NCBI GenBank assembly: GCA_036172665.1
Contig: JAYKNF010000016.1
Span: 248,001-312,000 of the forward strand
Direction of reading: 5' to 3'
Length of the DNA: 64,000 nt
DNA from: Prosopocoilus inquinatus
Lineage: Eukaryota > Arthropoda > Insecta > Coleoptera > Lucanidae
Each line of letters opens with the position of its first letter. The first letter of the stretch is position 1. Positions 1 through 64,000 of this stretch are shown piece after piece. Position numbers and translations under genes: made by a program. The notes beneath the pieces are model-generated. The model saw only the letters and a program-made list of their open reading frames with translations. It made no database searches and was not told where the DNA came from.

Positions 1-500
1 GATTCTGATGTTCTTAAAGTTTTAGCTTTAATTTTTATATTTTTCATATCAATTTTTTTATCAGAATCATCAGAATTTGTTGCTGTAATGTTTCTGATTC
101 TAATTAAAAATTATTTGTCCATGTTCTTAAAGTTCTAGCTACGAAACAAATTATTTTTTAATCAGAATTAGAATCATCAGAGTTTGCTACTCTGTTTCTA
201 ATTAGTAATTTTCTGTCATTGTTCTTAAACTTTTTGCTTTGAATTAAAAAAAAATAATTTTTTTATCAGAGTTTGTTCTTGAAGTTCTTGCTTTGAATTA
301 AAAAAATATTTTTTTTTATCAGAGTTTGCTACTCTGATGATTCTGTTTTTAATTAATAATTTTCTGTCAGTGTTGTTAAAATTCTTCCCTTGAATTAAAA
401 AATGAATTTTTTTATCAGAGATTGCTACTGTGATGATTTTGTTTCTAATTAAAAATTTTCTGTCAATGTTCTTAAAGTTCTAGCTTTGAATTAAAAAAAT
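1..500. repeat. Degenerate AT-rich tandem repeat, about 100-bp unit
   Basis: A module containing TTTTTATCAGAG, TTTGCTACTCTGATGATTCTG, TTTCTAATTAAAAATT and TTCTTAAAGTTCT recurs about five times, near 50, 155, 250, 307 and 408. Spacing is about 100 bp with one shorter unit. The repeat runs into the left edge of the window, so its full size is unknown. It contains no coding potential and looks like a diverged minisatellite. Confidence 0.75.
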
Positions 501-2208
501 AATATCATCATTTATCACAATAATATTTATTTTGTAACTCATTTTATTATCAGGATAAATAACTAATAAGAAACTGTTCAGACACGTGCAGGCATCAATT
601 ATTAAATTATTCAAATAAAAATTTAAAAAATATTAAGTAATTACAAAAATACATCAAACATGATCACTGTTTAGTGTTTTATTGCCAATGACCCTTAAAA
701 CCATATTCTTCTTCTCCTTTAAATTTTATTCATTAAATTAATTCCAGCTACACACAAAAATTACACACTGTGCGCCGGCCAGAATCCAATAAAACCCATC
801 ATTAATGTATCAATTATATTAACTAAAACAGTCGTTAGTTATACACTGTTTTCCAAAAGTAATGGATAAATTCTATAAAATGGTTACGAAAACGGTTTAA
901 TAGAAATACACAGACAGGTTGATTTTTATTTCTAAAACTACATTTGAAAATTTAATTCTCAGCCTCAACCCCTAAAGCCCGCAATAGACGATCATAAATT
1001 GCATGGAATTTACATGTAATTTATGACAAAACCCTATTTTTCAACGTGTATAGCGAGCAAAAAGAATTACATGAATTTATACATGTAAAATTGACAACAA
1101 AGAGCAAGTTCTATTTCTCAAGGTTTCTGACGTGAAATTTTAGTAAATTCTAGTGACTTTGATTATTGCTGTTGGGTTGTTGACTCAGATGAATGAAGAA
1201 CGACTTCAGCTAGTTTATGTGCGTATATGTTTATAAATAATTTTTGCTTGAAGATAGTTTAATCATTGATAACCAAGTGCTCTCCGTTTGGATGATACCC
1301 TTGATAACATAATCCAACATTCCCAGCTATTCAAAGAAAATATCTTGAAGTTAGAAGCATTCATGAGTTACCATTTTAACCAACATTAACATTCTAAATT
1401 ACTATTTAGTGCAACATCTTTTATTAATATAATTGAAACGTGTATTGCGAATTACAATTCATGAATTTATACACACAAATTATTGGAACATATATTGCCG
1501 GCTTAAGAGCTAGCAAATCCAACTTTATCATTTTTAAAAATATTCAGAAAATTTTATTGAAATTAAAGAGCGTATTTTCGAGCAGGCAGTGTTACGGTTC
1601 TAGTAATAAATGATAAAAACAATTGCAAGTTGTTAAATATCAAATAGAATTTATTGACATTACAAAGTACAGTGTTTGTTACTTGTTTTAATGATTAGAC
1701 AACAAAAATGAGACATACTGAAGCCGTTAATTATTTATTTTTATTTATCAACTGATTTTAAAAAAGTTTTATTTATTGTATTCAGCATAAAAAATGCTGT
1801 TAAATGAGGAGGGGGGTACTTTGCTATTTGAATTGCTAAAGTTGAGGTTGTCATCGTTTAGGGAATTAGAGGGGGGGGGGGGAAATTTACATCTTCAAAT
1901 GATTATTTAAATATAAAAATTGATCTGTCTGAGCATTTTTAAGAAATATTTTTCTTAACCATTTTATAGAATTTATCCGTTACTTTCGAGGAACATTTTA
2001 TGTTAGTTTTGCATATTAATAATGAAAAGCTGGCGACGAAAGAATTTGGGGAAGGAAGGAACTGCAAAGTTTTGAAATGAATGATTATTACTTCTATCAT
2101 CAATAACTACTTTTTCGAAAGAGTGAAATTTGAACATTTTCCGAGGAATTGTCGTTGTGAAGCAAAGTATGATGTTTGTGATTACATTTCTTCCAAAACG
2201 ATTGATAT
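501..2208. other. AT-rich stretch without recognisable genes
   Basis: I see no supported reading frame or element boundary here. Two short motifs around ACATGAATTTATACATG recur near 1065 and 1455. A run of 12 G lies at 1871-1882, isolated in AT-rich DNA. The right edge is the ATAT target copy of the LTR element that starts at 2209. Confidence 0.5.
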
Positions 2209-2768
2209 TGTCACGATAAGGATTTAATTTTTAGCCTAAAATTAATAATTATAAAATGTAAAGGAGTCGCGACGAAATATTTCCGCGAGGAATAAAGTAG
2301 AACAATTAAGACAGCAATCTTGCGAAATCTTAGCTACAAGCGGTTCACGTTTCATAACAAAACACGCGCTATATGTGGGACAAATTAATACAACAGGTAA
2401 CGAAAGGAGAACACAGAAGATGTCATAACAGTCGAATAGACAGATTTTCGCCTATATAACGTACGGAAGAAGATGGGAAGGCAGTCGAACCCGACTCCGG
2501 TAGGCTTAGTGCCTACTGTAAGAAGGGCAGCCGCCCTCGCAGTCGAACCAGCCGTCGACTCAAGTAGGCCTAGTGCCAACTTCCCCAGGAGGACCTTCCT
2601 CACCAACGCCGTGCAACCGCCATCCGCATCAGGACGCTGCCGTTTCCAAGAAGGATCATCCTCACCGACGCCTTGCCGCCGCCACCCTCATCAGGACATC
2701 TCATCGCAATTGCTGCATCCCTCGAGACATGGTGGAGGCTCCTCGCTGTCGCAGCTAACCACGTGACA
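2209..2768 (+). repeat. 5' LTR (560 bp, internally deleted relative to the 3' LTR)
   Basis: It starts TGTCACG and ends GTGACA, and matches 4835-5747 closely over its first 400 bp. It lacks two blocks of the 3' LTR: extra 60-bp GC-rich repeat units, and about 250 bp between the CCTCGAGA and CATGGTGGAGG motifs. The LTR end plus the following TGGTGGAGG is repeated just downstream (about 2762-2803), so the exact LTR/primer-site boundary is blurred. Confidence 0.8.
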
Positions 2769-3631
2769 TGGTGGAGGCGCTAACCACGTGACATGGTGGA
2801 GGCGCCTAAAGTCCCAAAATAATACGTCGTGACGATAAGAAGGGGATGCCAGGTCCATACCAAACAAGATCAAACGCAGCAAAGGAATCACCGTTTCATC
2901 CACCGCATCGCAGCACAGAATTTGGAATCGAAGAAGGAACTGTTTTTACTCCGAGAAAAGCGTTATCAATATCACTCCCACACACGGAAAAAGAAACAAA
3001 GTACGAGGTAACAGACAAATTTTAGGAATTCTTACCGTAGCGGATAGTAGGCACATGGAAGCTATCCAGGAAACAACAGGAGATAAAAAAGGGCCAGAAT
3101 AAATTAGAAACGAAACCACCGAGCGAGAAAATGGCCAACAGAACAAATTCAGAAGCGTTCAACGAACATTTTGTAAGAAGTTGCATGGAGAGACGAAACG
3201 TGTACAAGAAAGAAAACGAACAGCCTAGGTATGAAAATAATATTTATAATAATCAAGGAAATAAGAATTAGGAGCGGTGAAATAACGAGAGTCCAGGGAA
3301 ATGATGAAATGGGCGAGTTCAAAACAGCAAAATTAGAGATAGGCAGTATAATTACGTAAATAGATGTAACTACCAATTTTAGAAGAAGAAGAAACTAAAT
3401 AATGATCCTATGTAACATAATCTTATATGTAATACTAAGTTAAGGAAATAAGCATCAACCAAGGGAGAATGGAAACCTTCGAAGCCAGTTTTCAGCATGC
3501 GGGAAAGAAAATACAATGGATAGAAGAATGGAGCAAAGAGAGAAGGAAAATTTGAAGTAATGACGGAGAAGATTAGAGACGTTTGATTTTTTTATTGTGG
3601 TAATGCCACACAGCAACAGTTGGACGAGTAA
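2769..3631 (+). other. 5' internal leader of the LTR element
   Basis: It begins with TGGTGGAGGCGC directly after the LTR, in the position of a tRNA primer-binding site; I do not recognise the primer tRNA. The rest is purine-rich and has only short open frames with no domain I recognise. Confidence 0.45.
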
Positions 3632-4102
3632 ATGGCGAAAGATGATGACATCCGAAGGAATATCAAGAAATTGACGTGCGGACTACAGGCAGAATTACAG
3701 GAATTTGGAACCAATTCAAAAACAAGTTTGCAAGAAGTAAGGCAGTTGAAGACACAGATAGGAACATGGAAAATTCCAACATTAAGCTATCTAACACCAC
3801 ACATCACAAACAAACATTCATATCTTAGGTAGCTCGATGAAGCACTCGGATATCCTGTCCAGAGAAGAAGAAGATTTCGACAAGATTCCCTTGTCCCGGC
3901 CTAAAGGAATAGAAAGTGCACTCATCTTCCTGGCCATTTGGACAACGCTGAAATTTTTTGTGTTGAAGCCGACTTCTTGGATACAACCTGTATACACAAA
4001 CCTGTCCGGATGTATCAATTCAAACTGGAGCCTCAGGATCATCACAACGAGTAAATCAGCACATGAAGAATTTAAATATGTGAGTTATGCTAAGAATTGA
4101 GC
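3632..4102 (+). pseudogene. Unrecognised internal ORF remnant of the LTR element
   Basis: Two short consecutive frames (3632-3832, 66 codons, and 3837-4100, 87 codons) occupy the middle of the element. The first is lysine- and glutamine-rich with a helical, possibly coiled-coil character. The second runs in a different frame, so any single ancestral gene is frameshifted. The position upstream of the membrane-anchor frame fits a decayed gag or env segment, but I recognise no motif. Confidence 0.3.
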
Positions 4103-4164
4103 ATTATGTTATTTAAAGAATTGCTACAGCATTTACGGCAACGCCAGTCCACTGTTTTTAAGAG

Positions 4165-4413
4165 ATGCACGAAGTAGTAGTATATGTCGCTACAATTGCA
4201 TTTGTTATTATTATGATTGCTTTAAATATAATGTTGTTAAAGAGATTACTAGGTAGAAAAAGAAGAGAAGAAACTCGAAGAAACAGGACCGGGCCATCCT
4301 GTGAAAGAAAAGGAGACGCATTAAATGGACCAAACCATAAGCTGCATCAAGGAAAAGACCTTCTGGATCGTGCCAAGTCCTCCTTGAGCCACAAGGTTGG
4401 GAAACTCCATTAG
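4165..4413 (+). CDS. Small protein with one membrane span and basic tail; possible env C-terminal remnant
   Basis: The 82-residue frame starts with a hydrophobic segment at residues 4-28, followed immediately by KRLLGRKRREETRRNR, a strongly basic stop-transfer-like tail, then a polar region. It lies in the last third of the LTR element, upstream of the 3' LTR, which is where env sits in envelope-bearing insect LTR elements. No surface domain, furin site or fusion peptide is visible. An env cytoplasmic-tail remnant is one reading; a chance frame is the alternative. Confidence 0.35.
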   Translation: MHEVVVYVATIAFVIIMIALNIMLLKRLLGRKRREETRRNRTGPSCERKGDALNGPNHKLHQGKDLLDRAKSSLSHKVGKLH

Positions 4414-4819
4414 ACGCTCCGAAGAAAGAAGCAATCAACATTAGAATGAGTATACGAAGATATAGAAGATATAGATATAGAAGAAAATGTGCCGTCAGAA
4501 AACCAAAACGAACATGCTCCCTGCCAAGTCAATTGTCATCCCAAATCCTGACTGAAATAGGAAACGGAGGTGAAGAAATTACCAAGGTATCATTAAATGA
4601 CTTATGCTTACGTTTTATTTCAACAGAACATTGAAAAAATTAAATGTCAAGGTGGTAAATACTATGTAATATAAGAAGTACGCGCCGCGAACTATAAAAC
4701 TTTAGCAAACTCAACGGTTTTCTTTTTCAAGTGCAACGCGCGGGAATTGTTTCGTGACCTTACGCAACAGACAGTTTTCCGCGTGACGCGAGTTCTTCTT
4801 GTGCGGGGACGCACAAGCT

Positions 4820-4834
4820 TAAAGGGGAGGGAAA
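4820..4834 (+). promoter_or_regulatory. Polypurine tract before the 3' LTR
   Basis: AAAGGGGAGGGAAA lies immediately upstream of TGTCAC at 4835. This is the plus-strand priming site expected next to a 3' LTR, and it fixes the orientation of the element as plus. Confidence 0.8.
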
Positions 4835-5747
4835 TGTCACGATAAGGATTTAATTTTTAGCCTAAAATTAATAATTATAAAATGTAAAGGAGTCGCGACG
4901 AAATATTTTCGCGAGGAATAAAGTAGAACAATTAAGACAGCAATCTTGCGAAATCTTAGCTACAAGCGGTTCACGTTTCATAACAAAACACGCGCTATAT
5001 GTGGGACAAATTAATACAACAGGTAACGAAAGGAGAACACAGAAGATGTCATAACAGTCGAATAGACAGATTTTCGCCTATATAACGTACGGAAGAAGAT
5101 GGGAAGGCAGTCGAACCCGACTCCGGTAGGCTTAGTGCCTACTGTAAGAAGGGCAGCCGCCCTCGCAGTCGAACCAGCCGTCGACTCAAGGAGGCCTAGT
5201 GCCAACTTCCCCAGGAGGACCTTCCTCACCAACGCCGTGCAACCGCCACCCGCATCAGGACGCTGCCGTTCCCAAGAAGGATCATCATCACCGACGCCTT
5301 GTTGCCGCCACCCTCATCAGGACGCTGCCCGTTCCACGGAGGCATCCTCACCGACGCCTTGCCGCCGCCACCCTCATCAGGACGCTGCCCGTTCCACGGA
5401 GGCATCCTCACCGACGCCGTGCTCATCAGGACATCTCATCGCAATTGTTGCAGCCCTCGAGATTGCCCTGGATCCGGTTAGTCGAATCGTCGGGTCTCTT
5501 CAACCCCAGCACGGAGGGATTCCTCATCCTCGCTGTCGCAGCCGACCCGTCGCGATTTCCGATAATTACGAAAAGGCACCCCCGCACATTTAAAGATCGT
5601 CCGCCGATAGATAAAAATATTCATTTAATAAAGGTATACATTGTTTTGGTAACTGTGTTTTCAAGCTCTACCACTGAGAACCCGCTACCTACCCCTAACC
5701 ACGTGACATGGTGGAGGCTCCTCGCTGTCGCAGCTAACCACGTGACA
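4835..5747 (+). repeat. 3' LTR (913 bp)
   Basis: It starts TGTCACGATAAGG and ends CACGTGACA, followed by the target copy ATAT. It is GC-rich in its middle third. It contains the 60-bp repeat block at 5291-5430 and a block at about 5455-5700 that is missing from the 5' LTR. The terminal motif AACCACGTGACA occurs twice (ending near 5707 and 5747), with TGGTGGAGGCTCC in between, so an LTR-end plus primer-site segment has been duplicated. Confidence 0.85.
5228..5430 (+). repeat. 60-bp GC-rich tandem repeat inside the 3' LTR
   Basis: CCGACGCC recurs at 5291, 5351 and 5411, exactly 60 bp apart, with a more diverged unit from 5228. Each unit carries CACCCTCATCAGGACGCTGCC. Because 60 is divisible by three, the repeat stays open and produces long spurious frames on both strands. 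The 5' LTR has fewer units. Confidence 0.9.
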
Positions 5748-5751
5748 ATAT

Positions 5752-6957
5752 GCAAGTATTTGTTTCATGATTATTTCTTATGCAATTTATACATAATTTA
5801 AGAGCCTTTTTGACTTTTCAAATCTAATGTTTGGAGGAGTTAATTTTAGATCACTGCAATTAGTTACCCAGTGTTCAACTTTTAATAGATTACAAATAAT
5901 TCGGTAAGTACAAACAAATGATCTACCATGTTACGTCTCAAAACGTGGCAACGATGCCAATCATAGAGACATCTTTAGCCCGTGTTCCTAACATTTCCCT
6001 TTTCCGCTTTGAAATCCTTAGGTTAGTGATAATCCCGTTTTGTTTTGTCCTTAGTTTTGGGTTACTCACCGCTTCACGGTAATGTTTCCTTTTTTGTGGG
6101 GATTTGTCGGATGTGTGCTGTCCGTTGGCTGCGGGCTGGATGCCGATTGGCCCTGTCGGTCACTAGCATTTCAGTTTTTTCTCATTTTTACTTCATTCCT
6201 ACATCTTCGCCTAATCTTGGCACTCTTCTGACTCAGGCGGGTAAGACGTCATGGGTGGTGTCTCCTGCGGTTTGACCCACCGTGGAAGCTTGGCATCATA
6301 CCATGACGTACGTAACTCCTGTAGTCAGTCATACCGTTAACTGTCCTTTTAGTGTCCCACCTATTTAACGTTCTTCTTTTGTTGCTGGGGATTGACAGTG
6401 GTGTGTCGACGTCTGTCAGTGGTCCGGATGTTGCTTGTCCTTCAAGTGTTCACTTTTATTTTTTTTATATGTTTTCATTATTCCTAGGCCGGCTAACTGC
6501 CGAAGGACCTTTGGTGAAAATTATTTTGTGTTTTGCTTTCATCGATGTTTCCGACTTCGTTCACCGAACCCGTGAAACCGGTTTTGATTCTTCTCTTCAT
6601 GTTTCCTCTTTTGTAATCTACTTTTCTTTTCTCTTCCCTGGTCTGATTGATCAACTCGACCTTGTTGACAGAAAGATGTTTATTCGCGACTTTATGAAGA
6701 TTGTGGGCGTGTCAAGGGTGCTGAATCTCGTGAAGGCACTTCTGGCTCTCTCTGTAGGTCTTGCAAAGTAAAACAACTGACTAACACCCTGGGTTGTAGT
6801 AGGTGTGTTCCGACTGGGTTTCTCTTTCTTCGTTCTCTTCTACTTGTCGTCATTGGTATTGGTGCACCCACCAAATTTTCGTTTAGCCACGTCATCTTGC
6901 GGAAAGGTTCTGAAATTTTTCCTTTCATGAAAAATTTCCTCTCTGGTTAAGGGGGGT
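5752..6957 (+). other. Less AT-rich stretch, possible 3' internal part of an LTR element
   Basis: It contains a 139-codon frame at 6352-6771 (hydrophobic, leucine- and phenylalanine-rich) that I do not recognise. CTCAAAACGTGGCAACGATGC near 5936 echoes the palindrome at 6976-7017. The stretch ends in TTAAGGGGGGT, a possible polypurine tract before the LTR-like segment at 6958. Confidence 0.35.
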
Positions 6958-8085
6958 TGTTAGACGTAACAACCCCATCGTTGCTGCGTTTTGAGACGTC
7001 AAAACGCAGCAACGATGCTTTTCCCTAGAGTTTCGAGTTCATCTGGCAACACTGTTGCCGTTGCTTCTCCGCATTTCCTGACCAAATATGGTCACGAGTA
7101 ATTTCATTGGTTATCGAGGCAGTAAAGCCGTATTTGACCTTTTAAACTGATTGGCTAGTATTTTTAGCTCGCCGATGCCTTCCGTTTATGCCTGTTTCAC
7201 TTGTTGGCTTGCTTTCGCCGACTAAAGGTGTTTTGTTTGTGCTGTGAATATAACTTTGCTTTTGCTGGAAGTTAGCAGAAAAGCTTATGTACGGTTGTAC
7301 CGGAATCTTCTCTCACACCATCAGCGAGTTTTGGGGTATTTTAAAGCCTCATCCGAAGCCTGAGCTGTTTGTAAACTCAGGTAAATTTAGGAATCGCATT
7401 TAGTCATTATGGACGCTAACGGCTTTCTTTCTTTTTTTTCAGGCTTTTACTTTTACTTTTATTTTTATTCTTATTTTTACTTTCACCGTTTACGTTTACC
7501 TTCGATTTCATTCTACTTGCGACTTTTGGAGTCACTTTCACACTGAGTTGCAATTGCAGCTGCAGATTCAATACCGTTTCCTCCATAGGAATCAAGGTTT
7601 CAACCGAGACGGATTCCCCATCTCCTGGGCTGACGTCGAAACTCTTCCGGCCACAAATCATTGTCACCAGGTGTCACTGCCCCACAGACTTCACCTTCGG
7701 GGGAATAAACTGGACATAACCTGACAAATTTGACGTTCGATTTCGTGAGTTAACCTTGTTTTCAAATTTTACTTAACGATTTTAATATCGCGTTTCGATG
7801 ATTGCATGCGAATTTCGGCTGAATCCGTAGTTTACCTTGTACGTGTAGCTTAAAGTAGCAGTAACTATAACGTAAGTGTTATTGTTTACGATTTGTGTAT
7901 TTATTAACTTTTGTTGTAGATTAATAAAGGCCGAATTTTGTGTATTTATGTGTATCGTTCGTTCTCTACCTTCGTTTACAAGTGAGATACGTTTGGCCTC
8001 GAGTTTTGTGTGGAACCTTCTGCAAACATCGAGTCGGTCCGGGGACGCTGTGCTTTTACGCGATCAGCTTGGGTTTAGTTCGTAC
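6958..8085 (+). repeat. Candidate LTR of a second LTR element
   Basis: The segment starts TGTTAGACG after a G-rich purine tract and is followed at 8086 by TGGCGCCCGAA, the standard start of a tRNA-Lys primer-binding site. AATAAA lies at about 7921. No second LTR copy is present, the 3' edge lacks the usual CA, and no TSD can be tested. The case therefore rests on the flanking purine tract and primer site. A pyrimidine-rich microsatellite lies at about 7425-7490. Confidence 0.35.
6976..7017. repeat. 42-bp near-perfect palindrome
   Basis: CATCGTTGCTGCGTTTT is mirrored by AAAACGCAGCAACGATG around a GAGACGTC centre. It would form a strong hairpin in DNA or RNA at the start of the LTR-like segment. 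A related single arm occurs near 5936. Confidence 0.9.
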
Positions 8086-8096
8086 TGGCGCCCGAA
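8086..8096 (+). promoter_or_regulatory. Primer-binding-site-like sequence (tRNA-Lys type)
   Basis: TGGCGCCCGAA is identical to the first 11 nt of the primer site complementary to the tRNA-Lys 3' end that many LTR elements use. What follows (about 8100-8230) is noncoding and soon runs into unrelated sequence. An 11-nt match could be coincidental. Confidence 0.4.
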
Positions 8097-8556
8097 TACT
8101 TTACCATAAAAATATAACCCACCCCCATTCAGGGGAAAAAGCTGGTGAGAAACCCAGCACAGACTTGTCACCAGGTTCAGCTAACATTAGAGGCTATTCG
8201 CTTTGCAGTAAATTCGGTGACAACCATTAGTATTTGATTTAGGAGAAACAGATAAAGACTTATAAAGTTTTTTTGCTGGATCTTTGCAGATCTTGATCCA
8301 AGTAAAGAATCAGCACCTTCATTTATCATTGTCTGACACATATGATAAAACAATAAAAGAATCCAAAAGTTTGTGATTTTGAGTTACTACATACGTCTAC
8401 TCTCCTGCGTATAAAATGAAAACAGATAAAAAACATAATTTATATTACGATAATCCTTATTAAGTCACGACCAAAGACTTAGTTAGGAAGTAAGTTGAAA
8501 ATCTAACGGGATATGGTCACTGGACGATTAGTAAAAGGCAACTCCTTTGTTTAAGG

Positions 8557-8595
8557 CCTCAATATTTCGTTGTATTTAACAACTTCATCAGGAGG
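8557..8595 (-). ncRNA. Minimal hammerhead ribozyme of Penelope family A (left arm)
   Basis: Read on the minus strand: stem I CCTC, core CTGATGA, stem II GTTGT/ACAAC with loop TAAAT, core GAAA, then TATT and GAGG closing stem I. All conserved core bases are present. Stem III is only the self-complementary AUAU with no loop, so activity would need a dimer. Very short stem III is the known form of Penelope-associated hammerheads. Confidence 0.8.
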
Positions 8596-8908
8596 TTTAC
8601 TATAAAGTTAACAAGAGGTTAAATAATCCAAATCTTAAGGTTACACTACTTACAACTAGAGATGGATGAATTGGTCAACAAATACAATCATTGAAGCCAC
8701 AATTGGGCTGTGATTACATGTTAAAATTACAAGAAAAATAAAAACGTCGTACTACGTTACTTAAGTCAGATATGTGCAAAAGAACAATGGCGGAATTGGC
8801 GGTAATTGTCAAAGCATCAAGTAACCAACTGAACAACTTAAGAAAACTAATTACCCTAAGTAATGAAATGAGGGAAGTTCATAAAAAAAAAATTAACTGA
8901 ATTGAAAA

Positions 8909-9337
8909 CTATTTTGATGAATTTTTTTTATTTTTAACGAACCTAAGAATATGAGCATAAATGTTGCTGATGTTGTCAATATCCGACCTGAAATTGACAG
9001 AATGTTCATTCTTTTGAATATGAATCATTTCTAAGAAAAGTCTGTTCTTTAGATTTTTTTCAAGGGTTAAAATGCTAGTATTGTCAAAATCAAATCGGTG
9101 ATCACTTTCCACAGCATGAGATGCCAAGGCACAAGCTACCTTCCCTGTTCTAATGTCGCTTTTATGTTGGGAAATGCGATTTTTTAACCATTGTCCCGTT
9201 TGTCCAATGTATTCTTTTTCGCAATCAGTACATGGTATTGAGTAAACTAGACCGCTGTTAAACAAAAAACGTGTCTTGTCCTTTGTTTTAGTGAAAACAC
9301 TATTGATAGTATGATTATTATATTGTACAATGTTCAA
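8909..9337 (-). pseudogene. Penelope-like GIY-YIG endonuclease domain
   Basis: The 142-residue frame contains SGLVYSIPCTDCEKEYIGQT, combining a GIY-like GLVY, the paired cysteines and YIG with the following Q-T-G and basic helix, then the H-rich segment SHAVESDHRFDF. These are the signatures of the Penelope C-terminal nicking endonuclease with its zinc-binding CCHH. The length covers the whole domain. It is separated from the upstream RT frame by stops and a frame change, so the element is inactive. Confidence 0.85.
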
Positions 9338-9350
9338 AAATTAAAAATCT

Positions 9351-9884
9351 TTAAAAATATTGATGACTATTACTTAGGGAGTTAATGTGTATTAATTTTA
9401 TGAATTTCCTATCATTATTGTTATCATCCAGATGACATGGCAATTTGGTGTTTTGGTAAATTAATCTGTAAGTTAATGCTTTGGGGAAACCATTATTAGT
9501 GAAAAGTTTGAATAGTTTATCTAAATTTTCTTTCAGAAAGACCGGATGACTAATATGAGTAACTCTGTTTTTCATTGAAATAATTACATTCATTTTTTGT
9601 TTCATTGTATGGCTAGAATGAAAATTAATATATCTGCCAGAGGCTGTTAGTTTTTGATACCAGTTTAGTCGTATACTCTGATCTTCCATTCTAATTACTT
9701 GTGTGTCAAGAAAAGGTACACTGTTATTTTTCTCTTCTTCAATAGAAAATTGATAATTAATTAATTTTTTTTTATGAACTTCCCTCATTTCGTTACTTAG
9801 GGTAATTAGTTTTCTTAAGTTGTTCAGTTGGTTACTTGATGCTTTGACAATTACCGCCAATTCCGCCATTGTTCTTTTGCACAT
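9351..9884 (-). pseudogene. Penelope-like reverse transcriptase, C-terminal part
   Basis: From about residue 45 the frame has NNSVPFLDTQV, RLNWYQKLTASGRYINF and HSSHTMKQK, the post-catalytic part of Penelope RT. The YxDD-bearing palm is absent. The first 40 or so residues are encoded by the inverted arm, which has the same frame at 8771-8900 on the plus strand, so the ORF start is a chimera of arm and element. The break falls exactly at the arm edge (9761). Confidence 0.8.
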
Positions 9885-10060
9885 ATCTGACTTAAGTAAC
9901 GTAGTACGACGTTTTTATTTTTCTTGTAATTTTAACATGTAATCACAGCCCAATTGTGGCTTCAATGATTGTATTTGTTGACCAATTCATCCATCTCTAG
10001 TTGTAAGTAGTGTAACCTTAAGATTTGGATTATTTAACCTCTTGTTAACTTTATAGTAAA

Positions 10061-10099
10061 CCTCCTGATGAAGTTGTTAAATACAACGAAATATTGAGG
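10061..10099 (+). ncRNA. Minimal hammerhead ribozyme of Penelope family A (right arm)
   Basis: This is an exact inverted copy of the left-arm motif: CCTC at 10061-10064, CTGATGA at 10065-10071, stem II, GAAA at 10088-10091, TATT and GAGG ending at 10099. It is antisense to the Penelope coding strand because the right arm is inverted. Confidence 0.8.
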
Positions 10100-10160
10100 C
10101 CTTAAACAAAGGAGTTGCCTTTTACTAATCGTCCAGTGACCATATCCCGTTAGATTTTCA

Positions 10161-12481
10161 TCTTATTTCATAATTTATATTCGCGTATAAATATTCAGAT
10201 TCTGCCGCTCACAAAATATCCGGTTTTTTTAACTGACAGTCATACTAACAGTTGTGGTTAGGTTGCAATTTCTTGTGATTTTGCTTGGCATTTTTTAGGT
10301 TAAGATTATCCGAGATCTGACACATTTAACAAAGCTCAAATTTCTACGAACTATTGATTTGATTCACTTACGAAAATTTTATGACGTAACTGCAAAGATC
10401 CAGCGAAAAGAGTATATAAATCGTGCGATAAATACGTAATTTTGACGACACGTTCTCTTATGTGTTTGTTCCCTCAATTCGAAAATAAGGCTCCAAGTCT
10501 ATTACGATGGATACTGGAAGATTTTCAACCTTATATCTTGACTATTGCGAAATTTCAAAAATTAATCATTTGTCCAAAATTGCAGTGCTCTTCGCCTTGT
10601 GTGAAGTTTACCGTTCTTTTTCATCTTTAAGCGCCCTACTTAATAAGATAAAGTTTCAATCCAGTTTTATTATTACTACTCATTTCTTTTTGAGTTTTAA
10701 AATAACATTGTGATTCAGGGTATTCGGACATCTTAAAATGAAGACATTTTACGGGTTTATCAGTTATTTATTTACCAATAACACAGCCCTACAATTTCTT
10801 TTTTTTCTGGTGCCTAAAGTGTTACACCTACACTTGACTATATTTGTTGTACTAATTCCAAAAAATTGAATCGGTTTTTCTCTATTAGGTATACTTTTTA
10901 AGATACAGCGCCACCAACTTAAAAACGGTTTTGCCATTCAACATAATTTTGTTTTTTTTACAGTTAAAATTAAATATAATAAGAATAAATAAAGTGATAG
11001 GTAGCAGCAAACGACATATTTGAGATAAAACCTTAAATATCTCCAGAAAATATTAGATTTAGGTACAAATGACAGAGTACAGAAAATATAGAATTTTACA
11101 GCCAATCCAAATTGCAAACTTACAACCAGCACTACTGTTTTGACACATTGAGTAGAGATGAAAATAATTTTATGTTGTAGACCTTTAAAATTCAAAACAA
11201 AAATATCTTAAAATTTTTTTTGTATCTTCAGTAGTTAGTGAGACACTGCCCTAGATCGCACTTTTGGGACATCCTGTATTTAATCACATCTTTTTAATTT
11301 TTATGCTTGATCAAAAATGCGGTGACGTAAATCAGGCTATTGTCATATTTGTCATAATATTCAAGAAAACAGAACGTTTATACGAAAACGGTTATTTATT
11401 CAGAGACTAAGGTGAATACGTCGTGTCTCGGAAGCTAGACCTCATAGACCAAACCTGATGATATTTTTTCAGTTCTGCATTCCAAAATTACGTAAGTATA
11501 CTTACAAAATCACAAGCACCAAAATGTGTGTTTATTATTTATTATAAACAGACAAACAAGTTTCACCTTAATAAGAATAAGAATATTACGAACACTCGAT
11601 ATTTTATAAACTAAATTTTCAAATGATTGCTGTTGAAGTAAGTGTTCATTAGAATCAAAATGTTGACAAATTAACTTCATAATCTAAACGCGTTTTATTT
11701 TCACACTTATGCATACTTATATCGAGCATTATCTTATTAATTCCATACATTATGCGGGGAATCATATCGACACAAAAATACTTATAATGTATTTGTTTTA
11801 AAACCTCGGGAATACTGTTTCCATACCTCGTTCTAATTTATTTTTTTCCTTGGACTCGTTCGAAAGACAGCTTTATTAAATCGATTTTTATTATGGGATA
11901 TACCATATGATTTTTTAAATTTTAGATAAAGGTTAGCCAAGAAATTTAATTTAAATTTAGCCGTAGAGGATAATAGTAGGAATAGCAGGAAAAGGCGAAA
12001 GGGCAAACCTACAATCAAAACTAAAGAAGTTATGGGAAATTCTACAGTAAATTTTTAATTATTGAGGTATTTAGCATAATATGTTTTGCTTTCCACTGCC
12101 TCCCTTTATCTAAAATTTAAGAAATCATACGGTATAGCTAACGAACTATTGCTTCAATTACAAGTATTATCCTCAACTCAACACCGAATTGCTTCTTTAG
12201 TTGTAAGCTTCACGGTTGTACACATCTGAATTTATTCTCACCGTTTCTGCAATATTCCGAAGGTCATGTCGGGAATAGATTGATTCTGAGATCTCCTCAG
12301 ACCTGGACCTTAAATGAAATCTTCTTCAGAGATATGTCGGTTTCGCAACGCTTGCTCAATGACCAATCACTGACATTGAAAAGAAAAGTGATTTTTTAAC
12401 CTCCTCAATGAGAGCTTCCAGATTTAATTTCAGTCGAAAAAAAAATCATACTCAAAATAAATTGAACTGCGTAGATAGGTA
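10161..12481. other. AT-rich stretch without recognisable genes
   Basis: Only short frames occur. GGGACATCCTGTAT near 11269 resembles the end of a TA-targeting insect DNA transposon, but I could not find its partner terminus with confidence. A short segment near 12250-12310 shares the diverged motif GGGAATAG...TCTGA...CCTCAGACC with the AGGTCA repeat at 13.6 kb. Confidence 0.45.
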
Positions 12482-13541
12482 TACCGCGTGGAAAGTTTCA
12501 AACCCGAACATAGCAAACTATTAAAGAAAAGAGAAAATTATGGACAATATTATGGTGTTAAAATTATTCCTAAATATTAATACTTTCGGAATATAAATAA
12601 AATTTTCAAATTTTAATCAAAAAATTTAGTCGCCTAATGTCAGGTTTGAAACTTTCAGTTGTTTCAATTAATGGAAAATAATTTATACGTCAGTCAAAAA
12701 GTATTATGAATTATTGTACAGACCAGATAATAGGTAGGTACTTTTATCGCTTAAGTTACAACAATTCTTTCTTTATTAGAATGATAAATGTATTCTATGT
12801 CATTGCATACAAAAATACTGTTGTTTCTGATACTATCAATAAACTTGAAATGATGCCATGGGCAATCAATACCGACACATGTCAATACTAAATTAGTTTT
12901 AAATTCAGTTGTACTAAGAATTAAATAGGTTTCACACTGTTCAAGAATAAGTAACACACAACTGTAAAGAATATTAAAAAAAAAAAACATCAATTCCACA
13001 AATCCAGTTGCCATCAACATTGTATTGAAATTATCAAGAATAGTAGGAAAGTATTTTGTGAAGCAATGCAGGAGCAAAGAAATAAATCCTAACATTTTTT
13101 TATCGTCAGTATGCTACACAGATGGATGGAATTTTATTTCGAATAAGAAACATATTGTACAAAATTCTGGTTACTGAATTGCAAACTTCAAATCTGACAT
13201 ACTAAGGCGACTACATTTTTCATTTTAAATAAAAAAATTGATTTCTATTTCAAAAGTATTAACACAAGAGGAATAATTTTAACACGAAAACATTGGCCCT
13301 AATTTTATCTTTCATTTAATACCATTACCATTTTTGTATCTTTAAATGGCGAGCAGCAATCTACAAAAACGTATTTAGAAAAATTTTATGCAAATCGTTT
13401 TTTATTGCAGCATTAACTTACAGATTGCAGCCTCTGTACAGCTGTTTCAGCCCTGCTTGTCGCTATTCTATCTGTTCATTACAAAAACGTAGTTCTCAAT
13501 GGAACTTTGCTATGTTCGGGTTTGAAACTTTCCATCCGGTA
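12482..13541. mobile_element. Non-autonomous DNA transposon (TACCG ends, TA duplication)
   Basis: The ends TACCGCGTGGAAAGTTTCAA (12482) and its complement (ending 13541) form 36-bp inverted repeats that finish at the motif CCCGAACATAGCAAA, flanked by TA. A second inverted pair lies inside (about 12531-12640 against 13190-13320), so the element is largely foldback. I see no transposase; the frames at 12706-12891 and 12751-13095 overlap on opposite strands and match nothing I know. A retrozyme fragment with its own target duplication is nested near the right end. Confidence 0.7.
13374..13479. mobile_element. Retrozyme fragment (106 bp) with 12-bp TSD
   Basis: TACAAAAACGTA flanks it exactly (13362-13373 and 13480-13491). 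The insert begins TTTAGAAAAATTTTATGCAAATCG and ends CTATTCTATCTGTTCAT, the two standard ends of the 312-bp repeat family. Inside, the repeat runs in one orientation to CCCTGCTTG and then flips. The GAAA half of the hammerhead remains (TTTCAGCCC, minus sense) but the CTGATGA half is lost at the flip. Confidence 0.8.
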
Positions 13542-13589
13542 TAAGGCCTACAAACATTTGGGAGGCGGTAGGGAAGCTGTAACCTTGCA

Positions 13590-13825
13590 GAAGGACAGTC
13601 ACTCTGGTCACTTCAAGGTCACCTCGAGGTCCCTCTAACCTTGACATAACCTTATCATTGAAGTCTCGAGGTCATTTCAAGGTCACCTCAAGGTCATGAC
13701 CTTAACCATGAAGATTATGATAAGGTAACGTAAGGAATAGGCCGACTCTGGAACCTCCTCAGACCTTGACCTTAAATTTCATTGGTCAAGTTCGGAGGAG
13801 GTGCCAGAATCTGCCTATTCCTACT
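13590..13825. repeat. AGGTCA-rich repeat with terminal inverted motif
   Basis: It carries at least five AGGTCA half sites, three as CAAGGTCA, and one perfect inverted pair AAGGTCATGACCTT. The right part contains GGAATAGGCCGACTCTGGAACCTCC and, inverted, GGAGGTGCCAGAATCTGCCTATTCC. The same repeat occurs at 41195-41360. CAAGGTCA is the binding consensus of FTZ-F1/ERR-class nuclear receptors; whether anything binds here is not shown. Confidence 0.6.
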
Positions 13826-14107
13826 ACTAAAACAGTTTAGAAAAACTAGAACTAATTGAAAAATAGAAAAAATAATTAGAAAATAACGAAATGAAATACG
13901 TTTTATTAAAAATAATTTTTACAGAGGTGAAATAAGTTACAGCTGGGGTAGGTAAGTTTTAGGAAATATTAAATACAAATTTTGAATAAGGCGGTGTATA
14001 TTATAATTAAATATACCTCTGGGTTATTTACTGCTTTATGTATTTCCAAAGATTCTAATAAATATGGTTTCCGAACTTTGTTTGCCAAATGTAAAAATGT
14101 TATGAAC

Positions 14108-14772
14108 AGATAAAATAGCGACATCTTACGATCGCTTTTCGACCTGACATTGCAGTAGGATAGACAAATTGAAGCGGATTTGCTCCTAATAAGTCCCCCA
14201 TGCAAGGCGGTCATGCTTGCTGTCAAAGCATAATGAAAGTTTTAAAAAAATTTTGTGCAAATCGTTTTTGAATGCAGTGAAAACCACAAGCAGCCTCTGT
14301 ACGGCTGTTTCAGCCCTTCTTTGGGCTTCGTCAGCAGAGACGTAGCTCGACATTCCCACTGCATACAAAAATGACTTGTCCAATTTAATCGCAATTGCGA
14401 TGTAAGAGTGATGAACAGATAAAATAGCGACATCTTACGATCGCTTTTTGACCTGACATTGCAGTAGGATAGACAAATTGAAGCGGGATTTGCTCCTAAT
14501 AAGTCCCCCATACAAGGCGGCCATGCTTGCTGTCAAAGTATAATAAAAGTTTTTTAAAAAAATTGTGCAAATCGTTCTTGATTGCAGCGAAAACCTCGAG
14601 CAGCCTCTGGACAGCTGTTTCACCCCTGTTTGGGGAGCAATTTTTTTTTTAAACTGTCATTATGCTTTGACAGCAAGCATGGCCGCCTTGCATGGCCGCT
14701 TCAATTTGTCTATCCCACTGCAATGTCAGGTCAAAAAGCGATCGTAAGATGTCGCTGTTTTATCTATTCATC
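14108..14772. mobile_element. Retrozyme cluster, two partial monomers then an inverted one
   Basis: It starts ATGAACAGATAAAATAGCGAC. The unit recurs from 14410, then turns orientation near 14640 and ends at TTTTATCTATTCATCGC. Both outer ends are of the same kind, and no target duplication is visible, unlike the five TSD-bounded copies, so this copy is probably rearranged. The hammerhead at 14293-14341 is the best preserved part. Confidence 0.75.
14293..14341 (-). ncRNA. Retrozyme hammerhead (CTGACGA variant)
   Basis: Minus-strand order: GTCTCTG, CTGACGA, AGCCC-loop-GGGCT, GAAA, CAGCCGTA, CAGAGGC. Position 7 of the core is C, which is allowed in CUGANGA. Stem I pairs over seven positions with one wobble. 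Stem III has one mismatch and the cleavage triplet is GTA, so activity is uncertain. Confidence 0.65.
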
Positions 14773-14824
14773 GCTATTATTATTATTTAAAAATTGCAAG
14801 CGAACCGTGTTTTACTTTTTTCTT

Positions 14825-14985
14825 TTGAAAACTATTAAATAGAGGAGAAAAATCAGTAGGTTGTCATTTAAAAAAAATCAAGTAGGCATTGGATCTCAGA
14901 ATCAAGAGCAGATAAACTATTGAAACAAATTGGTAATGTAGGTCCTATTGACTCTGAATCACAGATCAAATTTCAAATAGATATT
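14825..14985. repeat. Fragment of the GGAACCGG foldback element
   Basis: It matches the right arm of the element at 42142-44488: CTATTAAATAGAGG, the segment GGCATTGGATCTCAGAA, and GGTCCTATTGACTCTGAATC appear in the same order. The terminal motif itself is missing. Confidence 0.7.
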
Positions 14986-15249
14986 TTTTCTATTTGACTT
15001 TTTTTATTTAAGGCTTTCTAAACTGATTTAAAATTACGTATTAAAATCTATACCCGCCTCTGGTCAAGACCGAAAAAATCATGTTGTCATGGAAACGCAA
15101 AAAGTCACATTAAAAGTCAATTGTTGTAATGTCACATTTAAATTTGAACAAAAATTGCATTTATAACTTGTCGGAGACAAATAACTGTTTATTATTATAG
15201 GTTTCCATAATCCTTAAACACAGTGAAGGAAAACTGTAATTGCACATAA

Positions 15250-15384
15250 CTATTGAACTTTTAAAATTTTCCAAACTGTCAAATGCGATAGCCCTTGCTG
15301 AAGTGCGTGTCTTCGGATAATTGTACCAGCAACAGTTACAGCATCCAAAATGTTTTCTTCAACGTTCACTTCGAGGTCTGCCAT
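15250..15384 (-). pseudogene. Short helix-turn-helix fragment, probably transposase-derived
   Basis: A 44-residue frame ends in ALQQGLSHLTVWKILKVQ, which resembles the second helix-turn-helix of mariner-type transposases (G-x-S-x-x-T-V-x-x-I-L-K). Nothing recognisable precedes or follows. The stretch 14990-15540 otherwise shows no gene. Confidence 0.35.
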
Positions 15385-15760
15385 TGTCTTGGGCTTGAAG
15401 TTGAAATGTCTTCGTGCTTCCATTCAGCACTTTCACAAGTTCTACGATACACCATGAGAGCATCTGTTAATTCTTGATTAGAAAAGTTGTGTGCGTTTAT
15501 AAAAATGACAACTGACTTGACATATTATATATAATTGTAACCGCCATGGTTGCCATGGTTTTTCGAAAAACGGTTCCAAATGACTCGTTTGCTCAAAAAA
15601 CAGGGGTACAAAAATTACGAGGAAATTGACGATATTTTTAAAATGTTACAAAATAAAATTGTTCAGCTTGGCGAGTTCTTCTATAGTTTAAAATTAACAC
15701 ACGTATTTCTGATACACCCAGTATACTATCAAAAACGTTCGTCCAAACAACAGCTGTGAA

Positions 15761-16845
15761 ATGACACTACTGAGTATTGTAGATGATATCTTAAGAGGAC
15801 TGGATAACAAAATGATCACTGTACTAGTTATGTCAGATTTAAATCTAAAGCCTTTGACACTGTTGACCATAAATAAAATGAATACAGACATTCACGATTT
15901 AGTAACTTTTGCTAAAGAACATTGTTTATCAGTTAATGCAAAAAAATATTAGTTTTACTATTCGATCCTAAAAATCAACAAGTAGCAGTTATTCCGCACA
16001 TTAAAATAGTTGTAAATGGGGAACAAGCAAACTGTACAATGAGTGCAAAAAATTTAGGACTCTATCTTGATACGGATTTCCGATTCAAAGTACATATTTC
16101 AAACTGCATTCTTCTGCCTTTTGTAATATTAAAATGATTTATAATAATAGATATTTCATGAATAAACGAACTAAAATTCTGTTATGTGAATCATTAGTCC
16201 TTTCGCCTTTTAATTATTGTAGTTCAATTTATGGTCCCTGCATTTATTTTGAAACTCGAAAATCCAAGTTATTCAGAACATCTTAATATAGCTTAATATG
16301 TCTATAGTCGGGCCGCCGAAGAAACGGAGTAATAAAACTGAGTGATATACACGTAATTGCTATTTCTGTGAGCTAGGTACCGACAGATTTACACTAGCCC
16401 ACAGTGTCGGTCACTTTGCAGAGTAACAACGTGGTCATATTTCCAGTAGTTCGTTTTCGTTCGTAGTTTCCTATTTCTAACAAATTGGCGTTATTATTAA
16501 TCAGTCTTTCTTAAGACTTAATTTAATATTTGAATAAAATAGTGGTAAGTGGTAATTTCTGGTGTTTGATGTAAATACGGCCTTCCGTGTCGGTGTCACA
16601 AGAGCAGCGCGTGATCACTCCGTTTCTTCGGCGGCCCGACTATAACAGATTTCGTTTACAGGCTACATGTCTTTATTGGAAAATTATTCAATCAAAAATA
16701 CTACAAACCTTATACAAAAAAATTACCTTTAGGACTGATGTTCACACTCTTAATGTTCGCTTTAGGGGTAGGCTTACTCCTCCTATACATCGCACAGAAT
16801 TATTCAAAAGTTCTTTAACTTATCAAATTGCGTAATAAATTCATT
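15761..16845 (+). pseudogene. Non-LTR retrotransposon RT, C-terminal remnant, split by a MITE
   Basis: Recognisable pieces, in changing frames, are VTFAKEHCLSVNAKK, SAKNLGLYLDTDFRFKVHI and LSPFNYCSSIYGP, then, after the MITE at 16305-16642, FRLQATCLY and HTLNVRFRGRLTPPIHRTE. The order and spacing fit the post-catalytic part of a Jockey/CR1-type RT and its C-terminal tail. The catalytic FADD region is deleted: text after MSDLN runs directly into the later region. Stops and shifts make it inactive. Confidence 0.6.
16305..16642. mobile_element. 338-bp MITE with TAGTCGGGCC ends, TA duplication
   Basis: The ends TAGTCGGGCCGCCGAAGAAA and its complement are perfect inverted repeats over about 26 bp, flanked by TA (16303-16304 and 16643-16644). 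The interior is noncoding. Insertion splits the non-LTR RT remnant, which dates it after that element. The TA target suggests mobilisation by a Tc1/mariner-type transposase. Confidence 0.85.
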
Positions 16846-17171
16846 GGCTTTTTCTGTGAGAGATATGCACATCAACAGGTTTAAATCTACAATGAGGATG
16901 AAATTATTCACGGGACAATGTGCGACAACGGCATCAATTTATTAAGAATTACAAACATCGGTGAACCTTAGGTCTCTGTATCTCAAAATAATTTTGTATG
17001 TACCTATTGAGGTTTAATGGTACTGTGATTATATTTTTAGAAAAGAAAAATGTACTACTGTCAAAAACGGAAGCTGTTTTTATTTTTTTTTATTCAATTA
17101 TAACAACCTTTTATTTTATCAAGTACAAAGTTTTTTTAATCTCAAACCGGACAGAAAAATGAAGGGAAACA

Positions 17172-17213
17172 CACTCAACGTTTCGCTATAGATTTATAGC
17201 TTCGTCAGGAGTG
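17172..17213 (-). ncRNA. Minimal hammerhead, Penelope family B
   Basis: Minus strand: CACTC, CTGACGA, stem II GCTATA/TATAGC with loop AATC, GAAA, CGTT, GAGTG. Stem I is 5 bp, stem II 6 bp, and stem III is only the self-complementary ACGU. All invariant core bases are present. Confidence 0.8.
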
Positions 17214-17303
17214 AAAAAAAGTAAATAAACAAGTTGTCAAGAGAAACAAGTCGTTTCTCTTGACGACTTGTTTCTCTTGACAACTTCTTTATTTACTTTT
17301 TTT

Positions 17304-17345
17304 CACTCCTGACGAAGCTATAAATCTATAGCGAAACGTTGAGTG
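17304..17345 (+). ncRNA. Minimal hammerhead, Penelope family B
   Basis: This is the mirror copy of 17172-17213 on the plus strand: CACTC 17304-17308, CTGACGA 17309-17315, GAAA 17333-17336, GAGTG 17341-17345. Because both strands of the palindrome carry one, a read-through transcript from either direction would contain a sense ribozyme. Confidence 0.8.
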
Positions 17346-17489
17346 TGTTTCCCTTCATTTTTCTGTCCGGTTTGAGATTAAAAAAACTTTGTACTTACTA
17401 TTTTCATCGGACAAGAACAAACTTCAATTTTATTTTATCATAACCCACTATCAATACGTAACTTTTGTAAATCTGCAACGCACCCACTT

Positions 17490-18360
17490 TTACTTTACAG
17501 ATTTACAGAAATGAAGTAATAGACAAAACGTTACAATTTGCTTTAAATTTTCACGTGGGAGTGCTTTTGTTAGAAAGTCAGCCAACTGTTCCTGAGATGA
17601 AACGTAAATTGTATTTAGTGTCCCATTCTCTAAACACTCGCGAATATAATGATATTTCACGTCTATATGCTTAGTTAATTTATGAAACTCAACACTTTTT
17701 GCAAGTTTTATGGCACTTTGATTGTACAACATTAGTGGTGTAGGCTGTTCTAGAGGACCTGTTAATTCTTGAAGTAGTGCTCTAAGTCAAACAATTTCAT
17801 GAGCTGTATTCGAAGCTGCGACAGATTCTGCTTCCGTGGTAGTCCGAGATACGCATTTTTGTAGTTGTGATGACCCGGTTATTGAACCGTTAGCCATGGC
17901 ACTTACATAACCAGATGTAGATTTGCATGAATCCAAGTCTCCAGCGAAATCAGCATCAGAGTACATTTTTAGCTCGCATTTGTCGCCGCTGTAAACATGC
18001 ATCTTTAGTTCCTTGGAGATATCTAAATGTTCTTTTCACAGTTAACAATTGTTCCCTACTTGGATTGCTCAAAAATCGACTTGCTTTGCTCGCAGCAAAC
18101 ATGATCTCTGGACGAAAAATGATTGCTGCGTACATCAGATTGCCTACTGCTTCACGATACGATACCCAGTTTTCAGGTGTTCGTCAGTGTTTGAGGTTTT
18201 CTTGATTTCGAAATTTGTAGCTGGATCACCGGGTGTAGAATTTGGTTTGCACTCCTGCATATTAAATTTCTACAATATTTTTCTGTGAAATAAATAATTT
18301 TCTCCCTTCTCTGTCTCTTAATTTCAAGTCCAATGTAACAATTCGGTTTATTGGTTTTAA
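17490..18360 (-). pseudogene. Ty1/copia RNase H region
   Basis: Minus-strand frames carry MYSDADFAGDLDSCKSTSGY (first acidic residues of RNase H), then FHKLTKHIDVKYHYIRECL and ADFLTKALP, the standard copia C-terminus. Upstream, in a shifted frame, TPGDPATNFEIKKTS corresponds to the RT/RNase H connection. Frameshifts separate the pieces. No LTR was found downstream. Confidence 0.85.
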
Positions 18361-18362
18361 TT

Positions 18363-18935
18363 TCAAATCTGGAACCGTTCTGTCAATATCGCGTCGACAA
18401 TTTCTTTCTTCTTGCGTATAATAAGTCCGTCATCAACATAAAGTGCAAGAAATACAACCTCATTTTGAATAACTGCTTTGAAAACACATTTATCTGCATC
18501 AAGTTCCTTAAATTTGAAGATCCTTAGAAATTCAGTATATTTCTTATTCCAGCACCTAGGAGATTGCTTTAGACCATACACACTTTTGCGTAATCTGCGT
18601 ACCAAATCTGGATTGTTGGTTTTAAATCTGTCTGGTTGTTTCATGTAGATTTCCTCTTCTAAATACCCATATAGGAAAGTAGTCTTTACATCGAACTGGC
18701 AAATTTCCATATCATTTACAGTAGCCAATGTTAAAAGTACTCGAATAGATTCGTATCTAACTACGGGCGAAAAATTTTCATGATAATCAATACCTTCTTT
18801 TTGCAGAACACCTTTCGTACAAGGTCGAGTTTGTATCGATCTATTAACCCATCGACTTTTCGCTTGATTCTGTATACCACTTGCAATCAATGACTCTGCG
18901 ATTATTTGGTAATTCTTCCAAATCCCTTGTTTCAT
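18363..18935 (-). pseudogene. Ty1/copia reverse transcriptase
   Basis: The 190-residue frame has ENFSPVVRYESIRVLLTLA, CQFDVKTTFLYGYLEEEIYM, SVYGLKQSPRCW and the catalytic LYVDDGL, in the order expected of copia RT. The thumb and connection continue in the next frame. It is part of a minus-strand copia remnant spanning 17490-19560. Confidence 0.9.
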
Positions 18936-19560
18936 TAGGTTTCAAAGATTCCATTTCTTCTGCTTCGTGCCAGTTTTCAGCATCGTCACTGGAAATTGCT
19001 TGAGCATATGTTTGTGGCTCTTCCCGAAGTACTGCTAAACAAGATAATTGTTGATTTATACCATACTGAGATGGTGGTTGAAGAGTATTTCTGTTTCGTA
19101 GTTTTCGACCTTCAACCTGTGGTTCCTCTTCTCTTTCCACTTCTTCTATTTCATCTTCATTTATATCTGCAACTTGCTCATATATTCTTTCATCTAATTG
19201 CTCAGCTTCTTTCTCAACTGAAAAGTCATACAATTGGATTCTGTGTCCTTAAAATCAACGTTGCTACCTTTATTAAATACGGCGTCTCTTCTGACTGTGA
19301 CTCTTGACATTTTTTGTTCTAAAACACGATAATTAGAACTGTCTTCATCATAGCCGAGAATAATTTTGTTTGATTTGCTTGCAAATTTGGATCTGAACTG
19401 CTTTGGCGTATGTACACACACTTCAGAACCAAAACCTTTTCAAATGATCAATTTTACTTGACTACAGTTCATATGGTATTTTCTTGTCTAAAACTCGAGG
19501 ACGACAATTTAGAACGTAAACACAAGCATTGACAGCTTCTGCCCATAACATTGGTTCCAG
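18936..19560 (-). pseudogene. Ty1/copia integrase end and integrase-RT linker
   Basis: WAEAVNACVYVLNCRP (about 19480-19550) is the end of the copia integrase core. HTPKQFRSKFASKSNKIILGY follows (19.19-19.42 kb), then an acidic linker ending in EAEEMESLKPNETRDLEELP, the usual lead into copia RT. The N-terminal half of integrase is cut off at about 19560, where retrozyme sequence begins. Confidence 0.8.
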
Positions 19561-19577
19561 TTTTGCTGAAATAATCA

Positions 19578-20134
19578 AGTAGGGCTGAAACAGCTGTCCA
19601 GAGGCTGCTCGAGGTTCTCACTGCAATCAAAAACGATTTGCACAAAATTTTTGTAAAAACTTTCATTATGCTTTGACAGCAAGCATGGCCGCCTTGCATG
19701 GGGGACTTATTAGGAGCAAATTCCATTTCAATTTGTCTATCCCGCTTCAATTTGTCTATCCTACTGCAATGTTAGGTCAAGAAGCGATAGTATGATGTCG
19801 CTATTTTATATGTTCATCATTCTTACATCGCATTTGCGAATAAATTGGGCAAGTCGTTTTTGGTCTGCAGTGGGAATGTCGAGCTACGTTTCTGCTGAAG
19901 AAGCCCCAAGCAGGGCTGAAACAGCTGTCCAGAGGCTGCTCGAGGTTCTCACTGCAATCAAAAACGATTTGCACAAAATTTTTCTAAAATCTTTCATTAT
20001 GCTTTGACAGCAAGCATGGCCGCCTTGCATGGGGGACTCATTAGGAGCAAATCCCGCTTCAATTTGTCTATCCTACTGCAATGTTAGGTCAAAAAGCGAT
20101 AGTAAGATGTCGCTATTTTATATATTTAACGATT
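19578..20134 (+). mobile_element. Retrozyme array, about 1.8 monomers
   Basis: Starts at GGGCTGAAACAGCTGTCC, that is, inside the hammerhead, joined to the copia remnant. It then runs through one full monomer (the repeat of GGGCTGAAACAG is at 19913) and ends at GTCGCTATTTTATATATTTAACG. One duplicated block (CCATTTCAATTTGTCTATCC) lies near 19723. No TSD is found because the left end is truncated. Confidence 0.8.
19888..19936 (+). ncRNA. Retrozyme hammerhead (CTGAAGA variant)
   Basis: GTTTCTG, CTGAAGA (19895-19901), AGCCC CAAGCA GGGCT, GAAA, CAGCTGTC, CAGAGGC. Stem II is perfect, stem I pairs over seven positions with two wobbles, and the cleavage triplet is GTC. Core position 7 is A, which the hammerhead consensus allows. 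Confidence 0.8.
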
Positions 20135-20890
20135 ATTGTTTCTGATCCGAGCTCGCACTAGTAAATGTTTTACTTTAAGAATTTTCTTTTACCTAACGAA
20201 AATAAAAAGTGGCCTACTGGAATGCTAGATATCATGAATGACTTATTTATTTATACAGTTTTGCGCATGTACAGTGCCAGAACTACACTAACTTAGGTTG
20301 GGAAAATCAGAGCAAACCTTTCTCTAAAAAGTTTGTACTTCTTGCTATCTTACCTCTGTACAACTCATATTGTAACTTTTTGGAGAATAAATACTATTAT
20401 TTTATTATTATTATTTGAAAGTATAAATTCACCTGTTCACTATGAAAATCTAATTTTTCGTAAAATAATGGTGTAGCAGGAATGTGTTTGAAAACTGTGT
20501 GTTTATGAACGTGTCTTCCAAACTTATCAATAGTCATTGTGAATCAATCAACAACTATGTGAAACTGAAATATGTGCTCGCTTGTACTCTACTAAATACT
20601 AGAGTTTACAAAATAATCTTTGCCTCTTTTAATTCTTTAATGATCGCTGTGATTTCTAGCTTCGCGCCCACCAAACGTTTGGTGGTTTTCTCTGAATTAT
20701 TGGTTTTATAATATTTACGTATTTAAATCCTGGGCTTGCAATTATTCGCCCTGAGGGAATTATAATTAACTTTAAAGACACTAAATTTACGTTTCACGGT
20801 GTACGAGGCTACAGAGATACATTGAGAGGAAAAATGTATTTCTATAGTCTAGGTCTAATACATCGTGAAACGTACATTTCTCCGTTTTTT
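20135..20890. other. No recognisable gene; small inverted repeat
   Basis: AT-rich sequence with an ATT microsatellite near 20395. An inverted pair TTTACGTTTCACGGTGTA (about 20789) and TACATCGTGAAACGTACATTT (about 20858) forms a loose hairpin. I recognise no reading frame. Confidence 0.4.
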
Positions 20891-21106
20891 TTAAACGAGT
20901 TCAATTGGTGAATAAGTTCTCTGCAGATACTTTTTTGATTGCTCCGCGTGAGACTCTGCCTGTTCAATTTCGGACTTAAGTGTTTTTAATTGAAGTTTGT
21001 TCTTGTCCGATGAAAATTGTAAGTACAAAGTGTTTTTAATCTCGAACCGGACAGAAATATGAAGGAAAAACACTCAACGTTTCGCTATAGATTTATAGCT
21101 TCGTCA
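20891..21106 (-). pseudogene. Penelope family B 5' end: pseudo-LTR and N-terminal RT fragment
   Basis: On the minus strand the family B terminal repeat (with a hammerhead lacking its 5' stem I) leads into a frame with KLQLKTLKSEIEQAESHAEQ, a charged helical segment typical of the N-terminal region of Penelope RT. It is joined head-to-head to the C-terminal fragment at 21107. The RT catalytic core is absent. Confidence 0.5.
21071..21106 (-). ncRNA. Truncated hammerhead, Penelope family B
   Basis: TGACGA, stem II GCTATA/TATAGC, GAAA, CGTT and GAGTG are present on the minus strand. The 5' strand of stem I (CACTC) and the first C of the core are replaced by the inverted coding fragment. Without stem I it should not self-cleave. 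Confidence 0.65.
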
Positions 21107-21323
21107 AAATCATTCAATGCTTGTAGAGCATTCATTAGTAAATAATCATAATTTTGATTTTGATAATACTGACATTTTGTACAATGAATCTAATATTTTT
21201 AAAAGACGTTTCATAGAAATGTGTAAAATTAAAATGTCTCCAAATTCTATTAATAAACGTATGGACTTTGAAAATTTAAATGACATATTTTGTAGTTTTC
21301 TGGACTCTTTAAACAGAATATAG
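21107..21323 (+). pseudogene. Penelope family B GIY-YIG domain, C-terminal end
   Basis: The frame LVEHSLVNNHNFDFDNTDIL...IEMCKIKMSPNSIN matches, position for position, the end of the family A endonuclease (SHAVESDHRFDFDNT...LEMIHIQKNEHSVN). It holds the last histidines of the domain; the GIY-YIG core itself is cut off. A noncoding 3' tail and a sense pseudo-LTR with hammerhead follow (21541-21670), the canonical 3' order. Confidence 0.75.
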
Positions 21324-21540
21324 AGCTGTTGTTTAATAATAAAAAAATAAATAATTTTAATTTAGTTCTAGTTACTTTTCTCTTTATTCCGGACAACTCG
21401 TATTTTATTGACTTCTCCTGTGATTTAGTAGGATAGAAGTCGCAACTACTGAAGATGTATTTAGTTTTTTAAAAAAACATGTGGTTAGGAGTCATATCCA
21501 GATTTATTGTTAACTCGTATTTTAGTTTAAAATCATGTTA

Positions 21541-21670
21541 CCTTTTCGTTTCTCTTGACAACTTGTTTATTTAATTTTTTCACTCCTGACGAAGCTATAA
21601 ATCTATAGCGAAACGTTGAGTGTTTTCGCTTCATATTTCTGTCCGGTTCGAGATTAAAAAAACTTTGTAC
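21541..21670 (+). repeat. Penelope family B 3' pseudo-LTR
   Basis: Same sequence as the right arm at 17260-17390: TTTCTCTTGACAACTTG, hammerhead, TCTGTCCGGTTCGAGATTAA, CTTTGTAC. Its 3' edge abuts the TTAA where the piggyBac element is inserted (21671). Confidence 0.75.
21581..21622 (+). ncRNA. Minimal hammerhead, Penelope family B (complete)
   Basis: CACTC 21581-21585, CTGACGA 21586-21592, stem II GCTATA/TATAGC, GAAA, CGTT, GAGTG 21618-21622. Identical in core and stems to the two copies at 17.2-17.3 kb. It is on the coding strand, 3' of the endonuclease. Confidence 0.8.
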
Positions 21671-21674
21671 TTAA

Positions 21675-24600
21675 CACTTCAACTCCTCGCGTAACCATAT
21701 GGTAACAATAATTGTAGTTTTCTATAGGTTCGCAAATTCGTTTATATGGAAACTACCTGTAGATGTAGCATCTGAGGAGGTCTTTCTGTATTACAAACTA
21801 ACCACATGTTTCAATTGAATCGCCGATCGGTGATTGTGTTAGTGACAATTAGGTGATAAAAACTCGTGTTTATTCAGTTCCAAAAAGCATGAACATCCAC
21901 TTCACGTAAGTTGGCATAAATGTCTTATTTACCGATATTTTTTACCTGTTTACTCAAATCAATTTATAACAGATTGAGAAACATATTTTTGATTGTGAAT
22001 AAGTTCTGATATGTTTTTGATTTGATTTGATTTTGAGTAACATGCCACGTATATGTGTGTTACCATATGGTAACGCCAGGATTTTCTTCTAAGTGTGGTT
22101 TGTTTTTATATAGGGAGGGTCTTACTCTTGAAGAGTAGCAGTAGCAGGTATTTCTAAACAAAACGTTTCAATAAAATGGGCTACTTTTGTCTTTTTTTAA
22201 CGTACGTAGAACTTCCACGGCAGCTGAGATCAGATTGTACGTAATTTCGTCTTCGTAAATTTGACGTACAAGGAAATGGCCGTCCATCTGAACTTCTGCG
22301 TTTTTTCTGTAATGTCACCAAACAAATCAAAAAGAAATTAGAAAATTGTTTAGCAATGAGTTTAATTTTAAATTAACTTTTACTAAAAATAAAAATGTAT
22401 GTATGTTGAAAAATATGTAGTCAAAGACATCATTTTGTAAATATTTTGTTAATTTGTCTTAATATCAGTTAATCATTGGCTAAATCATTTCAAGTTTTCA
22501 TTATAAATTCAACTTAATTAGAGAACTATGTAAATAACTAATGAAATATAACGATGAATTCGCGCAAATGATGTAGGTAAATCTTACTTATATACGAGTG
22601 TATAAAAAACTTTTTAAATTGCTCCTTCATCTTTTTGCCGTTAATGACATAATAATTTTGCAATTTGCATTTTTTCTTTCAAAATGTGAGGAGTACTGTT
22701 TTTGTGACTATGAATTGTGAGTCATTTTGAAACTGCTTTCATCTTGTGCATCAGAAACAAATTTGACCATTAATAATTCATTCAATCATTATTATACTAA
22801 TAACTGCGTTGATATGTTTCTCTGAGAATAGTAAAAGAGACACTGGTTTAGAAAATAAATAAAAAATATTTTTTCATGATAAGTTTTTACATAGATACGA
22901 ATTTCGGCGGCTAAGCTGCCATCTTCATTACGCTCACATTCATGGACTGCTTGCATTTAGCCCATTCTGATGAAAATGATGTTACCGACATTTTTATTAC
23001 ACCACCTGAAGCTCATGTTCTCACAGATGAGGATTCCGGTGATGAGACTGAACTAATTCCGGACCACTTCACGGGTAGACAATTACGTTCTGAGGCCGAA
23101 ATTAGATTGAAAAATGCTTCAAGCACTAGAGGAAACCCTCAAGAAATAGAAATTTATGACGACCCTGTAGAACCAAATCAATCTAGTACTGAGAACCGTG
23201 AAGGAACTGATGAAGTGAACGACAATTTTTTGTATGAAACTACTAATGTTCATAACATTGAGTGGATTCACGGAGATTTCGTCCAGAATGATAATAATTT
23301 TCCATGTGGTGATTATTCATTATATAAAGAAAAGTCTCCAATAAATTTATTTGAGTCTTTCTTCGACGATTCCGTGTACTCTTTATTGTTAAAAGAAATA
23401 GAACGTTATGCGTTGTTCTTGAAACATCCGAATCCATAATTGACTTTGGGAGCACTAAAATGTTTCATTGGTATACTTATTGTGAGCGGGTACAATGAAC
23501 TACCAGGGAAAAGATATTATTGGGATACAGAAGACGATATGAGAAATTTGGCAGTGAGCAATGCAATGCGAAGCGATCGATTTTTCAAATAATGAGATTC
23601 CTTCATTGCGCCGACAATACTAAAATCAATACAACTGATAAACTGTGGAAATTACGGCCTGTGATTGAGAAAATGCAGCAGAACTGTATTAAAAATTTCG
23701 TGCCTGAACAGCACATTGATTATGATGAATCCATGATCAAATATTACGGTCATCATGGGTGCAAACAGTTCATCCGCGGAAAACCGGTAAGGTTTGGTTA
23801 TAAAGTTTGGAGCATGAATACCAAAAACGGCTATCTAATAAATTTTGAAATTTATCAAGGAAAGCGATTTATTGGAAATGTAAATCATGAGCGACTTTTT
23901 GGTAAGGCGGCGGCATCTTTAGTTGGTATGTTGCAAACTTTACCTAATAAAAACTTGCCCTATAAATTTTATCTTGACAATCTATTCTCTGGTATTCAGC
24001 TTTACAATTTTTTGCGGCAAAATGGATATTCGGCTACAGGAACTATACGGGAGAATAGAATTCCAAAAGAATGCCCAATGAAATCGAGTGCACAAATGAA
24101 AAAGCAATCAAGAGGAACTGTGGACTCCTGTATAGCTAAAGATGTTGGGATTATTGTTATTACGGTAGCCTCGACTTCATATGGTATACAACCAATATCT
24201 AATGTAAAGCACTATTCCCAATCAGAAAAAAAAAGTCATTCAAGTATCAAGACCTGATCTAATTGGCCAATATAACAACTATATGGGAGGGACAGATCAA
24301 ATGGATGGAAATTTAGGACGGTATAGAATTTCAATCCGTGGTAAGAAATGGTGGTGGTGTATATTCACTTGGCTTGTGGATGTGGCGGTAAACAATGCTT
24401 GGATTTTACAAAGAAATGCTACAGAGAAACACACCGATCAGCTATCATTCCGAAGAGAATTAGCCAGAACTTATTTACGGCGGTATGGACTACTACCAAA
24501 GGTCGGTGGACGTCCGTCAACCTCTAAAACTAGTGTTTCCTGCAATAGAATAAGCGATGATGTAAGATACGATGGGATGAATCACTTGTTAGTTAACACC

Positions 24601-24943
24601 CTAAATAAAAAACGACGCCGTTGTGCTGGCGAGGGTTGTACATCGAGTGGACGGGCCATGTGCAACAAATGCGATGTGGGTTTATGCATCGAATGTAATG
24701 CTATATTCTACACTAAATAAAATGTTATTATAAATAAAATTTTATTTATAGTATTACACCTAAATTAAATTAAATTTTGTTTACATATTTTATTTTTGTA
24801 ATTTGGAAGCAAGTACTGGCGTTACCATATGGAAATAGGCATTTTTTTCTTTTCAGTATGACATTCTACAGAAAAACTATATTTTTCATATAAATAACTG
24901 ATTCAATATTTGGAAAAAAATAAAAACTCCGGATTTGAAGGGT
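21675..24943 (+). mobile_element. piggyBac-type transposon (3.27 kb) with TTAA duplication
   Basis: TTAA at 21671-21674 and 24944-24947 flanks ends CACTTCAACTCC and, inverted, CCCTTCAAATCC. Subterminal inverted motifs ATGGTAACGCCAG (about 22071-22083) and CTGGCGTTACCAT (about 24820) add a second pair, as in other piggyBac elements. CCATATGGTAAC palindromes occur at both left positions. It encodes one damaged transposase. The insertion lies at the 3' edge of a Penelope pseudo-LTR. Confidence 0.9.
22942..24720 (+). pseudogene. piggyBac transposase, broken by one stop and two frameshifts
   Basis: An acidic N-terminal region (DEDSGDETELIPDHFTGRQL) is followed by the DDE core: HIDYDESMIKYYG (first Asp), KFYLDNLFSG (second Asp) and NNYMGGTDQMDGN (third Asp). 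A C-terminal cysteine-rich domain (CAGEGCTSSGRAMCNKCDVG) binds zinc in the family. All three catalytic Asp remain. Breaks: an in-frame TAA at 23437-23439, a shift near 23585 and a shift in the A-run near 24230. The order is complete, so this is a recently dead full-length gene. Confidence 0.9.
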
Positions 24944-24947
24944 TAAG

Positions 24948-25013
24948 TGTTTTTAATTTAGTACGCAAACTTTCGCGCGCAGAGGCTAATTTTGCTTTAG
25001 GTTTGTTACTCAT
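24948..25013 (-). pseudogene. Possible Penelope N-terminal RT fragment
   Basis: A 22-residue minus-strand frame reads MSNKPKAKLASARESLRTKL and shares a TTTTAATT-AAGTG segment (LKTL) with the family B N-terminal fragment at 20891-21040. It is cut by the piggyBac TTAA. Too short for certainty. Confidence 0.35.
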
Positions 25014-25439
25014 GGCGCATCGGCGTCGTTTAACGACTGATACTGTACTGAAGAACTATAAAACTGTGTAAAAATATAAGATAAAATGTAGTGGTTTTCA
25101 AGATATATGTACATGTCGAATACTTTACGATACCTCCTTGTGTTTATGGAACAGTCGGTATCAATACCTAAAGACCAAACAGTTCCTTCCAACAAGCATA
25201 GCATATATGAAACTGATCCATAGTGATCATATCACCACTGACGTAATCATCGTCATATTTGTGAAATCTTGACGAAATAGTAGTAAAAAGTTACAATTAT
25301 CACGAACCATCTGTTTGGCTTAAGTATCACTTAAACAAAAACAATCAAAAGTTTTACAACATCCAAAGACAAAATATTCTTTAATTAAATTTTATGTAAT
25401 GCATTGAACATCATCAAAAACAATAACTGAATATTCTTT
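25014..25439. other. No recognisable gene
   Basis: AT-rich sequence with only short frames. The left edge adjoins a possible Penelope fragment and the right edge the virus-like ATPase fragment. Confidence 0.4.
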
Positions 25440-25680
25440 TACATTTGTAGGTGGTACAGTTGAGAGCAAATGTCAGAGAAATTCAGACTTCCCCTGCGAT
25501 AAGGTCTTAGGAGCAGGTTTTTGAAAGGAAATCCATTCGGATGGGTTAATAATGTCACTGAGGAATTACTTTTGCCAGTTCCTGAGCTCCCGCTAATGAT
25601 AACGCGTTTACTTGATACTCCGAAGATTTCACCATGACTTTTAAAGGTTTCGCTTGCGACTGCATCGTCGAAATTTTGTC
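25440..25680 (-). pseudogene. Virus-like packaging ATPase, N-terminal P-loop fragment
   Basis: A minus-strand frame carries a Walker A motif GSSGTGKS followed by a hydrophobic strand and a PNG-containing segment, as in the ATPase fragment at 54270-54811 (which has the PNG equivalent QNG). The shared layout fits the FtsK/HerA-type packaging ATPase of polinton/adintovirus-like DNA viruses. Walker B and the rest are missing here. It reads as a small decayed endogenous copy. Confidence 0.5.
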
Positions 25681-25686
25681 ATATTG

Positions 25687-26130
25687 TTAGTTTAAGGCCT
25701 GCTCAGTTGGAGACCTTAAGCGAACTATACGTAAAATTTCACAAGATTGCAACTCATCCGTGACTTTTCTAATATTTCTCTCAACCTCTAAATAACGGTT
25801 TCTGACTTCAGGCATAACTCTGTCATAATAATTTCTACTAAATTGGTAGAGAGTGAAGGAAGGGGTAACCTGTTGCGATAAAATTCCTATTACATTTGTT
25901 GCTGTGGAAAGGGATCGAGGATTGAGGAAAGGTGTAAACGTTTGAATATTAGGAGAGGAAATTTCAAGCCGAGAAGGTGGAATTTGAAGTATAGAAGGTG
26001 GAATTTGAGAGGGTGAAATATGCACTTCCGGTTGTGATTGTGAAGATATCAAAATTTGAATATTGGAAATAATATTAGCAGAAACTAACATTAGTACTCG
26101 GTAGATGAACATTTCTCGGTTGACTAACAT
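25687..26130 (-). pseudogene. Unrecognised 147-residue frame upstream of the ATPase fragment
   Basis: It lies directly 5' of the ATPase fragment on the same strand. The first 25 residues are hydrophobic, then comes a Pro/Ser/Gln-rich stretch with repeated SQIPPSxLxIPPSR units, then a charged helical end (NRYLEVERNIRKVTDEL). I recognise no family. Its neighbour and strand suggest a virus-derived frame, but that is inference. Confidence 0.35.
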
Positions 26131-27242
26131 AAGGAGAATTATAAATCATTACTAGAGAAATATTATATCAATTTTCTCAGAAACTGAGTAATTAGGATTT
26201 AGCGGGATATTATCTGCAACAACACGGGGTTGCGATTGACTTAGTTGAACTTGTAACTCCGCATTATACACCCAGTCTAAAGATTTTTGCCTAGACAAAA
26301 GCATTGGTTCATTTGAACGCAAATAAAAAAGAAAAACTCATCGATTAGCAATTCTCTGCATTCTGAGTTAAAATTACTCTTCTTTAAACAACCACACTCT
26401 TTCATACTTTTAGCTAACGGTCCTTAGACGAGAATATTGGTTGTTTCGGTGGATGTGTATATATCGTTTGGGTTCACGAGCATTAGAAACGGATCTAGAA
26501 ACGGCACTCGGAGTTGTAAAGATGGATGTAACAATAGAACGGTTGCAAATGTAGCAAAGGGAACGGATGTAACAGCAACCACAGGTTCGGACGTTACAGC
26601 AATCAGAGTAGTAGAGGCAGATCTGGACGTAACAATCGGAGTAACTATTGACTGTTGAGAAATGAGGGGTTGAGTAGGTTTGGTTTGCGTAAGGAAAGAA
26701 GAAATAAGGGGTTGAGTGGGATGTTTAAGAATGGAAACTGGTTTATTTGATCGGGAAATTGGTGTATATTTGGTGGTTTCATTAAAGAAGAAGTAACGAA
26801 TTATTGTGGAATAATAAAAGGTTGGCTAGATTACTGACAAATAATAAAAGGACTAGGAACAACAAAAGGGTTAGAAGCAACAAAAGGTTGTTTGGGAATT
26901 ATAATAGATTGAGATTGGCTAATAATTGGTTGACGAATTGGTTGACTATTACAGTTGGAATGGTGACTCGAGAATCCACATGATCTATTACGTCACCAAC
27001 TTTGTTCAGTGCAAAATCATTGATAATTTCTTTTTGCAACAGCAAAGAGGAATTATAAATTTTATTCCACTCTGAGAAATATTTACTTGAGCAGCATTTA
27101 CCACTGCCGATTGCGTTTCTCTAAACGCAGATTCCACGCTAGTAGTTACTGTTGAAGAAGAATTTCCTTGTAAATATTGCTGTAAAATTGGGCCTTCATT
27201 TACAACGACGCATGCAAAATACGGAGACATTAAAAAAAACAT
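26131..27242 (-). other. Low-complexity Pro/Gln/Ser-rich remnant and a short frame (27006-27242)
   Basis: Minus-strand translation between 26430 and 26960 is a run of QPII, SQSQ and NPF-like segments broken by stops. The frame at 27006-27242 contains AFRETQSAVVNAAQVNIS. The plus-strand frame at 26437-26658 looks like its shadow. I recognise no domain. Confidence 0.35.
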
Positions 27243-28543
27243 TAAAAAGTTTATTTTACTTAAAAATACTTACTGTTAAATTGGCAGAAAAAAGAATACA
27301 AGAAAAACAGATCTTGAAAAAATAGAGTATCATCCCACAGATCTGTTAATTAGCAAAGAAGAAAGAGCACTTATCAGTAGCTTAATTGAACAAGTAACTT
27401 GTGATATTGTCCCAGCTAAATGTCTCCTTTTATACCAGACAAGTTTAAGGTAAACCTTCTAAAACTACACGTAAGAAATTGTGTAATACGTTATTCCAAA
27501 TTATCATTATAATATGTTCAAATTTGTATAAGTTCAAATCGAACACGCTCGTAATAGGTTTTTTTTATTAATTATTTTTATAACATCCTGTTTCCATTCA
27601 CAGTAGAAGTAAAAGAGGTAGGATGGGGGGAGACTGGGCGGGGCTTAGTGGGCGGTGGGCGGAGTTTAGTGGGCACTAACCTTTCCTCTTTTCTTCTTTC
27701 CTAATTCTTTCCTCCCTTTATCTTCTTTTTTTCCTTACTTTCTCTTCTTTTTTTTCCTTCTTGACTTCAGTTACTTTCAGAAAATTTCGTAGTAACTATA
27801 GAATAATAATCTTTATTCGCAAAAATATTTTGAAATCAGACTTGTAAGTGTCACACAGTTTAAAGATACACATTTGAAATATGCGTTTCGCGAAAATATA
27901 ACTTCATGTAACAGTCTGCCCCTAATTCTTATTTCTAAGAAGATTCCATATTGTGTTAATTTAAAGTTTTACATTCTTAAAAAATTATCTTACTCCTTTG
28001 TAAACCCACACTAAGCTGAACGATAGAGTAGAGAAAGACTGATTACGACTGATAAGAATATTACACTTAAACGTATTCAATACAAATTTTGAACTTTAAA
28101 ATCGATGGTGAATGCTCATAAATATGTTAATTAATTATTATTACGTAATCTTTTTTGCTAGAATGGCCTGCTTTAAAACGTATTTACTTTTATTTATTTA
28201 AAATGGTATTTTCATTCATCCAGAACTCGGAATACATAAGTAAATTTAGTAGTAGTATGTATAATTAATCGACGTTTGCTTTCAAATGTGTTTGTTTTTT
28301 CTGTCACATAATCTCTTCTTCACGACGGGAACGGTGAGTGAATTTAAATTCTTAAATTGATCGACAAAAATTAGTCGCCTTTCTGATTTAGTTTATTGTA
28401 TAATAATTTAATATAGATCAATTCTTGCTATAAAATTTTTAACGCTGCACAGTGAAAACAATTTTTGCGAGTTTTACGCCGTAAAAATTCGCAAATTTGA
28501 CACGTTTGAAAGTTCAATCCAATAAAGCGATACTTTCAAAGAC
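27243..28543. other. No gene; contains a short G-rich block with GGGCGG repeats
   Basis: At about 27625-27680 GGGCGG occurs three times within TAGTGGGCGGTGGGCGGAG and nearby TTAGTGGGC repeats, next to a TC-rich stretch (27690-27770). The remainder is AT-rich without supported frames. Confidence 0.45.
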
Positions 28544-28554
28544 ATAAAAATATG

Positions 28555-29153
28555 AAAAATTTTGTTGCAAATCGTTTTTGATTGCAGTACAGCTGTTTCA
28601 GCCCTGTTTGGGGCTTCATCGGCAGAGTCGTAGCTCGACATTCCCACTGCAGACCAAAAACGAGTTATCCAATTTATTCGCAATTACGATGTAACAGTGA
28701 TGAACAGATAAAACAGCGGCATCCTACGATCGCTTTTTGACCTGACATTGCACAAGGATCGACAAATTGAAGCGGATTTGCTCCTACTGCAATGTCAGGT
28801 CAGAAAGTGATCGTAGGATGTAGCTGTTTTATCTACTCATCACTACTACATCGCAATTGCGAATAAATTGGACAAGTTGTTTTTGGTCTGCAGTGGGAAT
28901 GTCGAGCTACGTCCCTGCTGATGAAGCCCCAAACAGAGCTGAAACAGCTGTACACAGGCTGCTCGAGGTTTTCACTGCAATCAAAAACGATTTGAAACAA
29001 AATTTTTTAAAACATTCATTATGTTTTGACAGCAACCATGGCCGCCTTGCATGGGGGATTTATTAGGAGCAAATTCGCTTCTTTTTTGTCTATCCTACTG
29101 CAATATCAGGTCAAAAAGCGATCGTAGGATGTCGCTGTTTTATCTGTTCATCA
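28555..29153. mobile_element. Retrozyme insertion, inverted pair, with 11-bp TSD
   Basis: ATAAAAATATG flanks it (28544-28554 and 29154-29164). The left part runs AAAAATTTTGTTGCAAATCG to GAAGCGGATTTGCTCC, then flips at about 28785 into the opposite orientation and ends TTTTATCTGTTCATCA. The minus hammerhead near 28590-28628 has CCGATGA and a lost stem I. The plus one at 28911-28959 keeps CTGATGA and GAAA but has mismatched stem I. Confidence 0.8.
28911..28959 (+). ncRNA. Degenerate retrozyme hammerhead
   Basis: CTGATGA (28918-28924), AGCCC CAAACA GAGCT, GAAA, CAGCTGTA, CACAGGC. The core is intact, stem II has one mismatch and stem I two, so efficient cleavage is unlikely. Confidence 0.6.
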
Positions 29154-29359
29154 ATAAAAATATGTTAAGCTAAACTTGACAGCAAGACTTAATGTAAATA
29201 GTTTAATAACGCAATGTATTTCTAAATTCTCTCTTAAATTTACATACTTAAATCCTTAAATTGATTGATAAAAATTATTGTGCTATTCGGGAATATTTGA
29301 ATTTAAGAATTTAAAAATGTACGAATTTAAGCTAAAGAAAGCTTTAAAAGAAGGAGTTA

Positions 29360-29536
29360 AATGGTGCTATTCAGAAAGCAAATTTAAGTAATTGTAACTC
29401 TTTAATACTTAAAAATTTAAAATTTAAAACGTTAAGGCGAAAAAGCGATTCTGTACGAATTTTTTATTTTAAAATTTACAGCTTAAAGCATTAAAGAGTT
29501 AAAGTTATTTAAATTTACTTTCTGACAAGCACCATT
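29360..29536. repeat. Hairpin MITE-like inverted repeat (about 177 bp)
   Basis: AATGGTGCTATTCAGAAAG on the left mirrors CTTTCTGACAAGCACCATT on the right, and the arms continue inward through TTTAAGTAATTGTAACTCTTTAA. The interior is AT-rich. GTGCTATTC also occurs upstream near 29280, so a second, partial copy may be adjacent. Confidence 0.65.
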
Positions 29537-29639
29537 AATATCGAATAAAATAACGACTCCTTTCTGATTATAGTTTATTGAACATGTTTTAATAACAATA
29601 TTTAATATTTTAATAATAATATTTAAGAATAAGTACACA

Positions 29640-30030
29640 AATAGCAATTCTTCCTCCGTGGAGGTGGACCAGGTATGTCATCCAAAGAAAATTCTGTTTC
29701 ATTCCAATGTTAGTGGCACAGTCTCTGGCTTTGTAGATATTTATCCTTTTGGTAATGTAAAGGTAATTTTGGCCAGATATTTTCTAGATCTACAGCCGTG
29801 ATTGGTACATAGATACAATTTTGGAAAGTACTTCAAGTCCATGTCTGGTAAACTACTGAACGAACAATCTTTTTCGTACTAATCAATAATTTCGCCAACC
29901 TTCTCTACAACATGCTTTACAATGTGCTTGCAAAATAGATATATCACAAATCTTGACTGTAAACCATCTTTCCTATAACGTTGTTTGAATAAATTTGAGT
30001 AAACCAAACACGTTCGTTAAAACACACATT
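29640..30030 (-). pseudogene. Virus-like gene remnant, C-terminal end, interrupted by gypsy A
   Basis: Immediately left of the gypsy, minus-strand translation begins with a CVC-V-TNVF-type segment that would continue the frame ending near 39365 right of the gypsy. The TSD CACAT is the shared 5 bp. The remainder (29640-29980) is broken minus-strand coding-like sequence (LPLHYQKDKYLQSQR) I do not recognise. Confidence 0.35.
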
Positions 30031-30181
30031 GTTATGTTGTAAAGGAGGAAGCCGAGTACGCTACGGGATAATATTAATTTATTAAGGTAATTGGTACAAT
30101 TTTATGTGTGACATTAATATTTACTCCCTCATTTATATACTGACTTTCATATGTTTTAAACATTGCTATTGTACAATAACA
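30031..30181 (-). repeat. 3' LTR of gypsy A (151 bp)
   Basis: On the minus strand it runs TGTTATTGTACAATAGC to CTTTACAACATAACA, with TATATAAATG as a TATA-like element. It is preceded by CTCAGGGAAGA, a possible polypurine tract. It matches the interrupted LTR at 38209-39324. Confidence 0.8.
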
Positions 30182-30220
30182 TCTTCCCTGAGAAAAGAAA
30201 TTAAACATAGTTTTGATTCT

Positions 30221-31236
30221 TCATAAAGTCAGCTGGGATATGTAACGAGAAATAGGGTTCTTGATTCGGGAAGAACGTCGCAGAATTTTCGGCTTCGGAG
30301 CGGGAACAGTAGGAGAACTGTCCGAAGTTTCTATCGCAGGATCTGGTTCAACTGAAATAGAATTTTTTAAAGTTTCAGTAGGCAAGAAACAAAGAACTGT
30401 GAAAGCATCTTGAAGTTCACGGCTTATTTCGTTTGGTAGATCACGACGCACACGTACTTCATGCTTTTCTAGTCGTTTCCTAAGTTGGTTTGTATGCCGA
30501 TAACATGTACCATATGATTCAAGCTATACTTCATATAATACCTTCCACCTCTTCTTAATAATTTTTCCTGGTAACCAACTTGGTTTATTTGAATTACGAT
30601 AACCTCTTCCAAAAACAGGTTCATGATTTCTTGCTCCATAATGACGATTGAATTGCATTTCCATTTTTTGTTTGACACATTTGAGATTGGAGCTTCATTG
30701 GGAAGATTAAATCATACATCTTACGAATTTTTCGTTGTAGAAAAAGTTCAACTGGTGTTCGGTACGGAATAGCTTCAGCAGGAGTTGACCGGTAGGTTGC
30801 TAAGAAAAGCAAGAGCGCTTCGTCAATATTTATTGTGGAGAATATGGTGCAGTTCGTATGCTTTACAAAAATGCCGAAATTCTCCGGACGTAAATTGGGT
30901 GCCATTATCTAATACTAAAACGTATGGTAACTCATAACGGCAGAACAGTTACTTCAATAGTTTGATTGTTGTTAAACTGCTCATTGAACTGATTTTTATA
31001 ATTTCTGGCCATTTTGAATAGGAATCCACAACTACGAGGAAATTCGTTCCAAGAAAAAGACCACAGCGTGGTCGATGTGAATTCATGACCGTGGTGTTTC
31101 TCACTTAGGCCATGAACTTAATGAAGTTTTAACAGGCATTTTCTGATATGCTTGACATTCATTGCATGTTTTGACCGTAGTTTCTATGTCATTAATCAAT
31201 TTACATAGCTTCGAGCGAGTGTTTTCATTCGCACGA
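30221..31236 (-). pseudogene. Gypsy A integrase, broken
   Basis: 31101-31236: ANENTRSKLCKLINDIETTV with CNECQAYQK, the second half of the H2C2 zinc finger. About 30621-30905: IFSTINIDEALLLFLATYRS and TPVELFLQRK, the end of the catalytic core and the following conserved segment. Down to 30221 follow C-terminal basic sequences with RRSSRIKNP. The first zinc-finger half lies beyond the mariner, at 32370-32440. Confidence 0.8.
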
Positions 31237-31238
31237 TA

Positions 31239-32367
31239 CGTGGGCTGCTGGAAAAGTTTCTGGAAACGGTATGAAAAAATGCACATGAAATTTGGTAAAC
31301 GGTATCATTGTTTTTCGAAGTATTTGCCTTTGACGTCAATACACTTTTGCATACGCTCGAACCAATTTCTAAAGCACGTTTTTCACTCTAAAGATGGTAC
31401 CTCAGAAACCAGTGTCCGGAATGTTTCAACAGCTGCTTCAGCCGACGTAAATCGCTCACCACGCATTCTATTTTTGATATTTGGGAACCAAAACAAATCA
31501 TTAGGTAATAAATCTGGTGAATATGGACAATGAGTCATTAATTCAACATTTTTGTTGGACAAAAAATCAACTGCTTGATGGGGCTGAGTGAGTGCTGGCG
31601 TTGTCATGATGGGGAATAATTCGTCGGTTTCCATTGTTTTTTCTTATTTGATCGATGACTTCCGGCAAACAAATTATAGTATACCAATCAGCATTCACGG
31701 TTTTTCGATCCTCTAAAGCCACGGTTGCTACATGTCCAGTTAAACCAAAGAAACAAGTAATCATTTGCTTCGAGCACTGCGTGAACGGACAACTTTTGTT
31801 GGTTTTGGTTCATTTTGAAATACCCAAACGGTAGATTGTTGTTTACTTTCTGGCTCGTACGAATAGATCCACGTTTCGTTACCAGTAACGATGTTATAAA
31901 CTAAATTTGAACGACCTCCATTGAATTTCTTGAGCATTTCTTCCACCATTTGACACGACCCTGCTTTTGCGCTTCTGTTAAATTGTTTGGAATCCAACGA
32001 CTGCAGAGCTTTCGTACGTTCAAATCATCATGCAAAATCTGGTGTATTGCTTTCATATCAATGCGTAAGGATGCTTGAATCTCACGGTATGTCACATGTT
32101 GATCTCGCTCAAGCATTTCACGCACAGCATCTACATTAGTGGCAACAACAGATGTTGATGGACGACCTTCACGAAATTCGTCACTGAGAGAGCTACGTCC
32201 ACGCTAGAATTCGGCAAACCAATTATAAACACTGCTCTTTGATGGTGCTTCATCTCCAAAAGCCACATGAAGCCGATCGAGGCATTGTTTCGGCGTTAGA
32301 CCACAGTTAAATAAACCCTAACAATTCTAGACCTACTAGATTCCAGCAAATTTTCCAGCAGCCCACG
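31239..32367 (-). mobile_element. mariner element (1.13 kb) with TA duplication, inside gypsy A integrase
   Basis: Terminal inverted repeats CGTGGGCTGCTGGAAAAG (31239) and its complement CCAGCAGCCCACG (ending 32367) are flanked by TA at 31237-31238 and 32368-32369. It contains one broken transposase on the minus strand and splits the integrase zinc finger of gypsy A. Confidence 0.9.
31383..32310 (-). pseudogene. mariner transposase (DD34D), broken, first catalytic Asp changed
   Basis: N-terminal part from about 32310 with an RGRSSLSDEF-like segment and REMLERDQHVTYREIQASL (helix-turn-helix). The core has VTGNETWIYSYEPES, where the first catalytic Asp of the usual GDETW is Asn. HHDNAS and YSPDLLPNDLFWF carry the other two Asp. 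Three or more frame changes (near 31990, 31770 and 31600) break the gene. Confidence 0.85.
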
Positions 32368-32369
32368 TA

Positions 32370-32860
32370 CCTGTATGTGAAACATGAAGTTGTGTCAGTA
32401 TGCGGTGCTGTAGAGCTTGCGGAATGACAATCCTATACCTAATCATGATACAGCGTTTGACGATGCTGAGTGAAGTTTTTCAGTGCTCGTAGGTAGGTAG
32501 TAGCTGCGATGTCATTGAAGTCTTCGTCCATCCGTTGGAAATAAAGTCATAAACTTCACGTAAAATTTCGTCATCCTGCGTTGTCGTCTCGATTTCTTGT
32601 GTGAAGTTGTCGTGTTGCCGCAGTAAAAATTGAGTTAACATCTGCTTCAATATCTTCATTATCCTTCACCGTAGCTGTAACAACATTTTCTTCAAACGTA
32701 GGTGGACTTGTTATAAGTCAAGATAACGCATTTGCTTGTCCGAAAGAATGTATTCTATTTTGAAATCGTAAGCCAGGAGCATGAGTGCCCATCTAGGTAA
32801 TCTGTTGGCAGTGTGTTGAAGTATTGAGGTGATGTCAAATACACGTTCCTTTGGATATTT
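32370..32860 (-). pseudogene. Gypsy A RNase H end and start of integrase
   Basis: RLPRWALMLLAYDFKIEYI (about 32730-32810) is the conserved end of gypsy RNase H. VIPQALQHRILTQLHVSHTG (32380-32440) is the segment before the integrase zinc finger. Between them the linker is noncoding through shifts. Confidence 0.75.
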
Positions 32861-33600
32861 AGGGTACCCGGTACTTTTGAAATAAGTACCCGTTACTTTA
32901 TACCCGGTATAACCAGTACCTACTACCTACTGGGTATCTACCGAAGTTCAGACACATATTGCTAGAACTACAAGCGCTTCATGAGGTCTGTATATTTTCA
33001 ATGGTAATAATTAATAAGTATATAAAATCTATCTTGAATAGGCAAAATGTTTATCTTTCTCTAACAATTATTGCAAGAATAAAACTTTTTAAATCGTTTC
33101 AGTGTTTTCTATTCTTTGATTGCAAGCGGCGCGAACGCAGCACACGTAAACCCATATCTTTTTATTTTATGAATAATCGCACCACCTATTGGCTAATAAC
33201 AAATTTAAAACAGTCAGACCATTTTTATATTTTTTGTCAGAAAGTATTCTTTCTAGTCGTAAGCACTAGACAAATCTATTTTTTCCCGATCTCGTCTATA
33301 CATTTTTGTATTTTACATTACATGGACAGTTCACTTTAATCACTTTAGGAACGTTTAACTGAGACTTTCAAAATATGAATACCTCACAAGAAAAAGTGCC
33401 ATTTGGTTGCATTTTGCCGAATTACCTGGCGAGAAAGCTAAATGTAATATGTGTAACAACACATTCTTATAAAGGTGGAACAATAGGGAATTTAAGAAAA
33501 CACTTACGAACGAAGCATCCTACAATAATAATCGAAGAGACTGTTCCGGAAAAAAGAGTTTGCAGAACTGTAGGTAAGTAAATATTTCAAACAGTAGCAT
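32861..33600 (+). mobile_element. hAT-type element, 5' fragment, inside gypsy A
   Basis: It begins AGGGTACCCGGTACTTTTG, followed by repeated GTACCCG/TACCCGGTA motifs and then a BED-finger frame. The right part, including the catalytic domain, is missing; gypsy A resumes near 33601. An 8-bp target duplication could not be confirmed because the right end is absent. Confidence 0.55.
33375..33581 (+). pseudogene. BED-type zinc finger of a hAT transposase
   Basis: The 68-residue frame has YKGGTIGNLRKHLRTKHPTI, the C-terminal half of a BED finger. The first cysteine pair is damaged (CVTTHSY where C-x-x-C is expected). No RNase H-like catalytic domain follows. Confidence 0.65.
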
Positions 33601-34020
33601 ATTTCTCATAAAATCTGAAAAACTGCGCGAAGATTTTCTTGATGCTCTTATTTATTTCTTCCGGGAACAATTATATCGTCAAGGTAAGCAGCTACTCCGC
33701 GTAAACGTAAAATCATTTTATCCCTCAATTCTTGGAAAATACCAAAAAAAACACCAAATGCAAGCCTTTAATAGCGGTATAAGCCGCGATGAGTGTTTGC
33801 TGTAAGCAATTCTTTGCTTTCATCGTCAATTTCAAGCCATTTGCTTTCTTTACAACGGTATTGGTGCTGCCCAGTTTGAATAATCGACTTTTTTTATAAC
33901 GCCCAGAATTCTAAACGATCCAGTTCTTCTTGTATAGCCTTCTGGTGTGCACAGGAAACTGTACGTTTTGAAAAGAATACTGTACCTCCTCAGATAATTG
34001 AAATGCTTCATTTTTCTTCA
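33601..34020 (-). pseudogene. Gypsy A reverse transcriptase fragments
   Basis: Minus-strand segments VDYSNWAAPI (RT motif region 1) and, after a deletion, AFGVFFGIFQELRDKMI followed by AAYLDDIIV, the catalytic YLDD. Frameshifts separate them. Continues to RNase H beyond the hAT fragment. Confidence 0.75.
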
Positions 34021-34230
34021 GTTTCTATGTTTGTTTACTATATTTGCGATGTTTGTTGGTATTCCAAAAGCTGACATCTTGATTAGAAGACATTTTTGTT
34101 CCTAAAGCAGCAGTGGAATCAATGGTGTTGTTACGTAAATTGCAGGAACATAAACCATTTGAATTTTTATCGCAAACTTCGTTTAAGGTTTTGTCCAAAA
34201 GATGTAAAGCTTCCATGATATCATTTCTCA

Positions 34231-34706
34231 TCAAATGCAGTTTGTTTTATACAAGGTAATAAGTATGTACAACTTGATAACCATTAAAATATAAAGATTT
34301 TGAAAAGAAATTCTATTTATACTAGTTACGTAACTCAACTTTGAAGGTTGCTTCTCTTTGTATTTATATTTTTCTACTTGTGCTTTATGTTGTTTTTTCT
34401 TAAAGCAAACGGATTCTACGTGTCCAGTTTTAGAGCAAAATGCACATACTAAATTGTCTTGTTTCGCGGTGCACTGAGAAAGATAGTGTTTTCCAGCGCA
34501 ACGTGTGCAAATAAAATTCTTCGAAAGTTGCGTTTTAGACGAATAAGAGCATTGCAATTTTCTTTTAAAATGAAGATAATTGACAGCACTATGATTGACT
34601 TTAACGTGGTTTTTGAGACATAAGCATTTTTGAGTCATTAACTAAATCGCTTATTTTCGAATTTGGATGTTCGTCCATATATTTTAGGCATCTTGTACGA
34701 AAGGTA
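34231..34706 (-). pseudogene. Gypsy A Gag nucleocapsid region with two zinc knuckles
   Basis: CTRCAGKHYLSQC and CAFCSKTGHVESVC, both C-x2-C-x4-H-x4-C, are CCHC knuckles in tandem. Upstream, in the same or a nearby frame, CLKYMDEHPNSKISDLVND continues from the capsid part at 37615. Gypsy B is inserted between these two parts (TSD GGTA). Confidence 0.85.
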
Positions 34707-34707
34707 G

Positions 34708-34902
34708 TGTGGCATGACTGAAAAAACGACAGTTGGCAACATTGAAGGGACTAGACAGAGTTCGCGTGTGGTCTTTCAGTCGTACGCGTTGGCGTCAATT
34801 AAAACACACGTTATTGTAGTATTCTTGTAACAACAGTTGTAAATTGTCAAAAATCAAAATATAGTGTTAACAAAACTTACCTTACCATACGATAATACCA
34901 CA
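34708..34902 (+). repeat. 5' LTR of gypsy B
   Basis: TGTGGCATGACTG to AATACCACA. It is followed by TACTTGGCGACGAGATAA, where TTGGCGACGAG is a primer-site-like sequence of the kind found in many insect gypsy elements. Confidence 0.8.
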
Positions 34903-35596
34903 TACTTGGCGACGAGATAAAAGCGCTAGTGTTAAATTACTAGACAATTATGGGATACATTTTCAAAAAAGTGCTGACGAAGTACATTTTTTGTTCTTAA
35001 TTTACGGTCGTGTTTCGTGGTGCAGAAACAAACACAATGGCAAACGACGCAAGAACGAACGAATCTTTTCGAACGATTTGATTCGGAAGAACGAAATGAA
35101 CGAATCACGCTGCACCATAGCTTCCAATTTTATTCGTGCATTTTTTACCTCTTGTTTTCATGTATTTTAATAATGAAAATATATTACATGAATCATCCTG
35201 TATATTTTTACATTTTTGAAGAAAGAATAAAATTATTTTATCAATAATATAGTACAGTATATTAATTAAAAAAGATTGTGAGATATTTCAATAATATTTT
35301 TTGAAGATTTTTAAATTTTAATTTTGTCAAATCTGTCAGATTATTTGGAAATTATATCTGAGCGTAAAAGAAGTGTTGGTTGAAAACGCTTTCTTTTTTT
35401 TTTATTTTAAATAAAAGAAAATGTAATTATTGTCTGAACGAAGTGAGTATGGTGGGAATCGATATAAATATGTACGGCGTTTCTCGTATTCTTAAGTGAA
35501 CGACTCAGAGATCAATTAGTAATTGGTTTAGGCAATACAAGCTAGCCAAAAGAACTCATTCGATTACATCAATCAAACGCCATAACATTAGAAGAT
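34903..35596 (+). other. Gypsy B leader and degraded gag start
   Basis: A short frame starts at about 35017 (ATGGCAAACGACGCAAG on the plus strand) and soon hits stops. 35150-35480 is very AT-rich without coding potential and may be an unrelated insertion. Confidence 0.4.
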
Positions 35597-35920
35597 GTGA
35601 AACCGTCTGCTTCGGTCCTAGAACAAACAGACTTAGCTACGCAACGCTTATCGACATTTACACGTACGCCCACATATTCGAACTCAAACGCGGTACAAAG
35701 AAAACCGAAACAAAACAAAACGACGCTCAGCAAAATTAACAAAAATGATGCAGGACTGTTAGGTCCAAACAAAATATGTTTAAGTTGCGGCAACAATTTA
35801 CATAAAAATCAAAACGAATGTCCAGCGAAAGGTAAATCCTGTTCTGCATGTAAGCAATTAAATCATTTTGCGACAAAGCTATCGACAAAGAAGGATTACA
35901 TCCGACACAAGAACATATAA
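35597..35920 (+). pseudogene. Gypsy B Gag nucleocapsid with zinc knuckle
   Basis: The 107-residue frame contains CLSCGNNLHKNQNECPAKG (C-x2-C...H-x4-C) and then CSACKQLNHFATK, a second knuckle that lost its last cysteine. Basic and Gln-rich upstream. It runs into an out-of-frame pol segment, so much of pol has been deleted at this junction. Confidence 0.8.
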
Positions 35921-36460
35921 AAGCCTTGAAAGAAATGTCATCACCTACAAATGTGACAGAGTTAAGGTCACTTTTAGGATCCATAACATATTATGGACGT
36001 TTTAAATATTAAGAACTTACACGTGAAATGCCACCTTTATATCAACATCTGAAAAAGGGAACAAAATGAACTTGGTCAAAAGAAGACGAACAAAATTTTA
36101 GAACAGTAAAGAACATATTTACATCATCCGACACACTTGTCCATTACGACCCAAACTTACCATTGATAGTATCCAGCGATACAAGTGATAAAGGTGCTGA
36201 AGCAGTCTTTTTTCATGAATTACCTACTGGAGAAAGAAGACCACTTGGAGAACATTTAATCAAATAGAAACTAAATATTCTACGATCGACAAGGAAGCAT
36301 TAAGAGTACAACAAAGTTCCACCAATACCTTTACAGTCGACATTTTACTTTATTAACGGACCATAAACCGTTACAAAGAATTCTTGGACAGCACAGGAAA
36401 ACACCAAACTGCAAGAAACAGACTCATTCTATGGGCAACGATTCACAGCTATTCAAGCTG
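35880..36460 (+). pseudogene. Gypsy B RT connection and RNase H
   Basis: MSSPTNVTELRSLLGSITYY (RT thumb/connection), LPLIVSSDTSDKGAEAVFF (RNase H, first acidic motif, with the usual D-A-S changed to D-T-S) and, after shifts, the DHKPLQR-type segment. In-frame stops occur within the sequence. Confidence 0.75.
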
Positions 36461-36539
36461 TGACTATACGATAGAATATCAACCAGGAACATGCCAACAG
36501 AAGACGTTGGATTACCAAACCGAAGTCAACTTTTACATT

Positions 36540-37110
36540 TACGAGTGCACCATTTGCCAGTACGAAAAAGCAAGCTCAAGGAAGAAACTCTCTCTGACAA
36601 AGATTTTCGAACTGTCATCAAACACGTAAATACCTATTGGCCAGAGAAAACGTAATGACAAACGAAATATTATCGTTTTACGAAAAACGAGAGTTAAAAA
36701 GAATATTTTGTTATGTGTTATGGAAAGGAAGAGTGTGTATACCATCAACATTAGGTGAAGATATTCTGAAGATGCTGCATGATGGTCATCCAGGTGTAAC
36801 ATGATGGTCATCCAGGTGTAACAGCAATGCAGTCCATGGAACGAACACACGTCTATTGGCCAAAAATCGACGCCGATATAGTGAACCATGTCAAGACATG
36901 TGTATCTTGTCAAGAAAAAAAAAAAAAAAAAAGGAACGTACCCCTTTATTCACGGAGCGCACCTCCAGAACCGTGGTCGCGTATACGCATAGACAGCGCC
37001 TGTAATAATTCTTGTTTTCTTATAGAAACTCAATCCACAGGTCAACATGACGCATACCTGCCAAGCTTATTTTTTGAAGACACTTACGTTCCATATTCAA
37101 TCAGTTAAAA
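36540..37110 (+). pseudogene. Gypsy B integrase zinc finger and start of core
   Basis: LHDGHPGVTxMxSMERTHVYWP followed by VNHVKTCVSCQEKKK forms the H2C2 finger; PPEPWSRIRIDSA leads to the first Asp of the core. A duplicated GATGGTCATCCAGGTGTAAC (36780-36820) repeats the finger start. An A18 run lies at about 36916-36933. The rest of the core is missing. Confidence 0.75.
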
Positions 37111-37424
37111 CCCGATCTTTCCCGAAATATCGAGAATAATCAAAAACGCATTCACGATCGAGGCAGTAGGGACATCGTCTACACACAAAGTGATCCAGTT
37201 TGGGTAAATAACCCCTTACAAAAAGGTTCATCCCCTGGAAGAGGAGCTTCCTAACGCAGAATCTCCAAGAGATATTCTATCAACTTCATTACCAGTTAAA
37301 AATTTAACGCAGAACCCTAGTACTTCTACAACACCGTTGCAGAAGTTAGAAGAAACCCACCCAGGACGAGAAGATTACCTGTCAGGCTAAGAGACTGATT
37401 AGTTTTCTCTAAGTGAGGGGGAAA

Positions 37425-37614
37425 TGAGGCATGACTGAAAAAACGACAATTGGCAACATTGAAGGGACTAGACAGAGTTCGCGTGTGGTCGTTCAGTCGT
37501 ACGCGGTGGCGTCAATTAAAACACACGTTATTGTAGTATTATTGTAACAACAGTTGTATTTTGTATCAAATTATAGTGTTAACAAAACTTGCCTTACTAC
37601 ACGATAATACCACA
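37425..37614 (+). repeat. 3' LTR of gypsy B
   Basis: Preceded by the purine tract GTGAGGGGGAAA. Runs TGAGGCATGACTG to AATACCACA and differs from the 5' LTR by a handful of substitutions and small gaps, so the insertion is not very recent. Confidence 0.8.
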
Positions 37615-38197
37615 GGTAACATGTTCATTAACACTTAAGTTAGATGCAAAAAGTAAACATTTTAATGCATCTGAATCTAGTTTTTCTACTTGAAAGCGTT
37701 CTACTGAGTTGGATACTAATCTAGCGTGTGTTAATAAGTCTGTACCTTATTCATACCTTATTTTCAGGGCTTGAAAACGTGTAGCAAACAGTGAATGAAT
37801 TGGGCCAAAGACAGTCTTCCAATGTTTCTACGGTTTCAGTAAAAATGAAGTCTTTCGGTTTTCTTGGTAAAATGTATCGATTATATTCAGTTTGACGCAA
37901 CTTGGAAACTAATAAACTTACTTTAGCCAATTCCTCTAAGCTTTTAGCGTCCTCTGAGAAAAGATCGACATACCTGTCATACCATTCTTCAAAAAATTTA
38001 TCTTGGTTCTTATCGTAACGAAATTCGTTAATTCTGTTACATAATGATTCCATTAGCCGACAGAAGTTGCAGTAGGTTCGTTTTTGTAGTGGATAGTGCC
38101 ATTTGTATTGCTTCGGACATGAGAATTCTAAAATCTTCAACATAAAACCGATTTTTCCTTTTTCCGCTTCAACCATTGTAACAAAGTTCGTGAACAC
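37615..38197 (-). pseudogene. Gypsy A Gag capsid region
   Basis: The 148-residue minus-strand frame (37751-38197) has FEEWYDRYVDLFSEDAK, AKVSLLVSKLRQTEYNRYIL and PRKPKDFIFTETVETL, the capsid-like domain typical of this insect gypsy group. It continues in a shifted frame toward 37615, where gypsy B is inserted. The start codon region lies next to the 5' LTR. Confidence 0.85.
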
Positions 38198-38208
38198 CTC
38201 GTCCCCAA

Positions 38209-39324
38209 TTTATGTTGTAAAGGAGGGAGCCGAGTATGCTTCGTGATAATATTAGTTTATTAAGGTAATTGGTACACTTTTATGTATGACATTAATATTT
38301 ACTCCCTTATTTATTCAGGGTGATTCACGTTTGTTAAAAGTTTACGGAATTACCATTTGAATTTCTATTTCATATTTTGCAGTTATAAGTTAGCGATAAT
38401 GGTCTGTTAAAGTATAATATTTCCAACTTTCGGGTACCTTGCTTGTACCGGAAGTTGCTGTCAACTTTCTTATTTTAAATATAGTACCCCGCTTTTTGAA
38501 TTCCTCGTAAAATTCTAGAATTATTTTATTCAACACATGATACAAGAAAAACTAGCCGTTTCAGAGATATTTCATTTTTTTCAAACTTGCAGTACCTTGC
38601 CTATGACACTGCCATCTTTGTGCAGTAAAAGCTATGATGTTAATTTTTGGGCTGTAGTAGACTACAGTAACATGCTTTGAGATCATGTCCTCTTTTAAAC
38701 TTAATTGTCTACAGGGTGGTAACAAAGTAATTTCTATTCAAACTGATTTCAACCGTCGAAAAGTCAAGTTTTTTAAATAGAACACCCAGTATATTTTTAT
38801 ACCATGAGATTCAGAATTAAATATTCTTTCTCTTTCTATTCATTCATTCATTTCTTTTACTTATCATTTTTTCACTTTTCGGTATTATTCCTAAAGAGTG
38901 ATGCAACCTTTTTAATCAAATGTCTAATCATTTTTTGAAAACTAATAAATCAAACATCAACAAATCAACATTAGAATTAATACACAAATTGTTAGTTATA
39001 ATATTTGCTTCAACATTAGAATTAATACACAAATTGATTTGAAATTGTTAGTTATAATTTTTTGCTCTAAGTGTCCTCCATTATTTATTAGTAATAAATA
39101 AGGAAGGACACTTAGAACAACTTTTTGTTGTGTCTAAGTAATAACTTATTTACCTAGACACAACAAATTAAATTATTAACTTCTTTAGTTGCCGATTTTT
39201 TTCCAAATACATTTAATATGCCTGCGTTTGAATTTTAATTATCTTGGTTCTCCGCAGCGATTAAATTGTTCACCCTGTATACTGACTTTCATATGTTTTA
39301 AACATTGCTATGGTATACATAACA
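38209..39324 (-). repeat. 5' LTR of gypsy A, split by a 962-bp insertion
   Basis: LTR sequence at 38209-38315 and 39278-39324 joins to the same order as the intact LTR at 30031-30181. On its inner side, minus strand, AATTGGGGACGAGGTG occupies the primer-site position. CACAT follows at 39325. Confidence 0.75.
38316..39277. mobile_element. Non-autonomous element CAGGGTGA...TCACCCTG in gypsy A LTR
   Basis: Ends CAGGGTGATTCACG and, inverted, CACCCTG. The interior is noncoding. 38450-38900 is homologous to 60010-60500 and, inverted, to 61330-61690. It includes a direct repeat of AACATTAGAATTAATACACAAATTG (38970, 39010) and two hairpins (39066-39116 and 39128-39172). The flanks are TA-like on both sides but the exact duplication is ambiguous. 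Confidence 0.7.
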
Positions 39325-39364
39325 CACATGCAATTTCTTTTTGAATGAAACGGACACCTGGGTT

Positions 39365-39949
39365 CGGATTTTTGCAATTTTTGTGCATCTTCGCAAATTT
39401 CACCCAAATCTTACACAGGTACTTCTTCACCATTGCTTTTCGTTAGAATTTTACATAGAAACGGAGTCTTCTCCATTCCTTTAACGTAAACGCCTTTGGC
39501 TATACAACATAAAGAGGCGATGATTGCGTCAAACTCAGGTAAGGGGACGAATCCTCTATTCCAATCAATGCAATGGTAACTGGTGATTAAATAGTTTGCA
39601 ACATTTTTAAATTTTCTGAGGACTATTGACAAACTCGTGGGAAGTTGAAATAAAAAAATGATTTTTTTTCACCATCGTAAGAAGCCAACTCTTTTGGTAT
39701 AAATTAATTATTTTCCACTTTAAATTCTTGAATGTCAACGACAATAAATTGTTTTTTCATGGTTCCGTTGAAGTTGCTTCTTATAAAATCAAATGAAATC
39801 AATTCTGAATTCTACTGCACTTTTACGCATTACTCGACAGAGTCGACTGCTTTCACAATGATAGTAATTTTCTTGAAATCTAGAATACATGTCGTATATA
39901 ACGGCGAATTGTTATTTTCAATATCAATCTTGAACTTAACGTAACGTAC
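39365..39949 (-). pseudogene. Virus-like conserved gene remnant (polinton/adintovirus-type, function unknown)
   Basis: Minus strand, starting near 39760, has FIVVDIQEFKVENN and, in 39411-39632, DWNRGFVPL and GVYVKGMEKT. I associate this pattern with a conserved gene of unassigned function in arthropod polinton/adintovirus-like insertions. It lies between the capsid-like fragment and gypsy A, on the same strand as both. Stops and a shift break it. The family assignment is recollection, not a search. Confidence 0.4.
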
Positions 39950-40480
39950 GGAGGAGATTAGGGCAGCTGTAGGACATCAAAATAAGCTTTTTTCTTAATT
40001 CGCTTTTGACCAAAACCCAATAGTAAGAAAGCTACAGCAGTTTAACTTAATTTCTTCTTTAATTTACACCTACAGCTTCTTAATTAATAAAAAATTATTT
40101 CATAAAATGCAACATTGTTAAATAAATTCTAAATTTATCAAAACCACCGTTCATAAAATGTCTATGTTAATATGTTTCCTCGTTTTATTTTTAATTAGTG
40201 GGCGGTGCACAACGACATGAAAACTCGTTTACGAGTATTAAAAGAAAAAATGAAATAGCCGTAACCTAAAATAGTCGTTTATTGTAAAGCAGCGTCCAAT
40301 TAAATTAATGCTTCACATTTGAATTTAAAACGTAAAATGTTACTACAGGGAGTAACTTTTGTTTGTTAATTAATTTTCCGTTGAACTCTTGTAACTTTTT
40401 AGTTATTGATATTTTACCAAAAAATTATTAAGAAAAAAACTTTAATTTGATCTCCTCTAGCTACCCTTTTAATATCCTCC
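39950..40480. mobile_element. About 530-bp MITE, family also at 59525-60002
   Basis: Ends GGAGATTAGGGCAGCTG and, inverted, GGATATTAAAAGGGTAGCT. The interior matches 59525-60002 in opposite orientation: TGTCTATGTTAATATGTTTCC, the CGTTGTGCA segment and AACGTAAAATGTTACTAC all recur. It is inserted in the virus-like remnant, separating the capsid-like part from the next gene. Confidence 0.75.
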
Positions 40481-40484
40481 TAGG

Positions 40485-41105
40485 TTATGAGACACCCAGT
40501 ACATCTTGGCGATTCCAACTGCAAAGGTGTTTTACGATCCACGAATGACTTGTCGTAGTTTGGAGCGACATATACTCGTGTAGCTTAGCATATGAAAGGA
40601 ATTTGTATTTTAACATTTCTATCTGTCACTCTCGTTAAAGCCAATTGCTTACGTAGACCAACAGAAGTATGAGGTACGCGCCATACAATTTTATCAAATA
40701 TGAATTTAATCTTTTCCGTCTTGTTTGTTTCCACAACTGCATCAACGTCATCATTTGCTGTGATCAATACTATTTCTTGTGTCATATTCAAGACGATCTT
40801 TTTATAATCTTCCTCAAACCCAATTGTACACTTGCTGAGAAATATCCCTTAACGTCGAGTTGTGAGTAAAAGAAAAATACCCTTTCATTGTTGAAATTAT
40901 GCAAACATTTCTTACAATTATGTCGTTGTTTAGTATTATCACTAACCAAACGCACTGTTCCCTCTGCGTACAAATAACTTTTGTAAGTGTGGGTGTAATT
41001 ATCGATCACAAGTACGGTGATACGCACTTCAACATTGTTACCAAATGATGCACCGAATGGTAAGCGGGAATTATGCATACATAAAAAATAATTGACTAAT
41101 TTCAA
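40485..41105 (-). pseudogene. Virus-like capsid protein remnant (polinton/adintovirus-type), broken
   Basis: The frame at 40788-41105 has FGASFGNNVEVRI and YKSYLYAEGTVRL. The frame at 40585-40791 has IKFIFDKIVWRVPH followed by a helical LRKQLALTR and a strand-rich end. I read these as the N-terminal jelly-roll part and the middle of the capsid-like gene found in arthropod polinton/adintovirus-type insertions. A shift near 40790 and a deletion join them. The gene is inactive. Confidence 0.45.
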
Positions 41106-41194
41106 ATATCATTTATTCATTTGTAATCACCCCTTTCTCAAATATTTGAAAGAAATAACCCGCACAAAACAAATTCTACAACCTCTTCCGATCT

Positions 41195-41360
41195 TAACCT
41201 TGAACACTTAAGGTCATTTCAAGGTTACCTCTGACCTTGATCTTGAAGCTTGCTTGAACTTGAAAGTCATGATGAGGTCACGTCAGGAATAGGCCGATTC
41301 TGGAGCATCCTCCGACCTTAACCTTTCCAGGTTCCAGAATCGGCCTATTCTCTCTACTGC
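41195..41360. repeat. Second AGGTCA-rich repeat copy
   Basis: It shares GGAATAGGCCGATTCTGGA and its inverted partner TCCAGAATCGGCCTATTC with 13590-13825. It holds AAGGTCA, TGACCTTGA and GAGGTCAC half sites. The inverted terminal motif shows this is the right end of a small dispersed element. Confidence 0.6.
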
Positions 41361-41578
41361 TATTTATGTATTTTTATGAAACTGCAAAACGTTTTACAAC
41401 AAAATAATTCGCAGATATTAATAATTGAAAAACTTTGGCGTTGAGGTAAATGAAAAACTATGTGAACTTCGAAAATCGTTTATTGAGCACCGAGATAATC
41501 ACAGGTAAAATAAGTGTGACTCGTAGGATGCTACTGGGGCGACTCCCAGTCTTGCGTGCGAAAGCCCAATCTTTTTAT

Positions 41579-41655
41579 GCTTCGAGAATTTTTACCTGAC
41601 CGCTCCAGAAGCTTCCTGAAAAACGCGTATCGAACTGCACAGAAGCTTCTCGGAG
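41579..41655. promoter_or_regulatory. Cluster of heat-shock-element-like motifs
   Basis: AGAAGCTTCCTGAAA at 41607-41621 is a perfect nGAAnnTTCnnGAAn. TTCGAGAATTTTT (41581) and AGAAGCTTCTCGGAG (41641) are partial ones. No heat-shock gene is visible nearby; the motifs may belong to an element's promoter. 41656-42141 shows nothing else. Confidence 0.4.
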
Positions 41656-43065
41656 CGTTGCATCATTGAGGGGCGCGTCATTAAAATTCTTAAGATAAGT
41701 AGTCGATTTACACTTCCGCTACAAAACTAAATTAAAAATCTTTAAATTTCGAAATAAGAAAGTAAAACGCAGTTCGCTTGCAATTTTGCAATAATAATAG
41801 GTTCGTTTTGTACTTTTTCGCATAAGAAATTTTACTTGTAATTAAGATTAGTAAGTATGGTAGATCAGAAGCAATGTCAGCAAAATTCTTCGAACAATAA
41901 CTGAACGACGTAATTTTACATTAGGACAGGTCAGGAGAAAAATGAAATACTTTTCTCTGCAAAAAAAATTGTTTATTTATTTATTTCTCTAAATGAAAAG
42001 CTGAAAAAGTCCAAAGACGCCCCTTTAAATTCATTTTATTTAGAAAATGTCTTAACAAAAGTTGTGTAGATTTTTATTCTGCATAATTTAAAATTCCTTT
42101 CAAATTTAGATGTTGTTCATTTAATATACAATTAATATACACAGTAGGGCAAAAGTATGGAACCGGCTTAATATTTGGAAAACTGTTTGACGTATCTGTT
42201 TGAAATTTGGTATGTCATTTAGAGTCAATAAGACGTACTTTACCAATTTCTCTCAATTGTTTATCTGCTCTTGTTTCTGAGATCCAATGCCTACTTGATT
42301 TTTTTTAAATGACAACCTGTTGATTTTTTTCCTGTATTTAATAGCTCGTTTAATTCTCTAAACGACTAGATAAAAATATTTATCTATTACATAAGAAAAT
42401 TTTCGAGAAAATAACGTTTAATAAAAAAGTTAAGAAAAGTGGTCTAATGTTTGATATTCGACAAAAATATTAGTTTTAGCAAAAAACTAGAAGGCCACAA
42501 GATTATGGGTTGCTTTTAAGATAGAACTAATGCAAACTTCAATAAAAGTTATTTTAAAAATATGAAAACAAATATGGGAAAGGACAAAAGCATGGAACCG
42601 GCTTAATATTTCGAAAACTGTTTGACCTATCTGTTTGAAATTTGGTGTGTGATTCAGAGTCAATTGGACCTATATTACCAATTTATTTCAATTGTTTATC
42701 TGCTCTTGTCTCTGAAATCCAACGCCTACTTGATTTTTTTTTTAATGACAACCTGCTAATTTTTTTCCTTTATTTAATAGGTTAATTCTTTAAACAACCA
42801 CATAAAAATATTTATCTATTACATAAGAAAATTTTCGAGAAAAAAGCATTTGAATGAAAAAAGGTAGGAAAAATGAACATATAAAATAGCGACATCTTAC
42901 TATCGCTTTTTGACCTAACATTGCAGTAGGATAGACAAATTGAAGCGGGATTTGCTCCTAATGAGTCCCCCATGCAAGGCGGCCATGCTTGCTGTCAAAG
43001 CATAATGAAAGATTTTAGAAAAATTTTGTGCAAATCGTTTTTGATTGCAGCGAGAACCTCGAGCA

Positions 43066-43114
43066 GCTTCTGGACAGCTGTTTCAGCCCTGCTTGGGGCT
43101 TCTTCAGCAGAAAC
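43066..43114 (-). ncRNA. Retrozyme hammerhead
   Basis: Minus strand: GTTTCTG, CTGAAGA, AGCCC CAAGCA GGGCT, GAAA, CAGCTGTC, CAGAAGC. Stem I pairs over seven positions with one wobble. Stem II is perfect. The cleavage triplet is GTC. Stem III is 2 bp with an AGCU loop, or 4 bp if it pairs between two molecules. Confidence 0.85.
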
Positions 43115-43377
43115 GCAGCTCGACATTCCCGCTGCAGACCAAAAACGACTTGCCCAATTTATTCGCAATTGCGATGTAAGAATGATGAACATATAAAATA
43201 GCGACATCTTACTATCGCTTTTTGACCTAACATTGCAGTAGGATAGACAAATTGAAGCGGGATTTGCTCCTAATGAGTCCCCCATGCAAGGCGGCCATGC
43301 TTGCTGTCAAAGCATAATGAAAGATTTTAGAAAAATTTTGTGCAAATCGTTTTTGATTGCAGCGAGAACCTCGAGCA

Positions 43378-43426
43378 GCTTCTGGACAGCTGTTTCAGCC
43401 CTGCTTGGGGTTTCTTCAGCAGAAAC
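43378..43426 (-). ncRNA. Retrozyme hammerhead (one stem II change)
   Basis: Same as 43066-43114 except that the first stem II base pair is changed (GGGGTTTC on the plus strand in place of GGGGCTTC). Core, stem I and cleavage triplet are intact. It lies 312 bp from its neighbour, which is the length of the predicted RNA circle. Confidence 0.8.
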
Positions 43427-43936
43427 GTAGCTCGACATTCCCGCTGCAGACCAAAAACGACTTGCCCAATTTATTCGCAATTGCGATGTAAGAATGATGA
43501 ACATATAAAATAGCGACATCTTACTATCGCTTTTTGACCTAACATTGCAGTAGGATAGACAAATTGAAGCGGGATTTGCTCCTAATGAGTCCCCAATGCA
43601 AGGCGGCCATGCTTGCTGTCAAAGCATAATGAAAGATTTTAGAAAAATTTTGCTGAAACAGCTGTCCAGAAGCTGCTCGAGGTTCTCGCTGCAATCAAAA
43701 ACGATTTGCATAAAATTTTTCTAAAATCTTTCATTATGCTTTGACAGCAAGCATGGCCGCCTTGCATGGGGGACTCATTAGGAGCAAATCCCGCTTCAAT
43801 TTGTCTATCCTACTGCAATGTTAGGTCAAAAAGCGATAGTAAGATGTCGCTATTTTATATGTTCATCATTCTTACATCGCAATTGCGAATAAATTGTGCA
43901 AGTCGTTTTTGGTCTGCAGCGGGAATGTCGAGCTAC

Positions 43937-43985
43937 GTTTCTGCTGAAGAAGCCCCAAGCAGGGCTGAAACAGCTGTCCAGAAGC
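43937..43985 (+). ncRNA. Retrozyme hammerhead (inverted unit)
   Basis: GTTTCTG 43937-43943, CTGAAGA 43944-43950, AGCCC CAAGCA GGGCT, GAAA 43967-43970, CAGCTGTC, CAGAAGC ending 43985. Intact. Because the array contains both orientations, either strand transcribed gives at least one ribozyme. Confidence 0.85.
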
Positions 43986-44509
43986 TGCTCGAGGTTCTCG
44001 CTGCAATCAAAAACGATTTGCACAAAATTTTTCTAAAGTAGGAAAAATGGTTTATTGTCTTATATTCGACAAAAATTCTAGTTTTAACAAAAAAAACTGG
44101 AAGACCACCACAAAGCAGCGCTAAAGAAAATTTTAATAAAAATTGCCTTAAAAACATGAAAACAAATACCAAATATCACCGTAAATCATTTTTTCTAACT
44201 TTTTCCTTCAAACATTATTTTCTCTAAAAATTTTTTATGCAATAGATAAATATTTTTATGTGGTCTTTTAAAGAATTAAACGAACTATTAAATAGAGGAA
44301 AAAAATTAACAGGTTGTTATTTAAAAAAAAATCAATTAGGCATTGGATCTCAGAAACAAGAGCAGACAAACAATTGAAACAAGTTGGTAATGTAGGTCCT
44401 ATTGACTCTGAATCACAGCAAATTTCAAATAATTACGTCAAACAGTTATAGGAATATTAAGCCGGTTCCATACATTTGCCTTTCCCTGTATAACTTTCTC
44501 ATTTGATTT

Positions 44510-44731
44510 TTACGAAGTAACTTAAATTAGAAAAGTTTTAGGACCGTCCCACCTCGATTTTATGGTACTTGTGAAAAAACAAATGACAATCAGAATTAAA
44601 AAACTTAACATTCTGTTTTAAAAAATGAAAACAATTGAAAATTTCGAAAACCTGAGTCATTTATTTTTCCGGAGGTACCATAAAACGAGGAGGAGAAGTC
44701 CTAAAACTTTTCTAATTTAAGTTACTTCGTA
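44510..44731. repeat. Palindromic MITE, about 220 bp
   Basis: TTACGAAGTAACTTAAATTAG...TTTTAGGAC...TTTTATGGTAC is mirrored by GTACCATAAAA...GTCCTAAAAC...CTAATTTAAGTTACTTCGTAA. Arms are about 65 bp. A single arm recurs at 59462-59525, next to a MITE. Confidence 0.8.
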
Positions 44732-45131
44732 AAACTGCAAATAAAAAAGTCAGCTACTGTAGCGGCTTTATGTATACTTTATTGCAATTTCGGTTAGCCC
44801 TTGAAGAGACGATAGAAATGATATAACATGTTACTTATACAGTGTGTCCCAGATTGAGTAGGCTACCATAGGTAACTTTCTTATTAGGGAAGATAGAGAT
44901 TTGGTTAAATGGGCAATATCTTGGAGCCTTATGTGCTATTTCCGATGCCGTTGAGAAAAGAAAATGCTATTTAATCGTGTAAAAATTCAATATAGCGTCC
45001 ATTTAAAATTATAAAGTTGCTATCAATATCTTGAAAGTCGCCATCTTGAATTTTATTTTGTCTTGACTTTCGACTGAATTTTATCAAACCTAGTAACTTT
45101 TATATCAAACTTTTTTTCATATTTTTTATAA

Positions 45132-45626
45132 ACAGATAAAATAGCGACATCTTACTATAGCTTTTTGACCTGACATTCCAGTAGGATAGACAAATTGAAG
45201 CGGGATTTGCTCCTAATAAGTCCCCCATGCAATTAGAAAAATTTTTCTAAAAACTTTCAAAGTCAAAGTCTTTGTCAAAGTATAATGAAAGTTTTTAGAA
45301 AAATTTTTCTAAAAATTTTCATTATGCTTTGACAGCAAGCATGGCCGCCTTGCATGGGGGACTTATTAGGAGCAAATCCCGCTTCAATTTGTCTATCCTA
45401 CTGCAATGTCAGGTCAAAAAGCGATAGTAAGATGTCGCTATTTTATCTCTTCATCATTCTTACATCGCAATTGCGAATAAATTGGGCAAGTCGTTTTTGG
45501 TCTGCAGTGGGAATGTCGAGCTACGTCTCTGCTGAAGAAGCCCCAAGCAGGGCTGAAACAGCTGTCCAGAGGCTGCTCGAGGTTTTCACTGCAATCAAAA
45601 ACGATTTGCACAAAATTTTTCTAAAA
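45132..45626. mobile_element. Retrozyme insertion with perfect 13-bp TSD
   Basis: ATATTTTTTATAA at 45119-45131 and 45627-45639 is identical. The insert starts ACAGATAAAATAGCGAC, flips near 45240-45305 through a short AGAAAAATTTTTCTAAA palindrome cluster, and ends GCACAAAATTTTTCTAAAA. One nearly complete monomer in the plus orientation carries an intact hammerhead. Confidence 0.9.
45525..45573 (+). ncRNA. Retrozyme hammerhead (stem I C-G variant)
   Basis: GTCTCTG 45525-45531, CTGAAGA 45532-45538, AGCCC CAAGCA GGGCT, GAAA 45555-45558, CAGCTGTC, CAGAGGC 45567-45573. Relative to the 43-kb copies, stem I position 3 is C instead of U and its partner is G instead of A: a compensatory pair change. 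Confidence 0.85.
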
Positions 45627-46119
45627 ATATTTTTTATAATTACAAAGTTATTAGACATTACAGAAAATAGCGATTTTCAGTTTTTCTGCGATAATATTGG
45701 AACTATTCGGAATTTTCAAATTTTCTCAACGGCATCTGAATTAGCACATAAAACTGCAAAATATTGCCCATTTAACTAAAACTCTATCTTCGCTAATAAG
45801 AACGTTACCCATGGTAGCCTACTAAATCTGGGACACACTGTATTTTTAATACTTACCGTGTTATTTTTAATTTTATGCAAAAAATGGGTCATATTTGATC
45901 GTCTGCCAAATTGTCAATTTTAATGAGACGACAATCGCTGGTATAGACTGATGTGTTTTGCACACTAGTAAATTAGTAAAAAAAAAATTCAATTACACCT
46001 GAGTTTCTAAATAATTATTTTACGTAATGGTTATTTATAGATGTGCAAAGTTCCATTTTAAGTGCACGAAATCCTAAAGCCGCATCCAAACTAATAAAAA
46101 TGTAGCGCTTCCTAGGACA

Positions 46120-46935
46120 CGTCATTAAAATTATTACAATTTTTTTTAATATAAATACTGAACATATAAAACTATTTGGAACTAAAGTATTTGTCCACAC
46201 TCCTAAAGAAAAACGGAAGAAATTCAACCCTAAAAGTAGAAAGGCAGTAATTGTTGGATATAAGGAGAATCTAAAAGGATACAGAATATGGTTTTCAACG
46301 GAGACTATTATAGAAGTAGAGATGTAATTTTTTTTAAATAAATTATTTTAGAAGAAGAAACAAGAAAGACTAGAAGAAGTTACGAAGTTAACAAAGCCTG
46401 AAGATTTTGAAGAAAACGAAACGACCGAAACAAGGTATAATTTGAGAAATAGGTACACGCTAAGACAGCCCGATAGATACGCAAGATTACCCGAAAGTAT
46501 TGCTTTAATAGCAGAAGATTGTGAACCTATTAATTTCCAAGAAGCAGTTACAAGCAAGAATTCTAAAGAGTGGAAGAAAGCCACGAAATAAGAATTGGAA
46601 TCACTACAGAAAATTGATATTTTACACTACCATCAGGTAAGAAGACAATCTCAAACAAATAGGTATTCAAACTTAAAAGAAAGGCAAATGGAGAAATTGA
46701 TAGATTTAAGGCTAGATTAGTGGCAAAAGGTTATACACAAAGATTTGGGATTAATTATAAAGAAACATTTAGTCCAGTTTTTAAATATGATTCAATTCCC
46801 ATGATTCTAGCAGTTGCAACAAAAGAAAAATTAAAATCAATGCGATTTGACTTAAAATCTGCGTTCTTGTACTGTTACCTAAATGAAGAGATTTATATGG
46901 ATAAACTATCTGGTTTCGAAGATAGTTCGACTTAG
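46120..46935 (+). pseudogene. Ty1/copia remnant: integrase end, linker, RT start
   Basis: LFGTKVFVHTPKEKRKKF and AVIVGYKENLKGYRIWF (integrase-RT linker) are followed by RYNLRNRYTLRQPDRYARL, ALIAEDCEPINFQEAVTSKN and, from 46720, AKGYTQRFGINYKETFSPVF and LKSAFLYCYLNEEIYM (RT). Stops at the EWKKATK end and frame changes break it. It stops before YVDD. It is a different copia family from the one at 17-19 kb. Confidence 0.85.
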
Positions 46936-48032
46936 AGCATTTATTTAAATAATATAGATAAATTTCCTGTAAGTGGGTTGAGGTTTTAATTTTTTTTTAA
47001 TTAATTTTAATAATTCAAATGGACCCCATGAAGTTCGGTTTATATCAATGAAAATATTTATAGAAACAAAGGTACTGATGTCCGACAGTTTGAACATTTT
47101 GAACAAAAGAGCCGCAATTTTTGTCTTCAAGGAATATCCAGAGAGGATGTACAACGATGCTCACCATTTATGATACCATTTGACAGTTTCGTAGCCCTTA
47201 CGCTAAATGTTCTTAAGGGCGTGGTTCGCATGTAGGAATATCAATTAAGTTGAGCGTCGTAGTACATACAGATGAACCTAATGCAAGGTAACCGCGTCCT
47301 TGTTGACATTGGGAGTAAAGATTACAAAACTATAAGTCGGTCTCGATTTATTTGATGGCGACTGTACAATATTCTAAAAAAAATTGTCGCTATCTCATTT
47401 TTTATACATATAATAATAACGGTTGCATTCAACTTTTAATCATTTTAATGCTAAATTATCCAAATTAAAAATTTATTCTGACACTTTTTAGGAGAAAGGC
47501 ATATTATAGGCATTTTTGTCTGATATAGGCATTTATCCATATACAGGCAGTTCTTTTACTGTGTGCAAATAAAAAAAACCTCCGTATAAGTACATGAAAT
47601 GCTACTTACTGTGCCTATTTTCCTGTGGTTACCGTATTGTAGCCAAAAGAATTTGGAGGTTACACTTGTTTAGAACCGTTGATATGTGCGAGAGAGAAAT
47701 AATTGCAAGGTCGCAACGCCTTCCTACACACCGACCCGCGCTAAATTGCGCAGTCAAACCCATTTCGTAGCGTTTCGTAATAATAATCACCGATATCGTT
47801 CATAAATTATTTTATTTAAAATATTAATTTACTGAGCAAAGTAATGCATTTTACGATATCAACTACCGACGAATAAGTTTAAAATTTATGCACCAATTAG
47901 GCAAGCGCGTTAAAAATATTCTTCCTTCACCCTTTTACGTAAATAAACTTTTACTGTAATCCCGCTGTTAGCTATGAAAGTATTACGGTTCAAGGAAAAA
48001 AAAAGTAAATTTTTATGTCTGTCTAAAAATAA
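46936..48032. other. No recognisable gene
   Basis: AT-rich. TACAGGCAGTTCTTTTACTG followed by TGTGCAAATA near 47541-47570 recurs inverted near 53863-53895 as an element end. The short frame at 47974-48240 lies mostly within the gypsy C LTR and is not a gene. Confidence 0.4.
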
Positions 48033-48357
48033 TGTGGCAGCATTACGTCAAACTGAAGGCGTCAAGAAGTCGGTTCGCTGTTATGCGTCATCGGCCGTCA
48101 CGCCACCGGGGCCTACATCGAACAGACTAGACTTTTCCAGCGTTGGAGAATTCGAGACGGCAGCAAAGCATATAAAATCGGCCGAAGTTTACTCAGGAGT
48201 CAGTCGAATTCCAACAGCGATCGTCGAAGTTAGATTTTAGTGTGTAAATAAATTGTTACAAATAAATTAGTTTGTAAGCGTTATTAAATTACCGTTAGGT
48301 ATTTACCGAGTGTTTTATTCGATTAAATAAATAAATTTAAACCCTAGAAACGTAACA
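48033..48357 (+). repeat. 5' LTR of gypsy C (325 bp)
   Basis: TGTGGCAGCATTACG to CTAGAAACGTAACA. It matches the solo LTR at 60511-60814 nearly throughout. TATAAAATCGGC (about 48170) is the likely TATA box. GTGGTGTCGGTGTGCC follows in the primer-site position. Confidence 0.85.
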
Positions 48358-48453
48358 GTGGTGTCGGTGTGCCGGTTTGTGCAAATAAATAAACAATTTA
48401 AAGTAAATTAAATGTAATCAGATTATTAAATAAGTACAGTATCGGAAAAAACA

Positions 48454-49752
48454 ATGGCTACGAGAAAAGTGTTATTAAAAGTCTTAAAAGTGGCCGAATT
48501 AAAAACCGAATTGGAAGAACGACAGTTAGAAACCTGTGGTTTGAAAGGCGCACTTCAACAGCGTTTCCGATGCGATTTGTTGACAGCTGGTGAAGATCCA
48601 GAGACGTTCCTTTTCGAAATTTCGTGTGGTTCCGTCGATTTTAATAAAGTCCTGAAAGATGAACTTCGAGAACAATCCAGAAATTTAGAGGAAAAGCTTC
48701 TAGAACAATCTGGAAATTTCAAGGACGAACTTCGAGAGCAATCTGGAAATTTCAAGGACGAACTTCGAGAACAATCCAGAAATTTAGACGAGAAGTTTCA
48801 AGAACAGTCTGGAAATTTAGAGAAGAAGCTTCTAGAACAATCTGGAAGTTTCAAGGACGAACTTCGAGAACAATCCAGAAATTTGGACGAGAAGTTTCAA
48901 GAAAAGTCTGGAAATCTAGAGAAGCTTCGAGAACAATCCAGAAATTGAGAGGAAAGGCTTCTAGAACAACCTGGAAATTTCAAGGACGAACTTCGAGAAC
49001 AATCTAGAAATTTAGAGAATAATCTTCTAGAACAATCTGGAAATTTCGACAAATTACAGAATAAATTGTTGGAACAATCTAGAGACTTAGACGAGAAATT
49101 TCGAGAGCAATCCAGAAATTTCGACGAGAAATTTCTAGAACAAACAAAAGGACTCGAAGATCAACTAGTGGTAAAAATATCGGAAGAAACAAGGAACCTG
49201 CAAGAAAATGTGGAAGAAATAATATTCCAGCAGGATAACAAAATCAAAAATCTGGAACAAATCATGGCGGGGTTGCGACTGTTCGGGGATCAGCCACCAG
49301 TAGAAACACTAGAAAATAATAAATACCAAATTGTGGAAGGATCAACAGAATATTCGCAATTGAAAATAAAACCACCAACGTTCGATGGAAAGTCTTCTTG
49401 GCCCAACTACTTCAATCAGTTCGAAGCAGCAGCAAAAGCAAACAGATGGACGGCCGGCGAAAAAGCCACTTCGTTAATTGTGGCCTTGAGAGGGGACGCT
49501 ATCTATGTGCTACAGACGATTCCGCCAGAGGAACAAGAAGACTTCGACAAGCTGGTAAATAGGATGGAAATGCGTTACGGACAGGCCCAGCTGACCGAAG
49601 TATACCATGCGCAGTTGAGGAATCGCTGTCAGAAATCCGGGGAAAGTCTTCAGGAATTCGAAGCGGACGTAGCGCGTCTGGCCCAGTTGGCATATCCCAC
49701 AGCTCCTGTTGAATTCCTCAAATGTATGTTTGACGGTGCAGACCTCAGATAG
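48454..49752 (+). pseudogene. Gypsy C Gag: SAP domain, 11-residue coiled-coil repeat, capsid domain
   Basis: Residues about 10-40 form a SAP motif (VAELKTELEERQLETCGLKG), known as a DNA-binding fold. Residues about 70-240 are at least a dozen copies of an 11-residue unit around EQSGNFKDELR, a hendecad coiled-coil pattern, encoded by 33-bp DNA repeats. A capsid-like domain follows (PPTFDGKSSWPNYFNQFEAA...WTAGEKATSLIVALRGDA). One in-frame TGA at 48946-48948 (TTA in sister units) and frame changes near 49740 and 49786 break it. Confidence 0.85.
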
Positions 49753-49789
49753 ATGGAATCCGTGACCCAGACAACCAGCAGGCATTGAA

Positions 49790-51360
49790 ATGACCCATCC
49801 GAAGACGTCCAAGAACGTATTGGCTTATGCCTTGGGATTTGAAGCAGCGAGACGAGTTTCAAGAGGGTATGTCAAGGTGCGAGCGGCTATGGACTTCCAA
49901 GAGGAAGAAGAGGAAGAATCCGCTAACTCCAAGGTGGGATCTGCTATAAAGGAGCGACCCAGGGAATATGGCACCGCCGAGGATGTTCGCCGCATTGTGG
50001 AACAGGTCCTCAAGCAGAAGAAGCCGCTGGTGTGGCCAGGAGGAAGGACATGTTCGCAGGCGATGTCCAAAGCCCAGACAGGATCCAAGAAAGCTACAGT
50101 TAAACTAAGCCGGGTCGGTGCAGAGGGGCAAACGTCGATCCGTATTCAAAGGCCCCCAAAGACGAAAGCCAACCAAGTAATATCCCCACGGCAGTTAACC
50201 AGCAGTGTCTTCGTGGATGTTACCATTGATGACATTCTTCACACCATGTTATTGGATACGGGTGCGACGAAGACCATCCTAAGACCCGATGTCATTAAGT
50301 CATCTGGACGCACCGAGCCGACCAAGTGGAGACTGAAAACTGCAACTGGAACATCAGCAACTGTCCACGGTGAAGTAGAGGTTATCATCACTATTGGTTC
50401 AACTCCAATAAAACACCGTGCACTGGTAGCAGACATAGAGGACGAGGCAATTTTGGGCATGGACGTCATGTGTGCCCACGGGTTTCAATTGGACTTAAAG
50501 CGTGGCGTGATGGCGGTCCATAATGAGGAGTTGGTTCTACATCAACGAGGAGACGTGGCCGCTCGAGTAGACCTCTCTGAAGACGTTGTATTACCCAGCA
50601 GGACTGAGGTTATCGTCGACGCAAAACTGAACGGTGTTTTTCAAGATGGGCAAGTCATTATGGTTGAACCTAATGCTGATGATCAGAAGATTGGAAGAGG
50701 AGTCCTCGTTGGGAAAATGTTGTTGACGGCGAAGAATGAAGTACCTGTCCGCCTGATGAACGTCAATGGTTTCTCTGTCAATATCAAGAAAGGAACAATC
50801 TTGGGAAGCTGCACGATGGTGTCCTCCATCTCCCGGCAACTTGAAACAAACGTGCCAGAAGCGAAAGTCCCAAAGAAATTATGGGAAATGGTTATGTCAA
50901 CAGTCCAGGAATTAACTCCAGACCAGAAGACAAAAGCAAAGAATCAGATCGGCCGCTATCAAGATGTATTTGAGGTAGAAAATGGATCCAAGGGAAGAAC
51001 TGATGTCGTGAAACACAAAATAGAGACTGGAGAAGAAAGACCTATCCGTCAAGCTCCAAGGCGATTACCATTGGCGAAGCGTGAGGAAGCGGAACGCATT
51101 ATTTGGGAGATGGAAAAGGATAATGTAATAGAACCATCAAGTAGCCCGTGGGCGTTACCAGTAGTGCTTGTGAAGAAGAAGGATGGGTCCACCAGGTTCT
51201 GTGTAGACTACCGGTTACTCAACAATGTCACCAAGAAGGACAGCTATCCCCTGCCACGGATTGATGATACCCTGTACACCCTAGCCGGCTCAAAGATCTT
51301 CTCAACTTTGGACTTAAAGAGTGAAAGAGAAAAGACAGCTTTTTTCATTGGTATGGGTCT
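49790..51360 (+). pseudogene. Gypsy C Gag end, protease and first half of RT
   Basis: The frame continues Gag (MTHPKTSKNVLAYALGFEAA), then an aspartic protease with LLDTGATKTIL and the ILGMDVM partner, then RT motifs IEPSSSPWALPVVLVKKKDG, FCVDYRLLN and FSTLDLK. After DLKS the usual segment before KTAF is deleted (near 51320). The nucleocapsid region has no obvious zinc knuckle. Confidence 0.9.
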
Positions 51361-52570
51361 GTGGCACTTCACAGTGATTCACAGCCATTCGGATTATGTA
51401 ATGCCCCAGCGACATTCGAGAGGTTAATGGATACGGTTCTAAAAGGTCTGTCCTGGACAACGTGCATGGTGTACCTTGACGACATAATTGTCGTGGGAAA
51501 GACGTTCGACGACCACCTAAGGAACCTGGAAGGAGTGTTCCAGCGGCTTCGCGGAGCTGGCCTAAAGCTTAGCCTCAAGAAGTGTCACCTATTCCAGAAG
51601 GAAGTGAATTACCTGGGGGACATTGTTAATGGAAATGGAATCGCCGTGGACCCTGTGAAGATTCAGGTGGTGAAAGACTGGCCAACTCCCAGAAATAAAC
51701 ACCAAATAAGGAATATCCTTGACCTGTGCACTTACTATCGGCGCTACGTTCCTGGATTTGCAGACATTGTTAAGCCGTTGACAAAACTCACTGAAGAAGG
51801 TCGTCCATTTAAATGGGACCAAACAGTGTCAAATTGGCTTTGAACAACTAAAGCAGTACTTGATTAGTGCTCCTACTCTGAGTTATCCTCTCCCGGAAGG
51901 CAAATTCGTCGTGGACACAGATGCTAGCAACGTTGGGATTGGTGGCGTACTCTCCCAGATAGAAGAGGGGCAAGAAAAGATGATCGGCTACTTCAGTAAA
52001 GTCCTATCAAAGCCAGAACGAAACTATTGCGTCACAAGAAGGGAATTGCTAGCCGTCGTAAAAACGATAGAACATTTCTACAAGTACTTGTACGGTAGAC
52101 GCTTCCTCCTGAGGACCGACCATGCCGCTCTAAAATGGCTTCTCCGTTTCAAGAACCCAGAAGGGCAAGTTGCACGATGGATCGAACGAATTCAGGAGTA
52201 CGATTTTGAAATTCAGCATCGGGCAGGAACTAGCCATCGAAATGCCGATGCTTTGTCGAGAAGACCCTGTGCCGAAGACTGTAAGCACTGTAGTCGTTTG
52301 GACGAGAAAGTAGCCACGACTGCGAGGACAACCATTGTTGACGACAAATGGCAAGACGAAGAACTGCGAAGAGACCAGGAGAACGATCCGGATTTGAAAT
52401 TAGTGCTAGAATGGAAAAGCAGGGACACGGAGCCTACCACGTGCACCGTCCGTAAAATCATACTGGGCGCAGTGGAACTCCACAGTGTTGGATCGTGGTC
52501 TTCTGAGAAGAAAAATAGAGAATCAGGAAGGCATGGAACAGAAGACACAGTTACTAATCCCCACGAATAG
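51361..52570 (+). pseudogene. Gypsy C second half of RT and RNase H
   Basis: FGLCNAPATFERLMDTVL, the catalytic YLDDIIVVG, thumb LDLCTYYRRYVPGFADI, then after a shift near 51840 RNase H with FVVDTDASNVGIGGVL, RRELLAVVKTIEHF and RTDHAALKWLL, ending HRNADALSRRPC. Complete in order; frameshifts near 51390 and 51840. Confidence 0.9.
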
Positions 52571-53165
52571 GGTGCCAGAAGTTCTGAGGGAACTTCACGA
52601 TGGAACTTCGGGAGGGCATCTGGGAGTTAAGAAGACTATGGAGAAGGTGCGCGAAAGATTTTACTGGGTGAACTGCAAGGAAGACGTGAAGGATTGGTGC
52701 AGAAAGTGTGCAGTCTGCGCAGCCAGTAACGGTCCCCACAGGCGGGGCAAGGCCCCCATGAGACAGTACAATGTTGGAAGTCCTTTTGAGAGAGTTGCCA
52801 TCGATGTAGCCGGCCCGTTTCGAAACGAATGGTGGAAACAAGTACATCGTCGTGGTAATGGACTACTTTAGCAAGTGGGTTGAAGCTTACCTAACCAAGA
52901 GGCAGTCACTACTGCGGAAGTCCTTGTCAGGGAATGGATCAGTCGGTATGGTACACCTATGGAACTGCATTCAGACCAAGGAAGGAACTTTGAATCGGCA
53001 TTGTTCGAGAACGTGTGTACTATGCTCGGCGTACGAAAAACTAGAACAATTGCACTCCACCCACAGTCGGACGGAATGGTGGAAAGGTGCAATAAAACCA
53101 TCAACCTACATTTGTCTAAGGTCGTTTCCGATCATCAGAGGGACTGGGACACGTACATTCGGATA
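52485..53165 (+). pseudogene. Gypsy C integrase, broken and 3'-truncated
   Basis: Zinc finger HDGTSGGHLGVKKTMEKV with WCRKCAVCAA, the first catalytic Asp in VAIDVAGPF, second in LHSDQGRNFES, Glu in HPQSDGMVERCNK. Frame changes near 52850 and 52950. Sequence turns noncoding at about 53165, so the C-terminus and the 3' LTR are missing. Confidence 0.9.
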
Positions 53166-53428
53166 AAGGATAATAACAAAAATGACAGTCTTTTTCTATT
53201 AATTATAAAAAATAAACCCAACAAAGTATATATTTTTGAAAACAGAAAAAAAAATCTCTATTTAATGAGGGCTTGCCTACTATGATTTCCATTTAAAAAA
53301 AAACACTACATTATGTTATATCTCGAAAATTTAAGTAAATATTAAAAAATCAACTACACCACTGAATTGTATTCTAAAAAGTGTCCTAATAATGGTCAAG
53401 CAGTTTTTTAATATCTCTAGATATAAAC

Positions 53429-53529
53429 AGATAAAATAGCGACAACTTACAATCGCTTTTTGACCTGACATTGCAGTAGGATAGACAAATTGAAGCGGGA
53501 TTTGCTCCTAATAAGTCCCCCAAAATTTT
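53429..53529. mobile_element. Smallest retrozyme insertion (101 bp) with about 13-bp TSD
   Basis: TCTAGATATAAAC (53416-53428) and TCTAGATGTAAAC (53530-53542) flank it with one difference. It keeps only the end AGATAAAATAGCGAC, the body to AAGTCCCCC, then jumps to AAAATTTT. No hammerhead. Both standard family ends are present although two thirds of a monomer is gone. 53166-53415 to its left has nothing recognisable. Confidence 0.8.
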
Positions 53530-53740
53530 TCTAGATGTAAACGAGATATGACCGAAAAACGAAAAGTCCAAAAATTGCAATTTTTGCCTATAACTTGAAA
53601 ACAAAAGAAGATAGCCTATTTTTGTTTACACTTTTGACTTAATCTCCAAAAAAGAGATCGAGACTTGGCCACTAGTTTTTTTCTATCTCTTATAATAACG
53701 GAGATGCCCATAAGAGACATCGAAATTAATCCACCCTGTT

Positions 53741-53797
53741 CAGAGGCTGCTCTAGGTTTTCACTGCAATTAAAAACGATTTGCAACAAAATTTTATT
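53741..53797 (+). repeat. Retrozyme fragment starting at the ribozyme cleavage position
   Basis: It begins CAGAGGCTGCTCTAGG, whose first base is the first nucleotide after the predicted hammerhead cut, and runs to GCAACAAAATTTTA. A fragment beginning exactly there would fit insertion of a cleaved linear RNA; one example could be chance. Confidence 0.55.
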
Positions 53798-54269
53798 AGA
53801 TTTGTGTTAAGAACATACGAGTTCAATCGTTGCCGTTTATGGGATATATTACAGGTTTAAATATTTGCACACAGTAAAAGAACACCCTGTATAGGCAAAT
53901 ATAAACATTAAAAAACTTTACCATTTGAACAGTAACTACATGAAACGTTATTTATTACCAGGACCTATCAAAGTAGTGTTTAACAAATAGGAAACGCAAA
54001 TACCTAAACTTCCGCGGTCTGGTCATCACGCAGCACTAACTGTTAAAGCAGGAGTGTTGAAATATTAATTGCAGTGACCTTTGCAATAAATAAGTGAGCT
54101 GTAATATAAATAAATAAAAGTTGATATTAGAATCTTCCTTGAATCTTCTTCTCTGCATTTTTATATCTACTACCGCTGGACAGAAATATACAACGTTAAT
54201 AACTACACGTAAGTTCATCAGAGATATATGTACTGGTCATATCCTTTCCTCTATATTCCATCGTTCATT
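53798..54269. other. No recognisable gene
   Basis: It contains the element-end-like TTGCACACAGTAAAAGAACA and CCCTGTATAGGC near 53869-53900, also found inverted at 47.5 kb. Otherwise AT-rich. Confidence 0.4.
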
Positions 54270-54811
54270 AGATTATCTTTAAAAATGAATTCGTACGGAT
54301 TGCTTTACCAACAGAGGGAACAAATATCTTCAAATTTATCGAAATTCATGTTAATGGCCACGTGATCGTTGTAAACGTGTTTCAAATTTAATTCATCTTA
54401 CTTAAAAAGTACGAGAGTATTTGCGTTGGTACTTTAGCATATGTTTGAAAAAGATAGAACAAATCGATGTAATTATGTCTATCCATACTAAATAATATAT
54501 TGATTGTTGCACGCAACATTGTCGAAAATAAATATAGAATTAGATTTTGCTTCTGAAAGTGGAAGTATATTTTCACCTGCTTTGTACGCAAAATAACCTA
54601 TACCCTTGTTTGGTTTCAGTAGCCCTTCTAAATAAACATACTTCGGTTGATTTAAAGATTTCGAGCAGACGTATATATTCTCAAATGCTAAACCATTTTG
54701 ATATTCGATCAAGTTAATTATAAGGTTTGTTTTTACACACTTCAATGGACATACGATGATACATCTCAAAGTTGATGGAAATAAGACACCTTGTCTTTTA
54801 AAACGTTCCAC
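54270..54811 (-). pseudogene. Virus-like packaging ATPase remnant (polinton/adintovirus-type)
   Basis: Minus strand. The Walker A region is degraded (CPLKCVKTN where a GxxxxGKT motif is expected), followed by YVCSKSLNQPKYVYLE, then SIFIFDNVACN, a Walker B-like strand with one Asp. Past a shift, FYLFQTYAKVP and a KHVYNDHV segment to a CSLCW end. This is the order of the A32/FtsK-HerA packaging ATPase in this virus group. Several breaks. It faces away from the PLA2 frame. Confidence 0.55.
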
Positions 54812-54906
54812 TTCAAAACTATCATTATTGTCAATGTTTAAAGTTGTTTATCGTTTAACTAATTTCATATTGCTAGATACGTAAGAAATGTTATTAAATA
54901 TTTGAT

Positions 54907-55205
54907 TGCAGTGAAAACCTCGAGCAGCCTCTGTACTGGTTTTTCAGCCCTATTTAGAGTTACTTCACCAGAAACGTAGCTCCGAAAACGATTTGATCAA
55001 CTTATTTCGAGCTACGTTTCTGCTGAAGTCACTGCAGTCAAAAACGATTTGCAATAATTTTTTTTAAACTTTCATTATGCTTTGACAGTAAGCATGGTCG
55101 TCTTGCATGGGGAACTTATTATTTAGCAAACCCGCTTCAATTTGTCTATCTTACTGCAATGTCAGGTCAAAAAATGATCGTAGGATGTCGCTGTTTTATC
55201 TATTC
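54907..55205 (+). mobile_element. Retrozyme fragment, rearranged
   Basis: It begins TTGATTGCAGTGAAAACC, passes a damaged hammerhead region (ACTTCACCAGAAACG, no CTGATGA), flips near 55000 and ends ATGTCGCTGTTTTATCTATTC. No clean TSD. It lies between the virus-like ATPase and PLA2 frames. Confidence 0.7.
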
Positions 55206-55266
55206 AATAAATTTATATTCAGATAGAGAATTGTCGCTTAAAAAATCACGTGGTATTTTTATTAGA

Positions 55267-55648
55267 ATGAAGTGCTATTTAGGAGACAGATTATTAAATA
55301 CGGCTATCAATAATTTATCATTCGAACTACACATGCCTAGCTACAGATTTTGTGGACCCGATACTAAACTTCAGAAATGTCTGGCACACGGTGACAGCGG
55401 TATAAACGGTTTGAATGACGCCTGCAAGGAACACAACGTAGCATATTCTCAAGAAAAAGACATAAAACGTAGACACGTGGCAGATAATATGTTATATAAT
55501 AGTGCAACGGAACGATTTCGATCTGAAAGACTCTTCTTGGGGGTGAAAAAGCGACAGCATTAGGAGTAGCAGGAGCCATGAAAGTAAAATTAGGATTGGG
55601 ATTAACGAAGAAAACAAATCATGAAAAAAATATTAACGAATTAAATTA
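55267..55648 (+). pseudogene. Virus-like phospholipase A2 domain remnant
   Basis: The frame has a calcium-loop-like YRFCGPDTK and the catalytic helix segment LNDACKEHNVAYSQ, where the His-Asp pair of the family reads His-Asn. The layout is that of the parvovirus VP1/adintovirus PLA2, which lets capsids leave endosomes. A frameshift near 55545 moves the Gly-rich tail to another frame, ending near 55648. The changed catalytic Asp and the shift make it inactive. Confidence 0.65.
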
Positions 55649-56389
55649 ATTATTATAAATGATAAAATGGATGTAGAAATTGTTGATGTAAAATTGTTAA
55701 GCTGTTTTTACATAGAAGTCTATGTAGGCTTGTAACTATGTATGAATGTTGACATATATATGTCAATTCTATTGTTTTTTGCCCTAATAAAAGCATATGT
55801 GAAGTTGTGCTTTTATTAAGTATACCAAGAATCCTCCAGATCCACAATAGTAATTACCGATAATTACCCAACGAAATCTTAGAAAGTTGAAAAGAGAATA
55901 ACTTTGAACGTAAACAAATCAAAATAAATTCAAGAAATCAAAACAAATCAGTACAGAAGAATGTGAATAAAGTAAGAGAAAAAATGAAAAACTAAAAATT
56001 GACGTAGATATTGCTGACGACTTTCCGATGAAACCATACGCATCTGAGAAGAGAAAATTATATGTGCAATTATATCGACAACAGCGACGGCTCGTGCATA
56101 ACATATTTGGGTATTATATGCAGACAACAACGATGATTTCGAATTAAAAAAAATAAAAATTAAGCCAAGTCATCCTGTTGCACTGAAAAGTTGATGACAA
56201 CCAAGAAAATTGTGCTAAAAGAAAACGTGAATCTCATGAAGATATAAATTTATTTGAATAAATTAGGAGAGTTTAAAAATATTACTTCAGTATGTAACTA
56301 AAATTCAGAGACTAAAGATGATAAAATTAAAAGAGAAAACTAAAACAAAGAATAAGAAAGTGCTTCTTTCGAAAGTAATTTAGCAAATA
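55649..56389. other. Degraded sequence between virus-like frames
   Basis: A short minus-strand piece at about 55655-55705 matches the non-LTR tail at 58805-58850. 56000-56110 has a coding-like plus frame (SEKRKLYVQLYRQQRRLVHN) I do not recognise. No intact gene. Confidence 0.35.
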
Positions 56390-56697
56390 AAGAAACGAGT
56401 GCTTATAAAAAAAAACAAACACTCTAAACAATGCAGTTAAAAGAGCTTTAAATTTATCTAAGAAATTCAACAATAAAATAAAACCATTCAAGCGCATAGT
56501 TAAAATTCCCAAAAAAAGGAGGAGTGTTACTTTTGACACCAATTTTTGCTGGCTTAAGTGCTCGGGGGGCTCTCGTCAGAGGAGCCAGCGGAATCATCAA
56601 AATGGTAAACGAAGCGAGAGACGCGAAAGAACAAATGAAGGAATCACTGCATCGTAATGTATCGATGGAAGCGATAGCAATGGGTAAAGCATTGATG
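56390..56697 (+). pseudogene. Virus-like small virion protein remnant (adenovirus pX-like)
   Basis: A Lys-rich segment ends in KIPKKGG, followed by a Gly/Ala-rich amphipathic stretch (PIFAGLSARGALVRGASGII) and a charged helix. A basic part, a GG site and a hydrophobic Gly/Ala helix are the layout of small membrane-active virion proteins in the adenovirus/adintovirus group. It ends at an (ATA)n microsatellite (56697-56722). Confidence 0.45.
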
Positions 56698-56845
56698 ATA
56701 ATAATAATAATAATAATAATTTATTCGTCTTCACAGTTATACAAATAACATAAGACAGGTCAAATAAAATAGCATGGCAATAATTGACATGGTCGGATAA
56801 AGACAAGATAAAAATAAGAACATGTAGATTCATGGACAATACATT

Positions 56846-58672
56846 CAGGGTTGGGATAAAGTATGGATCCATCGAAATATCTCGGAAGTGGAATTGACGA
56901 TTTTAATAAAATTTTGTACATGCAGATAGAAACAAATGGCGCATGCGAGGGGCTGATTTTTGTTTCCATTAAGCTTCCGGTTTAGCCGGAAACGGCAACA
57001 ACTTTTTTATTTTAAATAGAACACTCTGTATAATTTTACGTATTTTGATACTCCTCTGCCTTCTGCATCCTTTCATTAATATCAGGTTTCTTACCTTTAT
57101 CTCTAGTCTTTAGCCAAAAAGAAAACCTTTTATTTTTCTCAAAAAATACCTCTTTGTCTAGTAGCCGGTGGAATTGACAGTTATTTTATTGTCAGCAACA
57201 TCTGTCAGTATCAATTCCTACATCGGAAATGTTTCATTTAAGTGAAAAAGAACGGATTGAAATCTTAATGATAATCGGTTTTGGTAATCGTGTTAGAACT
57301 CATCAAGAAGTTTGCGACTTATTTAACGGTTTACACGCAGAACGAAATCCTATAACGCGCTCGGTTGTTGGTAAAACACTTAGACGCTACAATTTGAATG
57401 GGACAGTGAAAAATTTGCCAAAGAGTGGAAGACCAAAGACCGCAACTAAAGCAATTGTTAGTGAAAATATTGCTACAGAACTGGAAGAGTCACCTCAAAC
57501 TTCTACCACATTTCTTGCATTACACCATGGGATAAGTCGTCGTTCTGTAGCCAAAGTATTGAAACGCGAAAAATACCACCCTTATAAAGTCCACCTGATC
57601 CAAGAACTGTCAGAAGATGATTACGATCGTCGAGTAGAATTTTGAGAAAGAATGATGGAAATTTGTAATAGCGACGAGCATTTTGCAACTAATTTGGTAT
57701 TTTCTTTTTGTTTAAATGGTTCTGTAAATCGCCATAATTTACGATATTGGTCTGTTGACAATCCTAACTTATTGCATGAAGCACATACTCAATACCCAGA
57801 AAAGTTGAATGTGTGGGCTGGAATTGTAAGGAATAGGCTTATTGGTCCATTTTTTTATTAATGGTACACTGACCGGGGCGAAATATTTGGAACTTTTAAA
57901 CAATGAAATTATTCCTCTCTTCAAGAAAATGGACTACTTCCTCAAAATCTTTGGTTTCAGCAAGATGGAGCGCCTCCGCACTATGATAGACGAGTTATGG
58001 ATTTTTTGAATGTAACATTTCCCAATCGATGGATTGGTCGTAGAGGGTTTATTGAATGGCCCGCTCGCTCCCCAGATCTTAATCCTATGGATTTTTTGCT
58101 ATAGGGATATTTAAAATCAGCTGTTTACGTGAGACGTCCAAATAATTTGCAAGAATTGAGGCAAAGGATATTGGATGAATGTAATTTAATTCGTAGGGAA
58201 GTTTTCGCAAATGTGTCTCAGGGATTTGTTCATATACTTGCTTATTGCCAAGAAGTAAATGGCAAACATTTTGAACACTTAAAATAACTAAATGTAGTTC
58301 TTTTGCTCTTTAATAATACATAAAAACCATTGCAAATACAAAAAAATAAACAAAAAAGAAATAAATTAATATAGTTTAGAGCCAATAATTAAAAAGCTAT
58401 CTTTTCGGCTAGAGACTAGAGATAAAGGTAAGAAACCTGATATTAATGGAAGCAGAAGGCAGAGGAGTATCAAAATACGTAAAATTATATAGAGTGTTCT
58501 ATTTAAAATGAAAAAGTTGATACCGTTTCCGGCTAAACCGGAAGCTTAATGGAAACAAAAATCAGACCCTCGCATACGCCATTTGTTTCTATCTGCATGT
58601 ACAAAATTTCATTAAGATCGTCAATTCCACTTCCGAGATATTTCGATGGATCCATACTTTATCCCAACCCTG
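56846..58672 (+). mobile_element. DD41D Tc1/mariner-type element with about 280-bp inverted repeats
   Basis: Ends CAGGGTTGGGATAAAGTATGG and, inverted, CCATACTTTATCCCAACCCTG. Inverted similarity continues inward past CGGTTTAGCCGGAAACGG to CTAGAGACTAGAGATAAAGG-type motifs (about 57125 and 58425). One transposase lies between the arms. The 2-bp duplication is not clear: flanks read ATT/TGC. It is inserted just downstream of the virus-like remnant. Confidence 0.85.
57229..58287 (+). pseudogene. DD41D transposase, broken, first catalytic Asp deleted
   Basis: Start MFHLSEKERIEILMIIGFG, paired helix-turn-helix domains with GSVKxLPKSGRPK-type linker (NGTVKNLPKSGRPKTA), then the core. NLVFS joins FCLNGSVNRH, so the usual D-E-A-T with the first Asp is missing. 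WFQQDGAPPHY has the second Asp; 41 residues later SPDLNPMDF has the third. Breaks: TGA at 57643-57645, a shift near 57860, and TAG at 58102 or so in place of Trp before GYLKS. Full length otherwise. Confidence 0.85.
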
Positions 58673-58734
58673 TGCTATACATTTATGACAGAAACTCCTG
58701 TTAAAAATATCAAATATTCAAAACAAAATCAAAA

Positions 58735-59145
58735 CTAATCAGTATAGAAGAAGAAGAAGGAGGTCGTGAAACAAAAACTTCTGAATGCACGCAATAAAAA
58801 TAAAATTATTATAAATGGTAAAATGGATGTAGAAATTGTTGATGTAAAATTATCTATGAGAAAACGTTTGAGGCGGTTCTTAAAACAGAAAAGCGATGTG
58901 GCATCCTTAATACCACGCGGTAAACGATCATAAATACAAATACATGCGTATGATAGTGATTTTTCATTACATTTTTCATAATTATGGAAGACGCCATTTT
59001 TAGTAAATAATATTTCATTTTTTCGAGCAAACATGGCACAACTATATACATGGCATGTAAACAAGGAAAAGGCAGAATGCTCATTTCTTTAAAAATTGGT
59101 TTACATGAGTAACGGTTTTTCAAATTATATTTGAAATCGTACAAA
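58735..59145 (-). pseudogene. Non-LTR retrotransposon RT, C-terminal tail
   Basis: Minus strand: FKEMSILPFPCLHAMYIV, then after a shift YDRLPRGIKDATSLFCFKNR and LKRFLIDN, the typical end of Jockey/CR1-type RT (YNxLPxxIK...FKxxLKxxL). A shorter copy of the last 50 bp is at 55655-55705. The catalytic region is absent. 59150-59460 has no gene. Confidence 0.65.
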
Positions 59146-59461
59146 TCTGGGCTTGGACATTTTTTACGGCCAGCATCATTAAAAAAAATTAAAAAATCCT
59201 TAAAAGCGACAGATAACTGACATTGATTTAGAAAAATATGTACAGATTACGAAAATTCTACATTTCAGAGGTGTTTTTATGAGGGATGCATTACCTAAAA
59301 AAAAAATGGAAAAATGAAAGAGGAATAATTTATTTGGACAGTGCAAGTGGTCCCGGTACTCATTAATTATGTCTTCAAAATATCAACTCCCAAAGCCTAC
59401 TATTTTATAAACAATTTAGTAACTAAAAGGAAAAATGGCTGGAATAGCTAACTTTTTTATT

Positions 59462-60002
59462 TAAAATTTCACGAAGTAGCTTAAATTAGAAAAGTTTCAG
59501 GACCTTCCCTGCTCCATTTTATGTAAGGAGATTAAACGGGTGATCAAATTAAAGCTTTTTTCTTAAAGAATTTTTGGTAGAAAATCAATACCTAAAAAGT
59601 TACAGGAGTTTAAAGTGAAATTAATAAATAAGCAAAAGTTACTCCATGTAGTAATATTTTACGTTTTAAATTCAAATTTGAGGTATTTATGAGGTCGTTG
59701 AACACTGCTTTTAAAAATTGTACTCACGTTAAAGTTACGACTATTTCATTTTTTTCTTTTAGTGCCCAAAAACGAGTTTTAATGTCGTTGTGCATCGCCT
59801 ACTAATTAAAAACAAAACTAGGAAACAGATTAACATAGACATTTTGTGAATGACGGTTTTGATAAATTTAGAGCTTATTCAACAATAAAATTGCATTTTG
59901 TGAAATAACTTTTATTAATTAAGAAGCTGTAAATGTAAATTAAAGCGAATTAAGAGGAAAGGTATATTTTGATGTCATACAGCTGCCCTTTCAATCTCCT
60001 CC
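59462..60002. mobile_element. MITE copy 2 (59525-60002) preceded by a palindromic-MITE arm
   Basis: 59525-60002 matches 39950-40480 in inverse orientation, with ends GGAGATTAAACGGG and, inverted, GCTGCCCTTTCAATCTCC. 59462-59524 (ACGAAGTAGCTTAAATTAG...TTCAGGAC) is one arm of the MITE at 44510-44731. Confidence 0.75.
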
Positions 60003-61690
60003 AATATAATACAAACTTTCTCATTTTAAATGGAATACCCCATTTTTAATGCATTTTGGAAATCTTGAAATTCTAAAAATATTTTAAAATAAACCGTTTC
60101 CGAGGTATTTCAATTTTTTAAAAAAAGTTCGGACTTGCAGAACCTTGTTTATGATACTGCCATCTTTGTGCAACAAAAACCACGATGACAATTTTTGGCC
60201 TGCAGTAGGATACAGTAACATTCTTTCAGATCATGTGAAGTTTGGCACTTGATTGTTTACAGGCCGGTTGAAAAGTAACTTCTATTCGAACTAATTTCAA
60301 CTGTCGAAAAGTCATGTTTTTTAAATGGAGCGCTTAGTATATTTTTATACCATGTGACTCAGGATTAAATGTTCTTTCGTTCTGTATTAGCAATCCCTAT
60401 ACCTGTCTCTTATAGTTCACTCGTTATCGATGATTTCTTTTTAACACCTAATTTCTTTCTATTTAAAAAAAAAATAATTTAATCGCTACGAAGAGCCAAA
60501 AAATAAATATTGTGGCGCGCCACTCAGCACTACGTTACACTGAAGGCGTCAAGAAGTCGGTTCGTTATTGTGCGTCATCAGCCGCCGCGTTGTCTATACC
60601 GAACAAACTCGACTTTTCCAGCATGGAACAAACGAGAAGGCAGCGTAGAATATAAAATCGGCCGGGGTGGACTCAGGAGTCGGTCGAGTTTGGATTTAGT
60701 GTAAATAAATTGTTACAAATAAATTAGATTGTAAGCATTATTAAATTATGGTTAAGTTTTTACCGAGTGTTTCATTCGATTAAATAAATTAATTTAAACC
60801 CTAGAAACGTAACAATATTCAAACACAGACGTATTAAATGTACTTGATGTTAGAAAAGTCGACAATTCAAGAAGTTAATAAAAAAATTGTTATACCGATG
60901 AAAATTCGTTATTACTTAGATACAATAGAAAGGTATTATTAATAAATAATAGCTGAGGACAACTTAGAGCCAATATTATGACCAACAATTTGTGTATTAT
61001 TTTTGGTTTATTTATTAGTTTTCATAAAATTTTGTATTGTAAGTGTAAATTTCTCTTTGTAAATGTGTAAAAGTCACACCAAGAATTCTAATACATGCGG
61101 TATATGTAAATATAAGATACAGATAAAATATGTGTATTTAAATATTATTTTTCGGTTTTTAAAATGAAATTGATTTTACATTCTGAAATTAATTAAGAAA
61201 ACTTCAGTTTGTTAAATTTCATAGCGCGCTATTCAGAAATAATACTGAAAAGTGAAAAAATTTAGGTATCAAAGAGAAAATCATTAATAGAAAGAGAAAG
61301 GTAAGAGATGGGTATAGGGAATGCTAATACAGTTCGGAAGAACATTTAATTCTGATTCTTATGGTATAAAAATATACTAGGTATTCCATTTAAAAAACAT
61401 GACATTTTCAACCATCCCGTAAACAATTTTGTGTAAAATTAGGTATGACCTGAAAGCTTATAAGAATAAACTACTACAGGTCAAAAATTAAGATTATTAA
61501 GATTCTGTTACACATAGATGTCGGCATCATAAACAAGGTACTGCAACTTTGAACTTTCTTTAATAAATGGAAATACCTCTTAAACGACTAATTTTCCTTG
61601 TATCGCATGTTACAAAAAACATTAGAATTTCATGAAGATTTCAAAAATGCAATTAAAAATGGGGTATTCCATTGATAAAATTACAACTTT
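60003..61690. mobile_element. Large inverted-repeat (foldback) element holding a solo LTR
   Basis: Left arm about 60010-60500, right arm about 61240-61690 inverted; both share GGAATACCCCATTTTTAATG, CTTGTTTATGAT, CTAGTATATTTTTATACCAT-type motifs and TTAAATGTTCTT. One arm equals the interior of the insertion at 38316-39277. The centre holds the gypsy C solo LTR and AT-rich sequence. No coding frame. Confidence 0.65.
60511..60814 (+). repeat. Solo LTR of gypsy C, 304 bp, TSD ATAT
   Basis: TGTGGCGCGCCACTC to CTAGAAACGTAACA, flanked by ATAT at 60507-60510 and 60815-60818. It matches 48033-48357 with scattered differences. No internal sequence is attached, so LTR-LTR recombination removed it. Confidence 0.9.
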
Positions 61691-61807
61691 CTTCAGTCAT
61701 TGCTCGAAGAAGAATTTTGCTGACATTGCTTCTGAAATACCACACCTACTAATCTTAATTACAAGCAATATTTCTTATACAAAAAAGTACAAAACGAATC
61801 TATTATT

Positions 61808-62551
61808 AAAAAATTTTGTTGCAAATCGTTTTTAATTGCACTGAAAACCTCGAGCAGCCTCTGTACAGCTGTTTCAGCTCTGTTTGGGGCATCATCAGCA
61901 GAGACGTAGCTCGACATTCCCACTGCAGACCAAAAACGACTTATCCAATTTATTCGCAATTGCGAAGTAATAGTGATGAACAGATAAAACAGCGACATCC
62001 CACGATCGCTTAAACAGCTGTACACAGGCCGCTCGAGGTTTTCACTGCAATTTGCAACAAAATTTCTTAAAACTTTCATTATGCTTTGACAGCAAGCATG
62101 ATCGCCTTCATGGGGGACTGATTAAGAGCAAATCCGCTTCAATTTTTCTCTCACAATTACATTGCAATTATCCGCTTCAATTTTTCTATCACTATTACAT
62201 TGCAATTGCGAGACTGTTCGAGATTTTCACTGCAGTCAAAAACGATTTGCAACAAAATTTCTTAAAACTTTCATTATGCTTTGACAGCAAGCAAATCCGT
62301 TTCAATTTGTCTATCCTACTGCAATGTCAAGTCAAAAAGCGATGGTATGATGTCGCTGTTTTGTCTGTTCATCACTATTACATCACACTTGCCAATAAAT
62401 TGGATAAGTCGTTTTTGGTCTGCAGTGGGAATGTCGAGCTACGTCTCTGCTGATGAAGCCCCAAACAGGACTGAATCAGCTGTACAGGGGCTGTTCGAGG
62501 TTTTCACTGCAGTCAAAAACGATTTGCAACAAAATTTTTTAAAACTTAAGT
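61808..62551. mobile_element. Retrozyme cluster, several partial units, inverted ends
   Basis: It begins AAAAAATTTTGTTGCAAATCG and ends with the complement (CAACAAAATTTTTT), so both ends are of the same type; no TSD is found. A minus unit (61808-62010) is joined to three shortened plus units. One hammerhead on the minus strand keeps its core; the plus one at 62443-62491 has GAAT for GAAA. Confidence 0.75.
61857..61905 (-). ncRNA. Retrozyme hammerhead, stem II weakened
   Basis: Minus strand: GTCTCTG, CTGATGA, TGCCC CAAACA GAGCT, GAAA, CAGCTGTA, CAGAGGC. Core and stem I are intact, stem II has two mismatches, and the cleavage triplet is GTA. Confidence 0.65.
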
Positions 62552-63394
62552 GGCAATTACAATGAGTAGATATAAGTAATTTATTTTCATAAGATTTTTG
62601 ATGGGAAAGAAACATCCTTAAAAATATTTTATTGTAATATTTATAGAAATGAGTAAGAAAAAGAAATAAAAAAATTAAGCAAGTAAAAAATTTAAGCAAG
62701 CTTCCACTTTGACACACACACACATACATTGCACGTTACAAGTGCGTTCGATAAAAAAGATTGGGACTTGCTGAATCTGCATATTTTTCAAAGTTCATTA
62801 ACTCATTATACTGAACAAACACGTCTGGTAAAATTACAACCCTTTTCTAAGAACTAAACCGATTCTTTATTTTATTTTTTTTTCAACAACCTCTTTTGGT
62901 ATTATGGTGTTATTGCCAACATTCTTCAGTGCTGCAAGAATTAAAATTTTTTTCTACCAACAACTGCTCAAGAATTAATTCGGAGATTTTTTCAAGGTCA
63001 AAGTAGTCTAGGATCCCGGTAGCTATACTATTTAAGTAATGCCTAGGGACCTTTATTCTCGCCGTAAGAAAAAAAACGTCAACGTCTAAAAAAGTGTCCA
63101 CCTTTTTTTAACCAGATTTTATTTGAAAAATATTGGCTCTAAAAATGGGGTTTATTCTTTAACTTGTCACTACTGTAATGCAAAATACAGGCTGTCCGTT
63201 TTTCGAGTGCCACTATGGGAATCTCGCTTATCTTAAGAAATACGAAGTTCGTTAAATTAGGACAAAGTTGAGCATTTTCGTGCTGAATAATAATCGGAGA
63301 AGAAACTTGAAATATTTTCAATAGTTTTTAAAATATCGCAAAGAAAACAAAATTTCTGACGTTTGTTTTTAATTTTTTCACGATAAACTAATTG
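62552..63394. other. No recognisable gene
   Basis: AT-rich with a short CA microsatellite (about 62713-62727). Frames at 62910-63101 and 63139-63321 (minus) are short and match nothing I know. Confidence 0.4.
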
Positions 63395-63826
63395 AACTAG
63401 ACGTTTCTAACCAAGACATTATTCAGACACTTTTTTTTATGAGGAATTCGAATATGGCATCCCCTTTTCATAAATTTTCAAAATAGCGGAGAAATACCTG
63501 GTAACTTCATTTTTTCTTATGGACGCAATTTTGGATTTTAACATTTTGAGATTACGTTTTTTTTTCCTCTTTACAACGGTGTATAACACATGGTGGTCAA
63601 ATGTCGCATTTTTGCCAGTAGTCTAATTTTTCATTTTTTGCGAAGAAAGCTTTGGAAAAACAAAATGTTCTCTTACTATGAACAAAAGTTTGACAGCTTG
63701 ATCCTATGTTATGTCCTGACATTTACCTTTGTGCTACACTAATCGTACTAGAGATTTCTAACCAAGAGATATTATACGGACACTTTTCGTTTATTGAGAA
63801 TTCGATAATGGCATCCCCGGTACATA
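63395..63826. repeat. Direct repeat pair of about 80 bp, 350 bp apart
   Basis: GACGTTTCTAACCAAGACATTATTCAGACACTTTT...GAATTCGAATATGGCATCCCC at about 63400-63470 recurs as GAGATTTCTAACCAAGAGATATTATACGGACACTTTT...GAATTCGATAATGGCATCCCC at 63750-63815. It may be a tandem repeat with a unit near 350 bp that the window shows twice. Confidence 0.7.
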
Positions 63827-63827
63827 A

Positions 63828-64000
63828 TAAGAACAGATAAAACGGCAAATTCAGCTGGGCTGCAATTTCTCTTGACGAGACAGACGAATTTTAGTATTTG
63901 TAATCATGTAAAATTTTTACAAAATTTTGTTGCAAATCGTTTTTGATTGCAGTGAAAACCACGAACAGCTGATTCAGCCCTGTTTGGGACTTCTGTACAG
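63828..64000. mobile_element. Retrozyme fragments at the window end
   Basis: GAACAGATAAAACGGCAAATTC at 63832 is the ACAGATAAAA end. After unrelated sequence, AAAATTTTGTTGCAAATCG at 63921 starts a minus unit whose hammerhead region (ATTCAGCCCTGTTTGGGACTTC) has lost CTGATGA. The unit is cut by the window edge. Confidence 0.65.

Follow-up and report, generated by a model that had tools for sequence, protein, structure and literature searches.

Animal retrozymes are an established class of elements, as described in the consulted portions of PMC7229834, PMC7761336 and PMC11722881. According to the sections of PMC7229834 considered here, the metazoan non-LTR retrozymes consist of tandem, non-coding monomers of 170-400 nt with a type I hammerhead and a G+C content below 45%; their copies show duplications longer than 4 bp, and a Penelope-like element is present in the same genome. 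The enzyme that moves animal retrozymes and the genomic copying of an RNA circle without a 3' end are open questions in the field. Penelope elements, and also LINEs, have been proposed as helpers, and in these sections the proposal of a Penelope helper rests mainly on co-occurrence and on the type I hammerheads present in both kinds of element (PMC7229834). Inverted pLTRs and duplications of 8-10 bp mark Penelope insertions, and a tail is attached to one inverted copy (PMC3846280, consulted in part). When purified, a Penelope protein cut both strands of the target and extended them, and copying was initiated within its own RNA at two sites that bound the tail (PMC11167929). More distant are the plant LTR retrozymes (PMC4918200; features after excerpts of PMC7229834 and PMC7761336), which are likewise bounded by hammerheads, non-coding and provided with a circular RNA stage (predicted for the repeat described here), but carry a type III hammerhead, LTRs with a primer-binding site and a polypurine tract, 4-bp duplications and a unit of about 700 nt.

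Organization of the array

The analysis covered one continuous stretch of 64,000 nucleotides, hereafter the window. At positions 42873-43652 Tandem Repeats Finder detected a period of 312 bp (2.5 copies, 99% matches), in agreement with an earlier note on this DNA, which had described a tandem 312-bp repeat. As a whole, the array (42876-44037, locus E) is not the simple tandem array of that note; it consists of two head-to-head arms with the hammerhead sense pointing outward on both sides, and the tandem arrangement holds within the left arm. This arm (42876-43652, minus strand) comprises 2.49 monomers and ends on the outside at monomer position 309, which can be placed anywhere from 309 to 312, since the letters CAT are common to the arm and the duplication. 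The right arm (43653-44037, plus strand) has the opposite orientation, comprises 1.23 monomers and has its outer end at monomer position 171. Both arms share 1 nt at their junction, which is not a palindrome. The perfect 12-bp target-site duplication reported earlier was found again: GTAGGAAAAATG (plus strand, 42864-42875 and 44038-44049) occurs exactly twice in the 64-kb window, just outside the array, and is absent from the reverse complement.

The array has a G+C content of 43-44% and its longest open stretch does not exceed 103 codons. No ORF of 150 aa overlapping the array was found, and the repeat thus lacks the ORF for reverse transcriptase (RT) and GIY-YIG endonuclease of a Penelope-like element. 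The region of the junction (43584-43780) would form a long RNA hairpin if it were transcribed. Several microRNA families listed by Rfam over head-to-head junctions all stayed below their gathering scores and were rejected, as the long inverted repeat explains them.

Hammerhead motifs

Type I hammerhead motifs were located with a descriptor that demands CTGANGA, a stem II with at most one mismatch, GAAA, a stem III in which A-U is followed by one or more further pairs, a NUH triplet and a stem I of at least 4 bp. At locus E, two motifs lie on the minus strand of the left arm (43059-43123, CTGANGA at 43107, predicted cut after 43073; 43371-43435, CTGANGA at 43419, predicted cut after 43385), and one lies on the plus strand of the right arm (43928-43992, CTGANGA at 43944, predicted cut after 43978). 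Stem II, which had been called perfect in each intact monomer, is so at 43107 and 43944 but has one mismatch at 43419. Stem I was previously given seven positions; here it is drawn as 5 bp, an internal loop and then 6 bp. Stem III is drawn as 2 bp (A-U, C-G) closed by an AGCT/AGCU loop, and this loop belongs to the palindrome ACAGCTGT.

Altogether the descriptor found six sites in the window (14334-, 19895+, 43107-, 43419-, 43944+ and 45532+), and a control set of 20 random first-order Markov sequences, each as long as the window, contained two sites in total. A looser motif with at most one mismatch, which was written after sight of the sequence, gave 10 sites in the window and none in 100 shuffles; at eight of these 10, the stem III palindrome is intact. 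Since 43107 and 43419 are the only two of these 10 sites on the same strand of the same locus, only the left arm of locus E could release an RNA of unit length; the two predicted cuts are 312 nt apart. Not every repeat fragment in the window carries a hammerhead motif.

Rfam gave no match in the 64-kb window at the gathering cut-off, and a permissive scan of the whole window listed no hammerhead. When short stretches with six copies were scored with RF00163 (Hammerhead_1, gathering cut-off 34 bits), the three copies of locus E reached 30.6 bits (43067-43113, motif 43107-), 28.1 bits (43379-43425, motif 43419-) and 30.6 bits (43938-43984, motif 43944+ of the right arm). The copies at 19895+ (locus C, 23.8 bits) and 45532+ (locus F, 25.8 bits) were also below 34 bits, and the copy at 28918 (locus D) gave no match. 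In a longer scored stretch, the copy of the right arm of E was listed only as Hammerhead_HH9 (17.9 bits). Hence, five of the six scored copies match at 23.8-30.6 bits and none at the cut-off, which speaks against the retrozyme reading; the earlier note had named scores below threshold in all copies as the outcome that would contradict it, and for these six copies this is literally the result. The scores are not decisive, since all five matching copies carry CTGANGA, GAAA and GTC and the published survey relied on motif descriptors and not on this cut-off.

In all five copies tested, the hammerhead fold was 7.6-10.6 kcal/mol worse than a competitor that pairs part of the core, with an energy model that gives no credit to core contacts. 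As the competing fold scores better, the predicted cleavage of monomers may be slow. Amphibian hammerheads with a stem III as short cut efficiently only as dimers, according to the consulted part of PMC7229834. The hammerheads of amphibian satellites and of the axolotl retrozyme (PMC7229834, same part) also have the very short stem III and the palindromic loop in common with ours, but their sequence differs, and dimer-dependent cutting is a feature described for the amphibian ones.

Two stretches (28555-29153 and 61806-62544) putatively represent a second retrozyme subfamily, with CTGATGA and the cut triplet GTA instead of CTGAAGA and GTC, and locus B combines features of both subfamilies. Scans for the hammerhead motif in viral contigs and genome contigs and for the terminal motif in viral contigs gave no matches in records from which the genome of the window itself is possibly absent.

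Copies in the window and class assignment

A blastn search of the window with the monomer 43185-43496 (minus strand) as query yielded copies or fragments in nine further stretches, and the repeat is indeed dispersed as proposed earlier. Three of the copies share the plan of locus E, with head-to-head arms inside an exact duplication. These are locus A (13374-13479; blastn 13374-13459), which has two short arms between the 12-bp copies of TACAAAAACGTA (13362-13373 and 13480-13491) and ends at monomer positions 171/312 (left/right), locus D (28555-29153; blastn 28533-29153) with an 11-bp duplication ATAAAAATATG (28544-28554 and 29154-29164) and ends at 166/314, and locus F (45132-45626; blastn 45128-45637), which carries an intact hammerhead at 45532 (+), a 13-bp duplication ATATTTTTTATAA (45119-45131 and 45627-45639) and ends at 308/172. 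In the same notation, the ends of locus E are 309/171.

Four further loci also have head-to-head arms, with boundaries set by eye. No clear duplication was seen at locus B (14102-14771; blastn 14089-14771; ends 312/312; 7 shared letters), at the degraded locus H (54880-55206; blastn 54866-55231; ends about 164/311) and at the rearranged locus I (61806-62544; blastn 61802-62544; ends 170/172). At locus G1 (53429-53529; ends 304/165) the duplication is imperfect, with 7 exact letters and 12 of 13 by eye. The blastn stretch containing G1 (53423-53794) was split by eye into two insertions, the second of which, G2 (from 53736), is a single arm ending near 165. Locus C (19561-20137, plus strand) is likewise a single arm with about 1.8 monomers and an intact hammerhead at 19895; no duplication was found next to its ends, and its right end lies at about 319, which equals position 7 of the next monomer. 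A last fragment (63903-63994) touches the edge of the window and was left out of the end scoring.

Other kinds of sequence lie between and beside these copies. Locus C is located near a Copia-type RT frame (18363-18941, RVT_2), and an open frame adjoining locus H (55204-55563) encodes a phospholipase A2-like domain (PF08398, 37.1 bits). Transposase DDE_Tnp_1_7, RNase H and integrase zinc-binding domains were also detected in the window; with RVT_2 and the relative of the Penelope-like element described below, they suggest that the DNA comes from an animal, probably an insect.

Taken as a whole, the repeat is best read as an animal (metazoan non-LTR) retrozyme, because it comprises dispersed, non-coding repeats of about 300 bp with 43-44% G+C, a type I hammerhead, duplications longer than 4 bp and a Penelope-like element nearby. 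The monomer of 312 bp lies within the 150-450 bp used as a criterion for retrozymes, the low G+C content and the non-coding character agree with the class, and so do the type I hammerhead motifs in the monomers and the dispersed copies with duplications longer than 4 bp where these are present. Of the earlier assignment, the class remains the best reading, with matching features and motifs above chance, and the simple tandem plan does not hold. For the retrozymes of PMC7229834 expression and cleavage have been demonstrated; for the present repeat both are predicted. The consulted sections of that paper contain no description of head-to-head arms with two fixed outer ends as found here. In open-licence literature, mostly at the level of titles and the openings of abstracts, neither retrozymes inserted head to head nor a comparison between the ends of retrozymes and the start sites of Penelope elements came to light. 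The element belongs to a known class, and its insertion pattern is a testable lead on its mobility.

Duplications, outer ends and junctions

Exact duplications of 11-13 bp were present at 4 of the 10 loci examined, and the other six show 5-7 letters; by locus, the longest shared word has 13 letters (F), 12 (A, E), 11 (D), 7 (B, G1), 6 (H, I) or 5 (C, G2). When 36-nt stretches of the window were paired at random, a shared word of at least 11 letters occurred at a rate of 0.0017 and one of at least 12 at 0.0007. All eight outer ends of A, D, E and F fall at monomer positions 166-172 or 308-314, with one of each kind at every locus (4/4). Unlike ends were found at six of the eight two-arm loci; B and I have like ends, which speaks against the explanation we prefer. 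At G1 and H, 2 and 6 outer letters, respectively, stayed unaligned in the end mapping. Under equal odds, the chance of unlike pairing is 0.06 for 4/4 and 0.14 for 6/8 or more. The fixed end positions are the firmer result, and the pairing of unlike ends needs more loci; all these counts come from one 64-kb window.

The short duplications, the head-to-head arms and the two types of ends, which the retrozyme insertions share with a Penelope-like insertion in the window, are most simply accounted for by one enzyme type that primes cDNA from each cut strand. We consider it reasonably probable that the repeat is a 312-nt, non-coding, non-autonomous metazoan retrozyme whose RNA is copied by a Penelope-type enzyme from two internal sites, one per target strand. 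Alternatively, machinery of the LINE type (non-LTR) might move the retrozyme by twin priming, in which priming on the RNA also occurs from the second target strand, so that the insert becomes head-to-head. Twin priming is known from L1 work; L1 copying begins in a poly(A) tail at the 3' end, and the position of the twin-primed point is variable. Such a process would produce the outward orientation and the duplications observed, LINEs have been named as possible helpers beside Penelope elements (PMC7229834, in part), and the retrozyme shows no sequence link to the local Penelope-like element. At the four loci with exact duplications, however, both outer ends are fixed and internal, and no poly(A) was found at the outer ends of A, D, E and F, so that we regard this alternative as unlikely.

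The inner junctions vary. In addition to the 1 nt shared at E, about 2 nt are shared at A, about 5 at D and about 2 at G1 (the latter three by eye); these four junctions are non-palindromic, and that of F is a palindrome. This bears on a variant in which the retrozyme is again moved by a Penelope-type enzyme, and a single cDNA primes itself and thereby creates the head-to-head form; self-priming on an antisense template has been proposed for Penelope, and palindromes have been reported at inverted Penelope junctions (PMC3846280, in part). The palindrome at F would fit. Self-priming should, however, give like outer ends on both arms, and A, D, E and F carry unlike ends; together with the non-palindromic junctions of E, A, D and G1, this makes self-priming a quite improbable origin of the arms, and snap-back copying was rejected as the general cause of the head-to-head form.

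The monomers of locus C differ from each other by 3.6% in the lobe 2 part, and one of them differs from E by 0.7%, which does not agree with rolling copying of one circle, and contributions from template switching or from linear multimers are conceivable. The arms of locus D differ by 8.8%, which could be explained by age alone.

Predicted fold of the monomer

Folded as a circle, the monomer reached -107.8 kcal/mol, in comparison to a mean of -74.7 kcal/mol (sd 5.1, lowest -86.4) for 100 dinucleotide shuffles. The predicted circle consists of lobe 1, a rod with the hammerhead (about 28-159), and lobe 2 (about 182-297), joined by an open loop. Both outer-end sites fall in this predicted loop, one at the 5' foot of lobe 2 and one at the 3' foot. 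The unpaired probability at the end sites is mostly above the mean of about 0.35, with dips to 0.3 in E and C and to 0.1 in B1. At locus D, a local hairpin follows monomer position 166 in the predicted fold.

In lobe 1, 94.5% of the cells pair in ten copies, and sliding the partners by 1-3 columns reduced pairing to about 33-45% (35.5-44.9% for lobe 1). Two pairs of lobe 1, one in the rod (54-134) and one in stem I (73-117), are changed on both sides, and both double changes set the three E copies apart from the other copies. The covariation score of lobe 1 was reached by none of 500 shuffles and the number of pairs changed on both sides by 332 of 500, so that covariation lends slight support to the predicted fold. 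In lobe 2 (14 rows, 13 distinct), 94.0% of the cells pair and no pair is changed on both sides. A strand-specific wobble test gave no significant excess of substitutions favouring pairing in the hammerhead strand (19 vs 14, p = 0.49).

These data also bear on a reading in which the repeat passes through no RNA stage, being a DNA element of satellite-like or fold-back type with relic hammerheads. In favour of it, there are inverted arms and tandem monomers, and the Rfam scores lie below the cut-off. Against this stand the two outer ends, which are not inverted copies of each other, the variable inner junctions, the dispersed loci with their own duplications, the motifs above chance, and the two pairs that keep the stem I and rod pairing through change, even if their number is not above that in shuffles. 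Such an origin appears highly improbable, and the identities of satellite DNA and fold-back DNA transposon were rejected.

A Penelope-like element as candidate helper type

A broken Penelope-like element with head-to-head arms lies at 8447-10168 between the copies of a 13-bp duplication CATAATTTATATT (8434-8446 and 10169-10181) and represents the candidate helper type. Its arms (8483-8896 and 9761-10173) form a 414-bp inverted repeat with 98.8% identity, and a tail of 41 nt (8447-8487) is present on the left arm only. With inverted pLTRs, a short duplication and a one-sided tail, the element conforms to the published plan. A GIY-YIG domain (PF01541) was detected at 8912-9340 on the minus strand (26.5 bits, cut-off 22.6). 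The ORF upstream of this domain had no Pfam match, and by eye we take it to be the Penelope RT. As candidates for a minimal hammerhead in the pLTRs, CTGATGA..GAAA with complementary CCTC/GAGG was seen by eye at 10065 (+) and 8591 (-); Rfam found no hammerhead at 10030-10180.

Only one relative among 12 candidates was above threshold, a GIY-YIG protein of 177 aa with 55% identity over 69% of the query. Its record names a Wolbachia endosymbiont of the weevil Pissodes strobi as the source, but the protein seems to be a piece of a Penelope element from the insect host that was binned with bacterial DNA. Scans with a peptide pattern of the Penelope protein matched 8 stretches in viral contigs and 104 in genome contigs, none of which was confirmed.

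Like the retrozyme insertions, the local Penelope-like element has head-to-head arms within a duplication in the range of 11-13 bp and shows two alternative fixed ends, and in both, one end includes an extra segment and the other does not (about 140 nt in the retrozyme, 41 nt in the local Penelope-like element). Endonuclease-bearing Penelope-like elements in general also show head-to-head arms, short duplications and two alternative ends (PMC11167929; PMC3846280, in part), but the repeat differs from them in lacking an ORF of 150 aa and in its fuller hammerhead with a stem III. These Penelope-like insertion scars on retrozyme copies hint at the machinery that may copy them. Two results speak against the parallel: the 41-nt tail forms a hairpin when folded alone, but this hairpin is absent from the best fold of a 180-nt stretch, and in each of nine comparisons of retrozyme and Penelope end sequences 52 or more of 200 shuffles reached the observed score, so that no shared sequence was detected.

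A stretch of 18 nt of locus A (13409-13426) matches positions 9463-9480 in the Penelope-like ORF (E = 0.004; two matches of this kind were obtained). It is a possible but weak sign of template switching and was dropped as evidence, since it is partly retrozyme sequence.

Proposed mechanism

From the observed repeats, motifs, arms, ends and duplications, and from the predicted fold, we infer the following course of transcription, cleavage, circularization and enzymatic insertion. In read-through transcripts of an array like the left arm of E, the type I hammerheads would cleave the RNA into units of 312 nt, probably acting in pairs joined through the palindromic stem III. By analogy to the published family, these RNAs would then be closed into circles. 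The target would be opened by a Penelope-type protein that possesses RT and GIY-YIG endonuclease. Its cuts in the two strands would lie 11-13 bp apart, and copying would begin inside the RNA at two fixed sites, the feet of lobe 2, with one strand starting near position 171 and the other near 312. Both cDNAs would run inward, sometimes over more than one round of the template, and join at variable points, which would result in a head-to-head insertion within a target-site duplication. In the experiments with the purified Penelope protein, no difference between the two strands was seen in the choice of the start site (PMC11167929), and this speaks against one site per strand.

With an internal start, a circle would be a usable template. 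It is conceivable, albeit rather doubtful, that a Penelope-type RT inserts from closed circular RNA with no need of a 3' end, starting at both feet of one lobe with one foot per cut strand, and that lobe 2 mimics the Penelope tail in structure and not in sequence. If this were true, each insertion would record both start points.

Significance

Insertion scars offer a sharper test of the helper, which can be applied to existing genomes: two fixed, unlike ends that flank one lobe of the RNA. If the pattern holds, retrozymes would be natural probes of the choice of start sites by Penelope enzymes and of copying from circular RNA.
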